Origin: a virus
Reading direction: 5' to 3' (one strand)
DNA: 46,905 nucleotides
Virus record (IMG/VR): IMGVR_UViG_3300034177_000014
Coordinates: 1-46,905 of that record
Below the pieces are notes generated by a model. The model was not told where the DNA came from. It saw only the letters and a program-made list of their open reading frames with translations, and made no database searches. Made by a program: the position numbers and the translations under genes. The number at the start of each line of letters is the position of its first letter. Position 1 is the first letter of the stretch. Below, one piece after another: positions 1 to 46,905 of the stretch.

Positions 1-30
1 TGGAAGTAGAAAGAAACTGCACGCTCATAA

Positions 31-62
31 CCAGCTATCAACAACGAACCGTTGATAGCTGG
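31..62 (+). terminator. intrinsic hairpin 1 closing the rightward early operon
   Basis: A perfect 12-bp stem (CCAGCTATCAAC with GTTGATAGCTGG) around an 8-nt loop, followed by a short U-containing tail (TTATTT). It lies 22 nt after the stop codon of the last early gene. The tail is weak, so it may act with the second hairpin or protect the 3' end. It is repeated at 46809-46840 in the right copy. Confidence 0.75.
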
Positions 63-77
63 TTATTTCGCTGAAAA

Positions 78-118
78 CCTCTATCCTCCGACTCTTGCCG
101 GGGGGTAGAGGCCTTTTT
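78..118 (+). terminator. intrinsic terminator 2
   Basis: A stem starting CCTCTATCC and closing GGGGTAGAGG, extended by G-T pairs and followed by CCTTTTT. This is a classic GC-rich hairpin plus U-run. Together with the hairpin at 31-62 it separates the six-gene early operon from the virion operon in the circular map. Confidence 0.85.
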
Positions 119-142
119 GAAGTCAGAGCCAGGGAATATCCT

Positions 143-169
143 TTGACAGCTCTTCAAATTTTCTAAAAT
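143..169 (+). promoter_or_regulatory. candidate sigma-70 promoter for the virion operon
   Basis: TTGACA at 143-148 and TAAAAT at 164-169, with a short 15-nt spacer (AAATTT gives a 17-nt alternative). It sits directly after the early-operon terminators and before the terminase genes, where a late promoter is needed. The non-ideal spacing suggests weak or activated transcription. The interval 119-302 holds no other convincing gene. Confidence 0.5.
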
Positions 170-302
170 TTTTCACCCATTTTCTCCAACTCTTGTTAGA
201 TTTAGTTCTTCTTTCTTGTTATTAGTAGCAATCCCCTATGTGCTATTCGTGCTCCCCGGCGTAAACTTCTACTATGAAATTACTCCAGCAACAGGTGATG
301 CA

Positions 303-869
303 ATGATTGATAAGAGCAGAGCTTTAACACTTCTTGGCAGCGGCTTGGGGCCGACAGAAGTAGGAACAACGCTTGGCTGCGACCCATCCTATGTTTCTCA
401 GCTGCTAATGGATGATTCCTTCCGGACACAAGTACTTGCTCTCCGTATTGAGAATCTACAAGCTGCAACGCAGAGGGACAGGAAGATTGATAAGTTGGAA
501 GATGAGGTGCTGGAGAAGCTTGAAGATAATATTAAGTGGATGACGAAAACAAATGATATTATTAGAGCATTTGCGATTATTAATGCCGCTAAGAGGCGCG
601 GAGCCGTAACTGGTGGCGATTTAACAGTGCACCAAACAATTGTTGCGATATCACTTCCACCTGCTGCGCGCCGAGAGTTTATTACCAATCAGCAAGGGGA
701 AGTTGTGCAGGTTGGAGATAAAACTACATTAACGATGCCGTTGCAAAATCTATTGCGGGATCGTTTACGCAAACAAATCACTTCGGAGAAGCCGAGTGAG
801 CCTGAAGGTCGCACTTATGAGCAAGCAGCAACAGATAATTCTCCCAAAGGAGAAAAAGCAGCCGCTTAG
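303..869 (+). CDS. terminase small subunit (putative)
   Basis: 188 aa. The position immediately upstream of the large terminase and an N-terminal helix-turn-helix-like segment (about residues 5-48, containing LGCDPSYVSQLL) fit the DNA-recognition subunit that selects the packaging substrate and loads the large subunit. A charged helical stretch (about 55-85) could form the oligomer core, and the C-terminus is polar and disordered. I chose ATG 303 because AGGTGA lies 4 nt upstream. A reading extended to 216 would add a hydrophobic N-terminus without a ribosome site and unlike terminase proteins. The function is inferred from the HTH and synteny; small terminases are poorly conserved. Confidence 0.72.
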   Translation: MIDKSRALTLLGSGLGPTEVGTTLGCDPSYVSQLLMDDSFRTQVLALRIENLQAATQRDRKIDKLEDEVLEKLEDNIKWMTKTNDIIRAFAIINAAKRRGAVTGGDLTVHQTIVAISLPPAARREFITNQQGEVVQVGDKTTLTMPLQNLLRDRLRKQITSEKPSEPEGRTYEQAATDNSPKGEKAAA

Positions 870-963
870 AGTCGTCCCTCTTGATGCTAAGAGAAAGGAT
901 GCAGAGCGTGCGCGTCTAATGCTTCTTGGAATTAGGCTTCAATTGCAAAGGAGACCAGAATAA
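817..963 (+). CDS. small basic protein overlapping terS, coupled to terL
   Basis: A 48-aa reading frame inside the last 53 nt of the small terminase gene in another frame. It ends in TAATG, sharing the A of its stop with the large-terminase ATG. It starts ATG 817 after AAGG and encodes a Lys/Arg-rich peptide (contains DAKRKDAERARL). Without it there would be a 93-nt gap before terL in an otherwise gapless region. The stop/start overlap argues it is translated to deliver ribosomes to terL. No family recognised; it may be a nucleic-acid-binding accessory or simply a coupling peptide. Confidence 0.55.
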   Translation: MSKQQQIILPKEKKQPLRVVPLDAKRKDAERARLMLLGIRLQLQRRPE

Positions 964-2576
964 TGGGCTTCCGAGGAACTACTAATGTATGGGATGAAGC
1001 TCTCGGCATAGATGAAAAAAGTCTCGTAGCTGATAAATTACAGAAGGAACTTGAAGCTAACGAGAAAGCTGTAGTAGAAGCTAATATTGATGAAATATTC
1101 GTTAAACATGAGGATGCAGTTGCAGCAGCTAAGGAAAGTCTAAACTTTTTAGCTTCTATCGCAATGCCAACTGTATTTCAATATATGTATCCTACTGTTC
1201 TTCTAGCTGCTTGGCAGTTAATGAAGGAAGCAATATTTAAAGTAAGAGATTTTACTCAACTTGTTCTTGGTATTCCTCGTGGACACGGTAAGACGACTAT
1301 AATTAAGCTATTTACTCTCTTCTGTATTCTTTTTACTAAACGTCGTTTCATTTTAGTCATCAGCAGCACAGCCGCTCTTGCTGAGAATATTGTTGCCGAC
1401 GTTATAGACATGCTGAATGAGTCTAATATAAAGAGACTTTTCGGTGATTGGAAGGTTGGAATTGAAAAGGATACCCAGGAACTAAAGAAGTTTACATTCC
1501 GCGGTAGAACAGTAATACTAGCTGCTATTGGTGCTGAAGGTTCGCTGCGCGGCTTGAATCTAAAGAATGAAAGACCAGATGTAATGATATTTGAAGATAT
1601 ACAGACTGCTGAATGTGCTGAATCTAAGGTGCAATCGAATACATTAGAGCGTTGGATGGTAGGGACTGCCATGAAAGCGAAGTCTCCTCATGGCTGTCTC
1701 TTTATCTATGTAGGTAATATGTTTCCAACACCTTATTCAATACTCCGGAAGCTGAAGAAGAATCCTCGTTGGACAAAGTTCATTTGTGGAGGTATTCTAA
1801 GCGATGGAACAGCCCTCTGGGAAGAACTACAGCCGCTTGAGCAGCTACTTGCCGAGTTGGACAACGATATTGCAATGGGTCACGAAGAAATATTTGCAGC
1901 TGAAGTCCTTAATGATGAGAATGCGAAAGTTCATCTCCGAGCGGATCTTGCGAAGATAAATGAATGGCCATATAATGCGGAGATAGATAAACCACAAGGA
2001 AGATTTATTGTTATTGATCCTGCCACCAATAAAGCTGGAAGTGACCTTATTACCATTGGTGGATTTGAAGTATATGATGGACTGCCAAGTATTACTGAAA
2101 TAGATGAAGGTAATTACTCGCCGGGAGAAACGATCAAACATGCTCTGCTTATGGCCCTTCGTAATAATATCGGTCTCATCGGCGTGGAATCTACAGCATA
2201 TCAAGCATCTCTCCTCTATTGGTTTGAATTCATCTGTCGACAACTAGGAATTGCTGGAATTGAATTCGTTGAACTTCATACTGCTGGTTATAGTAAGAAT
2301 ACACGTATTACGAATGGAATAAAGATGATGTCAAAGGGTGAGTTAAAAGTTCATCCTAGAGTTCGCGGCATGATAATTGCACAGCTTAATCAATGGAATC
2401 CACTGAAGCGAGATAATATTGATGGCATCCTCGACATTATTGGCTATGCTCCTTCAATGCTTGAACTTTATGGGCATCTTATGACTCTTGAAGGTGAGAT
2501 TACTAACCAAGAATTTGATTCAGCTAAAGTTCGTGAAGATAACTGCTCTTTCACAGATGCTGTATTCCAAACTTGA
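963..2576 (+). CDS. terminase large subunit, packaging ATPase/nuclease
   Basis: 537 aa. This is the motor that pumps DNA into the prohead at the portal and cuts the concatemer. The Walker A motif GIPRGHGKTT is at about residues 103-112. The Walker B motif VMIFEDIQ at about 207-214 gives the catalytic acidic pair. A C-terminal RNase H-like nuclease begins near FIVIDPATNKAGSD (about 348-362), whose Asp is the usual first metal ligand. The start codon overlaps the preceding stop (TAATG). Length is typical of the family. The packaging mode (cos, pac or repeat) cannot be read from the sequence. Confidence 0.93.
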   Translation: MGFRGTTNVWDEALGIDEKSLVADKLQKELEANEKAVVEANIDEIFVKHEDAVAAAKESLNFLASIAMPTVFQYMYPTVLLAAWQLMKEAIFKVRDFTQLVLGIPRGHGKTTIIKLFTLFCILFTKRRFILVISSTAALAENIVADVIDMLNESNIKRLFGDWKVGIEKDTQELKKFTFRGRTVILAAIGAEGSLRGLNLKNERPDVMIFEDIQTAECAESKVQSNTLERWMVGTAMKAKSPHGCLFIYVGNMFPTPYSILRKLKKNPRWTKFICGGILSDGTALWEELQPLEQLLAELDNDIAMGHEEIFAAEVLNDENAKVHLRADLAKINEWPYNAEIDKPQGRFIVIDPATNKAGSDLITIGGFEVYDGLPSITEIDEGNYSPGETIKHALLMALRNNIGLIGVESTAYQASLLYWFEFICRQLGIAGIEFVELHTAGYSKNTRITNGIKMMSKGELKVHPRVRGMIIAQLNQWNPLKRDNIDGILDIIGYAPSMLELYGHLMTLEGEITNQEFDSAKVREDNCSFTDAVFQT

Positions 2577-2585
2577 AAGGATTTT

Positions 2586-4634
2586 GTGGCCACTCCTGCT
2601 ACTTCTTTTCCCCTAACCAACAAAAAGATTGCTGATTCAATCGTTGAATACGCACGTCGTGCGCAAGAGTATTCGCGTAGTCAATTCAGTATTCGTTCTA
2701 CTCTCGAATATATTGACAGAGAATATCAGCGTGAAGGAGATATGACTGATGAACAGTGGAAAGCACGGATGGCAACAAAAGCTGGTGATAAGCGTCGCCG
2801 CACGAATCTTACTGTGCCAATTGTAATGCCACAGGTCGAATCTGCTCTCGCTTACTTCTCTGAAGTTTTTCTCACTGGATATCCAATCTTCGGTGTTGGT
2901 TCCAGCCCTGAATTTGATGATGCTGCACTGCAGATGGAAACTATTATTGCCGAGAATAGCCTAACTGCTGGCTGGTCACGTCAGCTAAGTATGTTTTTCC
3001 GCGATGGTTTTAAGTATAATCTGCAAGGTATTGAAGTTCTTTGGGATCGTAAGACTACAGCAGCTATAGAGACTGATGTTACTTTACCAGACGGTAAATC
3101 TGGTAAACCGAAAGAAGTTATATGGGAAGGGAATTGCCTGAAGCGAATGGATTTATATAATACAATCTTTGATCCTCGCTGTCCTCCAGCAGAAATTCAT
3201 TCACAAGGAGATTTTGCAGGATACGTTGAATTGTGTTCTCGAACAAATCTGAAGCGGTATATTAACGATCTATTCGGTAAGATTCCAACAGCAGTTGCAA
3301 TGCGTGCTTTCGAGTCGGGTGGGGCTGATTTAATTACTCCAGTAGGAGATGCTACTCTCGGCTACTATGTTCCTCTTATCAATCCAGATGCAATGATTGA
3401 TCGTGAAGGACTTAATGCTTTCGACTGGATGGCTTGGGCAACAGATCAAGCTAAACAGAAGATACAATATAAGAATGTTTATGAGAAACTGACACTGTAT
3501 GCAAGAATTATTCCACAAGACTTTGATCTATATGTTCCTCAAGACAATACGCCACAAGTCTGGAAGTTTATCATTATTAACAACAAAGTGCTTCTATACG
3601 CTGAACGCTGCACCAATGCTCATGGACTTATTCCCATCATCTTTGGGCAACCTCTCGAAGATGGCCTTGGATACCAGACTAAATCATTAGCTCTTAATGT
3701 TGTGCCTTTCCAGGATCTAGCATCAGCTGCTATGAATGCTAATATTGCATCAAAACGTCGTCTAGTTATGGACAGGACACTCTATGATCCTTCCCGAATT
3801 CGTGATGCGGATATTAACAGTGATAACCCATCAGCCAAAATACCTGTTCGGCCTTCTGCTTACGGTAAGCCTGTCGGTGACTCTGTATATGCTTTTCCTT
3901 ATCGTGACGACCTTAGTGCTCAAGTAACTCAGGAGGCAGAATTATATGTTCGCTATGCTAATCTTACTACTGGACAGAATCCAGCACAGCAAGGACAGTT
4001 TGTTAAAGGTAATAAAACAAGAAGTGAATACCAAGATGTTATGGGGCACAGTAATTCAAGAAATAAAATGATGGCTATTAATGGAGAGCACCAAGTTCTT
4101 ATGCCAATTAAGGAAATTATCAAGATTAATATGCTGCAATATCAAACTACAACTGTAATGTATAACCGAGATCTTCAGCAGACAGTGAAAATTGATCCAT
4201 TAACGCTTCGCAAGGCTGTTGCTGAATTTAAACTCAGCGATGGAATACTTCCAGGAGATAAACTCTTCAACTCAGAAGAGTTTGAAGTAGCTGTGCAAGT
4301 GCTAGGAAGTAGTTCTGCAGTTGCTGCTGGTTATCGAATGAGTGATGTATTTACGCATTTATTCAAACAACGTGGAGTTGATCTTCGTCCTTTCCAGAAA
4401 ACTCCCTCTGAAATTCAATATGAGCAACAACTTATGGCATGGCAACAACAAGCAACACTTGCTGCTGAAAAGAATACGCCGTTTAATACTCCAATGCCGC
4501 AGCCTCCTGCTCCCGAACTTATTGAACAGCAAATAGCTCAAATGCGGGCAAGGAGAGGACAATCGTTGAAGCAGTTAATAGAGGCTGCGGAAAAAGTAAC
4601 TAGAGAAACATCTGGCGCTGGAGCTGCTATATGA
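2586..4634 (+). CDS. portal (head-tail connector) protein
   Basis: 682 aa, GTG start with AAAGGA 4-5 nt upstream. Its place directly after the large terminase, its size, and its alternating helical and charged composition fit the dodecameric portal through which DNA enters and leaves. It contains the opening NLTVPIVMPQVESALAYF that is typical of podovirus-type portals. The C-terminus is long, Gln- and Pro-rich and probably flexible (about 610-682). The stop overlaps the next start (ATGA). Identification rests on context and overall character rather than a diagnostic motif. Confidence 0.82.
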   Translation: MATPATSFPLTNKKIADSIVEYARRAQEYSRSQFSIRSTLEYIDREYQREGDMTDEQWKARMATKAGDKRRRTNLTVPIVMPQVESALAYFSEVFLTGYPIFGVGSSPEFDDAALQMETIIAENSLTAGWSRQLSMFFRDGFKYNLQGIEVLWDRKTTAAIETDVTLPDGKSGKPKEVIWEGNCLKRMDLYNTIFDPRCPPAEIHSQGDFAGYVELCSRTNLKRYINDLFGKIPTAVAMRAFESGGADLITPVGDATLGYYVPLINPDAMIDREGLNAFDWMAWATDQAKQKIQYKNVYEKLTLYARIIPQDFDLYVPQDNTPQVWKFIIINNKVLLYAERCTNAHGLIPIIFGQPLEDGLGYQTKSLALNVVPFQDLASAAMNANIASKRRLVMDRTLYDPSRIRDADINSDNPSAKIPVRPSAYGKPVGDSVYAFPYRDDLSAQVTQEAELYVRYANLTTGQNPAQQGQFVKGNKTRSEYQDVMGHSNSRNKMMAINGEHQVLMPIKEIIKINMLQYQTTTVMYNRDLQQTVKIDPLTLRKAVAEFKLSDGILPGDKLFNSEEFEVAVQVLGSSSAVAAGYRMSDVFTHLFKQRGVDLRPFQKTPSEIQYEQQLMAWQQQATLAAEKNTPFNTPMPQPPAPELIEQQIAQMRARRGQSLKQLIEAAEKVTRETSGAGAAI

Positions 4635-4918
4635 TGCAAATAGATACCCCATTTACTGCTTTTAAGATGACGCAGGAAGAATTAGCTCTTGCACGTTCAT
4701 TAACAACTGAACAGCGTTGCTATCTACAAACGCTGCTAAGTGATGCCGCCACAGAAAAACTCGCAGAGGAATACGATCCAACTAATCCTTTGCGATTCGC
4801 TCAACGAGAAGCATATCTTCGAGGACAGATGGATATCCTCAATATGCTACTCGCTGATACCCCGAGTGTAACTAGACCCGATCGGTTTAAACCCGAACAA
4901 CCTAAGGAGACATCATGA
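4631..4918 (+). CDS. small head-region protein, function unknown
   Basis: 95 aa, translationally coupled on both sides: its ATG overlaps the portal stop, and its TGA overlaps the scaffold ATG. Predicted all-helical (TQEELALARSLTTEQRCYLQ), with no membrane segment. A second ATG at 4634 is an equally possible start. Small proteins between portal and scaffold are common in podovirus-type head operons and may act as head-assembly helpers, but I recognise no family. Confidence 0.7.
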   Translation: MMQIDTPFTAFKMTQEELALARSLTTEQRCYLQTLLSDAATEKLAEEYDPTNPLRFAQREAYLRGQMDILNMLLADTPSVTRPDRFKPEQPKETS

Positions 4919-5709
4919 ACATTATTGATATGTTTCGTGGAACACCGCCTGTTTCTCCATCTGTTCCGGCTCAGAATCTTGGGCCTGATGGAAAGCCGAT
5001 TCAACAACAGCAACTTGGACCAGACGGTAATCCACTAGTTCCAGGAGCTACTAATACTCCGCCACAGGATCAAGATGTGAACAAATCCCCGCTGGCTGAG
5101 TTTGGTAAGTTATGGGATACTGAACCACTCAAAGAAGGGCAACAGCCGAAACCAGACTTAAACGATCCTAATTCGATCGTTCCAAACCTACAAATTGATC
5201 CTAAACGGTTGTCAGACGCAGCAAAGCGGATTGATTTTTCTCGTGTTATCGACCAGGAACTTGCAAAGAAAGCATTAGGTGGTGATGTTGCAGCCTTCTC
5301 GCAAGTTATCAACAGCGTCGCTCAAGCATCGTTCGCAAACATGTCGATGGTTTCATCGCGCATTGTTGAGAACGCATTAAGGCAATTCACTCCTAAGCTT
5401 CTTAATGAATCTTTGCCGCATTCCATTAGGAAGTTTTCAGTTGGTGATGCTTTAGTATCCAGCAACAAGATCTTCAACGATCCTGCTGTTGCACCAATGC
5501 TGGAAATGCTAAAGAGTCAGCTTCAGATCAAATACCCCCAAGCATCAACCAAAGAGATTGGCGAGATTGCAAATCGTTATATGCAATCCCTTGCCAAAGC
5601 CGTTGGTGGTGAAGATAATAATAATCCCAATGACCCCAATCGACGTGGAGCTGTCAAAGAGATGGATTGGATTGACGACTTTCTCGGTGGGGCATCAGCA
5701 CAAAAGTAA
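4915..5709 (+). CDS. capsid assembly scaffold protein (putative)
   Basis: 264 aa. Position between portal and capsid genes, a Pro/Gln/Gly-rich N-terminus with two GPDG repeats (LGPDGKP and LGPDGNP, about residues 22-43), a helical middle, and a polar C-terminal tail ending in an acidic/aromatic patch (MDWIDDFLG) are typical of scaffolds. Such proteins fill the prohead and leave before packaging. The start overlaps the upstream stop (ATGA). Confidence 0.75.
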   Translation: MNIIDMFRGTPPVSPSVPAQNLGPDGKPIQQQQLGPDGNPLVPGATNTPPQDQDVNKSPLAEFGKLWDTEPLKEGQQPKPDLNDPNSIVPNLQIDPKRLSDAAKRIDFSRVIDQELAKKALGGDVAAFSQVINSVAQASFANMSMVSSRIVENALRQFTPKLLNESLPHSIRKFSVGDALVSSNKIFNDPAVAPMLEMLKSQLQIKYPQASTKEIGEIANRYMQSLAKAVGGEDNNNPNDPNRRGAVKEMDWIDDFLGGASAQK

Positions 5710-5750
5710 TTAGGAACAGTAACTTTTAATTTTCCATCTGGAGGTCTTTC

Positions 5751-6440
5751 ATGCTTGCCCGCGGAGTAGTAACTGCTGGTAGCGTAACAGGACGCCAAGC
5801 TGGGCCGGGTGATGTTCTTGCTTCTGGTGAGTCGTATGCAGCTCTTACGACTGCTGGTGCTGGAACAATTCTTGGTTCCATGATTGCAGCGGGCATCCTG
5901 CATCGCACTGGCCCCGGAGCTGGTTATACTGACACTACGGATACTGCGGAAAACATTCTCACTGCACTTGCCGGGAATGACTACAAAGTAAACGTGATGC
6001 CGGGAACAACTTTCCGGTTCCTCTTCAGGAATACAGTTGCGTTCCTGATGACGTTCGCTGCTGGTCTTGGCGTAATTGCTGGAACTGGCACGTTGAACGT
6101 AACAGCGTCTCTCGTGCGTGAGTATCTGTTGGAAGTGTTGAATTCGACTCCAACATTTACCACACTGTGCAGCACTGCTGCTGCAAGTGCTATTGTAACA
6201 CTTCTCACACCCGCCGCGATGGGTTCCATTACTCCTGGGCAAATAGTGTCAGGAACTGGAATTACTGCGGGTTCTCGCGTCTCTGGTGTAACTATCGGAG
6301 ATCAAACGAGTGCTCGCGGTCAAGTGGATAAGATTACGGCAATTACGCTGAATCAAAACTCAGCGTCTGCTCAGTCCTCCACATCCGTCACGTTCTCTCC
6401 ATGCATCCGCTTTAATGGGTTGCGTGAGAGCACGTTGTAA
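5751..6440 (+). CDS. head-associated (decoration-like) protein
   Basis: 229 aa, very rich in Ala, Gly, Thr and Ser, with beta-strand-like repeats (ITPGQIVSGTGITAGSRVSG) and no charged helices. It has a strong ribosome site (CTGGAGG) and more C-ending codons than neighbouring genes, as in the capsid gene, suggesting high expression. Location between scaffold and major capsid fits a capsid-stabilising or decoration protein. Hydrophobic stretches (about 35-50 and 95-115) look like packed strands rather than membrane helices. Function inferred from place and composition. Confidence 0.6.
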   Translation: MLARGVVTAGSVTGRQAGPGDVLASGESYAALTTAGAGTILGSMIAAGILHRTGPGAGYTDTTDTAENILTALAGNDYKVNVMPGTTFRFLFRNTVAFLMTFAAGLGVIAGTGTLNVTASLVREYLLEVLNSTPTFTTLCSTAAASAIVTLLTPAAMGSITPGQIVSGTGITAGSRVSGVTIGDQTSARGQVDKITAITLNQNSASAQSSTSVTFSPCIRFNGLRESTL

Positions 6441-6467
6441 CTGGCCAACTAAAAAGGAGTCACTCAC

Positions 6468-7691
6468 ATGACTACGGGTATCTTCAACACTGGCCAGTTT
6501 ACGCAGGATCTAGCACGGAAATCATTCGCAGGAATGATTACTCGACTGATGCCTAACGGTTCAGCTCCGTTGTTCGGTCTTACGTCGATGCTTGAGAGTG
6601 AAACTGCGGTGAACGTAGAACATGGTTTCTTCACAAAAACCATGCTCTTCCCGCAATTAACTCTCAGTGCAGCGGGCCAAACCATTGACGACACGACTTT
6701 CACTGTGACCAGCACAGCAAACATCCTTCCTGGGATGATCTTGCGTGTTGACTCCACTGGTGAGAACGTAATCATCAATGGAATTCTCAGCACCACACAG
6801 GTTAACGTAACTCGTGGTGTTGGCACGGTTGCTGCGGCAGCAATCGCTGGAAGTATCAACCTCTACCAAGTCGGTAATGCGTTCGAGGAATCTTCGACTC
6901 GGCCAAACGCTCTCCAAATCAATCCTGTTCGTGTAACCAATCTTACGCAGATTTTCCGGAACACTTGGGCGATCAGCGGAAGTTCGGCTGCTGTGCAGAT
7001 GATTGCTGGAGATAGTAACGTCGCAGAAAATAAGCAAGACTGCGCCGGTTTCCATGCGGCTGATATCGAGAAAGCTCTCTTCTTCGGACAAAAGTTCCAG
7101 GGTTCCCGCAACGGACAACCGTTTCGTACAATGGATGGAATCTACTCAATTGTGAGCAACCTTGCTTACTACCCGAGTAGCTACTCCAGCGTTAACGTGA
7201 CGGTGGCCGGTGGAACTACGAACTATACGCAGTTTGAAGCTGCTTTCGATCCGTGCTTTAATCAGACAACGGATCCGAAGGTTGCTAACGAGCGGCTGTT
7301 GTTCGTTGGTGGAACCGCGAAGAAAGTCATCAACAATATTGGACGGTTGAATGGCACCTACATGATGGTCGATGGTCAGACTTCGTGGGGGTTGCAATTC
7401 TCTACCGTTAAGATCGCACGGGGAACTTTCCGCGTGATCGAACATCCGCTGTTTAACACCAACGCGTCTTGGAGCAAACTCGCAATTGCTGTGGACTTGT
7501 CCAGCTTCCGGCTGGCATATCTTGGCAATCGCAAAACACAGCATAAAGCATTTAATGCTGCTGGCGAGGAAGCACAAGATAACGGAATTGATGCTGTCGG
7601 TGGAACACTCACAACTGAAGTCACCGATCTCATCAAGAATCCTCCAGCTTTCGGGATCATGACAAGCCTGACTGCTGCGGCTGCTGGTTAA
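6468..7691 (+). CDS. major capsid protein
   Basis: 407 aa, the usual size for an HK97-fold shell protein. It lies after the scaffold with the strong ribosome site AAAAAGGAG, shows codon use suggesting high expression, and is followed by a strong terminator. The N-terminus (MTTGIFNTGQFTQDLARKSF) resembles capsid proteins of podovirus-type phages in which a helical arm precedes the shell domain. Residues about 60-125 form a beta-rich insertion (TFTVTSTANILPGMILRV) that could be a surface domain. The family assignment is by context and overall resemblance. Confidence 0.85.
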   Translation: MTTGIFNTGQFTQDLARKSFAGMITRLMPNGSAPLFGLTSMLESETAVNVEHGFFTKTMLFPQLTLSAAGQTIDDTTFTVTSTANILPGMILRVDSTGENVIINGILSTTQVNVTRGVGTVAAAAIAGSINLYQVGNAFEESSTRPNALQINPVRVTNLTQIFRNTWAISGSSAAVQMIAGDSNVAENKQDCAGFHAADIEKALFFGQKFQGSRNGQPFRTMDGIYSIVSNLAYYPSSYSSVNVTVAGGTTNYTQFEAAFDPCFNQTTDPKVANERLLFVGGTAKKVINNIGRLNGTYMMVDGQTSWGLQFSTVKIARGTFRVIEHPLFNTNASWSKLAIAVDLSSFRLAYLGNRKTQHKAFNAAGEEAQDNGIDAVGGTLTTEVTDLIKNPPAFGIMTSLTAAAAG

Positions 7692-7719
7692 CTTTCGTCT
7701 TTCGTCTCCTGGGAAGTCT

Positions 7720-7769
7720 ATGGTGCAAGCGGAAGAAGGTTACTTACTTTTTCCCTTGCACCATTTTTT
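7720..7769 (+). terminator. strong intrinsic terminator after the capsid gene
   Basis: A perfect 10-bp outer stem (ATGGTGCAAG with CTTGCACCAT), an inner GGAA/TTCC pairing, then six T. It lies 28 nt after the capsid stop. No consensus promoter is visible before the next gene at 7810, so it probably works as a partial terminator that makes capsid mRNA more abundant than the downstream tail mRNA. Confidence 0.88.
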
Positions 7770-7809
7770 CTCCCGTTTTGCTGTAACTTAACCCTGAAAG
7801 GAAATAACC

Positions 7810-8370
7810 GTGAGTCAAAACCCTGATCTGCAAGCTGCTGCTCCTGAAGCTGCTCAACAGCCTCATGTCCAACCTTTAGCAGCTATTACTCCACCAATGT
7901 CGAATACAAAGATGCCTACAGCAGTATATTTTATGTGCACTATTGCAAATGCTTCAATGTTCCGGCCCGATGGGAAGAAATTACCATTTGTTGCTGGATT
8001 TCTGAAAACAAGTATTAAGGAAGATATTTCTTATCTGGATGCTGAGATTGAAAATGGTAGTCAGTATATTCGCCGTGCAAATGGCAAAGAGATTGAGTCT
8101 GCTCGCATGTATGAGGATCCTCTTGGAGCAATCAAAGATGTTGTGAGGATCGAAATGGAGAAGCAGGTTCGAGATAACTACACAATCGAACAGCTTGAAA
8201 CTCTTCTTGCGGAAAAGAAGAATCCGAAACCGAAGGAAGTTGTTTCTACTGAAACACCAGATCAAAAGGCTCGGCGGCTCCTTGCTGAAATGGGTTCCAA
8301 GAAGTTTAAGCCTGCTGGAACCGACGCCGTAGCAAGCGGTATTGCGAACAGCAATAGCGTTGCTCGCTAA
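7810..8370 (+). CDS. conserved virion-region protein, function unknown
   Basis: 186 aa from a GTG start with AAAGGA upstream. The N-terminal 35 residues are Gln/Ala/Pro-rich and disordered. The middle (MFRPDGKKLPFVAGFLKTS, about 57-75) is a compact domain, and the C-terminus carries charged helices with RRLLAEMGSKKF. Similar proteins occur between the capsid and adaptor genes in related phages. A head-completion or tail-assembly role is plausible but not shown by any motif. Confidence 0.65.
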   Translation: MSQNPDLQAAAPEAAQQPHVQPLAAITPPMSNTKMPTAVYFMCTIANASMFRPDGKKLPFVAGFLKTSIKEDISYLDAEIENGSQYIRRANGKEIESARMYEDPLGAIKDVVRIEMEKQVRDNYTIEQLETLLAEKKNPKPKEVVSTETPDQKARRLLAEMGSKKFKPAGTDAVASGIANSNSVAR

Positions 8371-8390
8371 CTTGTGGAGAGTCGCGGCTT

Positions 8391-9011
8391 GTGACATATC
8401 AGGAAATTTACGATACTGTAATTAGTCTCACAAATCATCCTGAGTTGACAGCAGAAACTGCCACTGCTGTGCAAGCCGCGACACTTCGAATGCATCAAAC
8501 TGATTATTATGAGCGAGATATAACTGAAGCAAAGATTGTTCTTGAAGCAGACGGTTATATTCAGCAAGTAGATATTAATGGTGTATTTGCTCGCTATAGG
8601 AATCTTAAGTATCTACGTAAGTGGGATCCGACTGGTGCCGATCCATTTACGCAGCAACTTACAGGTGCAGCTGGCCCCTTTCTCACTATCCTTAACGCAG
8701 ATCAGATTCTTGATGGCTATGGACTTGAAAAGGCTAATGTTGCTTACGTTGCTGGCAGGATGCTTAATATCCGCAGTAATACTGTTCTTCGTCAACTCTT
8801 AGCTGGATGGTATCAACTTCCAAAAGTAACACCAACGACAGAATATAGTAGCTGGATTGCAGATGTTGTTCCATTCGCCATCATATTTGACGCTTGTAGT
8901 TTAATCTTTCAAATGATTGCTCTCCAAGAACAAAGCCGCAAGTTCGACAGCCTTGTATCTGAGCAGGTTGCAATGGTCAAAATGCACGGTCTTGAAATGA
9001 AAGGACGCTGA
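8391..9011 (+). CDS. head-tail adaptor protein (putative)
   Basis: 206 aa, GTG start after GGAGAGTCGCGGCTT. It opens with TYQEIYDTVISLTNHPEL, a pattern typical of podovirus adaptors, which form a ring under the portal and carry helical bundles. The following beta-rich part and C-terminal helices (FDACSLIFQMIALQEQSRKF) agree. Its stop overlaps the next ATG (TGATG). Together with the nozzle protein at 11588-13219 it would make the short tail tube. Assignment from gene order and the N-terminal pattern. Confidence 0.6.
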   Translation: MTYQEIYDTVISLTNHPELTAETATAVQAATLRMHQTDYYERDITEAKIVLEADGYIQQVDINGVFARYRNLKYLRKWDPTGADPFTQQLTGAAGPFLTILNADQILDGYGLEKANVAYVAGRMLNIRSNTVLRQLLAGWYQLPKVTPTTEYSSWIADVVPFAIIFDACSLIFQMIALQEQSRKFDSLVSEQVAMVKMHGLEMKGR

Positions 9012-9445
9012 TGAGCACTATCTGGGTAGCACTCGCAGACCCTAACTTGCCACAAGGAGCGATTCCGTATATTGATACGGATAGTGTTCCAGATATTGAT
9101 GTTCTTAACTTATTTTATGACTCAGTGAATAAGCGGATGCAAGTGAAGAACGGTATTGCCTTTGATTACACTCGATCCAGCGCGGCGGGGCCGCAGACGA
9201 TCAATAAAGTTGCTGGAACTGTAAAGATTGCAATAGCTGGACAAACTGTTGTCCTTACAAATTCGCAGATTGATGTAAATTCTCTTATTATTCCATTCCT
9301 GCTTAGCGACGATACTACATCCAAGAGTGTTGTAGTTTCAGCACAAGCTGCTGGAAGCTGCACATTTAAGCTGGATGCAGCAGCTACCGCAGAGGTAGTT
9401 ATCGGCTTTCTTGTGCTCCCAGTTGGACAAGTTATTGCACAATAA
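9011..9445 (+). CDS. small beta-rich tail structural protein
   Basis: 144 aa. The C-terminal two thirds (from INKVAGTVKIAIAGQ) consist of alternating hydrophobic and Ser/Thr residues ending VVIGFLVLPVGQVIAQ, typical of trimeric fibre-like or neck proteins. The N-terminus (PNLPQGAIPYIDTDSVPDID) is probably an attachment segment. The start overlaps the adaptor stop. No enzymatic motif. Likely a virion component from its place in the tail cluster. Confidence 0.6.
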   Translation: MSTIWVALADPNLPQGAIPYIDTDSVPDIDVLNLFYDSVNKRMQVKNGIAFDYTRSSAAGPQTINKVAGTVKIAIAGQTVVLTNSQIDVNSLIIPFLLSDDTTSKSVVVSAQAAGSCTFKLDAAATAEVVIGFLVLPVGQVIAQ

Positions 9446-9457
9446 AGGATACGAACT

Positions 9458-10153
9458 GTGGCATACGTTCCTGATGTAGACAATGCAGCAGAACCAATAA
9501 TATCCAGACCTTCTGGAAGTGCAGCAGAAGAGTTTCGTAGAGTTAAGGAACGTATCGCTGTTCTTGGAGGTATTGGAACATTTTGGAATCCAGACGATAA
9601 GAGTAGCCAGATTACTCTTAGTCTTGGTAATTTACTTGCAACAAAAGCAGCTCCAGACGGTTCCGATGCAGGTGTTCGAGCATTTACGGGCAAGAATTCT
9701 GGACAATGGTATTGGGAACTTACTGTTCAGAGCATCTCAGCTAGTATGTATCTGGGTATTGGCACATTGCTGGCGAGTTTATCTTCTTCACTCGGAGCTG
9801 ATATAAATGGCTTTGCATATAGAAGTGATGGACAAAAGGTAAACAATGGTGTGGCTGCTGCTTATGGAGCATCTTATACTGCTGGTGATGTTATCAGTGT
9901 TGCCTTTGATGCAACAGCTGGAACACTTACTTTCTTCAAGAACAACGTATCTCAAGGAATTGCATATTCAGGGCTTACTGGAACGAAGTTTCCTATAGCA
10001 TCTTTAGTCAATACAGGAAATGCTGTTCTTGCTAATTTTGGCAATTCAGCTTTTGTATATGCTCCGCCTCCAGGTTTCAGCGGATTTACAGCTGCTACTG
10101 CTGCTGCAAGTGTTCCCTTTTTCGTTAGACAATTTTTTCCTGAACTATCTTGA
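9458..10153 (+). CDS. virion protein with a B30.2/SPRY-like domain
   Basis: 231 aa, GTG start with AAAGGA upstream. Residues about 70-200 follow the SPRY pattern: GQWYWELTVQ, YLGIGTL, GFAYRSDGQKVNNG, YGASYTAGDVISVAFD, GTLTFFKNNVSQGIAYSGL and FPIASLVN, ending in an NFG-like strand and a PPPGF turn. SPRY domains are protein- or ligand-binding beta sandwiches, best known from eukaryotes, and also occur in phage tail proteins. The first about 60 residues would tether it to the tail. A receptor- or surface-binding role is likely; the ligand is unknown. Confidence 0.78.
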   Translation: MAYVPDVDNAAEPIISRPSGSAAEEFRRVKERIAVLGGIGTFWNPDDKSSQITLSLGNLLATKAAPDGSDAGVRAFTGKNSGQWYWELTVQSISASMYLGIGTLLASLSSSLGADINGFAYRSDGQKVNNGVAAAYGASYTAGDVISVAFDATAGTLTFFKNNVSQGIAYSGLTGTKFPIASLVNTGNAVLANFGNSAFVYAPPPGFSGFTAATAAASVPFFVRQFFPELS

Positions 10154-10165
10154 TAGGAGATTTTC

Positions 10166-10585
10166 ATGGCCGCTAACACCAATCCCATTTCACCAATTGC
10201 ACCAGCATTTGGCGCTCCATTCAATACAGCATTAGTTGCTGCGGAGACTTCTCTTAAAGCGTTGACTAATGCTGCGCTCTTCTTTACTGCTGGAGCTAAT
10301 GGTGCAAAAGTTCCTCGCGTGCGTGTATGGCATCTTGGAACCAATGTAGCAACAGTTATGCGTATTTTCTACAACAACGGTGGTGCAATAGGAACAGAAG
10401 GTAGTAACACTCTGCTTGCTGAAGAAACTATTGCATCAAATACACTTTCCCAAGTTGCTAAATCTGTCGTAGTAGACATCTATCTTGGTTTGGTAATGAA
10501 GCCAACACACAGGCTTTATTACACCATTGGAACTGCTGTTGCTGCTGGTCACGGAGTTTCTGCACCGGACGCAGGAGACTACTAA
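10166..10585 (+). CDS. small structural protein of the tail cluster
   Basis: 139 aa, preceded by GGAGATTTTC. Ala/Thr/Gly-rich, with a beta-like central part (KVPRVRVWHLGTNVATVMRI) and a C-terminal YYTIGTAVAAGHGVSAP. Genes of this type (a short sandwich-like domain after the SPRY protein and before a glycine-rich protein) look like modular tail-tip or fibre components. It resembles in layout the protein at 15568-15939. Function not identified. Confidence 0.55.
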   Translation: MAANTNPISPIAPAFGAPFNTALVAAETSLKALTNAALFFTAGANGAKVPRVRVWHLGTNVATVMRIFYNNGGAIGTEGSNTLLAEETIASNTLSQVAKSVVVDIYLGLVMKPTHRLYYTIGTAVAAGHGVSAPDAGDY

Positions 10586-10610
10586 AATTCGTTATAAGTA
10601 AGGAACACAA

Positions 10611-11246
10611 ATGTTTCAGATTCCAATTCCAACACTATCTATTGAAGCTTCAAACAATACTATTCATGGTAGTAAGTATATTACTGCCTCAGATAGCTTC
10701 TTAATTCCAGAAGGTGTATTTACAATTTGGATTTCAGGTTGCGGTGGTGGAGGTGGAGGTGGAACTGCTGACTCAAATACTGACACTAGTCCTGGCGGTG
10801 GTGGTGGAGGTGGAGGTGGTGGAGCTAGTATAATAAAAACTATATTTAACGTAACTCCAGGAATGAGCCTTGATGTAGTTATTGGAGCCGGTGGTGCAGC
10901 AGCAACAGTTGGTGGAACTACATCTGTTAGAGGTTTTGTGTCTCTTGTAGGAGGAGCTGCTGGTGGAGTTGGTGGAAGCGGAACTGGTGGAGTTGGTGGA
11001 CTTGGTGGAAATGTTTTATCTGCAGACGGTAATCCCGGACAAGGTGTGGCAGATTCTGCTAGTGGTGCAACAGGTGTTGGTGGTAGTGGAGGTTCTACAC
11101 CTTTTGGTGGAGGTGCTAGAGGAGCAACCACTGGAGTAGGAACTGCTGCTGGAGCTAACAGTGGAGGTGGTGGTGGTGGTGGTGGAACTAGTGGTGCAAA
11201 TGCAGGCGGTGCTGGTGGAAGTGGTGTAATTATTCTGGAGTGGTAA
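10611..11246 (+). CDS. glycine-rich tail adhesin-like protein
   Basis: 211 aa. After a short N-terminal sandwich, residues about 45-205 are dominated by glycine runs (up to ten Gly in a row) separated by short Ala/Thr/Ser segments, closing in SGVIILEW. Glycine-rich domains with this closing signature are found at the tips of phage tail fibres and form polyglycine-II sandwiches whose loops bind receptors. The long Pro-rich frame on the other strand is only its mirror. Receptor-tip function is inferred from architecture. Confidence 0.7.
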   Translation: MFQIPIPTLSIEASNNTIHGSKYITASDSFLIPEGVFTIWISGCGGGGGGGTADSNTDTSPGGGGGGGGGGASIIKTIFNVTPGMSLDVVIGAGGAAATVGGTTSVRGFVSLVGGAAGGVGGSGTGGVGGLGGNVLSADGNPGQGVADSASGATGVGGSGGSTPFGGGARGATTGVGTAAGANSGGGGGGGGTSGANAGGAGGSGVIILEW

Positions 11247-11248
11247 TC

Positions 11249-11581
11249 ATGCCAAATGCTCAAGAAGGCAGAGTTTACGCACAAGTTCTTCGCGGAAAAT
11301 GTCACTGGAAGTTTACGAAAGCTGAACTTCCATTCTGGGAAGAAACAGGATTCACAGTTGTTGATGTAACTGGTAATGAGCCAGAAATTGGAGATGATTT
11401 TGATGGAGTAACTTTTATTCCTGCTCCTCCTCCTCTAGTTATTCCTCCAATAGATACATCAGATCTAAACAACGCGAATAAATTGCTAAAAGCAATTTGT
11501 ATTTACTTTGGTGGTTTAGCTGGCAAAACTCCTGCTGAGATAAGAGCAGGAATTAAAGCAGTTTACGATTCATTACCATAA
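11249..11581 (+). CDS. small tail-cluster protein, possible fibre chaperone
   Basis: 110 aa from ATG 11249 (GGAG 8 nt upstream, overlapping the end of the glycine-rich gene). A GTG at 11240 is possible but lies inside the upstream stop region. The N-terminal half is compact (AQVLRGKCHWKFTKAELPFW), followed by a Pro-rich linker (FIPAPPPLVIPP) and a helical C-terminus. Its place right after the glycine-rich adhesin would fit a fibre assembly factor, but nothing proves it. Confidence 0.6.
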   Translation: MPNAQEGRVYAQVLRGKCHWKFTKAELPFWEETGFTVVDVTGNEPEIGDDFDGVTFIPAPPPLVIPPIDTSDLNNANKLLKAICIYFGGLAGKTPAEIRAGIKAVYDSLP

Positions 11582-11587
11582 TTTCCC

Positions 11588-13219
11588 ATGGCTCGCTATC
11601 ACAGTCGCTGCAATCTTAGTGCTGCCCGCTTTCCCCTAACTACCGATCTTAGTAGTCGCACCATTATTCTGCCACAGCATGATATGAACTATCAACGAAA
11701 TGCTGTATTCTCGGGATCAGATGCGGATCGAGACATTGGTGTTCCGCAAGTATTCTACTGCCATAATACGCTTCCAACAGAACAAGGATTTCAGAGTGTC
11801 GGCTATGATCAAGTTATTGCTCCAGTTGGCGGAGCTACTGAGTTTGATCAGATCATTCCACTTCTTGAAGTTGGCGGTAACAAGTTTCTATTTTCTCCTT
11901 CTGGCGGTTTAAATCATGTATTTGATGCTCCAGTTGGTCAATGGGAAAGTATTAATCCAATAACTGGAGTTGAACCAGAAGCATTAGTAACATTTGCATT
12001 TGTTCAAGGTAACACATATATTTATTATGAAAAAGTTGGAGCTTTTCGCTATAATTCAACAACGAAAGCTTTCGATTCAATAACATTAGTTGGATTAGAT
12101 CCGCTACTTATCAATGGAATTGTAGGAAGCAATGGATACTTACTTGCTTTCGACAATACTACAATGTATTGGAGTAGCGCAGTTGATCCTCTCGATTTCG
12201 TTCCCTCACTAATTACTGGAGCTGGGAGCGGTGCAGTAACAGATTTGAAGGGAAGAATTGTAGCAGCTCTTCCAAATGTAAATGGCTTCCTTGTTTACGG
12301 AACTGGTAATGCTGTTGGAGCATCTTTTACCAGTAATATTAGGTTTCCCTTTATCTTCAAAGAAGTTCCTGGAAGCGGTGGGATTCTATCAAAGGAACAA
12401 GTCAGTCATGATGTAAATACTGAAGATCATTATGCTTTAACCAGTGCAGGACTGCAACAAATTACGAAAACCAGCTCTAAGTTAATGTTTCCAGAGCTTA
12501 CTGACTTTTTAACTTCCAGAATATTCGAAGATTATGATTCAGCAACCAAGACTTTTATTACAACGACTCTTAGCGCGGATATGATTGTTAAAATTACAGT
12601 AGTTGCTTCTCGTTACCTCGTTATAAGTTACGGGATTGCTTCTCTTACTCACGCTCTTATTTTTGATCTTGCTCAAAAGCGTTGGGGTAAAGCAAAGATT
12701 AACCACGTAGATTGCTTCGAATTCAATTATCCTAATCTATACGGTGAGATTACCTATGAAATGCTTATGGATGCTGGAACTCTCTATACTGATCTTATGG
12801 GAACTTCTTATCTTGATCTATTTTCAGCAATTGCAACAGCAAATAAACCAAAGCGAACACTTGCTTTTCTCCAGAGTGACGGCACTGTAATGCTTACTAA
12901 TTTCGATCTTGGACGACTTGCTGATGACGCAGTATTTTTACTTGGAAAGTATCAATTTACTCGTGGTCATTATCTACAACTTCTAGGATTTGAGGTTGAA
13001 AATGCAAATCCTGGAGCAAATTTTGCTGCTTTTGTGCTTCCGAGTCGTGATGGAAAGAATTTTGAGCCAGCTATTACTCCTTTCCTCAAGACAAATAACG
13101 GAAAATTGCGAGAATATGCTTGTCGAGTAACCGGAGTTAATAATACATTGCTTTTTACAGGAACTTATAACCTTGTGGGCACACTCATTCGCTATACACC
13201 GCTAGGGATGATACGCTGA
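11588..13219 (+). CDS. tail nozzle (tail tubular protein B-like)
   Basis: 543 aa. The size, position and beta-rich character with recurring propeller-like segments (VTFAFVQGNTYIYYEKVGAF; GFLVYGTGNAVG) fit the nozzle that ends the short tail of podoviruses. It starts with DLSSRTIILPQHDMNYQRN and ends GTLIRYTPLGMIR. It is followed without gap by further tail proteins. No catalytic motif. The call rests on size and synteny with the adaptor gene, since the short fibre genes between adaptor and nozzle are unusual. Confidence 0.65.
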   Translation: MARYHSRCNLSAARFPLTTDLSSRTIILPQHDMNYQRNAVFSGSDADRDIGVPQVFYCHNTLPTEQGFQSVGYDQVIAPVGGATEFDQIIPLLEVGGNKFLFSPSGGLNHVFDAPVGQWESINPITGVEPEALVTFAFVQGNTYIYYEKVGAFRYNSTTKAFDSITLVGLDPLLINGIVGSNGYLLAFDNTTMYWSSAVDPLDFVPSLITGAGSGAVTDLKGRIVAALPNVNGFLVYGTGNAVGASFTSNIRFPFIFKEVPGSGGILSKEQVSHDVNTEDHYALTSAGLQQITKTSSKLMFPELTDFLTSRIFEDYDSATKTFITTTLSADMIVKITVVASRYLVISYGIASLTHALIFDLAQKRWGKAKINHVDCFEFNYPNLYGEITYEMLMDAGTLYTDLMGTSYLDLFSAIATANKPKRTLAFLQSDGTVMLTNFDLGRLADDAVFLLGKYQFTRGHYLQLLGFEVENANPGANFAAFVLPSRDGKNFEPAITPFLKTNNGKLREYACRVTGVNNTLLFTGTYNLVGTLIRYTPLGMIR

Positions 13220-13220
13220 T

Positions 13221-13802
13221 ATGAGTTCTGTTCGCTTTAATCTACCTTTTACTCTTGGAATTGGTGATACTGTTCCAACAAATGTTCCGCCTGACACTAA
13301 AGGTGCGCTTATTGAAGTTTATAGTGCATTTCAACAAATTCAATCAGTTTTCCATAATCATCTTGGTATAGGACAGCAACTTAAAGAGAGTTGGGCAACT
13401 ATTCCGATGGGAGACTTGTTGCACAGGTTCTCTCCGTGGCGTTTATATGCAAAAGCAAGCGAAGCTATCGGATTCGGCAATGCAGTCAATCTTCATGCAG
13501 TTAGCGGAGTTATTAATATCCGCAAAGCTAATGCAACGAATAATACAAAGCCGTGTCATGGCTTTTGTTCAGTCTCAGTCGGTATTCCTTCGGGCGAATA
13601 TGGAGAAGTTATACTGTGCCAAGGTATTACAACTGGAATTACTGGATTAACGACTGGAACACGTTATTTTCTTAGCACTACGGATGGCTTGCTTACTGCA
13701 ACTGCTCCTGTAGCTGCTGGTAACATCGAACAAGCGGTAGGAATAGCTTTAGAAACTAGCTTATTCCTGTTTAACTTAGATTTTGAGTTCATTCAGCATT
13801 AA
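13221..13802 (+). CDS. tail-associated structural protein
   Basis: 193 aa, ATG one base after the nozzle stop. It opens with FNLPFTLGIGDTVPTNVPP. Residues about 70-180 form a domain seen repeatedly in phage structural proteins: RLYAKASEAIGFGNAVNL, then HGFCSVSVGIPSGEYGEVIL, then GITGLTTGTRYFLST. This resembles capsid-cement or decoration-like beta folds with the pattern of a DUF2190-like protein. It may bind the nozzle or fibre. Moderate confidence that it is virion-associated. Confidence 0.6.
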   Translation: MSSVRFNLPFTLGIGDTVPTNVPPDTKGALIEVYSAFQQIQSVFHNHLGIGQQLKESWATIPMGDLLHRFSPWRLYAKASEAIGFGNAVNLHAVSGVINIRKANATNNTKPCHGFCSVSVGIPSGEYGEVILCQGITTGITGLTTGTRYFLSTTDGLLTATAPVAAGNIEQAVGIALETSLFLFNLDFEFIQH

Positions 13803-13810
13803 GGATAACA

Positions 13811-14023
13811 ATGGCACATCAACTACTTCTCGATGTAATTGAAGCGCTAGAAGATAGCGGTAGCATTGCTATTATTGTGCTTCCTTACGGGGCCGAAGAG
13901 GAAACTCCCGAGGAGGAGAAAGAAGAAACTCCTTATGATGAATTCAGAGAAGCTGAGCTTTTTGAGATGGGAGCTGGCGTAGATCAAGATGCAATTTTGA
14001 TGGATAATCCATTACAAAGCTGA
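13811..14023 (+). CDS. very acidic small protein
   Basis: 70 aa, preceded by AAGGATAAC. After a hydrophobic N-terminus (LLLDVIEALEDSGSIAIIVLP) it carries a dense Glu run (YGAEEETPEEEKEETPYDEF). The segment resembles the inter-collagen acidic linkers in the next gene (EEPIMIPG, EEQAIIPG). It is tightly packed between two tail genes, so it is probably real and perhaps a small fibre-attachment or assembly protein. No family recognised. Confidence 0.55.
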   Translation: MAHQLLLDVIEALEDSGSIAIIVLPYGAEEETPEEEKEETPYDEFREAELFEMGAGVDQDAILMDNPLQS

Positions 14024-14025
14024 TT

Positions 14026-14757
14026 ATGAGCAAAGAATTTAGTCAATTTCCTACTGGTGCTCCTCCTGTTGATACAGACCGATTTCTAATTGGTCGTCCT
14101 GATATTGCGAGTCCAACAGGATTTAGTAACTTTATAATGACTTGGGCAGAGATTAAAGCTGCGGTTGGAAGTGGCACAGGTATTCCTGGTCTTACTATCC
14201 CAGGAAACGATGGAGTCGATGTAGAAGAGCCAATTATGATTCCTGGAGCCAAAGGTGATCCAGGTTCTCCCGGTGCCGCAGGAATTACAGCAACTACTGT
14301 ATTCTTCCTAGAATCGGAAGCTCCTGAAGAAGTAATGCCAATTCCGGGTGAGAAAGGTGCTGCTGGTGCTACTGGTATAAATGGAACAATTGGTAGAGAT
14401 GGCGCAATTCTTATGCTTGAACCGGAAATAGAAGAGCAAGCAATTATTCCTGGGCCGAAGGGTGATAAAGGAGATGCTGGTGGCGGTGGTGGCGGAAGTA
14501 TTACAGCAACTACAGTAACAGTAGCAAGTCCGGCACTAGAAGCATCTGTTGTTATTACTGACGCAGCTGTTACACCTGCTGACAGAATTATAGCTGATTG
14601 GGGAAACTGTCTCCAAACAGATGAAAATCATCCTGGAATGGGACAAATAGTATTTAATGCTATTGCAGGAACAGGACAATTTGTGCTTGAGCTTTTTTCT
14701 ACAGATCAAAGTATGCTTTTCGGCCTCTTCAAAATTAACTACATGAGAGCGACTTAA
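14026..14757 (+). CDS. tail fibre protein with collagen-like segments
   Basis: 243 aa. The N-terminal about 60 residues (PVDTDRFLIGRPDIASPTGF) are a typical tail-fibre attachment domain. Three collagen-like Gly-X-Y tracts follow: PGAKGDPGSPGAAG, PGEKGAAGATGINGTIGRDG and PGPKGDKGDAG. They are separated by acidic EEPIMIPG-type linkers. A poly-Gly hinge leads to a C-terminal domain of about 80 residues. Phage collagen-like regions trimerise fibres and act as shafts. The C-terminal domain is probably the tip or next joint. Confidence 0.78.
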   Translation: MSKEFSQFPTGAPPVDTDRFLIGRPDIASPTGFSNFIMTWAEIKAAVGSGTGIPGLTIPGNDGVDVEEPIMIPGAKGDPGSPGAAGITATTVFFLESEAPEEVMPIPGEKGAAGATGINGTIGRDGAILMLEPEIEEQAIIPGPKGDKGDAGGGGGGSITATTVTVASPALEASVVITDAAVTPADRIIADWGNCLQTDENHPGMGQIVFNAIAGTGQFVLELFSTDQSMLFGLFKINYMRAT

Positions 14758-14758
14758 C

Positions 14759-15565
14759 ATGCCACAATTAGTTGATGCAAGAGGAAATGAATTCCAAGGC
14801 CAATTAGACCAAATTGGTGGTGGTGTAATAACTGATGCCCGCACTTCATCATTTGTTCTTGGTGCGCTTAACGCTGAAGTAGTAATGGATTTAAACGGTA
14901 AAGCTTGCGCAGTATTTGATGTTAGAACAGCAGCAGGTAACTTAACGTATGTATTTGAGGGAACAATAGATGGTGTTAATTACATGGCATTGCCTGCATT
15001 TGCTAATTTTCAATTATTAGCTGCAGCAGCTATTGCAGAACAATATGTTCCATCTGTTGTTGTTGCAACAACCCATTCTGGGATATACACTATAGGAGTA
15101 ACAGGTTTCCGTCGTGTGCGCCTTCGTATTTCAGCTTATACTTCTGGGAATATAACTGTTAGTGGACGAGCTTCTATAGCCGATTTAATAATCTATAGAA
15201 AATCTGTTCCTGCTATATTGCATGTTACGGTAACTGCTGCTGCTAATGCTGCTGCAACTATTACACTTCCTGCTCCTGGTGTTGGAATGTTTCACTATAT
15301 AACATATTTAAACTGTCGTCGAAATGCAACTGCTGCACTCGCAGGAACAGCAACACTGATTATTACCTCCACAAATCTTCCAGGAAGTCCTGCGTGGAGT
15401 AATGGTAATGCAATGGCTGCTGGTGGGACTGTTGAAGATATTGATATGCAACCAAGTCATCCCCTTAAAAGTTTAGTTGCTAACACAGCAACAACGATCG
15501 TTATGCCTGCTGCTGGTGCAGCGGTTCTTAACCGCGGTAATTGCTCATACTACATAGGAGCGTAA
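14759..15565 (+). CDS. large beta-structured tail/fibre protein
   Basis: 268 aa starting two bases after the fibre stop. The first part (DLNGKACAVFDVRTAAGNLTYVFEGTIDG) resembles a sandwich domain that measures or binds surfaces. The rest is Ala/Thr-rich strands (TAAANAAATITLPAPGVGMF) with a final SYYIGA. Two similar sandwich domains are probably present (about 25-140 and 150-268). No enzymatic motif. Likely a fibre or tail-spike accessory because of its position; the ligand is unknown. Confidence 0.6.
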   Translation: MPQLVDARGNEFQGQLDQIGGGVITDARTSSFVLGALNAEVVMDLNGKACAVFDVRTAAGNLTYVFEGTIDGVNYMALPAFANFQLLAAAAIAEQYVPSVVVATTHSGIYTIGVTGFRRVRLRISAYTSGNITVSGRASIADLIIYRKSVPAILHVTVTAAANAAATITLPAPGVGMFHYITYLNCRRNATAALAGTATLIITSTNLPGSPAWSNGNAMAAGGTVEDIDMQPSHPLKSLVANTATTIVMPAAGAAVLNRGNCSYYIGA

Positions 15566-15567
15566 AC

Positions 15568-15939
15568 ATGGCTGCAAACAAAGCTGTTCGTTTTGGTCCA
15601 ATTGCTGTTCCTAATGCAATTGGTAATTTATTCAATCCACCGACTCTCTCCGGCGGAGTGAATCCGCCTGCGGGGAGTACAAATAGTTATGTCATCATGC
15701 GCCATATTCGTATTGTGAACAAAACTGCTGGTGCGGTAACTTTCAGCGGTTATATTGGAGCAACTGGTGGATCAGCTGCTGGAACTGAATTTATCGGAAC
15801 TGGTCTTAGTATTGCTGCAAACAGCTTCATTGACTGGTATGGAGCTGTTCGTTTAGATGTTGCAGACTTCTTTACAGGTGTAGCGTCTGCTATTACTTCA
15901 CTTGTTATCGAAGGTGAAGGCGAGATTGGAGTTGCATAA
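15568..15939 (+). CDS. small beta-sandwich tail protein
   Basis: 123 aa from ATG 15568, chosen because TAGGAG sits 7 nt upstream; an earlier start at 15541 lies inside the previous gene and lacks a ribosome site. The sequence carries YVIMRHIRIVNKTAGAVTFS and IAANSFIDWYGAVRLDVADF, a pattern typical of small phage sandwich domains that cap fibres. Similar in style to the second half of the preceding protein, suggesting a duplicated module. Confidence 0.6.
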   Translation: MAANKAVRFGPIAVPNAIGNLFNPPTLSGGVNPPAGSTNSYVIMRHIRIVNKTAGAVTFSGYIGATGGSAAGTEFIGTGLSIAANSFIDWYGAVRLDVADFFTGVASAITSLVIEGEGEIGVA

Positions 15940-15941
15940 TC

Positions 15942-16250
15942 ATGAGTGAAAACTTTGGAGGCATTGAAGCCTCTGCCGGAAATAAGAAGATTAAAGTCTG
16001 GGGCAATGAATTGATACAAGTGCTTCAGCTTATAGTTCTCTGTATTGTTGCTTTCGGTTATTATAAGCATGATGTAGATGCTGCTGAACAGCAGAAAACA
16101 GTTGTTCAAGCTGTTCGTGAGCAAACTGTTGTTCAGAAAGAGCAATTAAATGCTCAAAGAGAGCAGAATTGTTTACAGCGTCTTACACAGGAGCAACGAA
16201 AGCAATCCAAAGAAATTGAGTTCTGTCAAAACCTAGGAAAAGGAAGATGA
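15942..16250 (+). CDS. single-pass membrane protein of the lysis cassette
   Basis: 102 aa. One membrane segment (about 28-42, VLQLIVLCIVAFGYY) is followed by a long charged Gln/Glu-rich helix (about 45-95). That topology (short inner N-terminus, one helix, extended coil) is seen in inner-membrane spanins and in accessory holins. The next gene is the endolysin, whose ATG overlaps this stop (ATGA). I therefore place it in lysis; it could be a spanin-like protein, but no outer-membrane partner gene is visible here. Confidence 0.55.
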   Translation: MSENFGGIEASAGNKKIKVWGNELIQVLQLIVLCIVAFGYYKHDVDAAEQQKTVVQAVREQTVVQKEQLNAQREQNCLQRLTQEQRKQSKEIEFCQNLGKGR

Positions 16251-16582
16251 AACTTAAACCAGAAGTAAAAGTAACCAATCTTACGCCCCAAATTCTTCTC
16301 GCACTCGTTGTTGCAGAAGGACTTTATCGTGCATATATTCCGTATAACTACCATATTACAGTAACCAGTTGTGATGATGGCGATCACGGCGAGGATACAT
16401 GGCATGGAGAAGGTCGAGCAGTTGATATTAGAACCAAGGATTTACCTGCTTCTGTAAACAAAAAGCAATTAACACAAGCAATTAAGGATGCACTTCCAGG
16501 ATATGATGTGCTGTTTGAGTATGAAGGAACAGAGAATGAGCATATCCATATTGAATGGGATCCTGATAGGATACGAGGATAA
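16247..16582 (+). CDS. M15-type peptidase, probable endolysin
   Basis: 111 aa. The zinc ligands of the D-Ala-D-Ala/L-Ala-D-Glu peptidase family are visible: H53 and D60 in TWHGEGRAVDIRT, and the closing EHIHIEW (H99/H101). These enzymes cut the peptide part of peptidoglycan. It lies between a membrane protein and a holin, so it is the likely lysis enzyme. No signal peptide, so it would need the holin to reach the wall. The domain is minimal in length, without a wall-binding part. The start overlaps the preceding stop. Confidence 0.82.
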   Translation: MKLKPEVKVTNLTPQILLALVVAEGLYRAYIPYNYHITVTSCDDGDHGEDTWHGEGRAVDIRTKDLPASVNKKQLTQAIKDALPGYDVLFEYEGTENEHIHIEWDPDRIRG

Positions 16583-16642
16583 TCCCCTCTAGTATTTCTA
16601 GGGGCAAAGGAATATACTGATGTCAACAAGTGAGGAAAGCAA

Positions 16643-17095
16643 ATGAGTTTTCTTTCCGCTATTCCTATCATCGGAGATCTTATCAATGGCATTGGAGATG
16701 CTGTTGATAAGAATGTAACTACAGATCATGAGCGGCTTGTAGTCAAAGCCAAGATGATGGAAATTGCTGCTCCTGCACTGATTGCTGTTGTCCAAGCACA
16801 GACTTCCGCTAATGAACTTACTGCAAAGATTGCAGAACTTGAAGCTAGAAGTGAAGATAGGATGGTTCGCTGGCGGCGTCCAATTCTAGCACTCATAGCT
16901 GCTAGCAACTTTATAATAGTATTATGGTGGTGGCTTTTAACTTCTCCAACCAATATCTTCGAACTCACTGAGATTCCTGCTGTAGTGTCTTACAGCTTCA
17001 CCTTTGCAGCTCTTGTCAATGGTCTCGACATTGGAACTCGTGGACTAGAAAAGATGGTTGGTAAATGGTCATCGCGTGCTAACGGAGAACATTAA
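16643..17095 (+). CDS. holin of the three-helix type
   Basis: 150 aa, ribosome site GAGGAAA. The C-terminal part has a basic run then an aromatic membrane segment (RWRRPILALIAASNFIIVLWWW, about 79-100) and a second hydrophobic segment (AVVSYSFTFAALVNGLDIG). An amphipathic helical N-terminal half (about 1-75) precedes them. This matches the 3-TM holin/gene-transfer-agent release family. It would permeabilise the membrane to release the M15 peptidase. The stop overlaps the next ATG (TAATG). Confidence 0.72.
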   Translation: MSFLSAIPIIGDLINGIGDAVDKNVTTDHERLVVKAKMMEIAAPALIAVVQAQTSANELTAKIAELEARSEDRMVRWRRPILALIAASNFIIVLWWWLLTSPTNIFELTEIPAVVSYSFTFAALVNGLDIGTRGLEKMVGKWSSRANGEH

Positions 17096-19083
17096 TGGCA
17101 CAAGCACAAGTTCAAGTTCCTCGAAATCAAGCAGTTGATATCGCTGATATCATATCTAAGCTTGCGCCTACCTTTATTGGAACTGGAAAGACTACAACTA
17201 CCGGAAATATCTCTGCAACGGCTGCTGCTCAAAGCAATGCTGCATTCGATCTCGCAATGCAGCGAGCACAATCTAGTGACCAAGCTGATCGTCTCATCCA
17301 AGATATTCTTTACCGAGCACAATTAGCTTTCGCGCCAGTTCTCGGCGAAGAGAAAGCTGCTGGAGTATATAACAGTTCAACGAAGCTTCTTCTTGGTCAG
17401 GAAGCACAACGCAGAGCTACTGCCGCTGCTGGTGCTGCTGTTCTTCAAGATCAACAGCAGAATCTTCAAACTGCTGCTAGTATCGCAAATCAACAAGCAG
17501 CTTCTACAAGAGGAACTACAAGTAAAACAAAGCCAGCAGTTAATCCTTTGGCCTCTCTCGGAACTCTTTTCGCACTTGGCGGTGCTCAGAAAGCAATAAA
17601 GAAACTTCCACAACAAAAAGCAATTCCTCCCGCAGCAACACTTCCAGCAGCTGCTGGTGGTGCTGAAGAGCTTAGTGCTTACGACTATAGTCAAGAAGGA
17701 TTTGATTCATTTTCTGCCAGCGGTGGAGGCGCTCCACCACTCGGTGCATCTGATATTTCTGGAACTGACTTTTTAGCTAGTGCAGGAGCTGGTAGTGATT
17801 TTGCTACCTTTGCTGCATCCGATATTGGACTTTCTGAATTTGCTGATCTTGGAGCTTTCGACTACAGCTTTGATGGAGCAGATTTAGGAGTAGCTTCTGA
17901 TATTGGATTTACCGAAGCTGGAAGTGAACTTGTCGCCGGGGGAGAAGAATTAGGTTTATTCGATGAACTTCTCGATTTTGGTGGTGGAGGGGGAGATGGA
18001 AGCTTTTTCGAAGATGTTGGAAGCTTCTTTGGATTTGCTGACGGGGGACAAATTCCAAAGATAGATCCACGAGCTGCTTACACGATTGCTCCGCATCCAA
18101 TAACCAGATCTGGAACTGCTTCCAGTAGTTCATTATCTTCTCCCGTTGGTGCTGCGAAACCTCCTTCTCGTAGAAAATCTTCTTCTCAAGAAGATGCCAA
18201 TGATCTTATCACAGGACAAAGTGGGGATGAGGGAACTGGTGCTCCTGCTACTGGCCTAAGTGGGCCTGGAAGTGGAGCTGCTGCAGCTGCAACTATCGGG
18301 GCTATGATGGCTATGGCAGCAGGAGGCCCACTCGGACTTCTTGGATATGCTACCAAACTCGGAGCTTATACTCTTGGAAAAACTGCTTTTGCTGCTCCGG
18401 TAGAACCTCAGACAATAGAACAAGCTCAATTAGAACTTGAAACTTTTATGGCATCTCTTAACCAAACAATGGGACAACCTGGAGTTGGCACTGTTGGAGT
18501 ATCTGGAGATACTTCTCTTGCTGGCAGTCCTGAAACGTCTACACCAACTTCTGGTAGTGCTGGCTATGTTGATGTTGGTTTCGGAATAGAATCCGCACTT
18601 GGTGCTCCTGGAAAAGAAACTGCACCGAGTGAAGCTGCTCCAAGTGAAGCTGCACCATCAGATACGAGTAGTGATGAAGCAGGTGGAGATGACGCTGATG
18701 GAGGAGACTCTTTTTATGACGGTGGAATGGTTTTAAAGAAGATGAAGAAAGGAAAGAAAGGCGGCTATGCTGATGGTGGCAAAGTTTCTCCAGAAGAAGA
18801 TTATATCAAGAAAGCTACTCAATCACCAAATACTCTTGGAGCACCTTCCATAATAGAAGAAATTATGAATATGCTATTCAAAAGTAATATTGATCGCAGA
18901 GGAGCAAACTTCGGAGTTCCTCCAGCTGCTGGAAAAACATCAGCAATAGATAGTGTTCCGATTAATGTAACTCCTGGTGAATACGTTCTTCCTGTTGACG
19001 TTGTAAATGTCCTTGGGAAAGAAAAGTTAGATGCACTTGTTGATTCTCTCCATCAACCAATTCAAGGAGGGAGGGCAACATAA
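17095..19083 (+). CDS. internal virion/ejection protein 1 (662 aa)
   Basis: A long, low-complexity protein typical of the first of three podovirus internal-core proteins. The N-terminus is helical and Gln/Ala-rich (1-170). A Gly/Ser/Asp-rich middle has repeated ASDIG-type units (about 220-290). Two YADGG-type motifs (FADGGQI near 312, YADGGKV near 557) and a conserved-looking C-terminal block VPINVTPGEYVLPVDVVN occur. Such proteins ride inside the head and form the ejection channel. A Lys-rich patch (MKKGKKGG) may bind DNA. Encoded just before the 535-aa and 1723-aa partners. Confidence 0.65.
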   Translation: MAQAQVQVPRNQAVDIADIISKLAPTFIGTGKTTTTGNISATAAAQSNAAFDLAMQRAQSSDQADRLIQDILYRAQLAFAPVLGEEKAAGVYNSSTKLLLGQEAQRRATAAAGAAVLQDQQQNLQTAASIANQQAASTRGTTSKTKPAVNPLASLGTLFALGGAQKAIKKLPQQKAIPPAATLPAAAGGAEELSAYDYSQEGFDSFSASGGGAPPLGASDISGTDFLASAGAGSDFATFAASDIGLSEFADLGAFDYSFDGADLGVASDIGFTEAGSELVAGGEELGLFDELLDFGGGGGDGSFFEDVGSFFGFADGGQIPKIDPRAAYTIAPHPITRSGTASSSSLSSPVGAAKPPSRRKSSSQEDANDLITGQSGDEGTGAPATGLSGPGSGAAAAATIGAMMAMAAGGPLGLLGYATKLGAYTLGKTAFAAPVEPQTIEQAQLELETFMASLNQTMGQPGVGTVGVSGDTSLAGSPETSTPTSGSAGYVDVGFGIESALGAPGKETAPSEAAPSEAAPSDTSSDEAGGDDADGGDSFYDGGMVLKKMKKGKKGGYADGGKVSPEEDYIKKATQSPNTLGAPSIIEEIMNMLFKSNIDRRGANFGVPPAAGKTSAIDSVPINVTPGEYVLPVDVVNVLGKEKLDALVDSLHQPIQGGRAT

Positions 19084-20690
19084 TGGCTGTAGAGAACATT
19101 GTTAGCCTTGACAAGATTATCTCTGAGTTTGCTAACGTTGGCGCAGCTCAAGCTGCTCAAGGAAAGAAGCTAGATGCAGATGAGGCTGCATTGAATCAAT
19201 CTGTTGGAAAGGAAGAGGACGCTATTCGCCGCGAAGCGGAACTCACAGGGCAAGTGCAAGGTCTTGTTGATGAGCTTGGAATACGTCGTGCTGGAAGGAA
19301 TGCTGATGCAGCTGCTTCCTTTGGAACAAATCCTGACGCTTCTACTTATATCATTAATGAACTTGCCAAAACATCTGTAGAAAATGACAAAAGACTAAGA
19401 GCTTCGGCCATAGATTTGCAGCAAAAAATGTCTGTTGGCCCTGGTGATGATATCCTCGAATGGATTGCAAATCAATTTATACTTCCTTCTCAAGCGCAGG
19501 CACACAATGCTCTCGCTGTTGAGCAGGAGATTGTCACTGGCGCAATTAGCAGACTTCAGCAGCAAACACAAGAGCAAGTTAAGATCAACAATGCAATTAC
19601 TGCGAATACATCTCAAGCTATTATTAAGGCAAATTCCGAACGTCTCCTTGCAGCTGCTGCTGTCAAAGCTGCAAATGCACAACAAGAAGCCCTTAAGGTT
19701 AATATGACTGTTGGTAGCGTTAGACTTGCAACAACACAGCAAGCATTTACCAACAGTCTTGCTCTTGTTCGTGCTCAAGTTGATCTTCAGCAACTCCAAA
19801 TTCAACGTGATAGGAATAAGCTGGATAAGGAGCTTAAGCAAGAACGCCTTGAAGCTCTTCGCCGCGCGGAGAAAAGTGACCTCGAACTACAAGTAGATCT
19901 TAATCGTGCAACACAACTTCATGGAATGCGTCAAATTACTCCAGAACAATTCCGTCGTATGTCAGGGCCGATGAAGCAGGTTCTTGAGTATGCAATGTCT
20001 GATCCTTCAATGCTTAGTGGCAGACTTGGACCAAATCCTGCTGTTGCAGTTGAAATGGCCGTTACAATCAATTCACCTCTCACTCCTGCAACACAGGATG
20101 TTAAGGGAAAACTCATTGATATGATGGTAACTGCTCAATCACGTCCAGATTGGTCAGCTCTCAAACCTGAACAAAAGCAAAATGCGCATTTAAAAGCAAT
20201 AAATGAGCGTCTGGCTCTTGAAATGCGCAATATTCCTGATTCCGGCAGCATCTTCTCAGCTCCTCCGATGCAAAGTGTTGGAAAGATTCCAAGAGTGGAA
20301 GCTACTGTGCTATGGAAGGAGTATCTTGCTCCCCTTGCTAAGAATCCGACCGCTCCAATGTCTGCAAATCAACTTTTTACTGGTGCTCTCGATACTGTAG
20401 CTGCTGGAAAGATGCCAATCGAACAAGCTGCTCTTGAGATTTCAGAAATCTACAAAGCTATCGTTGCTGATAACTGGCACAATAAGGATTATGGACGCTT
20501 TGCTGTCCAAGTTCCCGAACAATATCGTCATTCTTACAATACTCGTATTCCTGGGCCGTTCCGCTTTGGGACGGAGCAGCCGCTTGATATGACAAATGCA
20601 ACAGCTGTTAAGAATCGTATGCTTCGTCATCTTAATGCACAAAAAATGAGTGATGAAGCTGAAACACTTTCCTCTCAAATGCTCCCCTGA
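19083..20690 (+). CDS. internal virion/ejection protein 2 (535 aa)
   Basis: ATG overlaps the previous stop (TAATG). About residues 100-290 form a long coiled-coil region rich in Gln, Ala and Leu (QEIVTGAISRLQQQTQEQVK to RDRNKLDKELKQERLEALRR). The C-terminal third is mixed helical (PEQYRHSYNTRIPGPFRFG). Its size and place between the 662- and 1723-aa proteins match the middle member of the T7-type internal core. No enzymatic motif seen. Probably part of the periplasm-spanning DNA conduit. Confidence 0.65.
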   Translation: MAVENIVSLDKIISEFANVGAAQAAQGKKLDADEAALNQSVGKEEDAIRREAELTGQVQGLVDELGIRRAGRNADAAASFGTNPDASTYIINELAKTSVENDKRLRASAIDLQQKMSVGPGDDILEWIANQFILPSQAQAHNALAVEQEIVTGAISRLQQQTQEQVKINNAITANTSQAIIKANSERLLAAAAVKAANAQQEALKVNMTVGSVRLATTQQAFTNSLALVRAQVDLQQLQIQRDRNKLDKELKQERLEALRRAEKSDLELQVDLNRATQLHGMRQITPEQFRRMSGPMKQVLEYAMSDPSMLSGRLGPNPAVAVEMAVTINSPLTPATQDVKGKLIDMMVTAQSRPDWSALKPEQKQNAHLKAINERLALEMRNIPDSGSIFSAPPMQSVGKIPRVEATVLWKEYLAPLAKNPTAPMSANQLFTGALDTVAAGKMPIEQAALEISEIYKAIVADNWHNKDYGRFAVQVPEQYRHSYNTRIPGPFRFGTEQPLDMTNATAVKNRMLRHLNAQKMSDEAETLSSQMLP

Positions 20691-23600
20691 TGGAACATAC
20701 TGATCTACACATTGCTGCGGATAACCATGAGGTAGCTCTCAGCGGTCGTAGTATGTTCGATTCTGTTGCTGACTTTCTCAATAAAGGTGTTCCACTCACT
20801 GGTCTCAGCATCTACAACAGTTTCGTAAATACTGCTGTTGATGTTGGCAACTTCTTTGGCGGCGATTTCGAACGTAATAATCCCATTGAACAACTTCAAA
20901 ACTATGACGACGATTTGCTCTCCTATTATAAAGAGCACGATGAAGGCATTGAAGCAGCTGGCTTAGTTGTTGGCAGCTTCATTCCAGGTCTTGCAGCTAT
21001 TAAGGCTTTGCAACTCGCTTCTCGTGGAAAGCAAGGTCTAAACACAGCAATGGCTACAGGACTTCTCAGCGGTAAGAAGCAAGCCGTTATTCGTGATGCT
21101 ATTTCTGAAATTAATGCTGGAGAAGCCTCTCTTTTCGGCAATATTAACGCCTCTAAACTCAAAGCTATTGCTTACGGCTTCGGGGATCAAGCTCTCCAAG
21201 CTGCTGCTTGGGAGACAGCAACGATAGCAACAATGAAAGCAAATCCTCTTCTCGATAAGGATGGATTTGAAGATATTATGTCACATATGTTTTGGGGAAC
21301 ACTCGTCGGAGGTGGTGTTGGAGGCGTTATCGAAGGTATTGCTATTCGTTCTACCATCAATAATGCGCTGCGCGATATAGACGCGAAGGAGAAAGTCTTC
21401 GATTTAGCAAAGAGTCTTGGACTCGGTAACTTCAATGCTGGTGATCGGGTTGTTGCACTCATCAACAGTATTGACGAGATGCCAATTCCTGCTACTGCTA
21501 GTGAGAAGGTTAAAGCCATCAGAACAAAATCACACGCTGAGATAGAAGCTTGGAAAACTCTTAAAACTATTAGCCCGGAGGCTGATGAGAACCTTGGAAA
21601 AGCTTTCATCGACTCCCTCTATCATATGCGGCATGAAGCACAGCTTACGAAGGAAGAAATGTATGACTATCTTGCCCGTCTTGCAAGAATTAGCCGTGCC
21701 GACTCAGAATCTTATCTTAAAGGAGATGACGTATTCTATGTGAATCGTTTCGCTAAAAAGGAAGATGTTGACTTTGGCGATCTCATTATTCAGCCTTCGA
21801 AGGCTAGAACTGCTGAAGAAGCAGCTCATTTCCTGGAGATGCAGAAGAAAGCAGCTTCTTCCTATGCTTACACCATGGTTCCTGGAGCTACCAATATTCG
21901 TGTCTCTCGTTTTGATGATGTAATAACCAGTGCCGACAAGCAATCTGTGCAGAAGTATACCAGCAAGACTGAAGCTTTCGAAGCTGGTGAAGACTTCTTC
22001 ATTGATTCGCAGCTTAATGTCAGTGTCAACCAAAATTCAGTGAATGTGAAGCGAGTTCCTCGTCCTGGTGAAGGTAGAATTCTTAGTGCTGCGGAAGAGA
22101 AAACATTCCGCAGCACTGGAAACCTTCCTGCTGGAGCTAAACCGCTCTATGGTGCTCCTCTTTTCTTCAATGTTCTTACTGGACATGTAACTGATCGTGC
22201 ATATGCTGTTATTGGTGATATTGCTCCAATTAAAAGTATCAAAGATCTCCTTACTTACGACTCTCGCGGCAACATTACTGGTATTTCCTTGAGCACCGAA
22301 GCTGGTAAGAAATATTCCAGCACTCATTATGTTGAATCTGGTTTTAACTACCATGATGATTCTGCTCTCGACGCAAATGCTCGCTATGTTTGGGCATTTG
22401 CTCGTGGACTCAAGAAGGATGATATCATCAACTATAATGATATTCCAATGCTGGAGCAAGTTATTCGCACAGGAAATGCAGATGGCATGGACAAAGTACG
22501 GGAACTCAACGTTCGCATGAGGCAACCAAACGGAGATATTAGCAAACTTCCAGATGCTGCTGCTGTTCTTGAGCGGCAGGTGTGGAAGGAGAAGGATGCT
22601 GTTATTGCGGAGCTACTCGGTGATGGCAGCAAACGAGTGGATGCTACTGAAGTTGCTATTAAAGCCAACGTTCCCAAGCAGTACCTAGAAGCTGGAATGC
22701 GTGCTAATAAATGGGAAGAAGTCTCAGTTCCTATTCAAAATTCACTTAAAGTTAACACTATCCGCCTTGAATATGATATTGGCGACCTCAGTGTTCAAGA
22801 AGGAAATATATTGAGAGGAATGGTTGATATGCAGTATCGTGTAGACATGGCAAAACAGCAAGCTCTTAATGCTGTTACCAACTACTATAAAGCAGAAGCT
22901 CCTCGTATGGTTGCCAGAGGAACCGCTAAAGAATCCAGTATCCTAGGAGCTGGGCCAGGTGCATTTACTGCATCTAGCGCTGATTACGGAACGCTTGCAC
23001 AACAGATGGAATCTCTTGGCAATGCGCTTAGTCAATGGATGCAGGTAAAGAGAAGTTATGTTACTGATCATCTTGCTGGCGCAATTTCTGCCTTCGAAGG
23101 TGATGAGATTGCTAGTGCTGAACTTGCAGTTATTACTAATATCGGACGTAGAGTTTCTCGTCAATTCCAGTTCCTTCCTGAAAATATTGCTGTTCAATAT
23201 ACGAAGCAAGGAGCAACTACAAATACTATGGTTCTCGAAAAATCACTTATTAAAGATCCCGGTGGAGCAATCATTGGATGGAAACCTGACTACGTTCCGA
23301 ATGAAGGAGTTTGGATTAATGGCAGTCGCTTCGGAAAGCTGGATTACAGCGATAAGCCATTCGAAGGTGCTTTCACCTACTATAACCTGAATCCAAAAGT
23401 TGCTAATTTCCTTCGTGCAGGAACTGAACTTAATGATGAGCGGCTTGTTCACCACAATACTTGGCTTGCTGCTCAAGGTATTGCTCGTAAATATGATCTT
23501 GGCACTGTATATTTTCCGCCTATTGATACTGCTCGTTATAAATACGTGGCACTCGTTCGTGAAGCAGAAGGAATAGCCTTTGGAACCAGTGATGCTGGTG

Positions 23601-25861
23601 CTCTTGTTTCCGATTCTGCGGAAGGACTCCAAAAGAAGGTTGCTCTTGTTCTTCAAGATAATCCACAAGCTCGTATTTCTTTCAAAGGAACATCGAAGGA
23701 TTATCACGAAGCTCTTGGAGATTATGATTATAGTCTTAATCTCGTTGAATCAGCTGTTGACTCCAATCTTCGGAAGAAAGGTATTCTCAGTGATGTGCTG
23801 CCAAATGTTCGTGGACAGCAGCAACTCAAGGAATATTTCGATTGGCATATACGGCAGGAAGAGCGCCAAAGCAGAAACTTTATGGAGTTAGGCAATGCTC
23901 AATTGTTCGCTGAATTGCGAGCACTTGGGAAGAAGTTTATGGAGCCACAAGAAGCTGTGGGGCCACAAGAGGGAAGATTCTTTAGGCGAGCGGAGAATCC
24001 ATTCCGCCGTTATACCGACCTTGCGCTCAATATTAGTCCGAAACAGGAGTATCGACTGTGGCAAGATTCTCAGGAGAAGGTGGAAGCTTTTGCTGCTACT
24101 GCCTTCCGGCAAGCGAAAGAACTGCTTGGACAAGCAAGTAAAGGACTCATTAGCTATGAGCAAGCAACTGAGTTAACTACGAAGTTTGGTCTTGGCAATC
24201 CGTATCAACGGACTATTGAAAAGCTTGGAGAGCTGAGTGAGAGCGGTGCAACGAAAGGTGCTCTTGAGCGTTTCGCAGAAGCTAATCGCCTTCCTTTAGG
24301 TGTTCCACTTTCTCGCTTTGTCCAGAAGGCGAATTCAATTTTAGCAGCGACTGTAATTCGGCTCGATGTTTTTCAAACCTTGATAAATGTGGTATCAACA
24401 CCAGTTCTTCTAACAGCCGAGTTCGCGTCAGCGAAGAATAATCCAGCCTTACGCCAACTTCTGACAACAACGCTTCCAGGTGCAGGTGATAAAGTAGTTC
24501 CTGCCTACTCGAAAATACTTTTCGAATCAGTGGGAGATTTTTTCGGGCGAGATAAAGAAGCTCTAGTCTCCCGCTATCGTATGCTTGGAACGGTTCGGGA
24601 ACTCTCCTCGGACTATCAAGAAATGCTTTCGAATTTGACGATCGCCGGTTCGACGACAGTAAAAAAGCTAGAAGAAATGGGCGAGAAGGCTGTAAAGCTC
24701 GGAGTGAAAATTTCCCGCGCTGATTGGGCGGAAGAATTCGTTCGATTTGTTGCATCAAGAACGGCTGACAAACTTTTCTCCGCTCTCGGACACTCGGGAC
24801 AAGCTCTCGACGACAATATAAGAACATTTGTAAACCGAGTGCACGGCAATTACTTGGCTGCGCAAAGACCTGTGGCATTTCAGGGGCCAATAGGACAAGC
24901 AGTCGGACTCTTTCAGACATATCAGTTTAACCTCATGCAGCAAACTTTCCGTTATGTTGCGAATCAGGAAAAACTCCCACTTGCAATGTTATACGGCATT
25001 CAGGGTACCTTATTCGGTATGCAAGGGATTCCCGGCTTCCATGCTTTGAACACTCATATCGTAGGTAATGCGTCGAATAATCCTGAGCATAAGGATTTCT
25101 ATTCACAAGTGCCAGCACTGTTTGACAAGAAGCTTGGGGATTGGATGTTATATGGCTCACTATCAAGCGTTCTCTCGACTGGGTTGTATTCTCGCGGTGA
25201 TATAAATCCACGCCAAATATCCATCCTTCCAGTGAATCCGTTAAACTTTCCAGCAATTTCGGCTGGAATACGTTTTGTTGGTAATCTCTGGGATTTAGGT
25301 ACCAGAATGAAAGACGGTGCTCGTTTTTCTGATGCACTACTACAAGGATTAGAGCATAATGCTTTATCGCGTCCTCTGACTGGTATTGCTCAGATGGTAC
25401 AAGGGTATACGACCACATCGAAAGGTTCCTTAATTAGTGCATCAAATGATTGGGATTCTATAGCGACAGCTTCACGCATCCTTGGAGCAAGACCTCTTGA
25501 TGAAGCAGTCGCATTAGACGCTCTCTATCGAAAGACCGCATACCAAGCGAAAGATACTGCGCGGATACAGCAATTAGGTGAGGCTGTAAAAACAACACTG
25601 ATCGCTCAGCAGACTCCAACAGTGGAAGAGCTACAATCGTTTGCTGGCCGATATGCAGCTTCGGGTGGTAGAGTTGAGCATTTTGGTAGGAAGATGATTG
25701 AATGGACGCGCGACGCCAATCAGTCAACCGCCAATGATATTTATCGCTCACTTCGGTCTCCTTTAAATCAAAATATGATGAGAGTTATGGGAGGTGAAAG
25801 ACTCCCAGATTTTTCTACTTCCCTTCCGGCTTCGGTGACTGCGACTTCGCCAATTCAATAG
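20690..25861 (+). CDS. giant internal virion/ejection protein 3 (1723 aa)
   Basis: The longest gene, ATG overlapping the previous stop (TGATGG). It corresponds by place and size to the T7 gp16-type conduit protein. Near the N-terminus are two glycine-rich hydrophobic segments (LVVGSFIPGLAAIKALQLA near 92, and GTLVGGGVGGVIEGIAI near 205) that could insert into membrane. The rest is helical with many charged stretches. I see no transglycosylase or other lytic catalytic signature, unlike gp16. The last 47 nt overlap the convergent gene on the other strand. Confidence 0.65.
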   Translation: MEHTDLHIAADNHEVALSGRSMFDSVADFLNKGVPLTGLSIYNSFVNTAVDVGNFFGGDFERNNPIEQLQNYDDDLLSYYKEHDEGIEAAGLVVGSFIPGLAAIKALQLASRGKQGLNTAMATGLLSGKKQAVIRDAISEINAGEASLFGNINASKLKAIAYGFGDQALQAAAWETATIATMKANPLLDKDGFEDIMSHMFWGTLVGGGVGGVIEGIAIRSTINNALRDIDAKEKVFDLAKSLGLGNFNAGDRVVALINSIDEMPIPATASEKVKAIRTKSHAEIEAWKTLKTISPEADENLGKAFIDSLYHMRHEAQLTKEEMYDYLARLARISRADSESYLKGDDVFYVNRFAKKEDVDFGDLIIQPSKARTAEEAAHFLEMQKKAASSYAYTMVPGATNIRVSRFDDVITSADKQSVQKYTSKTEAFEAGEDFFIDSQLNVSVNQNSVNVKRVPRPGEGRILSAAEEKTFRSTGNLPAGAKPLYGAPLFFNVLTGHVTDRAYAVIGDIAPIKSIKDLLTYDSRGNITGISLSTEAGKKYSSTHYVESGFNYHDDSALDANARYVWAFARGLKKDDIINYNDIPMLEQVIRTGNADGMDKVRELNVRMRQPNGDISKLPDAAAVLERQVWKEKDAVIAELLGDGSKRVDATEVAIKANVPKQYLEAGMRANKWEEVSVPIQNSLKVNTIRLEYDIGDLSVQEGNILRGMVDMQYRVDMAKQQALNAVTNYYKAEAPRMVARGTAKESSILGAGPGAFTASSADYGTLAQQMESLGNALSQWMQVKRSYVTDHLAGAISAFEGDEIASAELAVITNIGRRVSRQFQFLPENIAVQYTKQGATTNTMVLEKSLIKDPGGAIIGWKPDYVPNEGVWINGSRFGKLDYSDKPFEGAFTYYNLNPKVANFLRAGTELNDERLVHHNTWLAAQGIARKYDLGTVYFPPIDTARYKYVALVREAEGIAFGTSDAGALVSDSAEGLQKKVALVLQDNPQARISFKGTSKDYHEALGDYDYSLNLVESAVDSNLRKKGILSDVLPNVRGQQQLKEYFDWHIRQEERQSRNFMELGNAQLFAELRALGKKFMEPQEAVGPQEGRFFRRAENPFRRYTDLALNISPKQEYRLWQDSQEKVEAFAATAFRQAKELLGQASKGLISYEQATELTTKFGLGNPYQRTIEKLGELSESGATKGALERFAEANRLPLGVPLSRFVQKANSILAATVIRLDVFQTLINVVSTPVLLTAEFASAKNNPALRQLLTTTLPGAGDKVVPAYSKILFESVGDFFGRDKEALVSRYRMLGTVRELSSDYQEMLSNLTIAGSTTVKKLEEMGEKAVKLGVKISRADWAEEFVRFVASRTADKLFSALGHSGQALDDNIRTFVNRVHGNYLAAQRPVAFQGPIGQAVGLFQTYQFNLMQQTFRYVANQEKLPLAMLYGIQGTLFGMQGIPGFHALNTHIVGNASNNPEHKDFYSQVPALFDKKLGDWMLYGSLSSVLSTGLYSRGDINPRQISILPVNPLNFPAISAGIRFVGNLWDLGTRMKDGARFSDALLQGLEHNALSRPLTGIAQMVQGYTTTSKGSLISASNDWDSIATASRILGARPLDEAVALDALYRKTAYQAKDTARIQQLGEAVKTTLIAQQTPTVEELQSFAGRYAASGGRVEHFGRKMIEWTRDANQSTANDIYRSLRSPLNQNMMRVMGGERLPDFSTSLPASVTATSPIQ

Positions 25862-26132
25862 TTATAGCCTTTGGCCCCTCTGTAACTTCCACATCAACAA
25901 ACTGCGGATCATTTGCAATAATAATAGCTCCCTTCTGTCGCAGTTTTCCAACCAACATATTGCATAGATCTGGAAGATCATACGTTCCATCTAGCAGTAT
26001 CCCAAGATCCGCAGCAACCGCTCCAAGTGACTCCTCAAGATCCATTCCTTCCAGCTTAGCTAAAAGTTCTGGATGTTGTTTCAGTTCTTGCTGAAGAGCT
26101 AGTATTGCATCTGGTAGCATGATATGATACAT
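25815..26132 (-). CDS. unknown protein, last gene of the leftward arm
   Basis: 105 aa; ATG overlaps the stop of the upstream gene (TAATG). An internal ATG at 26120 is also possible. Helical N-terminus (LQQELKQHPELLAKLEGMDL) and a second part with GTYDLPDLCNMLVGKLRQ. Its 3' end runs 47 nt into the 3' end of the 1723-aa virion gene on the other strand, with no terminator between them. I recognise no function; the conserved feel of the central motif suggests a real protein. Confidence 0.65.
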   Translation of the reverse strand: MYHIMLPDAILALQQELKQHPELLAKLEGMDLEESLGAVAADLGILLDGTYDLPDLCNMLVGKLRQKGAIIIANDPQFVDVEVTEGPKAITIELAKSQSPKPEGK

Positions 26133-26587
26133 TAAAGTTTCTTCTCCTTTCCTCCCGCTTTACCGCCCGACTTTGGCATGGCTCCTGCCTCTTTTCCTTC
26201 TGTTGATGGAGCGGCAGCGACAACTTGTTCACTAAGTTCTCTGCTTAACTCTATCTCGCTTTGTATTTGCCGTTTCAACTGCTCCAACTCCCGCTCCTTC
26301 TCCGCCAGCGCGGTATTGACTTGTTCAGCTAATTCCTCAGTAGATTTGAGCGTTTGTTGCGTCTTTGCCAGCGCGGAGCGGGCGGCGGAGAGTTCGCGTT
26401 CGAGTTGCGGCTTTTTCAGGAACCAAAACTCAATCGCTTGAGGAACCTGATTGTTCCAGCAACACGCCTTCGTGCTGAGATCATCATAATGGGCAAGCGT
26501 AGATTTACATAGTTCCTCTACGGTTGCCGCATAGCACTGATCTTCTGGCCGTGCAGTCGGCGTCCCGCCCCCGGAGTGGTTGGTCAT
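26132..26587 (-). CDS. coiled-coil protein of unknown function
   Basis: 151 aa. A cysteine-containing N-terminus (DQCYAATVEELCKST and KACCWNNQ) is followed by a long charged coiled coil (about 70-125, ELEQLKRQIQSEIELSREL) and a Gly/Lys-rich tail. No membrane segment, so not a typical spanin. Predicted cytoplasmic. It precedes 25815-26132 with a TAATG overlap and probably belongs to the same transcript. Confidence 0.65.
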   Translation of the reverse strand: MTNHSGGGTPTARPEDQCYAATVEELCKSTLAHYDDLSTKACCWNNQVPQAIEFWFLKKPQLERELSAARSALAKTQQTLKSTEELAEQVNTALAEKERELEQLKRQIQSEIELSRELSEQVVAAAPSTEGKEAGAMPKSGGKAGGKEKKL

Positions 26588-26599
26588 GGTTGGCCTTGA

Positions 26600-26827
26600 T
26601 TAGTTAAAACCGAGAATATAGCGTTCAACTGCTTGGCGATCACCCTGTTGCGCTTGCATAGCAGCAAGTAGACCAAGCGGGGCTAATGCTTTGCTGGCAC
26701 TCTTGGTTTCTTCATGCTTTTCTAAGTCAGACATCATCGAAGTCACGGCATTGAGCAGTTCTCCGCGTTTGACGTATTCCATTGCACGAGCCTTGCAAAA
26801 CTGTATGTGCTCTTCACGTGATCTCAT
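26600..26827 (-). CDS. conserved small phage protein
   Basis: 75 aa, opening MRSREEHIQFCKARAMEYVK, then LNAVTSMMSDLEKHEET and ending VERYILGFN. This combination is a common small protein in tailed phages of proteobacteria, of unknown function and largely helical. Its start overlaps the end of the gene upstream (26814-27281). Confidence 0.75.
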   Translation of the reverse strand: MRSREEHIQFCKARAMEYVKRGELLNAVTSMMSDLEKHEETKSASKALAPLGLLAAMQAQQGDRQAVERYILGFN

Positions 26828-27281
26828 CTTTCCTTCTCCCCTCCCCGCTGTCGGGGGCCGCGCTCGTAGATGTTAATGGTTTGCCATAGTCTATGTCGTA
26901 TTGGTCTGCCCTTAACTGACAAGCCTTGGCTTCGCAGACAGTAGCAGATTGGTAATCTGAGCTAACGCAGACTTCTCGGCTCACTCCATAGACAACGTGA
27001 GATTTTTGACAAATCCAACAAAGCAGCTTGGTGGGGGCCGCGCTTACCCCGCGTTTGTCATTGCAATCCGCCATCAACACTGAATTCACCTTATCTTTTC
27101 GCCGTTCCACAAAACGAATCTGTCCAGTCGTATGGTCAACAATAGTAGGCTGCGGCGCGGCTTTCGGTTGGGCGAGGAGGGCGTTAGTCTGACAACGAAG
27201 ATTAAGCGGGATGTCAACTCCACGATCAATACACAATTCCAGCCACTCCCGCAGCAGTTCCAAAGCTTCATCTTGCTTCAC
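26814..27281 (-). CDS. protein with cysteine pairs, possibly zinc-binding
   Basis: 155 aa. The N-terminal helix (ALELLREWLELCIDRG) is followed by a linker with PTIVDHTTGQIRFVERR and a C-terminal Cys-rich part: LLCWICQKSH, then REVCVSS, then VCEAKACQL. The CxxC plus later cysteines suggest a zinc ribbon-like unit. It directly precedes no enzyme but is coupled to the helicase gene upstream by an ATGA overlap. Function unknown. Confidence 0.65.
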   Translation of the reverse strand: MKQDEALELLREWLELCIDRGVDIPLNLRCQTNALLAQPKAAPQPTIVDHTTGQIRFVERRKDKVNSVLMADCNDKRGVSAAPTKLLCWICQKSHVVYGVSREVCVSSDYQSATVCEAKACQLRADQYDIDYGKPLTSTSAAPDSGEGRRKDEIT

Positions 27282-28564
27282 AGTGCTCTCCTTTCTTCTT
27301 CAGTTAAAAGTTTCCAGTCTACAAACTTCAAATCTTTCTGCCTTTCGGCCTTAGATAGCCAACCTTGCCCTGTAATAGCTTTAACATGATGAATCTTATC
27401 TGCTTGCTCAAGACTCTGGATAAGAATAGCAAGATCGGTAGGTTTATCTAAATCTTTGTGGACTTCTTTCCAAAGATCCTTAAGCCCAACTGGTTTGTTA
27501 ACAGCTCCAATAACTCTAAGAAGCTTATCCGCGATTGCCGAATGTTTCCCTTTGCCAAATTCTCCAAGTGCTTTCGGCATATTTCTTTCAGCAGCACTAA
27601 GAAATGTGTTTGCTCGTAATACTTCGGCTGTATCAACTGTTGTCGATATTCTACTTGCTGCACAGGTGAGGCAACCTTTAAGGAGTTGAGTAAATCTGCG
27701 GTTTGAATAGTGCCGGAATCGAACATCAGGTATATCCTCCCATCCTTTATAAATCTCGTCGAGCATCGCATGAGCCGCAGACGTAATCGTCGCGCTGCCT
27801 CTGACTTTCGATTGAATTTCTTTAAGTAAAGTAACGAGCTGTAATTTCTTCTCCTCATCGGGAGGGTCTGGGAATGTAAATTTTCTTCCACTGATTTCTC
27901 CATGAATGTGAATTAATCTGCTAAGGAAACCTTGTCCAATTAGATTAGCTGGAAAGGTGTCCGCATAGTCTTGAGGAGTAATACCGCCGAGAATATTTAA
28001 TGTTGGGAAAGGTATTGCAATACTAACACCGTTCTTTATTCTGCTGCGATAAATATCATCATAATCCCAGAGTTGACCTAACATTCGACAGAAGTCAGTA
28101 TTGTTTGTGCCGATAAACTCGTTAAGTTCATCTGCTGTGATATAGACTTCTCTGGGAGATAAGTCATCAATTTCTCTGCTGCCCCACAAATTCTCTGAAG
28201 TCGTCTTGTCATACCCACGCTTATATCCAGATGTAGATCTATCTGTATAAAGATCTTGTGATTCTCCTTGTAGATCAAGCAGAAGCTTCTCTTTTGTTGT
28301 TCTATCTGCTGCGATAGTAGAATAGCCTGTGGAAGTGATGAGTTTCTTTCCAATCCTGATCGCAGTAGATTTTCTAGCTCCTGGCTCGCCAACAAGGATA
28401 CAATAGATATTTGGATACACTTTGAAATGTCCATGTTGTATGTGAAAATTTCTGCCAAGTATGGCTGCGAGGATGGATATAGCACACCAGCGATGATAGA
28501 TATAAGGCGGTTCAGTTTTTTCCGTGTATGCGAGATATAAAGATATGAAATCGGGTTCATTCAC
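27278..28564 (-). CDS. DUF3987-type replicative ATPase/helicase
   Basis: 428 aa, GTG start at 28564 overlapping the previous stop (GTGA) with GGGAGG 5 nt upstream; an in-register ATG start is absent, and the 28560 ATG reads another frame. It contains the Walker A motif GEPGARKST (59-67) with Arg in place of the usual Gly, an acidic strand YITADELNEF typical of DUF3987 ATPases, and the downstream DYDDIYRSR and GGITPQDYADTF blocks. These proteins are the helicase half of primase-helicases. No primase domain is present here. Neighbour of the DNA polymerase. Confidence 0.78.
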   Translation of the reverse strand: MNEPDFISLYLAYTEKTEPPYIYHRWCAISILAAILGRNFHIQHGHFKVYPNIYCILVGEPGARKSTAIRIGKKLITSTGYSTIAADRTTKEKLLLDLQGESQDLYTDRSTSGYKRGYDKTTSENLWGSREIDDLSPREVYITADELNEFIGTNNTDFCRMLGQLWDYDDIYRSRIKNGVSIAIPFPTLNILGGITPQDYADTFPANLIGQGFLSRLIHIHGEISGRKFTFPDPPDEEKKLQLVTLLKEIQSKVRGSATITSAAHAMLDEIYKGWEDIPDVRFRHYSNRRFTQLLKGCLTCAASRISTTVDTAEVLRANTFLSAAERNMPKALGEFGKGKHSAIADKLLRVIGAVNKPVGLKDLWKEVHKDLDKPTDLAILIQSLEQADKIHHVKAITGQGWLSKAERQKDLKFVDWKLLTEEERRAL

Positions 28565-28740
28565 ACTATCCTCCCGATTCTTCTAAGATAATACTCACGA
28601 TTATGCCGCTGCTTCCAACCTGGATGTGCAGCAAGCCAAGTATCCATCTGTTGTTGACGCGTTAGTTTATTCTTCAGATAATATTCGCGGTCATAGGCTT
28701 TGCGGCTTAATCTACTTTCAACTTCTTTATCTTTGCCCAT
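28561..28740 (-). CDS. 59-aa basic protein with duplicated REYYL motif
   Basis: A short frame filling the gap between polymerase and helicase. ATG 28740 lies inside the polymerase 3' end (34-nt overlap), and the stop overlaps the helicase GTG (GTGA). The product carries YDREYYLKNK near the start and HNREYYLRR near the end, with many Lys/Arg and Gln. That spacing resembles the N-terminal arm of HNH-type phage proteins without the catalytic part. Likely a small DNA-binding accessory of replication; also a coupling leader for the helicase. Confidence 0.65.
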   Translation of the reverse strand: MGKDKEVESRLSRKAYDREYYLKNKLTRQQQMDTWLAAHPGWKQRHNREYYLRRIGRIV

Positions 28741-30935
28741 ATATTACTCTCTCCTTTCATGTCAACTGGAACACGTAGAACGCGAGAAACGCCAGTGCAG
28801 TCAGTAACAGGAATATCAAAAAGCATACATTCATGCACACGCCTAACAAGATCGAGTCTTCCAATTCTATACTGAAATAGAATACTGTCATGAATCTGTG
28901 CACAGAGTTTGAAGTCCGCTGGATTTGGAAGAGCAACTTCATAGAATACCTTTAACCAAGCCTTGTTAAGTGTCATCGCATTAAGCGACTGTGGAGGATG
29001 AGCAACATATGAGTTAAGATCCTGCTTACTCTTAGCAGGATTACCAAAACAATAACGAGTCCATCCAGTAGGGCCAACAAGCTGCTTATGTGTTATTACC
29101 TGATACTTAATATAATCATACCATCTACTTCTAACAGTTGGATATGCAGTATCGAAACACTTCAGAAGATGTTTCGTAACTTGGAGAAGAGTCCAGTTTT
29201 TCGGTAAACTAAGTAATTCTCTTGCTCGCAAGACATTCTTAATTCCCATCGTATCGAGTAATACTCTTTCCCCCATATTGTAATTGGCCCCGTGATTTGT
29301 TCGCTTAGATAAATCCCGAATTTCTTTATCAATAACGTTACCGCTGGCATCCACAATCTTCTCGTATGGTAGGCCAAAAAAGGCACTCGCATTGATAGCG
29401 TGAAAGTCTTTACCACTGGCGAGAGTTGTGAGGAGGTTTGTGTCGCCGCTAAGGTAGCCCGTATCACGAGATTCTGCCTGCGCATAGTCAGCTTCTCCAA
29501 AGTAAAAGTCGGTGTCTGATTCGAAAACTTCCTTGTAAACAATGTCTGTTCTCCTTACTGGAATGTTGTGTATTTGAAGTCCTGCCCAAAAATGGTGCTC
29601 CTGACTAGATAATCTTCCTGTATCTGTTCCATGCGGATTAAGCTGATACATAAATCGCCCGTTGAGAGTAACTCCGTCCTTAAAGTAACTTGAAGTGAGT
29701 TTGCGATCTTTTCGTATATCTTCAATGAGGCCGACGAGATAAGCATTGAGTGGATGTCGATTCTTAACTCTGTCTTTCGCGGCAACGTCGCTATTAGTAA
29801 CATCGCCAGATCCAAGAACCTTCCAAAGTCTAACGCATTGTGGGGAGCTGTTAGGATTGAAGCCAGGTTCTCCAAGTGCTTTTCGCAATCTTGTGACCTT
29901 AGTCTCAATCGTGCTTTCCACTTGGTCGCGTAGAGTATTGAAACTTTGTTCATTTCTTTTCACTCCTGTTAACTCAGCTTGGAGGCACGGGAAGTTAAGA
30001 GGAAATTCCATCTCATAATTACGAAGTGCCCACGCAGGCATCTCACGTAAGAGACTGAGACAGGATAATGCGGTTGTAAAATTATCCTTAGCGTTATATC
30101 TATAATATTCTTGTGAATATATCGGAACATTCGCTTCATCTTTCCAAAATTGCCACTTGCGAACGGCGAACGAAGTAATAAAGTCCAACCGTTTTGGCAA
30201 CTCTGAATACCATGCGTGAAAAAGATTAGCTGTGTCGTAACACCAATTGCGAACAGGTGCTCTCCATCGGAGGTGGTAGCTATTATCGTATTTCCCTGTT
30301 TGGAAAATCTTCGGCGCTGGTAATGCGTTGAACTTCCGAATCCAAGCCAAATCATATTCATCCTTAAATGGAATAACTACAGAATGAAACCGGATACGCT
30401 TAGTCGCAGCATCAAACCATATACCACAATAGCCAGAACAAGTAATGATGAGATCGTCTTCGATAGTTTCCACGTCGTTAGCAATAAGATTAGCCCTGCT
30501 AAAATCATCATAAATAGCGTCAAGTCTTGCAGGAGTTGCCAGTTCCCAGGAAAATGCCGGGACAGGGAACCAGCTATCAGGCTGAGTAAACTTAGAAAGA
30601 TAACGAGAGAACAGAAACTTACCGGTATTTGTCGTCGCCAAATGTTCGAGGGGATTACAAATGAGAAACTCGCAACCACTATGGTCGAGTATACTACCTG
30701 CATAATCATCAAGAGTTGGCTGTCGTCTATCATCTTCCCTCCTCAAGAGTTTAGTAAGGAGCCATCTATGAGTTGTTACTATGTGCTTTGTCCCGTGATC
30801 TTTCGCACGCAGTAATACTTCTGTAATAGTTCCTACCGAGCCAGCATTAAATCTAACGCTGTGCCCGCTAAGTAACGGCTTCAGAAACGGAAGAAATTTA
30901 ACATCTTCCGGGTGAAGCTGAAGAAAGAGCCGCAT
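28707..30935 (-). CDS. family A DNA polymerase with 3'-5' exonuclease
   Basis: 742 aa. Exonuclease motifs: Exo I NDVET (D154, E156), Exo II KYDNSYHL (D217) and Exo III YNAKD (Y280, D284). Polymerase domain: GTDTGRLSS (436-444), motif A ADYAQAESR (D483), motif B from R540 and K544 to NHGANY (Y552), and motif C IHDSILF (H682, D683). The usual Glu after the catalytic Asp is Ser. No 5' nuclease domain, as in T7-like polymerases. ATG overlaps the MazG stop (TAATG). Replicates the phage genome. Confidence 0.95.
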   Translation of the reverse strand: MRLFLQLHPEDVKFLPFLKPLLSGHSVRFNAGSVGTITEVLLRAKDHGTKHIVTTHRWLLTKLLRREDDRRQPTLDDYAGSILDHSGCEFLICNPLEHLATTNTGKFLFSRYLSKFTQPDSWFPVPAFSWELATPARLDAIYDDFSRANLIANDVETIEDDLIITCSGYCGIWFDAATKRIRFHSVVIPFKDEYDLAWIRKFNALPAPKIFQTGKYDNSYHLRWRAPVRNWCYDTANLFHAWYSELPKRLDFITSFAVRKWQFWKDEANVPIYSQEYYRYNAKDNFTTALSCLSLLREMPAWALRNYEMEFPLNFPCLQAELTGVKRNEQSFNTLRDQVESTIETKVTRLRKALGEPGFNPNSSPQCVRLWKVLGSGDVTNSDVAAKDRVKNRHPLNAYLVGLIEDIRKDRKLTSSYFKDGVTLNGRFMYQLNPHGTDTGRLSSQEHHFWAGLQIHNIPVRRTDIVYKEVFESDTDFYFGEADYAQAESRDTGYLSGDTNLLTTLASGKDFHAINASAFFGLPYEKIVDASGNVIDKEIRDLSKRTNHGANYNMGERVLLDTMGIKNVLRARELLSLPKNWTLLQVTKHLLKCFDTAYPTVRSRWYDYIKYQVITHKQLVGPTGWTRYCFGNPAKSKQDLNSYVAHPPQSLNAMTLNKAWLKVFYEVALPNPADFKLCAQIHDSILFQYRIGRLDLVRRVHECMLFDIPVTDCTGVSRVLRVPVDMKGESNIWAKIKKLKVD

Positions 30936-31288
30936 TAGACTTTATCAGCTCTTGCCTGTGCGTGATGGTCGCTGTATTGTTCAGGATATCTTACCTTCAA
31001 CTTTACCATGTTACTTTCGATAAGACTAATGATATCTGTTCCGAGTGTATTACACATCATCTGAATATAGAAAAGCATATCGCCACATTCTTCTTTCACA
31101 TTGTCTCGGTCAATAGGTTTATTATATACCCACGCTTTTTTCATGCTGTCCAGATACTCACCAGCTTCTCCACTTGCGCCCACAGCCGAATGCAACAAGT
31201 CTAATACTTCTGAACCCATTGGCTTCGCGCGGAGTGCAACAAATTCCTGATATATTTCCAGAATAGTATATGCTCGCAACTGTCGCAT
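30935..31288 (-). CDS. MazG-like nucleotide pyrophosphohydrolase
   Basis: 117 aa. The MazG metal-binding pattern is clear: GEAGEYLD (about 36-43) and EECGDMLFY (about 65-73), i.e. ExxE followed by ExxD on two helices. These enzymes hydrolyse (d)NTPs or ppGpp; phages may use them to keep the host metabolically active. Ribosome site AGGAG 5 nt from the ATG. It starts just after the terminator at 31311-31360 and couples to the DNA polymerase (TAATG). Confidence 0.85.
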   Translation of the reverse strand: MRQLRAYTILEIYQEFVALRAKPMGSEVLDLLHSAVGASGEAGEYLDSMKKAWVYNKPIDRDNVKEECGDMLFYIQMMCNTLGTDIISLIESNMVKLKVRYPEQYSDHHAQARADKV

Positions 31289-31310
31289 TGTAGTCTCCTA
31301 AGAAACTAAG

Positions 31311-31360
31311 AAAAAAGGAAAAACAGCAGGAGCTAGGCTTGTGACTTCGCCCCCGCTGTT
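31311..31360 (-). terminator. intrinsic terminator after the 31380-31841 gene
   Basis: On the - strand ACAGCGGG pairs with CCTGCTGT (one G-U), followed by TTTTTCCTTTTTT. A second 8-bp hairpin (GTCTAACA / TGTTAGAC, 31361-31385) lies just upstream and overlaps the stop codon. It isolates the putative DNA-binding protein mRNA from the downstream MazG-polymerase genes, so those genes rely on read-through or an unseen promoter. Confidence 0.8.
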
Positions 31361-31379
31361 GTCTAACAACTTATGGCTG

Positions 31380-31841
31380 TTAGACTGGAACGAACCTGAG
31401 AAGATTCGCGTATTCCTTGCCCTTCTCTTTGTTCTCTGTTTTCTTGATAACAACGAGAGCTTTGATTCCTTTGCTGGCCTCAACGATCTGCGAATTGGCC
31501 TTGATGCCAAGACGTTCGCCAATCGGTTCGAGAACCTTCTTCAGATTCCCGCGACCAAACTCGTTGTCAAGCATAAAGGCAATAGTGCAAACATCTCCGA
31601 TCTTCGGCTGTTTGTCAGCGTCATTCGGATCTGCCAGTTCCTTCACTTCGATGCACTTCATTGCCATTTCAACCGCAGGATGGTTGGCGATGGCTTTCTT
31701 GTTGAGACCTTGATGCAGTTCAACAAGGTATGCACCACTGGGAAATACCAGGAAACCTGGCAAGTCTTCAATATCATCCAATGTTCCGTCGAGAATAGAG
31801 AAGTCAAGGTTTGCTGCTGTTGCTTGAGCTGATTGGCTCAT
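31380..31841 (-). CDS. putative ssDNA-binding-like protein, highly expressed
   Basis: 153 aa from ATG 31841 (GGAAGG 6 nt upstream); an upstream start at 31934 would run deep into the kinase gene without a ribosome site. Beta-rich (GFLVFPSGAYLVELHQG, DVCTIAFMLD) with basic C-terminal strands (ALVVIKKTENKEKGKEYANL) in the style of phage OB-fold or DUF669-like proteins encoded beside recombination ATPases. Strong codon bias and its own terminator suggest abundance, as for an SSB. Function inferred. Confidence 0.6.
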   Translation of the reverse strand: MSQSAQATAANLDFSILDGTLDDIEDLPGFLVFPSGAYLVELHQGLNKKAIANHPAVEMAMKCIEVKELADPNDADKQPKIGDVCTIAFMLDNEFGRGNLKKVLEPIGERLGIKANSQIVEASKGIKALVVIKKTENKEKGKEYANLLRFVPV

Positions 31842-31891
31842 AAGACACCTTCCGTAAGTTTGAGTGAGTGAATGAATGTAGCGTTTTGAAT

Positions 31892-32476
31892 CTACTGCTC
31901 TACAGCTTTCTTTTGCTGTAGCCTTTGCTCCCAATATCGCAGAGCGAAGTTGTGAAGGTCATCAGCCTTCTTATACAGATCCGTTACTGTTCCCTCGTTA
32001 TCTAGGAGATAATGTCTGTTAGGAGGAAACGCGATTCTAAGATCTTCCGAAGAATGAGGACGAACAATATATTCTATATTTCTAATAATACTGGCAAGAA
32101 TTCCTCCTTTTCGTTCAATCCAATCTGCCTCATTTTGGAAGCGAACATCAGGAATAATGAAGTATTCACTTCTTGCATTCCACAAATGTATCTCCATACA
32201 TATAACCCAAATATCTTCATGAATAAGTTGTCTACCCCATTCCGTTCCGAGAGTTTGAGCAAAGTAGCGAGGGGAACGCTGGAAAAGATATAGATTCTCC
32301 TCTTTCTTTGATCTATCCTCCCAGATATTCATATCCTCCAGTCCCGGTAAATAACTAAGCATTTCCTTAATAGGAGCGGAGAAGTTACGGCTGTAATACT
32401 TATGCTTAAAACCTAAATACTCAGCAATAGTTGTCTTTCCCGCACCGGCCTTACCCATCAAGCCTATAATCCTCAC
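31892..32476 (-). CDS. deoxynucleoside monophosphate kinase
   Basis: 194 aa. P-loop MGKAGAGKTT (G8 to T15-16) opens the protein. The phage dNMP kinase signatures RSPRYFAQTLGTEWGRQ and IPDVRFQNEADWI follow, the latter with the Asp-Arg and Glu of the lid/NMP site. The enzyme phosphorylates dNMPs from degraded host DNA to dNDPs for replication. Stop and start overlap with the Sak4-like gene (ATGA type, 32473-32476). Confidence 0.88.
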   Translation of the reverse strand: MRIIGLMGKAGAGKTTIAEYLGFKHKYYSRNFSAPIKEMLSYLPGLEDMNIWEDRSKKEENLYLFQRSPRYFAQTLGTEWGRQLIHEDIWVICMEIHLWNARSEYFIIPDVRFQNEADWIERKGGILASIIRNIEYIVRPHSSEDLRIAFPPNRHYLLDNEGTVTDLYKKADDLHNFALRYWEQRLQQKKAVEQ

Positions 32477-33363
32477 AGTTTCTCCCCTTGTTGACTCAAT
32501 CCAACAGCCTTCGCCGCTGATCCTTTCAGCGATGCCATTACATCAGCAACAGGATCTTTCTTCAGCGGAGGAATCTCACCTGTGAAGAAGGGAAGCAGCT
32601 TCGGAGTTTGGAACTTCTCGATAGCTTGATCCGTGCGACTTCCAATTAAGATTTGTTGCTTGAAGGTTGTTGAGGATGCGAAATTATGCTGTCCGAGACC
32701 GGCTTCGCAGTAGACTACATGATCGAAGTATTTGGCAATACCTCTGCTAAAGTTATCCGTTCCAGATACAGGCACTAACTTCGTCTTATCATTATCTTCC
32801 ATCCGCGCAGTAGTAACTAAGCAAAGGACAACTACGTTATAAGCGCCTTGCTGAATGTTGCTATAAAATCCATCAAGGAGCGTGCCTTGCTTTCTATAAT
32901 CTTCCCATCCAGGCTTGTATTCTTCGTCCTGATTTCTAATAATATGGTTGATTGCGGAATTTCCGAGCTGAGTTCCTGAATCAACAATGAAAATATCATT
33001 CTGTCCAAGTTCATGGAGGCAGAAGCGAGGATGAAACGCGGCTTTACTTTTTTCGCAGAGCGCACAGTTATGTCTCCCGTGGTGAACACAAAGATTCATT
33101 GGAGCGCCAGTAGCTACCTTCCTCATCGTCTCAATGCCTACTGGATAACTCCTGCTATCAGGAATACGGAAAAGAGTAATGCGTTCCTGCCATTCCTTTG
33201 GCAACTTTAGCAGCGTTCTCCAACCGTTCTCAAGATCGAACCAGTGAAGATTGAACCTTTCCGCAAGTTGACCTGCAAGTTGCGTCTTACCTGTTTTCGA
33301 GTCCCCAAACACGCAGATGTGTTGTGGAACCCATGCACCATCTGTTACTTCTGATAGCTTCAT
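32473..33363 (-). CDS. Sak4-like RecA-fold ATPase
   Basis: 296 aa. Walker A GDSKTGKTQ (20-28), Walker B IFIVDSGTQ (124-132), and LCLVTTARMEDND in the core are as in the AAA_24/Sak4 family of phage single-strand annealing ATPases. Residues 91-115 carry an insertion with C92, H94, H95, C100, C103 and C115, which could bind zinc. Neighbours (Cas4-like nuclease upstream, putative ssDNA-binding protein downstream) make an exonuclease-annealase-SSB module for recombination-dependent replication. Confidence 0.8.
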   Translation of the reverse strand: MKLSEVTDGAWVPQHICVFGDSKTGKTQLAGQLAERFNLHWFDLENGWRTLLKLPKEWQERITLFRIPDSRSYPVGIETMRKVATGAPMNLCVHHGRHNCALCEKSKAAFHPRFCLHELGQNDIFIVDSGTQLGNSAINHIIRNQDEEYKPGWEDYRKQGTLLDGFYSNIQQGAYNVVVLCLVTTARMEDNDKTKLVPVSGTDNFSRGIAKYFDHVVYCEAGLGQHNFASSTTFKQQILIGSRTDQAIEKFQTPKLLPFFTGEIPPLKKDPVADVMASLKGSAAKAVGLSQQGEKL

Positions 33364-34298
33364 GGTTTAAGCTCCTGGGTATGTCGTTGTAGTTGTGCTT
33401 CGATTAATTCCAGAAGTGAGATGTTGAAATGAAAATCAGCATCTTCTTCTTTTTTAATTTTCGGATTAGCTCCTGTGATAATAACTTCATCACTAAGAGT
33501 GCAGATATTTAGGAATTCACAAGCTCTACCGAAGCTACTGCAAGCATCACCATGCATCGGCCACAGTTGTTCTTTATCGTAAATATTAACAGTATCAACT
33601 TCAATAAGCATTTGCTTAATCCAATGCGCCCTCATGCTATGACTTTTCGAAAAGGTAAATTGTTCGTATTCCTTAATTATCGTCTTGTAAACAAGATATA
33701 ATATCTTAAAACTACTTCCTTTAATATTTGGATCTTTCTGTGCTATGAAGTCACAGACTAAACTATAACCTAACGCTTGATCTGAGTTTTGATACTTTGC
33801 TGGTAAGACCCATTTATCAGCTGTTGTTTTAACCTCCAAAACAAACAATTCTCTGGTCTTTTTGTGGATAAGAACCACGTCCACAAATCCTCGATAGTAG
33901 AACCCGCTACCAATCTTAATTCGAAACCCAAGCTCGCAAGCTGGAACATTATTGAATACAGCAACAGCATACTCAGCAAGAACAGCATCCTTAAAGTTGC
34001 GTTCAAATAACTCAAGAGCATGATATACATGCCAGAGTGTTTTTCTCTTCCGTTCTTCGGCGTCACTAACATTAATGATGTCACGCTTCCACATGAGGAA
34101 GATATCGAATACGATCTTGCGTCTTGGCGTGCCGAGTAATAACATCTGTATTCCGTGTCCAACGGCTTTACCAAAACTAAGATCCTCACTTTCTTCCTCC
34201 GCTTTTCCAAGCAGCTTAGTTAATTGGTATTTCCGTGGACAGCGCCTCAGAAGTGCTATGCTGCTGTGGCTCAGCCGTAGTAGTGCTGGATGGAGCAA
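33360..34298 (-). CDS. Cas4/RecB-type PD-(D/E)xK exonuclease, probable Fe-S
   Basis: 312 aa from a TTG start at 34298 (AGGAG 7 nt upstream); the GTG at 34364 has no ribosome site and would overlap the previous gene by 149 nt. Catalytic residues: H48 (AVGHGIQ), D140 (YRGFVDVV), E155/K157 (VLEVKTT) and the QxxxY element Q174-Y178. Four cysteines (C20 in RRCPRKY; C253, C260 and C266 in CSSFGRACEFLNIC) match the Fe-S site of Cas4/AddB nucleases. It would resect dsDNA ends for the Sak4-like partner. Confidence 0.82.
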   Translation of the reverse strand: MLHPALLRLSHSSIALLRRCPRKYQLTKLLGKAEEESEDLSFGKAVGHGIQMLLLGTPRRKIVFDIFLMWKRDIINVSDAEERKRKTLWHVYHALELFERNFKDAVLAEYAVAVFNNVPACELGFRIKIGSGFYYRGFVDVVLIHKKTRELFVLEVKTTADKWVLPAKYQNSDQALGYSLVCDFIAQKDPNIKGSSFKILYLVYKTIIKEYEQFTFSKSHSMRAHWIKQMLIEVDTVNIYDKEQLWPMHGDACSSFGRACEFLNICTLSDEVIITGANPKIKKEEDADFHFNISLLELIEAQLQRHTQELKP

Positions 34299-34677
34299 AC
34301 CATTTCTCCTGGAAAGCTTTATCTGATAGGAGTGCGTGGCAGAGTAATAACTCACACAACGCACGACTTATTCTTATATGTTTCGACAACTCAGTTACTG
34401 TATAGCCAATATCAATAGCATCTCTTGCATTTTCACAGTGACAGCAACCAGCTCTTAGCCTTCCACCAATTGTTATCCCAAAAAGATGCAGGCAACTGCT
34501 ACATATATCAGCACCCGGAATATTAGGCCAGACAGTTCCCATCGCAGGATCGAGTGCTTCTTCGTTGCACAACCAACTAAAAATAAGTTTCGTTTCATGA
34601 AAGTAGTTAATATACATCCGGTGACGAAAGTGATGGAACAATACAGTGATAATGAAGCAAGCTGTTTCATGCTTCAT
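34216..34677 (-). CDS. zinc ribbon-like protein with HTH-like segment
   Basis: 153 aa, ATG in TAATG with the upstream stop. CxxC in ADICSSCLHLFG and CHC in AGCCHCENARD (about 60-83) could bind zinc. The following segment (YTVTELSKHIRISRALCELLL) looks like a helix-turn-helix. The C-terminus (TTTAEPQQHSTSEAL) is disordered and overlaps the TTG start of the nuclease. Could be a DNA-binding regulator or recombination helper; function unknown. Confidence 0.6.
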   Translation of the reverse strand: MKHETACFIITVLFHHFRHRMYINYFHETKLIFSWLCNEEALDPAMGTVWPNIPGADICSSCLHLFGITIGGRLRAGCCHCENARDAIDIGYTVTELSKHIRISRALCELLLCHALLSDKAFQEKWFAPSSTTTAEPQQHSTSEALSTEIPIN

Positions 34678-34988
34678 TAGTTAATCCTTGCCGCCTCCAG
34701 AGTTTTCTTCTCTGCCTCTGCATCGTTAACAAGCTTTGGTAGAATGTCGAATACTGCTCGTCGCAGAGTTTGTTGAAGTGTCTCAGTAGGCTGAACGATG
34801 ATAGTAGAGTATATCTCATTACCGCAGCTAAATCCACGGAGACAAATTTTGTGGGGAATAGTAAGATCTGTGATATGCGGGGAATAGAGGGCAAGCGATA
34901 CAACGGAATTATGGAACTCATGAATTTTATTACACTTGCGAGAGCATCCATCAGGATCATTGTCTACGAAAGCAACTTTAGCTGTCAT
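34677..34988 (-). CDS. small protein of unknown function
   Basis: 103 aa. Opens with MTAKVAFVDNDPDGCSRKCN, then a hydrophobic core (HNSVVSLALYSPHITDLTI) and a helical Glu/Lys-rich end. Four cysteines are scattered; no family match known to me. It is coupled on both sides (ATGA at 34985-34988, TAATG at 34677), indicating a real gene in the replication operon. Confidence 0.6.
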   Translation of the reverse strand: MTAKVAFVDNDPDGCSRKCNKIHEFHNSVVSLALYSPHITDLTIPHKICLRGFSCGNEIYSTIIVQPTETLQQTLRRAVFDILPKLVNDAEAEKKTLEAARIN

Positions 34989-35299
34989 AGATCCTCCATC
35001 CCAATATTCTTTAAGCCTTTATTCCTTCCACTCGCAGCACTTTTGACTGTCTCATCAATAATTCGTGTTTTTGTTTTACTTTCAAGACCGGCAACTATAA
35101 TGCTGATATCTTCTTCTTTAAGTAGATGAACCAGTTCGGGATCTTTATCAAGGTTGCGATGAATTGTTTGCAACATTGATTCCATACCTGGATGGTTCGC
35201 CTTGAGCGCCGCGTCAAGATCAGCGATTCGCTGCTGAAGTTCAGCAAGTCCAGGATATTCTATTGATGCTCCAGCCTGTTGCTGCTGTTGTTCACTCAT
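34985..35299 (-). CDS. helical protein of unknown function
   Basis: 104 aa. A poly-Gln start (SEQQQQQAGA), a leucine-rich helix (LAELQQRIADLDAALKAN), then DISIIVAGLESKTKTRI and a basic end ASGRNKGLKNIGMEDL. Coupled upstream and downstream by ATGA overlaps. No membrane segment. Part of a set of five short overlapping genes between the Cys-rich peptide and the nuclease. Confidence 0.6.
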   Translation of the reverse strand: MSEQQQQQAGASIEYPGLAELQQRIADLDAALKANHPGMESMLQTIHRNLDKDPELVHLLKEEDISIIVAGLESKTKTRIIDETVKSAASGRNKGLKNIGMEDL

Positions 35300-35544
35300 G
35301 GAAGTATCTTTCTGTGAAAGCTTTTAAATGCTTTAGGATATTTATCTGTTTGCTTCTGCATCCTCTGCCTGCTGATAACGCGAAGAATATCGCCAACAGG
35401 AATATTTACTTTTGATCCGTCCTTTAGCAGAACATCCTTCTTGATGGCATAATGTTGTGGCAGAGTTTGTTTCCTTTTCCTACGCAATGCGCGTTCAGCT
35501 TTCCTCTTTGCAAAAGCTTCTGGATTGCGGATATTGGAGGTCAT
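35296..35544 (-). CDS. small very basic protein
   Basis: 82 aa. Lys/Arg-rich helix (AFAKRKAERALRRKRKQTLP) followed by a short beta part (LLKDGSKVNIPVGDIL) and another basic tail. This charge pattern suggests RNA or DNA binding. ATGA overlap on both sides. Function not recognised. Confidence 0.6.
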   Translation of the reverse strand: MTSNIRNPEAFAKRKAERALRRKRKQTLPQHYAIKKDVLLKDGSKVNIPVGDILRVISRQRMQKQTDKYPKAFKSFHRKILP

Positions 35545-35807
35545 AAATCTATCTCCTTGTGAACATCTTCCAGACCATAACGCTGTTTAAGGCGGAACTC
35601 AATACGCACATGCTTCCCATCAGCTAACCTAATACGCTGAATGGCAAGATAGAGTTTATCGTGGGAATTGGCAAGTTTAAAAGCTACATCATTATTTTTC
35701 TCTTTGATGACAGCCTTAACTACACGAACGGCTATCAGCTTATGGACTTCTATGTTGCAGGTATATCTATCCTTTAGTCTCTCCCAAATCTTTTGATATT
35801 TCCTCAT
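35541..35807 (-). CDS. small protein of unknown function
   Basis: 88 aa, starting MRKYQKIWERLKDRY. Alternating strands and helices with many basic residues (RVVKAVIKEKNNDVAFKLA) and ending RYGLEDVHKEIDL. The length and fold resemble a small alpha/beta domain; no family recognised. It overlaps the next upstream gene by 41 nt. Confidence 0.6.
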   Translation of the reverse strand: MRKYQKIWERLKDRYTCNIEVHKLIAVRVVKAVIKEKNNDVAFKLANSHDKLYLAIQRIRLADGKHVRIEFRLKQRYGLEDVHKEIDL

Positions 35808-36126
35808 CTTTGAGATCGTCAGGTTCCAAAATGATTACTGGATACTTACGAAGCGGAGACTTGCGAATGAAGCTGATGTAGGCAACTGTTCCATCCTTCT
35901 CTGCTGCATCATTCGTATTTTTTTTTAGCTTAAAACGAACTTGTGTTCTATCTTCTTCGCTGCTAAATCCAAGTCCTTCCATCACTTTCTCTTGTTTACT
36001 CTTGTGATGATGGAGTCTAGTGCGAAAGTTTTCAGCAACATCTTCATCTGGAAAATATAAAACCAGCTGCTGTCCAGCAAGCAACTGATTGTAGATTTGT
36101 TGAAATGAAAATTCAGCTCGTTTCAC
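35767..36126 (-). CDS. small alpha/beta protein of unknown function
   Basis: 119 aa. Opens MKRAEFSFQQIYNQLLAGQQ, then LVLYFPDEDVAENFRTRLHH, a basic helix and a strand AYISFIRKSPLRKYPVIIL. The acidic C-terminus overlaps the next gene. It lies 9 nt downstream of the secreted peptide gene. Function unknown; no signal peptide. Confidence 0.6.
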   Translation of the reverse strand: MKRAEFSFQQIYNQLLAGQQLVLYFPDEDVAENFRTRLHHHKSKQEKVMEGLGFSSEEDRTQVRFKLKKNTNDAAEKDGTVAYISFIRKSPLRKYPVIILEPDDLKDEEISKDLGETKG

Positions 36127-36135
36127 AGCGAGCTA

Positions 36136-36297
36136 TTATACGCAATTAGTTGTGCAGGTGCCAGCATAGCAGCATTGCTGGCATACAAGAGTTCTTCCGT
36201 CAGCGGTGTTGATAATGTGAGTAGTGCAGATCATCTGAGCGGAAGCTGGAAGAGCCAGCAGAATACTCAGAAGGAAAACAAGATGTAACTTACGCAT
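36136..36297 (-). CDS. secreted cysteine-rich peptide (53 aa)
   Basis: ATG 36297 follows CCGGAGATTACA (GGAG 6 nt upstream). The product has a clear Sec signal: MRK, a Leu-rich core, and PASA as the signal-peptidase I site after residue 20. The mature 33 residues hold six cysteines at 24, 39, 42, 43, 48 and 52 (CQQCCYAGTC, then TTNC), spaced for disulfides formed in the periplasm. It is a one-domain peptide, not a lipoprotein. Role unknown; a periplasmic host-interference or exclusion factor is conceivable. A 21-bp inverted repeat sits just upstream. Confidence 0.72.
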   Translation of the reverse strand: MRKLHLVFLLSILLALPASAQMICTTHIINTADGRTLVCQQCCYAGTCTTNCV

Positions 36298-36315
36298 TGT
36301 AATCTCCGGGTAATA

Positions 36316-36380
36316 GGAAGTAGAAAGTAGTCAGGTGATGGCTGCCATTCTTTAGTTCTACCTGACTACTTTCTACTTCC
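36316..36380. repeat. perfect 21-bp inverted repeat upstream of the peptide gene
   Basis: Arms 36316-36336 and 36360-36380 are exact reverse complements with a 23-nt loop (outer end GGAAGTAGAAAG). On the - strand the hairpin ends 18 nt before the peptide AUG, so its base abuts the ribosome site. No U-run follows on the - strand, so it is not a standard terminator. It may be an mRNA 5' shield, an RNase III site, or an operator. Confidence 0.85.
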
Positions 36381-36490
36381 CACGCAGCTGGTTTTAATCA
36401 ACTGCCCCGCTCAATGGGTATATGGAAGGAAGTAGCCTCTTTCTAATTTATATACCGCCAGAATGGAAACAAGAAGCGGGGAGCGTAAAG

Positions 36491-36529
36491 AAGAAGGCTC
36501 CCAAACATGTTTCAGTCAGGAGCCTTCTT
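36491..36529 (-). terminator. intrinsic terminator of the 36542-37168 gene
   Basis: A perfect 11-bp stem (AAGAAGGCTCC with GGAGCCTTCTT) with a 17-nt loop. On the - strand it is followed by the U-rich CTTCTTTA. It begins 12 nt past the stop codon. With the promoter at 37260-37288 it defines a single-gene transcript. The interval 36381-36490 between it and the inverted repeat contains no gene I can support; an AT-rich TATATAAAT stretch there could be a weak promoter for the peptide gene. Confidence 0.8.
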
Positions 36530-36541
36530 TCTACGTAGATG

Positions 36542-37168
36542 TTACAGATTGGCGAGCAGTTCTGCCTCGTCACGCTTCAGCAGATCTTCGATCTTGCCGC
36601 TGAGAAACTCGTAAACCTCAGCAAAATCCTCTGCTTGTTGCGTGTTGGTAAACCACATGCCAAGCTGATCCTTCAGGAAGCTCAGAATCTTCTTCTGAGT
36701 CTTGACAGGCTGCAAGCGTGCAACGAACAGCTTCGCTGCATTCTCGACCTGTTCTTTCTTCTTCCCAGTAACCGAAGGCATAACATCAAGGTAATCCTTG
36801 AAGAATTCTGCCCAGGTTTCCTTGCTGATTCCACCACCACGACGTTCGGAGGGAGGAATGTTGGCGATGAACTCCATCGTCAACTTGCTGATGTCGAGTT
36901 CTTCCTGCTTGTTAACAGGATTGTTCTCGTCACCAACTTGCAGACGAGCATAGTCCTTGACAACTTCGGCAAGAACTTCCAGAAGAAAAGCCTTCTGTTT
37001 CTCGTCTTTCAGCATCAACTGGATGCCATCTTCGGTAGGAACTGGCAACGCAAGTTCCACAGTGGGACGCTTCACTCCCAGATCATCTTTCTTGAAGTGA
37101 AACTTCTCGGACTTGAGAATCGTGCCAGCGATCGGACTTGCTACTGCTTGTGCGGGATTTTCTCCCAT
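36542..37168 (-). CDS. abundant protein of unknown function, related to 45446-46156
   Basis: 208 aa. Shows high-expression-type codon use, its own near-consensus promoter and a terminator. Acidic and helical: a beta-like N-terminus (KRPTVELALPVP), then ISKETWAEFFKDYLDVM (about 114-130), GKKKEQVENAAKLFVARLQP and LSGKIEDLL. The same order of blocks is seen in the 236-aa rightward protein, suggesting paralogy. Could be a DNA-associated replication factor; no enzymatic motif. Function unknown. Confidence 0.7.
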   Translation of the reverse strand: MGENPAQAVASPIAGTILKSEKFHFKKDDLGVKRPTVELALPVPTEDGIQLMLKDEKQKAFLLEVLAEVVKDYARLQVGDENNPVNKQEELDISKLTMEFIANIPPSERRGGGISKETWAEFFKDYLDVMPSVTGKKKEQVENAAKLFVARLQPVKTQKKILSFLKDQLGMWFTNTQQAEDFAEVYEFLSGKIEDLLKRDEAELLANL

Positions 37169-37259
37169 TGCTACTCTCCTTCAGGGTTAGGAATTAAACT
37201 CCACAGCAACGATAGAAAGATGTTTGGAAGGGTTCTTTCGTTCGTTGATGCTAACGGAC

Positions 37260-37288
37260 ATTCTACATCAGGCCGAAGGCGTTGTCAA
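37260..37288 (-). promoter_or_regulatory. near-consensus sigma-70 promoter, leftward
   Basis: On the - strand TTGACA (37288-37283), a 17-nt spacer and TAGAAT (37265-37260). It overlaps the 3' end of the 37268-37510 gene and points at the 36542-37168 gene, whose ATG is about 90 nt downstream. One of the best promoter matches in the genome. Confidence 0.8.
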
Positions 37289-37510
37289 GGCCGCGGATTC
37301 ATCTAGTTTCTTTTTGTTGAATTTATATTTATAGCCGTTCTCTAATATCAAGGCAGTTTCGATTTGACCGAGTTGAAACAGAGACTCATTACAAGATAGA
37401 GGCTTTATCTTGGTGAGCATTTTTCGTAGCTGCGTGCAGCAACCTTTAATCACACGCAAGTTACTTCCGTATTCAAGTGCGAGTTTCTGCTTCGGGGATA
37501 GTGATTTCAT
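37268..37510 (-). CDS. small protein of unknown function
   Basis: 80 aa with a strong ribosome site (AAGGAGAATAGC). Helical and basic (KSLSPKQKLALEYGSNLRV), with Cys pairs CC at 24-25 and LSCNES, and a Lys-rich end (YKYKFNKKKLDES). Its 3' end contains the promoter of the next transcript. No family recognised. Confidence 0.6.
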   Translation of the reverse strand: MKSLSPKQKLALEYGSNLRVIKGCCTQLRKMLTKIKPLSCNESLFQLGQIETALILENGYKYKFNKKKLDESAALTTPSA

Positions 37511-37539
37511 GCTATTCTCCTTGATGAAGTAATTACTGT

Positions 37540-37662
37540 TTATTTGTGCAATATTTCTAGTAACCTGTCATTTATTTTGTCTAGCTTCTTTCCTATTTCT
37601 GCTAGATCAGAAACAATAATTCCAGTTATAAGGAGTCCAACTCCTATGAGTAACAATTCCAT
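37540..37662 (-). CDS. 40-aa single-pass membrane peptide
   Basis: ATG 37662 with AGGAGGGAAGT upstream, a strong ribosome site. Residues 2-18 (ELLLIGVGLLITGIIVS) are a membrane segment; the rest is an amphipathic charged helix (LAEIGKKLDKINDRLLEIL). Too short for usual gene callers, but the ribosome site and its neat fit between two genes support it. Could be an antiholin-like, exclusion or membrane-anchoring peptide. Confidence 0.62.
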   Translation of the reverse strand: MELLLIGVGLLITGIIVSDLAEIGKKLDKINDRLLEILHK

Positions 37663-37685
37663 ACTTCCCTCCTATTTAGTTAAGG

Positions 37686-38021
37686 TTAGTGCCAGTTCTT
37701 GTCGAAACAATGCTTTGTTTCGTGGCCAAGAATGAATAATTCAATAGTAAGATCAGGCACTTTTGCGAATCTTGGATCTTTTTTACGCATCTCAGGGTAT
37801 TCACTCTTTTTCGGAACATAGATTGTGCATACATCACCAGTAGGAAAGTATGCACAACCAACGTTGCTGTGTTCTTTTCCATAAGGAGAACGATAGCATA
37901 CCTTGTTTATTTCTTCCAGCGAAACTTCATGCTTTACTATTGTCGTAGTCTGCATAGTGGAGCAGCTAGCTAGTAACAATAGTAACACAGGTAGACTACT
38001 CAGCTTTAACTTCTGGTTCAT
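37686..38021 (-). CDS. lipoprotein with an HExxH motif
   Basis: 111 aa from ATG 38021 (AGGAG 9 nt upstream; a GTG three bases earlier is an alternative). Lipobox LLLLLASC (C20), with Ser at +2, which favours outer-membrane sorting in Gram-negatives. Cys42, 56, 65 and 105 may pair. The C-terminus reads ELFILGHETKHCFDKNWH: H100-E101-x-x-H104 is a zincin-like metal motif, with His111 as a possible third ligand. A small phage surface lipoprotein with protease-like residues; activity is unproven. Starts inside the upstream gene. Confidence 0.75.
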   Translation of the reverse strand: MNQKLKLSSLPVLLLLLASCSTMQTTTIVKHEVSLEEINKVCYRSPYGKEHSNVGCAYFPTGDVCTIYVPKKSEYPEMRKKDPRFAKVPDLTIELFILGHETKHCFDKNWH

Positions 38022-38715
38022 CACTATCTACTCCTATATCTAAGAGTTTCGCTTCTTTCGTTTCTTCTTCTTTCCCTTCCCACGGGAGACCCCACTTTGC
38101 TGCACAGATTGGGCCGTAACCATGATAAAGAGAAATCTTGTTTGTAAGTTCCAGTCCGCAAAAGCAACAGTGCGAAAACTCAATACCTGAGAGTTTCGCA
38201 GTTTCGACCGGATTAGCTGCAATCTTGCGGATAATAGTTTTAATCTCGGATCGAAGAACCTTTGCAATCTGTCCTTCTCCTTTAAGATTAATGCTACCAT
38301 AGAGAGACCGTTCAGGCCAGTGCTTTCCGTTGGTAATAAGAATGAAGCCAGGCGTTTTGCTGAGACTGCTGGCACGATAAAAATGGATGTTGATTCTTGA
38401 ATCTTCTGGGAGTTTAATCTTAAGAGCCGGGAACTTGAGATTCGAGGAAGCTTTGATAAATAAATCTCGCAGCTTTGTTCCATCGAATACTTCTTCGACT
38501 CGCTTCTCTTCCCTGTTTCCTGCTGCATCACATCTAGCCAGTAATCTATCAATCCAATAGACTTGCTTTTCACTGAGATACCCATGAGTTTCGAAGTATT
38601 GGATAAGACTGTGAGCGAAGGCTTCATTGCCGTCTCCAATCAACTCTTTCTTTGCTTTCAGTTCTGCTACTCGATCATCAAGTCTCTTTGTCATGGAGGA
38701 ATAGTCCGTAGTCAC
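37996..38715 (-). CDS. DUF6011-like zinc-ribbon protein
   Basis: 239 aa from a GTG at 38715; ATG 38694 (MTKRL) is also possible, and neither has a clear ribosome site. N-terminal helical part with YFETHGYLSEKQVYWIDRLL, a middle beta domain (INIHFYRASSLSKTPGFIL), and a C-terminal zinc element CCFCGLELTNKISLYHGYGP followed by C204 and KWGLPW, the pattern of DUF6011. Found in many phages and plasmids, probably nucleic-acid-binding. Overlaps both neighbours. Confidence 0.75.
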   Translation of the reverse strand: MTTDYSSMTKRLDDRVAELKAKKELIGDGNEAFAHSLIQYFETHGYLSEKQVYWIDRLLARCDAAGNREEKRVEEVFDGTKLRDLFIKASSNLKFPALKIKLPEDSRINIHFYRASSLSKTPGFILITNGKHWPERSLYGSINLKGEGQIAKVLRSEIKTIIRKIAANPVETAKLSGIEFSHCCFCGLELTNKISLYHGYGPICAAKWGLPWEGKEEETKEAKLLDIGVDSDEPEVKAE

Positions 38716-38965
38716 GGTTAATCATGCGGACAATGCTGCTCCTGATGTATTTAATTGGTTCTATCTCCTCGGGGGCATAGATAGCAAAGAGAAGATCAGC
38801 AACTTCATTGCGAGTCTCAAGAACATTACGTTGCATCTTCCGTGTTCCATCACGATAATGCTTAGTAAGAACGCAATCGTGAAGTTGCTGAGAAGCAGGC
38901 ATTGGATAGATTTGGAGCGTTACCAGCAATCCTTGTTGACTTACATCGTGGATATTAACTTTCAT
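38678..38965 (-). CDS. small protein of unknown function
   Basis: 95 aa. Starts MKVNIHDVSQQGLLVTLQIY, a beta-sheet opening, then RDGTRKMQRNVLETRNEVA and a basic helical end. ATGA overlap with the zinc-finger gene upstream and a 38-nt overlap with the DUF6011-like gene downstream. No motif recognised. Confidence 0.6.
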   Translation of the reverse strand: MKVNIHDVSQQGLLVTLQIYPMPASQQLHDCVLTKHYRDGTRKMQRNVLETRNEVADLLFAIYAPEEIEPIKYIRSSIVRMINRDYGLFLHDKET

Positions 38966-39168
38966 CTTGGTAGCTCTGTCTGTTTAGATGCCCATTTCTC
39001 GTCATCGCAGAAGCTGCAAGTTAAAGAAGATGGAGGATTCAACAGTTCCACAGGGTTTAATGTGCAGATGTGAGGAACATGTTGAAGATGCAAATGCTTA
39101 TCGCAGATGGCGAATACAGTTCCATATTTGCCTACTTGCTTATTATAGAAGTGATAGTAAGCGAGCAT
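38962..39168 (-). CDS. small zinc-finger-like protein
   Basis: 68 aa with C22-x2-H25, His/Cys in HVPHIC and the pair CSFC near the end (SSLTCSFCDDEKW). The spacing suggests a zinc-binding mini-domain. The N-terminus (MLAYYHFYNKQVGKYGTVFA) is strand-like. Coupled to the next gene by ATGA. Confidence 0.6.
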   Translation of the reverse strand: MLAYYHFYNKQVGKYGTVFAICDKHLHLQHVPHICTLNPVELLNPPSSLTCSFCDDEKWASKQTELPR

Positions 39169-39170
39169 GG

Positions 39171-39362
39171 TTATATCCGCTCGCTGTTCTCGTTGATAGG
39201 AAGAGGAAGATGTGGATTGTCAGGGAATATATTAATTTCGAAAGTAGTAATCTCTCCACTGACAGGATTTTTAGAATCAATCCATATCTTCCGGACGTGT
39301 GGGTTCCTGAAATCTTCTTTTGTTTCGACGTTAATTACATGATGCAGAAATAGTGTGCTCAT
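39171..39362 (-). CDS. small protein coupled to the helicase
   Basis: 63 aa; its ATG shares the A of the helicase stop (TAATG). Beta-rich sequence (TLFLHHVINVETKEDFRNPH; SGEITTFEINIFPDN). No motif known to me. Probably translated with the helicase from one transcript. Confidence 0.6.
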   Translation of the reverse strand: MSTLFLHHVINVETKEDFRNPHVRKIWIDSKNPVSGEITTFEINIFPDNPHLPLPINENSERI

Positions 39363-41737
39363 TAGCTTTGCTCCTCTTCATCTTCTTGCTTCACAAGATT
39401 AAGCTTGCTGTCCTCAAGTATCTTCCTGAGTGCAGCAGGCAGCTTACCCAGATCGTGATACTTACTGGCCACTGGGTTACGGCCAAAATGCTTCATCACT
39501 TCTGTCCAGCGTCCACCATGTCCTCGTTCTTTATAGACTTGGAACGCAACATGATGAGCAACTTCATGCGGGATTGTATCTGCTATCATATCGTTGGGAT
39601 CGAGATGCAGATATACCGGGCTACAAGTTATCTCATTGGTTCCATAGTTAGCAATACCAGCAGCAGAACCTTTAATCTTCCAGCCAAAGGTAGGAGCTGC
39701 TATAGTTGCAAGCTGTGGATACCACTTAGTTGCTACCTTCCACCAATGAAGAACGCAATCTCTTGCGAGAGCATCCCATTCAGGAACAAGATTAAATGCA
39801 ATTGTGATTGGATCATCAACAGGTTGCTGCTTACGTTTCTCAAGCAGTAACCTCTCCCTCTCTTCCAACTTCCCTTTAAACCATTCAGCTTTCTCAGCAA
39901 GTGTGTTACCTTTAATCTTTTGCGACGTTACACCACGCTCGAAGGTGTTAGGTTCACATATGATATGCAGATACTTCTTTGCTCTTGTAACAGCGGTATA
40001 CAGCAGCTCACGCTGATTCATTGTTGCGTGGCTGTTATGGAGAACGATGAATACTTTGTCCCATTCGGAACCTTGTGCTTTATGGATTGTGATGCAGTAT
40101 CCACCAAGCAGCTTATTAACTTCAGCAGCGGTATCAATAGTTACTTCTTCGCCAGTAGCAGCAATAACAAGATCAATCATGTGGGAAGCAGCAGTAACAC
40201 GATCCTCTGCTTCAGATGCTGCGAGTTCCAAATACTTATCTATAGCTTCAACATCAAACTCTTTACCTTCATCGGCTTCATGTTCAACCTTGGTAGTTGC
40301 ATCTGCATCCATATCTTCAGTCCGTAAATGTCCCCATCTGTCCAGATACTCGGAGGGGGATTGGCAACTTTTGCCCATGTATTCAGCGTTTCTACTAATT
40401 TTAGTGATGACAGCATCTTCCTTCTCATAAAGAACTCTGTCACCTTCGGCAAGATAGTGCTTATTGTAACCAGCCACCACTTCGTGGACAGTTGCTTTGC
40501 GCTTTCTGCCAAGATGTTGTGAGATTCCTTTGTTAATCTCCACAGTTCCAAACGAGACGTTGAACGGGCAGAGGATGATATCGTCGTTGAAATTGTAATA
40601 TCCACTGTCAGCCCATTCACAGAACTGTTTGGTAAGTGTGATGAGACCATGATCTGCACTAAGTTGTTTCTGCCAAGGTTGGAAGATAACCTTTCCATCT
40701 TCATTCTCCAAGCTAAGCGCATCCAGTGAAGGGATGATCTTGCGATCAACTTCCTTCTTTAGTATTGGATGGAGCAGCTTAACTGATTTAGATTTGCTGT
40801 TGAACAGCTTGGGATCACCAGCTAGAATCTTCCAAGCTAGTGAAATGATTGGGGAGTTAAGAGCTTGACGATATACTTCCGTAAGCTCAATTACTGGAAG
40901 TTCCAGCATCTTAAAGCCAAGAATTGCACTTCCAAATACTGGTGGAAGTTGCTGAATATCTCCAAGATAGATGAGTTGTGGCTTATGGGGACAAGCATCT
41001 AGCAGCATATCATGAAGTTCAACACTTACCATGCTGCTTTCTTCGAAGATGATAAGCTTGAGGCCAGAAGGTAATGGATTATATTTGCTGCGCTGTGGTT
41101 CAAAGCGCATTGTTTTCTTCATTTCTCCCGGCTTCTCAGGATTCTCTACCTCATACCAGACTGGAGCAAATTCCAGTAGCTTATGGATGGTAAGAGCGTG
41201 AGATTTGATTGCCTCTGGAAGAGCGTGACGAATGTTATTCACAGCTTTATTAGTAAAGCTACAAACTGCGATACCATGCTTTCCAGCATGTAACCACTTG
41301 GTGCCTTGAGATAACAGCTTGATACGGCCATCTGTTATCAACTTCTTTCCTAACCAACGCTGGCAAGTAGTCTTGCCTGTTCCAGCAGCTCCGATGAGAA
41401 CAATGTCCTCACCTTTAGCTCCGCGATCAGCAAAGTTCTGCTGTTTATCATTGAGGATAATATCATCACGAGCTACACCTAGCACCTTGTGCGGATGCTT
41501 GGGAGTTTCTGCTTCGGCGCTTGGTTTATCTGCGTAGGCTGATACCAACTCAGCAACAGCATCAGCAGCTTCAGGATGCTGCACATTAATACCAGCACTA
41601 GCAAAGTCTACCTCCACGCCATCAACTTTTGCTTGCTGAATTGTATCAATAGCAGCAACAGCAGTTGGCGAAGATGCTAACTTCTTGCGTGCTTCAGCAA
41701 GTAGCTGCTGGACTCGCTCTTCAGTTATTCGTCTCAT
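39362..41737 (-). CDS. RecD-like SF1 helicase fused to a SprT-like metalloprotease
   Basis: 791 aa from ATG 41737 (AGAGG 6 nt upstream; ATG 41788 would overlap the previous gene further). Helicase: Walker A GAAGTGKTT (116-124), LIIFEESSM (228-236), YLGDIQQLPPV (257-267), TEVYRQ (286-291), UvrD_C-type ITIHKAQGSEWD (549-560) and LLYTAVTRAKKYL (578-590). After a charged linker (618-645) a second domain carries HEVAHH (H724, E725, H728) and a third likely ligand H740 in HGGRW, then FGRNPVASKYHDL, as in SprT/Spartan proteases. Suggests coupled unwinding and removal of DNA-bound protein. Confidence 0.88.
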   Translation of the reverse strand: MRRITEERVQQLLAEARKKLASSPTAVAAIDTIQQAKVDGVEVDFASAGINVQHPEAADAVAELVSAYADKPSAEAETPKHPHKVLGVARDDIILNDKQQNFADRGAKGEDIVLIGAAGTGKTTCQRWLGKKLITDGRIKLLSQGTKWLHAGKHGIAVCSFTNKAVNNIRHALPEAIKSHALTIHKLLEFAPVWYEVENPEKPGEMKKTMRFEPQRSKYNPLPSGLKLIIFEESSMVSVELHDMLLDACPHKPQLIYLGDIQQLPPVFGSAILGFKMLELPVIELTEVYRQALNSPIISLAWKILAGDPKLFNSKSKSVKLLHPILKKEVDRKIIPSLDALSLENEDGKVIFQPWQKQLSADHGLITLTKQFCEWADSGYYNFNDDIILCPFNVSFGTVEINKGISQHLGRKRKATVHEVVAGYNKHYLAEGDRVLYEKEDAVITKISRNAEYMGKSCQSPSEYLDRWGHLRTEDMDADATTKVEHEADEGKEFDVEAIDKYLELAASEAEDRVTAASHMIDLVIAATGEEVTIDTAAEVNKLLGGYCITIHKAQGSEWDKVFIVLHNSHATMNQRELLYTAVTRAKKYLHIICEPNTFERGVTSQKIKGNTLAEKAEWFKGKLEERERLLLEKRKQQPVDDPITIAFNLVPEWDALARDCVLHWWKVATKWYPQLATIAAPTFGWKIKGSAAGIANYGTNEITCSPVYLHLDPNDMIADTIPHEVAHHVAFQVYKERGHGGRWTEVMKHFGRNPVASKYHDLGKLPAALRKILEDSKLNLVKQEDEEEQS

Positions 41738-41987
41738 TATGAACCTCTTCAACAATAGGATATGCAGCAAGTGTTTTCTTGGATGCATTACGAAACTCGG
41801 GTAAACCTGTTTTAGCTTTTTTAATAGCAGCAGAAGCTGAAAGAGCTTCTAAGGATGTAATAAATACTAAGTTAGCTTTGTATTCCTTCATTTGTTTTAG
41901 TGTTCCATCTAGCGTTACTACTTGAAGCATTTTCCCAGTTTCAATGGGAGGAAGCTGTTGATATACCTTAAATGTAAGAAGTTTCAT
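41721..41987 (-). CDS. small protein of unknown function
   Basis: 88 aa. Beta start (MKLLTFKVYQQLPPIETGKM), a Lys-rich centre and helical end with ASAAIKKAKTGLPEF. Its last 17 nt overlap the helicase start. The ribosome site AGGAGCTACAT supports the start. No family recognised; it sits in the helicase transcript. Confidence 0.6.
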   Translation of the reverse strand: MKLLTFKVYQQLPPIETGKMLQVVTLDGTLKQMKEYKANLVFITSLEALSASAAIKKAKTGLPEFRNASKKTLAAYPIVEEVHNETNN

Positions 41988-41998
41988 ATGTAGCTCCT

Positions 41999-42355
41999 TT
42001 AAGCTTTGGTGGGTTCGTGGCTGTTGTTCGTCTTATTACCTTCGATCGATTCTCGCCATTCTTTGATAAGAACAACGTGAAAGCTAGTCATCCAGTTTTG
42101 CCGGAAGCTTAGACCTAACTCATTCGCAACTTTAATGCGATGAAGTGGAGTCATGAATACGATCTGGAAATTCTGTCCTTCATGTTGAAGGAAGTAGCAG
42201 ACTTGCTCTTCGCTGAAGCTGATATCCTTCTTCAGTTCCTCCCAGGCATCATGTAGCAGGAAGAAGCGATCAAGTCTATCACGTTCATCAGCAGAGATAA
42301 TCCAGAGTTGGCCGATGATAGCCTTCTCACGGAGTGTTAATGCTTTCTTACTCAT
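41999..42355 (-). CDS. small protein of unknown function
   Basis: 118 aa from ATG 42355 (GGAG 6 nt upstream; a GTG codon immediately before is possible). Helical N-terminus (SKKALTLREKAIIGQLWIIS), a central DRLDRFFLLHDAWEELKKD, then strands. Overlaps the end of the 364-aa gene by eight nt. No motif recognised. Confidence 0.6.
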   Translation of the reverse strand: MSKKALTLREKAIIGQLWIISADERDRLDRFFLLHDAWEELKKDISFSEEQVCYFLQHEGQNFQIVFMTPLHRIKVANELGLSFRQNWMTSFHVVLIKEWRESIEGNKTNNSHEPTKA

Positions 42356-43442
42356 CACTTGCTCCTTCGGAAATAAGTCTTGCTTGGGTTGTTGTATCGT
42401 CTACTTTTTCATCTACAACTGCATCATCTGAGCTAAGTTCAGCAGCTTCAGCATCTTCTTTTTTGGTATCATCTTCTACCTGCTGCGTAAACATCTCAGC
42501 ATATTGCTTTGCTCGTTGAGCAAGACCATATGCAGCTTTAGCTCGAAGATAGGCTACTCTACTAGGATAAGCTACTGCTTGCGGTTCTTCACTGGGAGCA
42601 GAAGCTATGATAACTTCCATGTTATGCTCTTCAACGCTGCCTTCAACAATACGGAAGGGTGAAGCTTCCAGCACATTGAACTCTTCGTCAGTGATACCAA
42701 GTCCGTAGTTGAGTCCAGCTTTATTCTTCTTAACTAATGTTCGCAGATGCGTAAGAGTAGCATGGGAATAGATGCTGCCATGTTCAAGTTGTTCTTCCAT
42801 ATGTTCCAGTAGTTCTTCAAGATCAACTTGTTTGGCATTATAGATATTTATTCCCTTGAGGCAGAATAGTGATCGCCAATAATCATGCAATCCTTTCGGA
42901 GCATTACCAGCTTGCATCGCCCAAGTTGCTAGCAATCCAGCATAATCTTGGACTTGTTTTGCACTGTTACGGATAAGGCGTTCAAGAGCTACTTCCTTAT
43001 CGTGCAGCTTCTTATCTCTCTCGTATTTAGCATATCCATCTTCGAATGCTTTGCGAGCATCTTGCCAAGTTTGAATCCAGTAACGAACATTCTCCAGCTT
43101 TCTATTATCCCGCTGGATAACGAATTTAGGAAGAACAAGAGCTGCTCTGCTCAGTCCACTAGACCAGCCAATGAAGCGAGCAAGTGGTTCGATGTTAAGC
43201 TGCACTGTATTATTCTCTGGATATGCAGCATGACGAAATTCAACGAGTTCGGTGCTGTGAAGAAGTCCCAGGAATAACAGCTTGCTCTCTTCTTCATTGT
43301 ATTTCTGTGCTGCCCAACTTCCCATTCTACTTAGCAGCCACTTAGTTTCTGCTGTGAAGATGGGATGGATATAGGTCAATGATGTTGAGCCGAAGCCCGT
43401 AACATCATATATTATACCGCTATACTGACAGGTTATCTTCAC
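42348..43442 (-). CDS. first gene of the leftward arm, unknown phage protein
   Basis: 364 aa, GTG start with AGGAG 10 nt upstream. Opens with MKITCQYSGIIYDVTGFGST, then HPIF and LLFLGLLHSTELVEFRHAAY, a pattern I have seen only in uncharacterised phage proteins. The middle is strongly helical and charged (ERDKKLHDKEVALERLIRNS) and the C-terminus is Glu/Asp-rich and disordered. As the first gene after the control region it may be a replication initiator or loader, but no motif shows this. Confidence 0.68.
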   Translation of the reverse strand: MKITCQYSGIIYDVTGFGSTSLTYIHPIFTAETKWLLSRMGSWAAQKYNEEESKLLFLGLLHSTELVEFRHAAYPENNTVQLNIEPLARFIGWSSGLSRAALVLPKFVIQRDNRKLENVRYWIQTWQDARKAFEDGYAKYERDKKLHDKEVALERLIRNSAKQVQDYAGLLATWAMQAGNAPKGLHDYWRSLFCLKGINIYNAKQVDLEELLEHMEEQLEHGSIYSHATLTHLRTLVKKNKAGLNYGLGITDEEFNVLEASPFRIVEGSVEEHNMEVIIASAPSEEPQAVAYPSRVAYLRAKAAYGLAQRAKQYAEMFTQQVEDDTKKEDAEAAELSSDDAVVDEKVDDTTTQARLISEGASDE

Positions 43443-43511
43443 TGTTATATATCTCCTGTTAATAAAGAAAACAACCAGCCAAATTCTGTTCGCAAAGGCG
43501 GCTGATGTAGG

Positions 43512-43540
43512 ATTGTCTCATAACGCTTTGCGCTTGTCAA
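43512..43540 (-). promoter_or_regulatory. leftward promoter 1
   Basis: On the - strand TTGACA (43540-43535), a 17-nt spacer and GACAAT (43517-43512). It lies about 70 nt before the GTG of the first leftward gene and is the likely main promoter of the replication arm. Confidence 0.75.
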
Positions 43541-43613
43541 GCCCCTCTTGATCTTAGCAACTATTAAGTTGTTTACGTTCATGGGAGTTTCTGCTTCTTG
43601 AGAAGATCCCTCT

Positions 43614-43658
43614 GTGCTATTGGTGCTATCCAGTGCTATGTTGTGCTATGTTGTGCTA
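43614..43658 (+). repeat. five GTGCTA iterons at 9-10-bp spacing
   Basis: GTGCTA occurs at 43614, 43623, 43633, 43643 and 43653. Four of the five are followed by T and the last two by the same TGTTGTGCTA context. One-turn spacing puts all copies on the same helix face, typical of iteron or operator arrays. It lies upstream of leftward promoter 1. Confidence 0.85.
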
Positions 43659-43889
43659 GGTGTGAGTTCCAGCCCCTCGCCCCCAAACAGCAACCTTCTG
43701 GCTGTTTCTACTCTCTCAGCACATTAGTATCTATACGGGTATAATTCGGGGGTATAGTTTAAAGTTGAAACACAAAGCTGCTGGTAGTTACTACTATACT
43801 ACAGCTACTGGATACTATCATATATGTATCTATTAGCTATAACTCCCAGGAGACTGCTGTTTGGAGGGGAAGGGTAGTTGCTGCACATA

Positions 43890-43926
43890 TAGCACATAGT
43901 AGCACAACGTAGCACATAGTAGCACA
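43890..43926 (-). repeat. four TAGCACA iterons, inverted relative to 43614-43658
   Basis: TAGCAC occurs at 43890, 43900, 43910 and 43920 at exact 10-bp spacing, each followed by A. This is the reverse complement of the left array. The two arrays face each other across about 230 bp and start just past leftward promoter 2, so a protein bound here could both initiate replication and block that promoter. Confidence 0.85.
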
Positions 43927-43970
43927 GATTACACAAAGGGATCGGTTAGCAAGATAGAAACTACCAATTC

Positions 43971-43999
43971 GTTATCCTGCTAATCTATTGACTTGTCAA
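43971..43999 (-). promoter_or_regulatory. leftward promoter 2
   Basis: On the - strand TTGACA (43999-43994), a 17-nt spacer and GATAAC (43976-43971). Transcription would cross the right iteron array and the central region. It could make an origin primer or regulatory RNA or the long leader of the leftward operon. Confidence 0.65.
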
Positions 44000-44082
44000 G
44001 ATACTAGGCAACTTGCGGGCGCTCGCTACCGCGAGAACATCAAGAAACTTCTTAAAATCAACTTCAAAATCAAAAACTGGAG

Positions 44083-44125
44083 GGGGAGGAAACTATCCCA
44101 CCCTTTCCCCATTAGTTTCCTCCCC
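44083..44125. repeat. 12-bp perfect inverted repeat, purine/pyrimidine arms
   Basis: GGGGAGGAAACT (44083-44094) pairs with AGTTTCCTCCCC (44114-44125) around a 19-nt C-rich loop. In the - direction it is followed within ten bases by GTTTTTGATTTT, so it could terminate leftward RNA from further right. Its right arm abuts the next hairpin. Confidence 0.8.
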
Positions 44126-44165
44126 TCATTTTACTTTGTCGCATAGGTGCGACTCGTAAAATGAG
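44125..44165. repeat. two-part hairpin with GTCGCA/TGCGAC tip
   Basis: Outer stem CTCATTTTAC (44125-44134) with GTAAAATGAG (44156-44165), a small internal loop, and an inner stem GTCGCA (44138-44143) with TGCGAC (44148-44153) around TAGG. Very regular and most likely a folded RNA or a protein-binding cruciform. The tip motif recurs at 44538-44567. Confidence 0.8.
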
Positions 44166-44187
44166 CCTCCCCTCCTTCCTTTCCCGT

Positions 44188-44222
44188 ATTTCTTTCTTTT
44201 TTAAAGAAAAAAAGAAAGAAAT
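44188..44222. repeat. 15-bp A/T-and-C/G-patterned inverted repeat
   Basis: ATTTCTTTCTTTTTT (44188-44202) pairs with the complementary run at 44208-44222 around a 5-nt loop. The arms are purely pyrimidine and purine respectively. Low stability per base pair, easily melted, as in origin unwinding elements. Confidence 0.75.
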
Positions 44223-44310
44223 AGTTTCTGCTCAAACGCCGCAGAGGCTTAAAAGCAACTACTATTTAGTTGCTTCGCAACCGCTTGATAATGCCAGTCA
44301 AAAACAAGGG

Positions 44311-44415
44311 GCAGATAGCGAGTGCTCACTTAACTTAGTGAGTGCTTACTACTGATACAGCTAGTAGTAAGCACATCACACAGTTAGCGAGCACAGAACA
44401 ATGCTCGCTATCTGC
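44311..44415 (+). ncRNA. branched structure with alternative pairings, candidate RNA element
   Basis: An outer 12-bp stem joins GCAGATAGCGAG (44311-44322) to CTCGCTATCTGC (44404-44415). Inside are a 6-bp hairpin CTCACT/AGTGAG (44325-44342) and a perfect 12-bp hairpin GTGCTTACTACT/AGTAGTAAGCAC (44342-44374). A third 9-bp hairpin TAGCGAGCA/TGCTCGCTA (44385-44410) competes with the outer stem for the same right arm. Two mutually exclusive folds are the mark of a switch. Whether it is transcribed is not known. Confidence 0.55.
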
Positions 44416-44537
44416 TGAAATCTACCTCTCACTCTTCTTTATTCTCCATGTATATACTGACTATCTACTGCTGGGTTATCCTACCACAGTCGCTCCAATG
44501 TCAAGGATCGCTTGTCCTGATGATATTTTGCAATTAG

Positions 44538-44567
44538 TTTGTCGCACGATAAAGCCTGTGCGACAAA
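44538..44567. repeat. 10-bp hairpin TTTGTCGCAC/GTGCGACAAA
   Basis: A perfect stem with a 10-nt loop. It shares the GTCGCA/TGCGAC core with the tip of the 44125-44165 hairpin. It lies about 60 nt before the rightward promoter. No strong U-run follows on the + strand. Confidence 0.75.
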
Positions 44568-44624
44568 AGTAAAGATTGCAGCTTCGCTGCTCGCAAAATA
44601 AATCCATCAGGCAAGCTTTCCTCC

Positions 44625-44652
44625 TTGACATTTTCGCTTTGTGTGGTAGTAT
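44625..44652 (+). promoter_or_regulatory. rightward early promoter
   Basis: TTGACA (44625-44630), a 16-nt spacer and TAGTAT (44647-44652). The expected start is about 50 nt before the first rightward ATG. The -35 is perfect and the -10 is close to consensus. Confidence 0.8.
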
Positions 44653-44710
44653 CCCCCTTGCAGTAGATAGTCTTTGATGTTATCCTCAACTTAACTGACC
44701 GGAGATTCCA

Positions 44711-45076
44711 ATGACAACGACAACCACAGCTCGCAAACAATTCTGCAAAGTCTATGTCGCAATGCCGAACAACTGGAAAAACCGCAGCAATACAATGAAG
44801 CGTGCGCTTGGAGCAATTCAACGCGCAAATCCACATCTCGCAATCCTCGGCGTAAATGAACCGTGTCAAGCTCATGCTCATTACTTCATTGACACGGGTT
44901 CTCCGAACTGGGTGCTCAAGAAGCATAAAGAACTCCAGCTCGAAACCATTCCGCTGAATCAAGGAGTCGATACCGAACTCGACTTCACGATACTGCGTGA
45001 GAAGCGAGAAGCAGCGAAGCAAGCTGACTTCGAATACCAACAAGCAAAGACAAAATTTGAAGAACCTGCGAAGTAA
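44711..45076 (+). CDS. first rightward early protein, unknown
   Basis: 121 aa. CGGAG lies 7 nt upstream of the ATG. Poly-Thr start, then a basic central segment (KVYVAMPNNWKNRSNTMKRA), an ANPHLAILGVNEPCQAHAHYF core and a charged helix at the end (REKREAAKQADFEYQQAKTK). No membrane segment or catalytic motif. Strong promoter and codon use suggest an abundant early product. Confidence 0.68.
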   Translation: MTTTTTARKQFCKVYVAMPNNWKNRSNTMKRALGAIQRANPHLAILGVNEPCQAHAHYFIDTGSPNWVLKKHKELQLETIPLNQGVDTELDFTILREKREAAKQADFEYQQAKTKFEEPAK

Positions 45077-45084
45077 TTCGCTAC

Positions 45085-45121
45085 ACGATGCATTACTGCT
45101 ACATTCTACGTAGTGCATCGT
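45085..45121 (+). repeat. 12-bp stem-loop between early genes
   Basis: ACGATGCATTAC pairs with GTAGTGCATCGT with one G-T pair around a 13-nt loop, starting 8 nt after the stop codon. No U-run follows, so it looks like an mRNA processing or stability element. A second 7-bp hairpin (GCGCATC/GATGCGC, 45124-45159) leads up to the next ribosome site. Confidence 0.7.
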
Positions 45122-45173
45122 AAGCGCATCACTTCAAAATCCACAACCCATAGATGCGCAGAAAGGAACAGCA

Positions 45174-45371
45174 ATGAATACGATGGTCGTAATAATCCGC
45201 ACAGATGCAAAGCTATCGAAGCAAGCAAGAACAGCTCTTGTTCTCGATATATGCGACTGGCTTCGTCAGCTGGAAGCATATGAACAAGAGCAAAGCACGA
45301 TCGAAATCTCCTTCTATGAAGGAAACGACGAAACTGCTTACGCTTCCGATACCGTAAACGCCGAGAAGTAG
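45174..45371 (+). CDS. small acidic early protein
   Basis: 65 aa, GAAAGGAACAGC before the ATG. Short beta start (MVVIIRTDAKLSKQARTALV), helix LDICDWLRQLEAYEQEQ and strand STIEISFYEG, so a compact alpha/beta fold. No motif. Typical small early protein that could bind a host factor. Confidence 0.62.
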   Translation: MNTMVVIIRTDAKLSKQARTALVLDICDWLRQLEAYEQEQSTIEISFYEGNDETAYASDTVNAEK

Positions 45372-45414
45372 CAACAGCAGAAAGCAACAGCAACATCAAC
45401 AGCAGAAAGCAACA
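45372..45414 (+). repeat. 18-bp direct repeat in an A/C-rich leader
   Basis: CAACAGCAGAAAGCAACA occurs at 45372-45389 and again at 45397-45414, 25 bp apart. The whole stretch up to the next ribosome site (AAAGGAAAC) is CAA/CAG-rich and free of stem-forming complement. Such unstructured leaders enhance translation initiation. Confidence 0.85.
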
Positions 45415-45445
45415 TCAACATCCACAACTGAAAGGAAACAGCTTT

Positions 45446-46156
45446 ATGAATCCCGATGCAATCGCATTTCATACCGTCGAACTTTACACCGGCAAGAACA
45501 AGCCGAAAGACGGACATCGCCTCAGCGTTACAACCTTCAAGTCTCTAGCCAAGTTCACGGAAAAAGAAGTTGATGGTAAACCGAATCCTGACTTCGATGC
45601 AACATACAAGAAACCAGATGCGCGATGTGTCAGTGTTCCATCCATCAAGCTCGAATGCACTCCTGCTATCATCAAGGATGCAATGCAACAAGCACTTGAA
45701 GATATGCAAGATGCTGCAATTCGAGAACTGATCATTGCAGCTCTGGATGAAAAGAAAAGCATCATCAACATCCACGAAGATCAGATCAACTACGAAGCAA
45801 TTGCTCGCTTCGCTGCTGAAAACGCTGCAAGTGGCAAGCTGACGAAGGATGGAATCGAAGGCTGGTTCGATGACGAACTCGCTGATGTCCTCACCCTCAA
45901 GTTGGCAAACAAGATGCAACTGCCGGACAATGCAACAGCAGAACAAAACAAGAAACTGGCCAATGCAGTCACCAACTACAAAGGCGTATTCCTCAGCTTA
46001 GCAGCTCCAAAAGCTGGTCTCAGTCCGAAGATCGCAGTTCAACTCAAGAACGTCATTGACCTCTGCGAGAATAAGGACTCTCGCATGTTCAAGGTGCTAC
46101 AGGGCAAGATCGTTGCACATCTGGAACTGAAAGATCCAGTTCTTGTCGGACTGTAA
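45446..46156 (+). CDS. abundant early protein, related to 36542-37168
   Basis: 236 aa. N-terminal part AIAFHTVELYTGKNKPKDGH and VSVPSIKLECTP, then helices LEDMQDAAIRELIIAALDE and KLTKDGIEGWFDDELADVL, then NKKLANAVTNYKGVFLSLAA and LQGKIVAHL. The last three blocks align in order with ISKETWAEFFKDYLDVM, GKKKEQVENAAKLFVARL and LSGKIEDLL of the leftward protein. High-expression-type codon use and an A/C-rich leader point to a major early product. Function unknown. Confidence 0.7.
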   Translation: MNPDAIAFHTVELYTGKNKPKDGHRLSVTTFKSLAKFTEKEVDGKPNPDFDATYKKPDARCVSVPSIKLECTPAIIKDAMQQALEDMQDAAIRELIIAALDEKKSIINIHEDQINYEAIARFAAENAASGKLTKDGIEGWFDDELADVLTLKLANKMQLPDNATAEQNKKLANAVTNYKGVFLSLAAPKAGLSPKIAVQLKNVIDLCENKDSRMFKVLQGKIVAHLELKDPVLVGL

Positions 46157-46161
46157 CCCAC

Positions 46162-46410
46162 ATGGCAATTGTTCAACGCGAATTGGTAGTTCGATGCTCA
46201 CACTTCGAAATCGGCGACTACATTGAATATGGCTGGTTTCGTGGAGAAATTGTGGGCATCAACTACCCATCGCTTCAACAACTCGTAAGAGTTCATGAAG
46301 TGATTCGAGCAGCGCCGGGAAGAACAGTCGGTGCTGTAACTCGCGTATCATTCAATCTTGGACAGCTATCATCGCGTCCAGAAAGGAGAAACAATAATGA
46401 GTGCGAATAA
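46162..46410 (+). CDS. small early protein of unknown function
   Basis: 82 aa starting six nt after the previous stop, with a poor ribosome site, so probably coupled. Beta-rich, with IGDYIEYGWFRGEIVGINY, a layout reminiscent of SH3-like or Tudor-like small barrels, and a polar end (SSRPERRNNNECE). Overlaps the next start by 14 nt. Function not recognised. Confidence 0.6.
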   Translation: MAIVQRELVVRCSHFEIGDYIEYGWFRGEIVGINYPSLQQLVRVHEVIRAAPGRTVGAVTRVSFNLGQLSSRPERRNNNECE

Positions 46411-46630
46411 TGCAACAGCGAGAACGCATCAAGCTCGCTACACTTGCATGGAATACCGCTTCAAAGTCTTTGCTCGCCAGCATTGGATGAGTGAAGATCT
46501 CGATGCAGCAGTAAACTGGGCCAGAGATACGAGCAGAAGCAACGGAACTCATTGCCAAATCTACGACAATCTGTTCCGTGAAACAATCTTCAAGATTGGC
46601 CCAAGAAGCAGACTGCAAGCGAATGTCTGA
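46397..46630 (+). CDS. small early protein of unknown function
   Basis: 77 aa from ATG 46397 (AAAGGAG upstream; the earlier ATG at 46358 lies inside the previous gene without a ribosome site). Sequence with YRFKVFARQHWMSEDLDAA and NGTHCQIYDNLFRETIFKIG, a small alpha/beta fold. No motif known to me. Confidence 0.6.
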   Translation: MSANNATARTHQARYTCMEYRFKVFARQHWMSEDLDAAVNWARDTSRSNGTHCQIYDNLFRETIFKIGPRSRLQANV

Positions 46631-46643
46631 CGAAAGGAGAAAC

Positions 46644-46787
46644 ATGCAACTCAACCGCAACAAGATGAAACAATATGGCTTCATTATGCCCGGAAATGGC
46701 ATCAATCTGCGTTACTGGATTGATGAAGCGAAGAAACAAGGATACGCAGTATTGATTCTTGCATCGCATGTCGAACTATGGAAGTAG
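46644..46787 (+). CDS. 47-aa last gene of the early operon
   Basis: ATG 46644 with GAAAGGAGAAAC upstream; a longer reading from 46578 ignores this ribosome site and overlaps the previous gene. Contains MKQYGFIMPGNGINLRYWID and a hydrophobic AVLILASHVELW. The stop lies in the terminal repeat, and two hairpins follow. The 46-aa span after the start is enough for a small folded domain. Unknown function. Confidence 0.62.
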   Translation: MQLNRNKMKQYGFIMPGNGINLRYWIDEAKKQGYAVLILASHVELWK

Positions 46788-46905
46788 AAAGAAACTGCAC
46801 GCTCATAACCAGCTATCAACAACGAACCGTTGATAGCTGGTTATTTCGCTGAAAACCTCTATCCTCCGACTCTTGCCGGGGGGTAGAGGCCTTTTTGAAG
46901 TCAGA
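46779..46905. repeat. 127-bp terminal direct repeat, right copy
   Basis: Identical to 1-127. It contains the last nine coding bases of the final early gene and both terminator hairpins (46809-46840 and 46856-46896). The two copies collapse to one in a circular map. Confidence 0.95.

Follow-up and report, generated by a model that had tools for sequence, protein, structure and literature searches.

A tailed phage of ~47 kb encodes, within a single polypeptide, a complete SF1B helicase and a SprT-like metalloprotease domain whose predicted metal site is intact and conserved. The gene lies in a virus contig that was analysed over its whole length of 46,905 bases (hereafter the window). We put at roughly 0.58 the probability that its product is an accessory helicase with a C-terminal protease, in which the motor would meet a protein fixed on phage DNA and the tethered protease would cut it.

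Domain architecture of the fusion protein

The first-pass annotation had read a 791-aa open reading frame at 39362-41737, and its coordinates are confirmed, on the minus strand (Table 1). An alternative in-frame ATG at 41788 would give a product of 808 aa (+17 aa); the start at 41737 is favoured because in L005, a viral contig with a 91% identical protein, no ATG precedes the corresponding position. The N-terminal extension is the fastest evolving main segment (dN/dS 0.20 vs 0.05 for the helicase). Its amphipathic motif (LLAEARKKLA; IEVARQKLAELRARKGR; residues 5-22 of the fusion, 41672-41725) is present at the N-terminus of some members of the family, and a similar motif occurs at the C-termini of L117, L116, L006 and L119; this terminal motif is perhaps a docking peptide.

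Table 1. Features of the fusion gene (minus strand of the window) and the stand-alone SprT-like gene of phage Tiera (L025)
Feature	Residues	Coordinates	Strand	Evidence
Helicase-SprT fusion gene, 791 aa		39362..41737	-	ORF at these coordinates; start equivalent in L005
Variable N-terminal extension with short amphipathic helix LLAEARKKLA	1-92	41462..41737	-	pLDDT ~40-70; dN/dS 0.20
SF1B helicase core, Dda/RecD2-like	93-622	39872..41461	-	Pfam AAA_19 and UvrD_C_2; phrog_325; Foldseek RecD2 3GP8
Walker A GAAGTGKTT	116-124	41366..41392	-	G116, A118, G119, G121, K122 invariant in 40 relatives
Helicase motif EES	232-234		-	Sequence
Motif III GDIQQLPPV	259-267	40937..40963	-	G259, D260, Q263, P266 invariant
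Motif V TIHKAQGSEW	550-559	40061..40090	-	H552, K553, Q555, G556 invariant
Motif VI LLYTAVTRAKK	578-588	39974..40006	-	Y580, T581, R585, A586 invariant
Connecting helix	613-637	39827..39901	-	Helix in AlphaFold2 model; most unfused relatives stop near here
Predicted SprT-like zinc metalloprotease domain without Cys-rich zinc-binding subdomain	~646-770	39428..39802	-	PF10263; fold; dN/dS 0.065
HEVAH: two predicted zinc-binding His and catalytic Glu	724-728	39554..39568	-	H724, E725, H728 invariant in fused homologues; aligns with Spartan HExxH
HGGRW: third predicted zinc-binding His and W744	740-744	39506..39520	-	H740, W744 invariant; aligns with Spartan GHG segment
Tiera_053, stand-alone SprT-like protein, annotated hypothetical protein		L025:42972-43391		26.8 bits, just above cut-off

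The motor carries the complete set of SF1 motifs, the invariance of whose residues was judged across 40 relatives. Pfam domains AAA_19 (E 6e-19) and UvrD_C_2 (E 1e-17) were matched, and a comparison with PHROGs returned phrog_325, the Dda-like helicase (4e-62). An AlphaFold2 model of the full protein, built on 40 relatives, reached a mean pLDDT of 82.9 and a pTM of 0.65; the predicted helicase part found RecD2 (3GP8, E 1e-21) as its best Foldseek match, and also the RecD subunit of RecBCD and T4 Dda. The RecD2 equivalog TIGR01448 was missed (178 bits vs a cut-off of 500). Hence, of the original description as a complete RecD-like SF1 helicase, the completeness of the motor stands, but the label is better given as Dda/RecD2-like SF1B. 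By this kinship, the motor would be expected to translocate 5'->3'.

Most unfused relatives terminate after TLAEKAEWFKGK, and in the fusion the join between the two domains is modelled less confidently (pLDDT ~65 at residues 631-650). Given that SPRTN cleaves itself (PMC9240642, PMC7826251), a segment of this kind could be where the protease cuts the fusion; alternatively, its target could be a partner protein of the phage within the replication complex. Either cut might, for instance, release or inactivate the helicase. A conserved cleavage site is not evident, and unfused helicases manage without the protease; we regard such self-processing or regulation as the least probable of the readings weighed here.

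Within the C-terminal part, the Pfam SprT-like family PF10263 matched residues 684-753 (E 4.6e-13; 49.4 bits vs a cut-off of 25.6), a sequence match far beyond chance. A profile of the domain also found human Spartan (E 1.4e-4), with the HExxH and GHG segments in register. When the fused domains were compared, 15 of the 142 gap-free columns were invariant, H724, E725, H728, H740 and W744 among them, and the alignment suggests that the three His ligands cluster with E725. The zinc-site pattern of SprT/Spartan proteases noticed in the first-pass annotation is therefore supported by both the family match and the invariant residues, and the numbering it gave to the four metal-site positions is correct. 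Modelled alone, the C-terminal part had a pLDDT of 82.4. Its Foldseek matches were the metallopeptidase zymogens jannalysin and abylysin together with human Spartan 6MDX (probability 0.99, E 0.04, 24% identity); the E-values for the domain are weak (0.02-0.04) and the TM-scores to Spartan modest (0.42-0.46), and the models support a predicted fold that resembles Spartan.

The Cys-rich zinc-binding subdomain described for SPRTN (PMC9240642) was not found: the fused domains hold 0-4 Cys, with none after HEVAH in the window's protein. Its absence would suit a SprT domain that has lost its cleavage activity and acts as an accessory module for binding DNA or protein, and there is a parallel in ArdC, whose antirestriction role does not need protease activity or its site (PMC7213743). 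On the other hand, fused SprT domains from different clades share only ~21-38% identity and the complete metal site is still invariant, so we consider loss of cleavage highly improbable.

Recurrence and history of the fusion

Scans of IMG/VR by short peptide patterns, which make the counts lower bounds, detected the same architecture in at least eight other viral contigs, representing ~6 further distinct proteins with 36-91% identity to the window's protein (L005, 91%; L112, 66%; L113, L114 and L115, 48%; L042 and L128, 39%; L016, 36%). Both domains were confirmed by Pfam in five of five fused homologues tested, each reaching the PF10263 cut-off. Between the window and L005, dN/dS was 0.054 for the helicase and 0.065 for the SprT domain; both are under purifying selection. 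An assembly artefact or a chance open reading frame is thus ruled out, since the architecture recurs in independent contigs and is constrained, and the proposal of a helicase and a SprT domain in one protein proves to be real.

Outside these contigs, no fusion was detected. None of 50,697 phage records and none of 72,556 plasmids aligned over 80% of the protein, and a scan of GTDB species found no helicase-SprT fusion in cellular genomes; in 192 genomes sampled from one phylum, the seven SprT matches all fell in frames of 185-256 aa. The first-pass annotation knew of no described phage enzyme of this design. Likewise, the open-licence papers searched report no helicase-SprT fusion, describing only SprT proteins that phages encode separately and relatives of the ArdC type (an earlier mention elsewhere is possible).

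Seven of 97 distinct helicases are fused, and they sit in three separate places on the helicase tree. For the helicase part, the AU test rejected the grouping of all fused proteins into a single clade (p 9e-9), which rules out simple descent of the fusion as one clade there; even the two nearer fused groups do not form one clade (p 0.005, for a grouping chosen after the tree was seen). For the SprT domains alone, one origin was not rejected (AU p 0.81, with few columns and low power), and these parts may form one clade. The rejection argues that the protease domain has been repeatedly added, lost or swapped in this helicase family. Such gain, loss or exchange would also account for the discordant identities of L114, whose helicase is closer to that of the window (59%) than to that of L016 (48%), whereas its SprT domain is closer to that of L016 (38%) than to that of the window (27%).

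The SprT domain is missing from most relatives of this helicase, and most near-complete relatives lack any SprT gene; taken as a whole, the family can therefore do without the protease. We also considered mutual compensation, in which unfused relatives would carry a separate SprT gene. This was mostly absent: besides the fused records, Polaromonas phage Tiera alone exceeded the cut-off among the relatives searched. Two weak matches below the cut-off (G017 and G041), in reading frames of ~1800 aa, were set aside.

Patchy occurrence, with recurrent gain or loss of the domain between closely related members, is what might be expected of a part in an arms race. The protease, brought along by the helicase, could reach and destroy host defence proteins that sit on phage DNA (RecBCD-like nucleases, restriction complexes or sensors). 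Consistent with this reading, the SprT domain has changed more quickly than the motor (51% vs 75% identity between L005 and L112), the SprT-like proteases of jumbo phages have been read as targeting host proteins from their limited distribution and variability (PMC7824862), and an ArdC-SprT fusion is present in another phage (L260, below). By contrast, no defence target is known, antirestriction by ArdC proceeds without its protease site (PMC7213743), and a replication-type helicase partner fits general clearing equally well. Counter-defence is the main rival to general protein clearing; the two readings overlap, and either would account for the patchy distribution. We consider counter-defence rather unlikely.

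Genome context and proposed function

The fusion gene adjoins replication and recombination genes (DNA polymerase, primase, a Sak4-like annealing protein and an exonuclease) in a record that also encodes terminase, portal and major head proteins, as well as MazG-like and dNMP kinase proteins. The named relatives are phages of Pseudomonas, Aeromonas and Polaromonas. In Tiera, whose gene order is similar, the separate SprT gene and the helicase gene share a strand and lie ~2.5 kb apart; among 76 loci with stand-alone SprT genes, a helicase of this family was strongly matched nearby in Tiera only, with three weak matches elsewhere. A PADLOC search for known defence-system families returned helicase-type matches only.

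Two further proteins of the record were noted in passing. A neighbour of the fusion (37996-38715, minus strand) encodes a 239-aa protein with a C-terminal DUF6011 zinc-finger-like domain (phrog_4046), and a 1723-aa protein lies among the virion genes (20690-25861, plus strand), the C-terminal part of which matches only phrog_16165.

In the protein-clearing reading that we favour, the motor would travel 5'->3' along DNA until it encountered a protein fixed on the phage genome, and the helicase would stall at the obstruction or loosen or unfold it; the tethered SprT protease would then cut it, so that replication or recombination could pass. Proteins ahead of forks are cleared by SF1 accessory helicases (PMC6158625), and in the nearest precedent, vertebrate repair, FANCJ, a helicase that moves 5'->3', unfolds adducted proteins, probably ahead of cutting by SPRTN (PMC10175854). 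Coupling between motor and protease belongs to this model, as do proteolysis itself and the substrate, which could be covalent crosslinks, tightly bound proteins or defence proteins. That the fusion might clear crosslinks, host defence proteins or obstacles to packaging, as first suggested, can reasonably be inferred; nothing in this analysis points to the packaging role. More tentatively, and at somewhat less than even odds, the protein might be a single-chain "unfold and cut" machine that does the job of FANCJ and SPRTN in one enzyme and has been put together repeatedly within a single family of phage helicases.

Should the protease be active, the fusion would be a compact enzyme, amenable to expression, with a physical link between unfolding by the helicase and Spartan-type proteolysis, so that their coupling could be tested directly. 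It would also give a concrete site of action to SprT domains of prokaryotic systems, about whose role the literature found says little, and show how phages handle proteins that block their DNA.

Comparison with known systems

The C-terminal domain shares with human SPRTN/Spartan (PDB 6MDX/6MDW) the HExxH motif, a third His in a GHG context and a predicted metalloprotease fold, and DNA-bound protein is the expected target of both. Unlike SPRTN, the phage protein has a helicase fused in cis on the N-terminal side, has no Pfam domains corresponding to the PCNA, VCP and ubiquitin modules, and lacks the Cys-rich subdomain, which contributes to DNA binding in human Spartan. The motor is as complete as those of T4 Dda and RecD2-type SF1B helicases, and its direct homologues are found in Pseudomonas phage PaP2, Aeromonas phage P5 and Tiera; by contrast, the Dda/RecD2-type relatives examined stop after the helicase core or bear unrelated short tails, none with a protease.

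Stand-alone phage SprT proteins, as in KVP40-type Vibrio phages, phAPEC8, mycobacteriophages (PMC12363180) and Tiera, belong to the same Pfam family or have been described as SprT-like, but they are small separate proteins without a motor (127-298 aa for most frames in viral contigs). ArdC likewise combines a DNA-binding module with a zincin metalloprotease of Spartan-like structure, yet it has no motor and holds its metal by His-His-Glu instead of three His. In a separate observation, the L260 protein (IMGVR_UViG_3300036940_000176, 4936-6486, plus strand) joins an ArdC N-terminal domain, an MPTase-PolyVal zincin and a SprT-like domain, that is, two predicted metalloproteases in one probably DNA-binding protein. 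The functional parallel is with vertebrate FANCJ and SPRTN, in which a helicase unfolds and a protease cuts DNA-crosslinked protein; there the work is divided between two eukaryotic proteins, whereas the phage carries both domains in one polypeptide.
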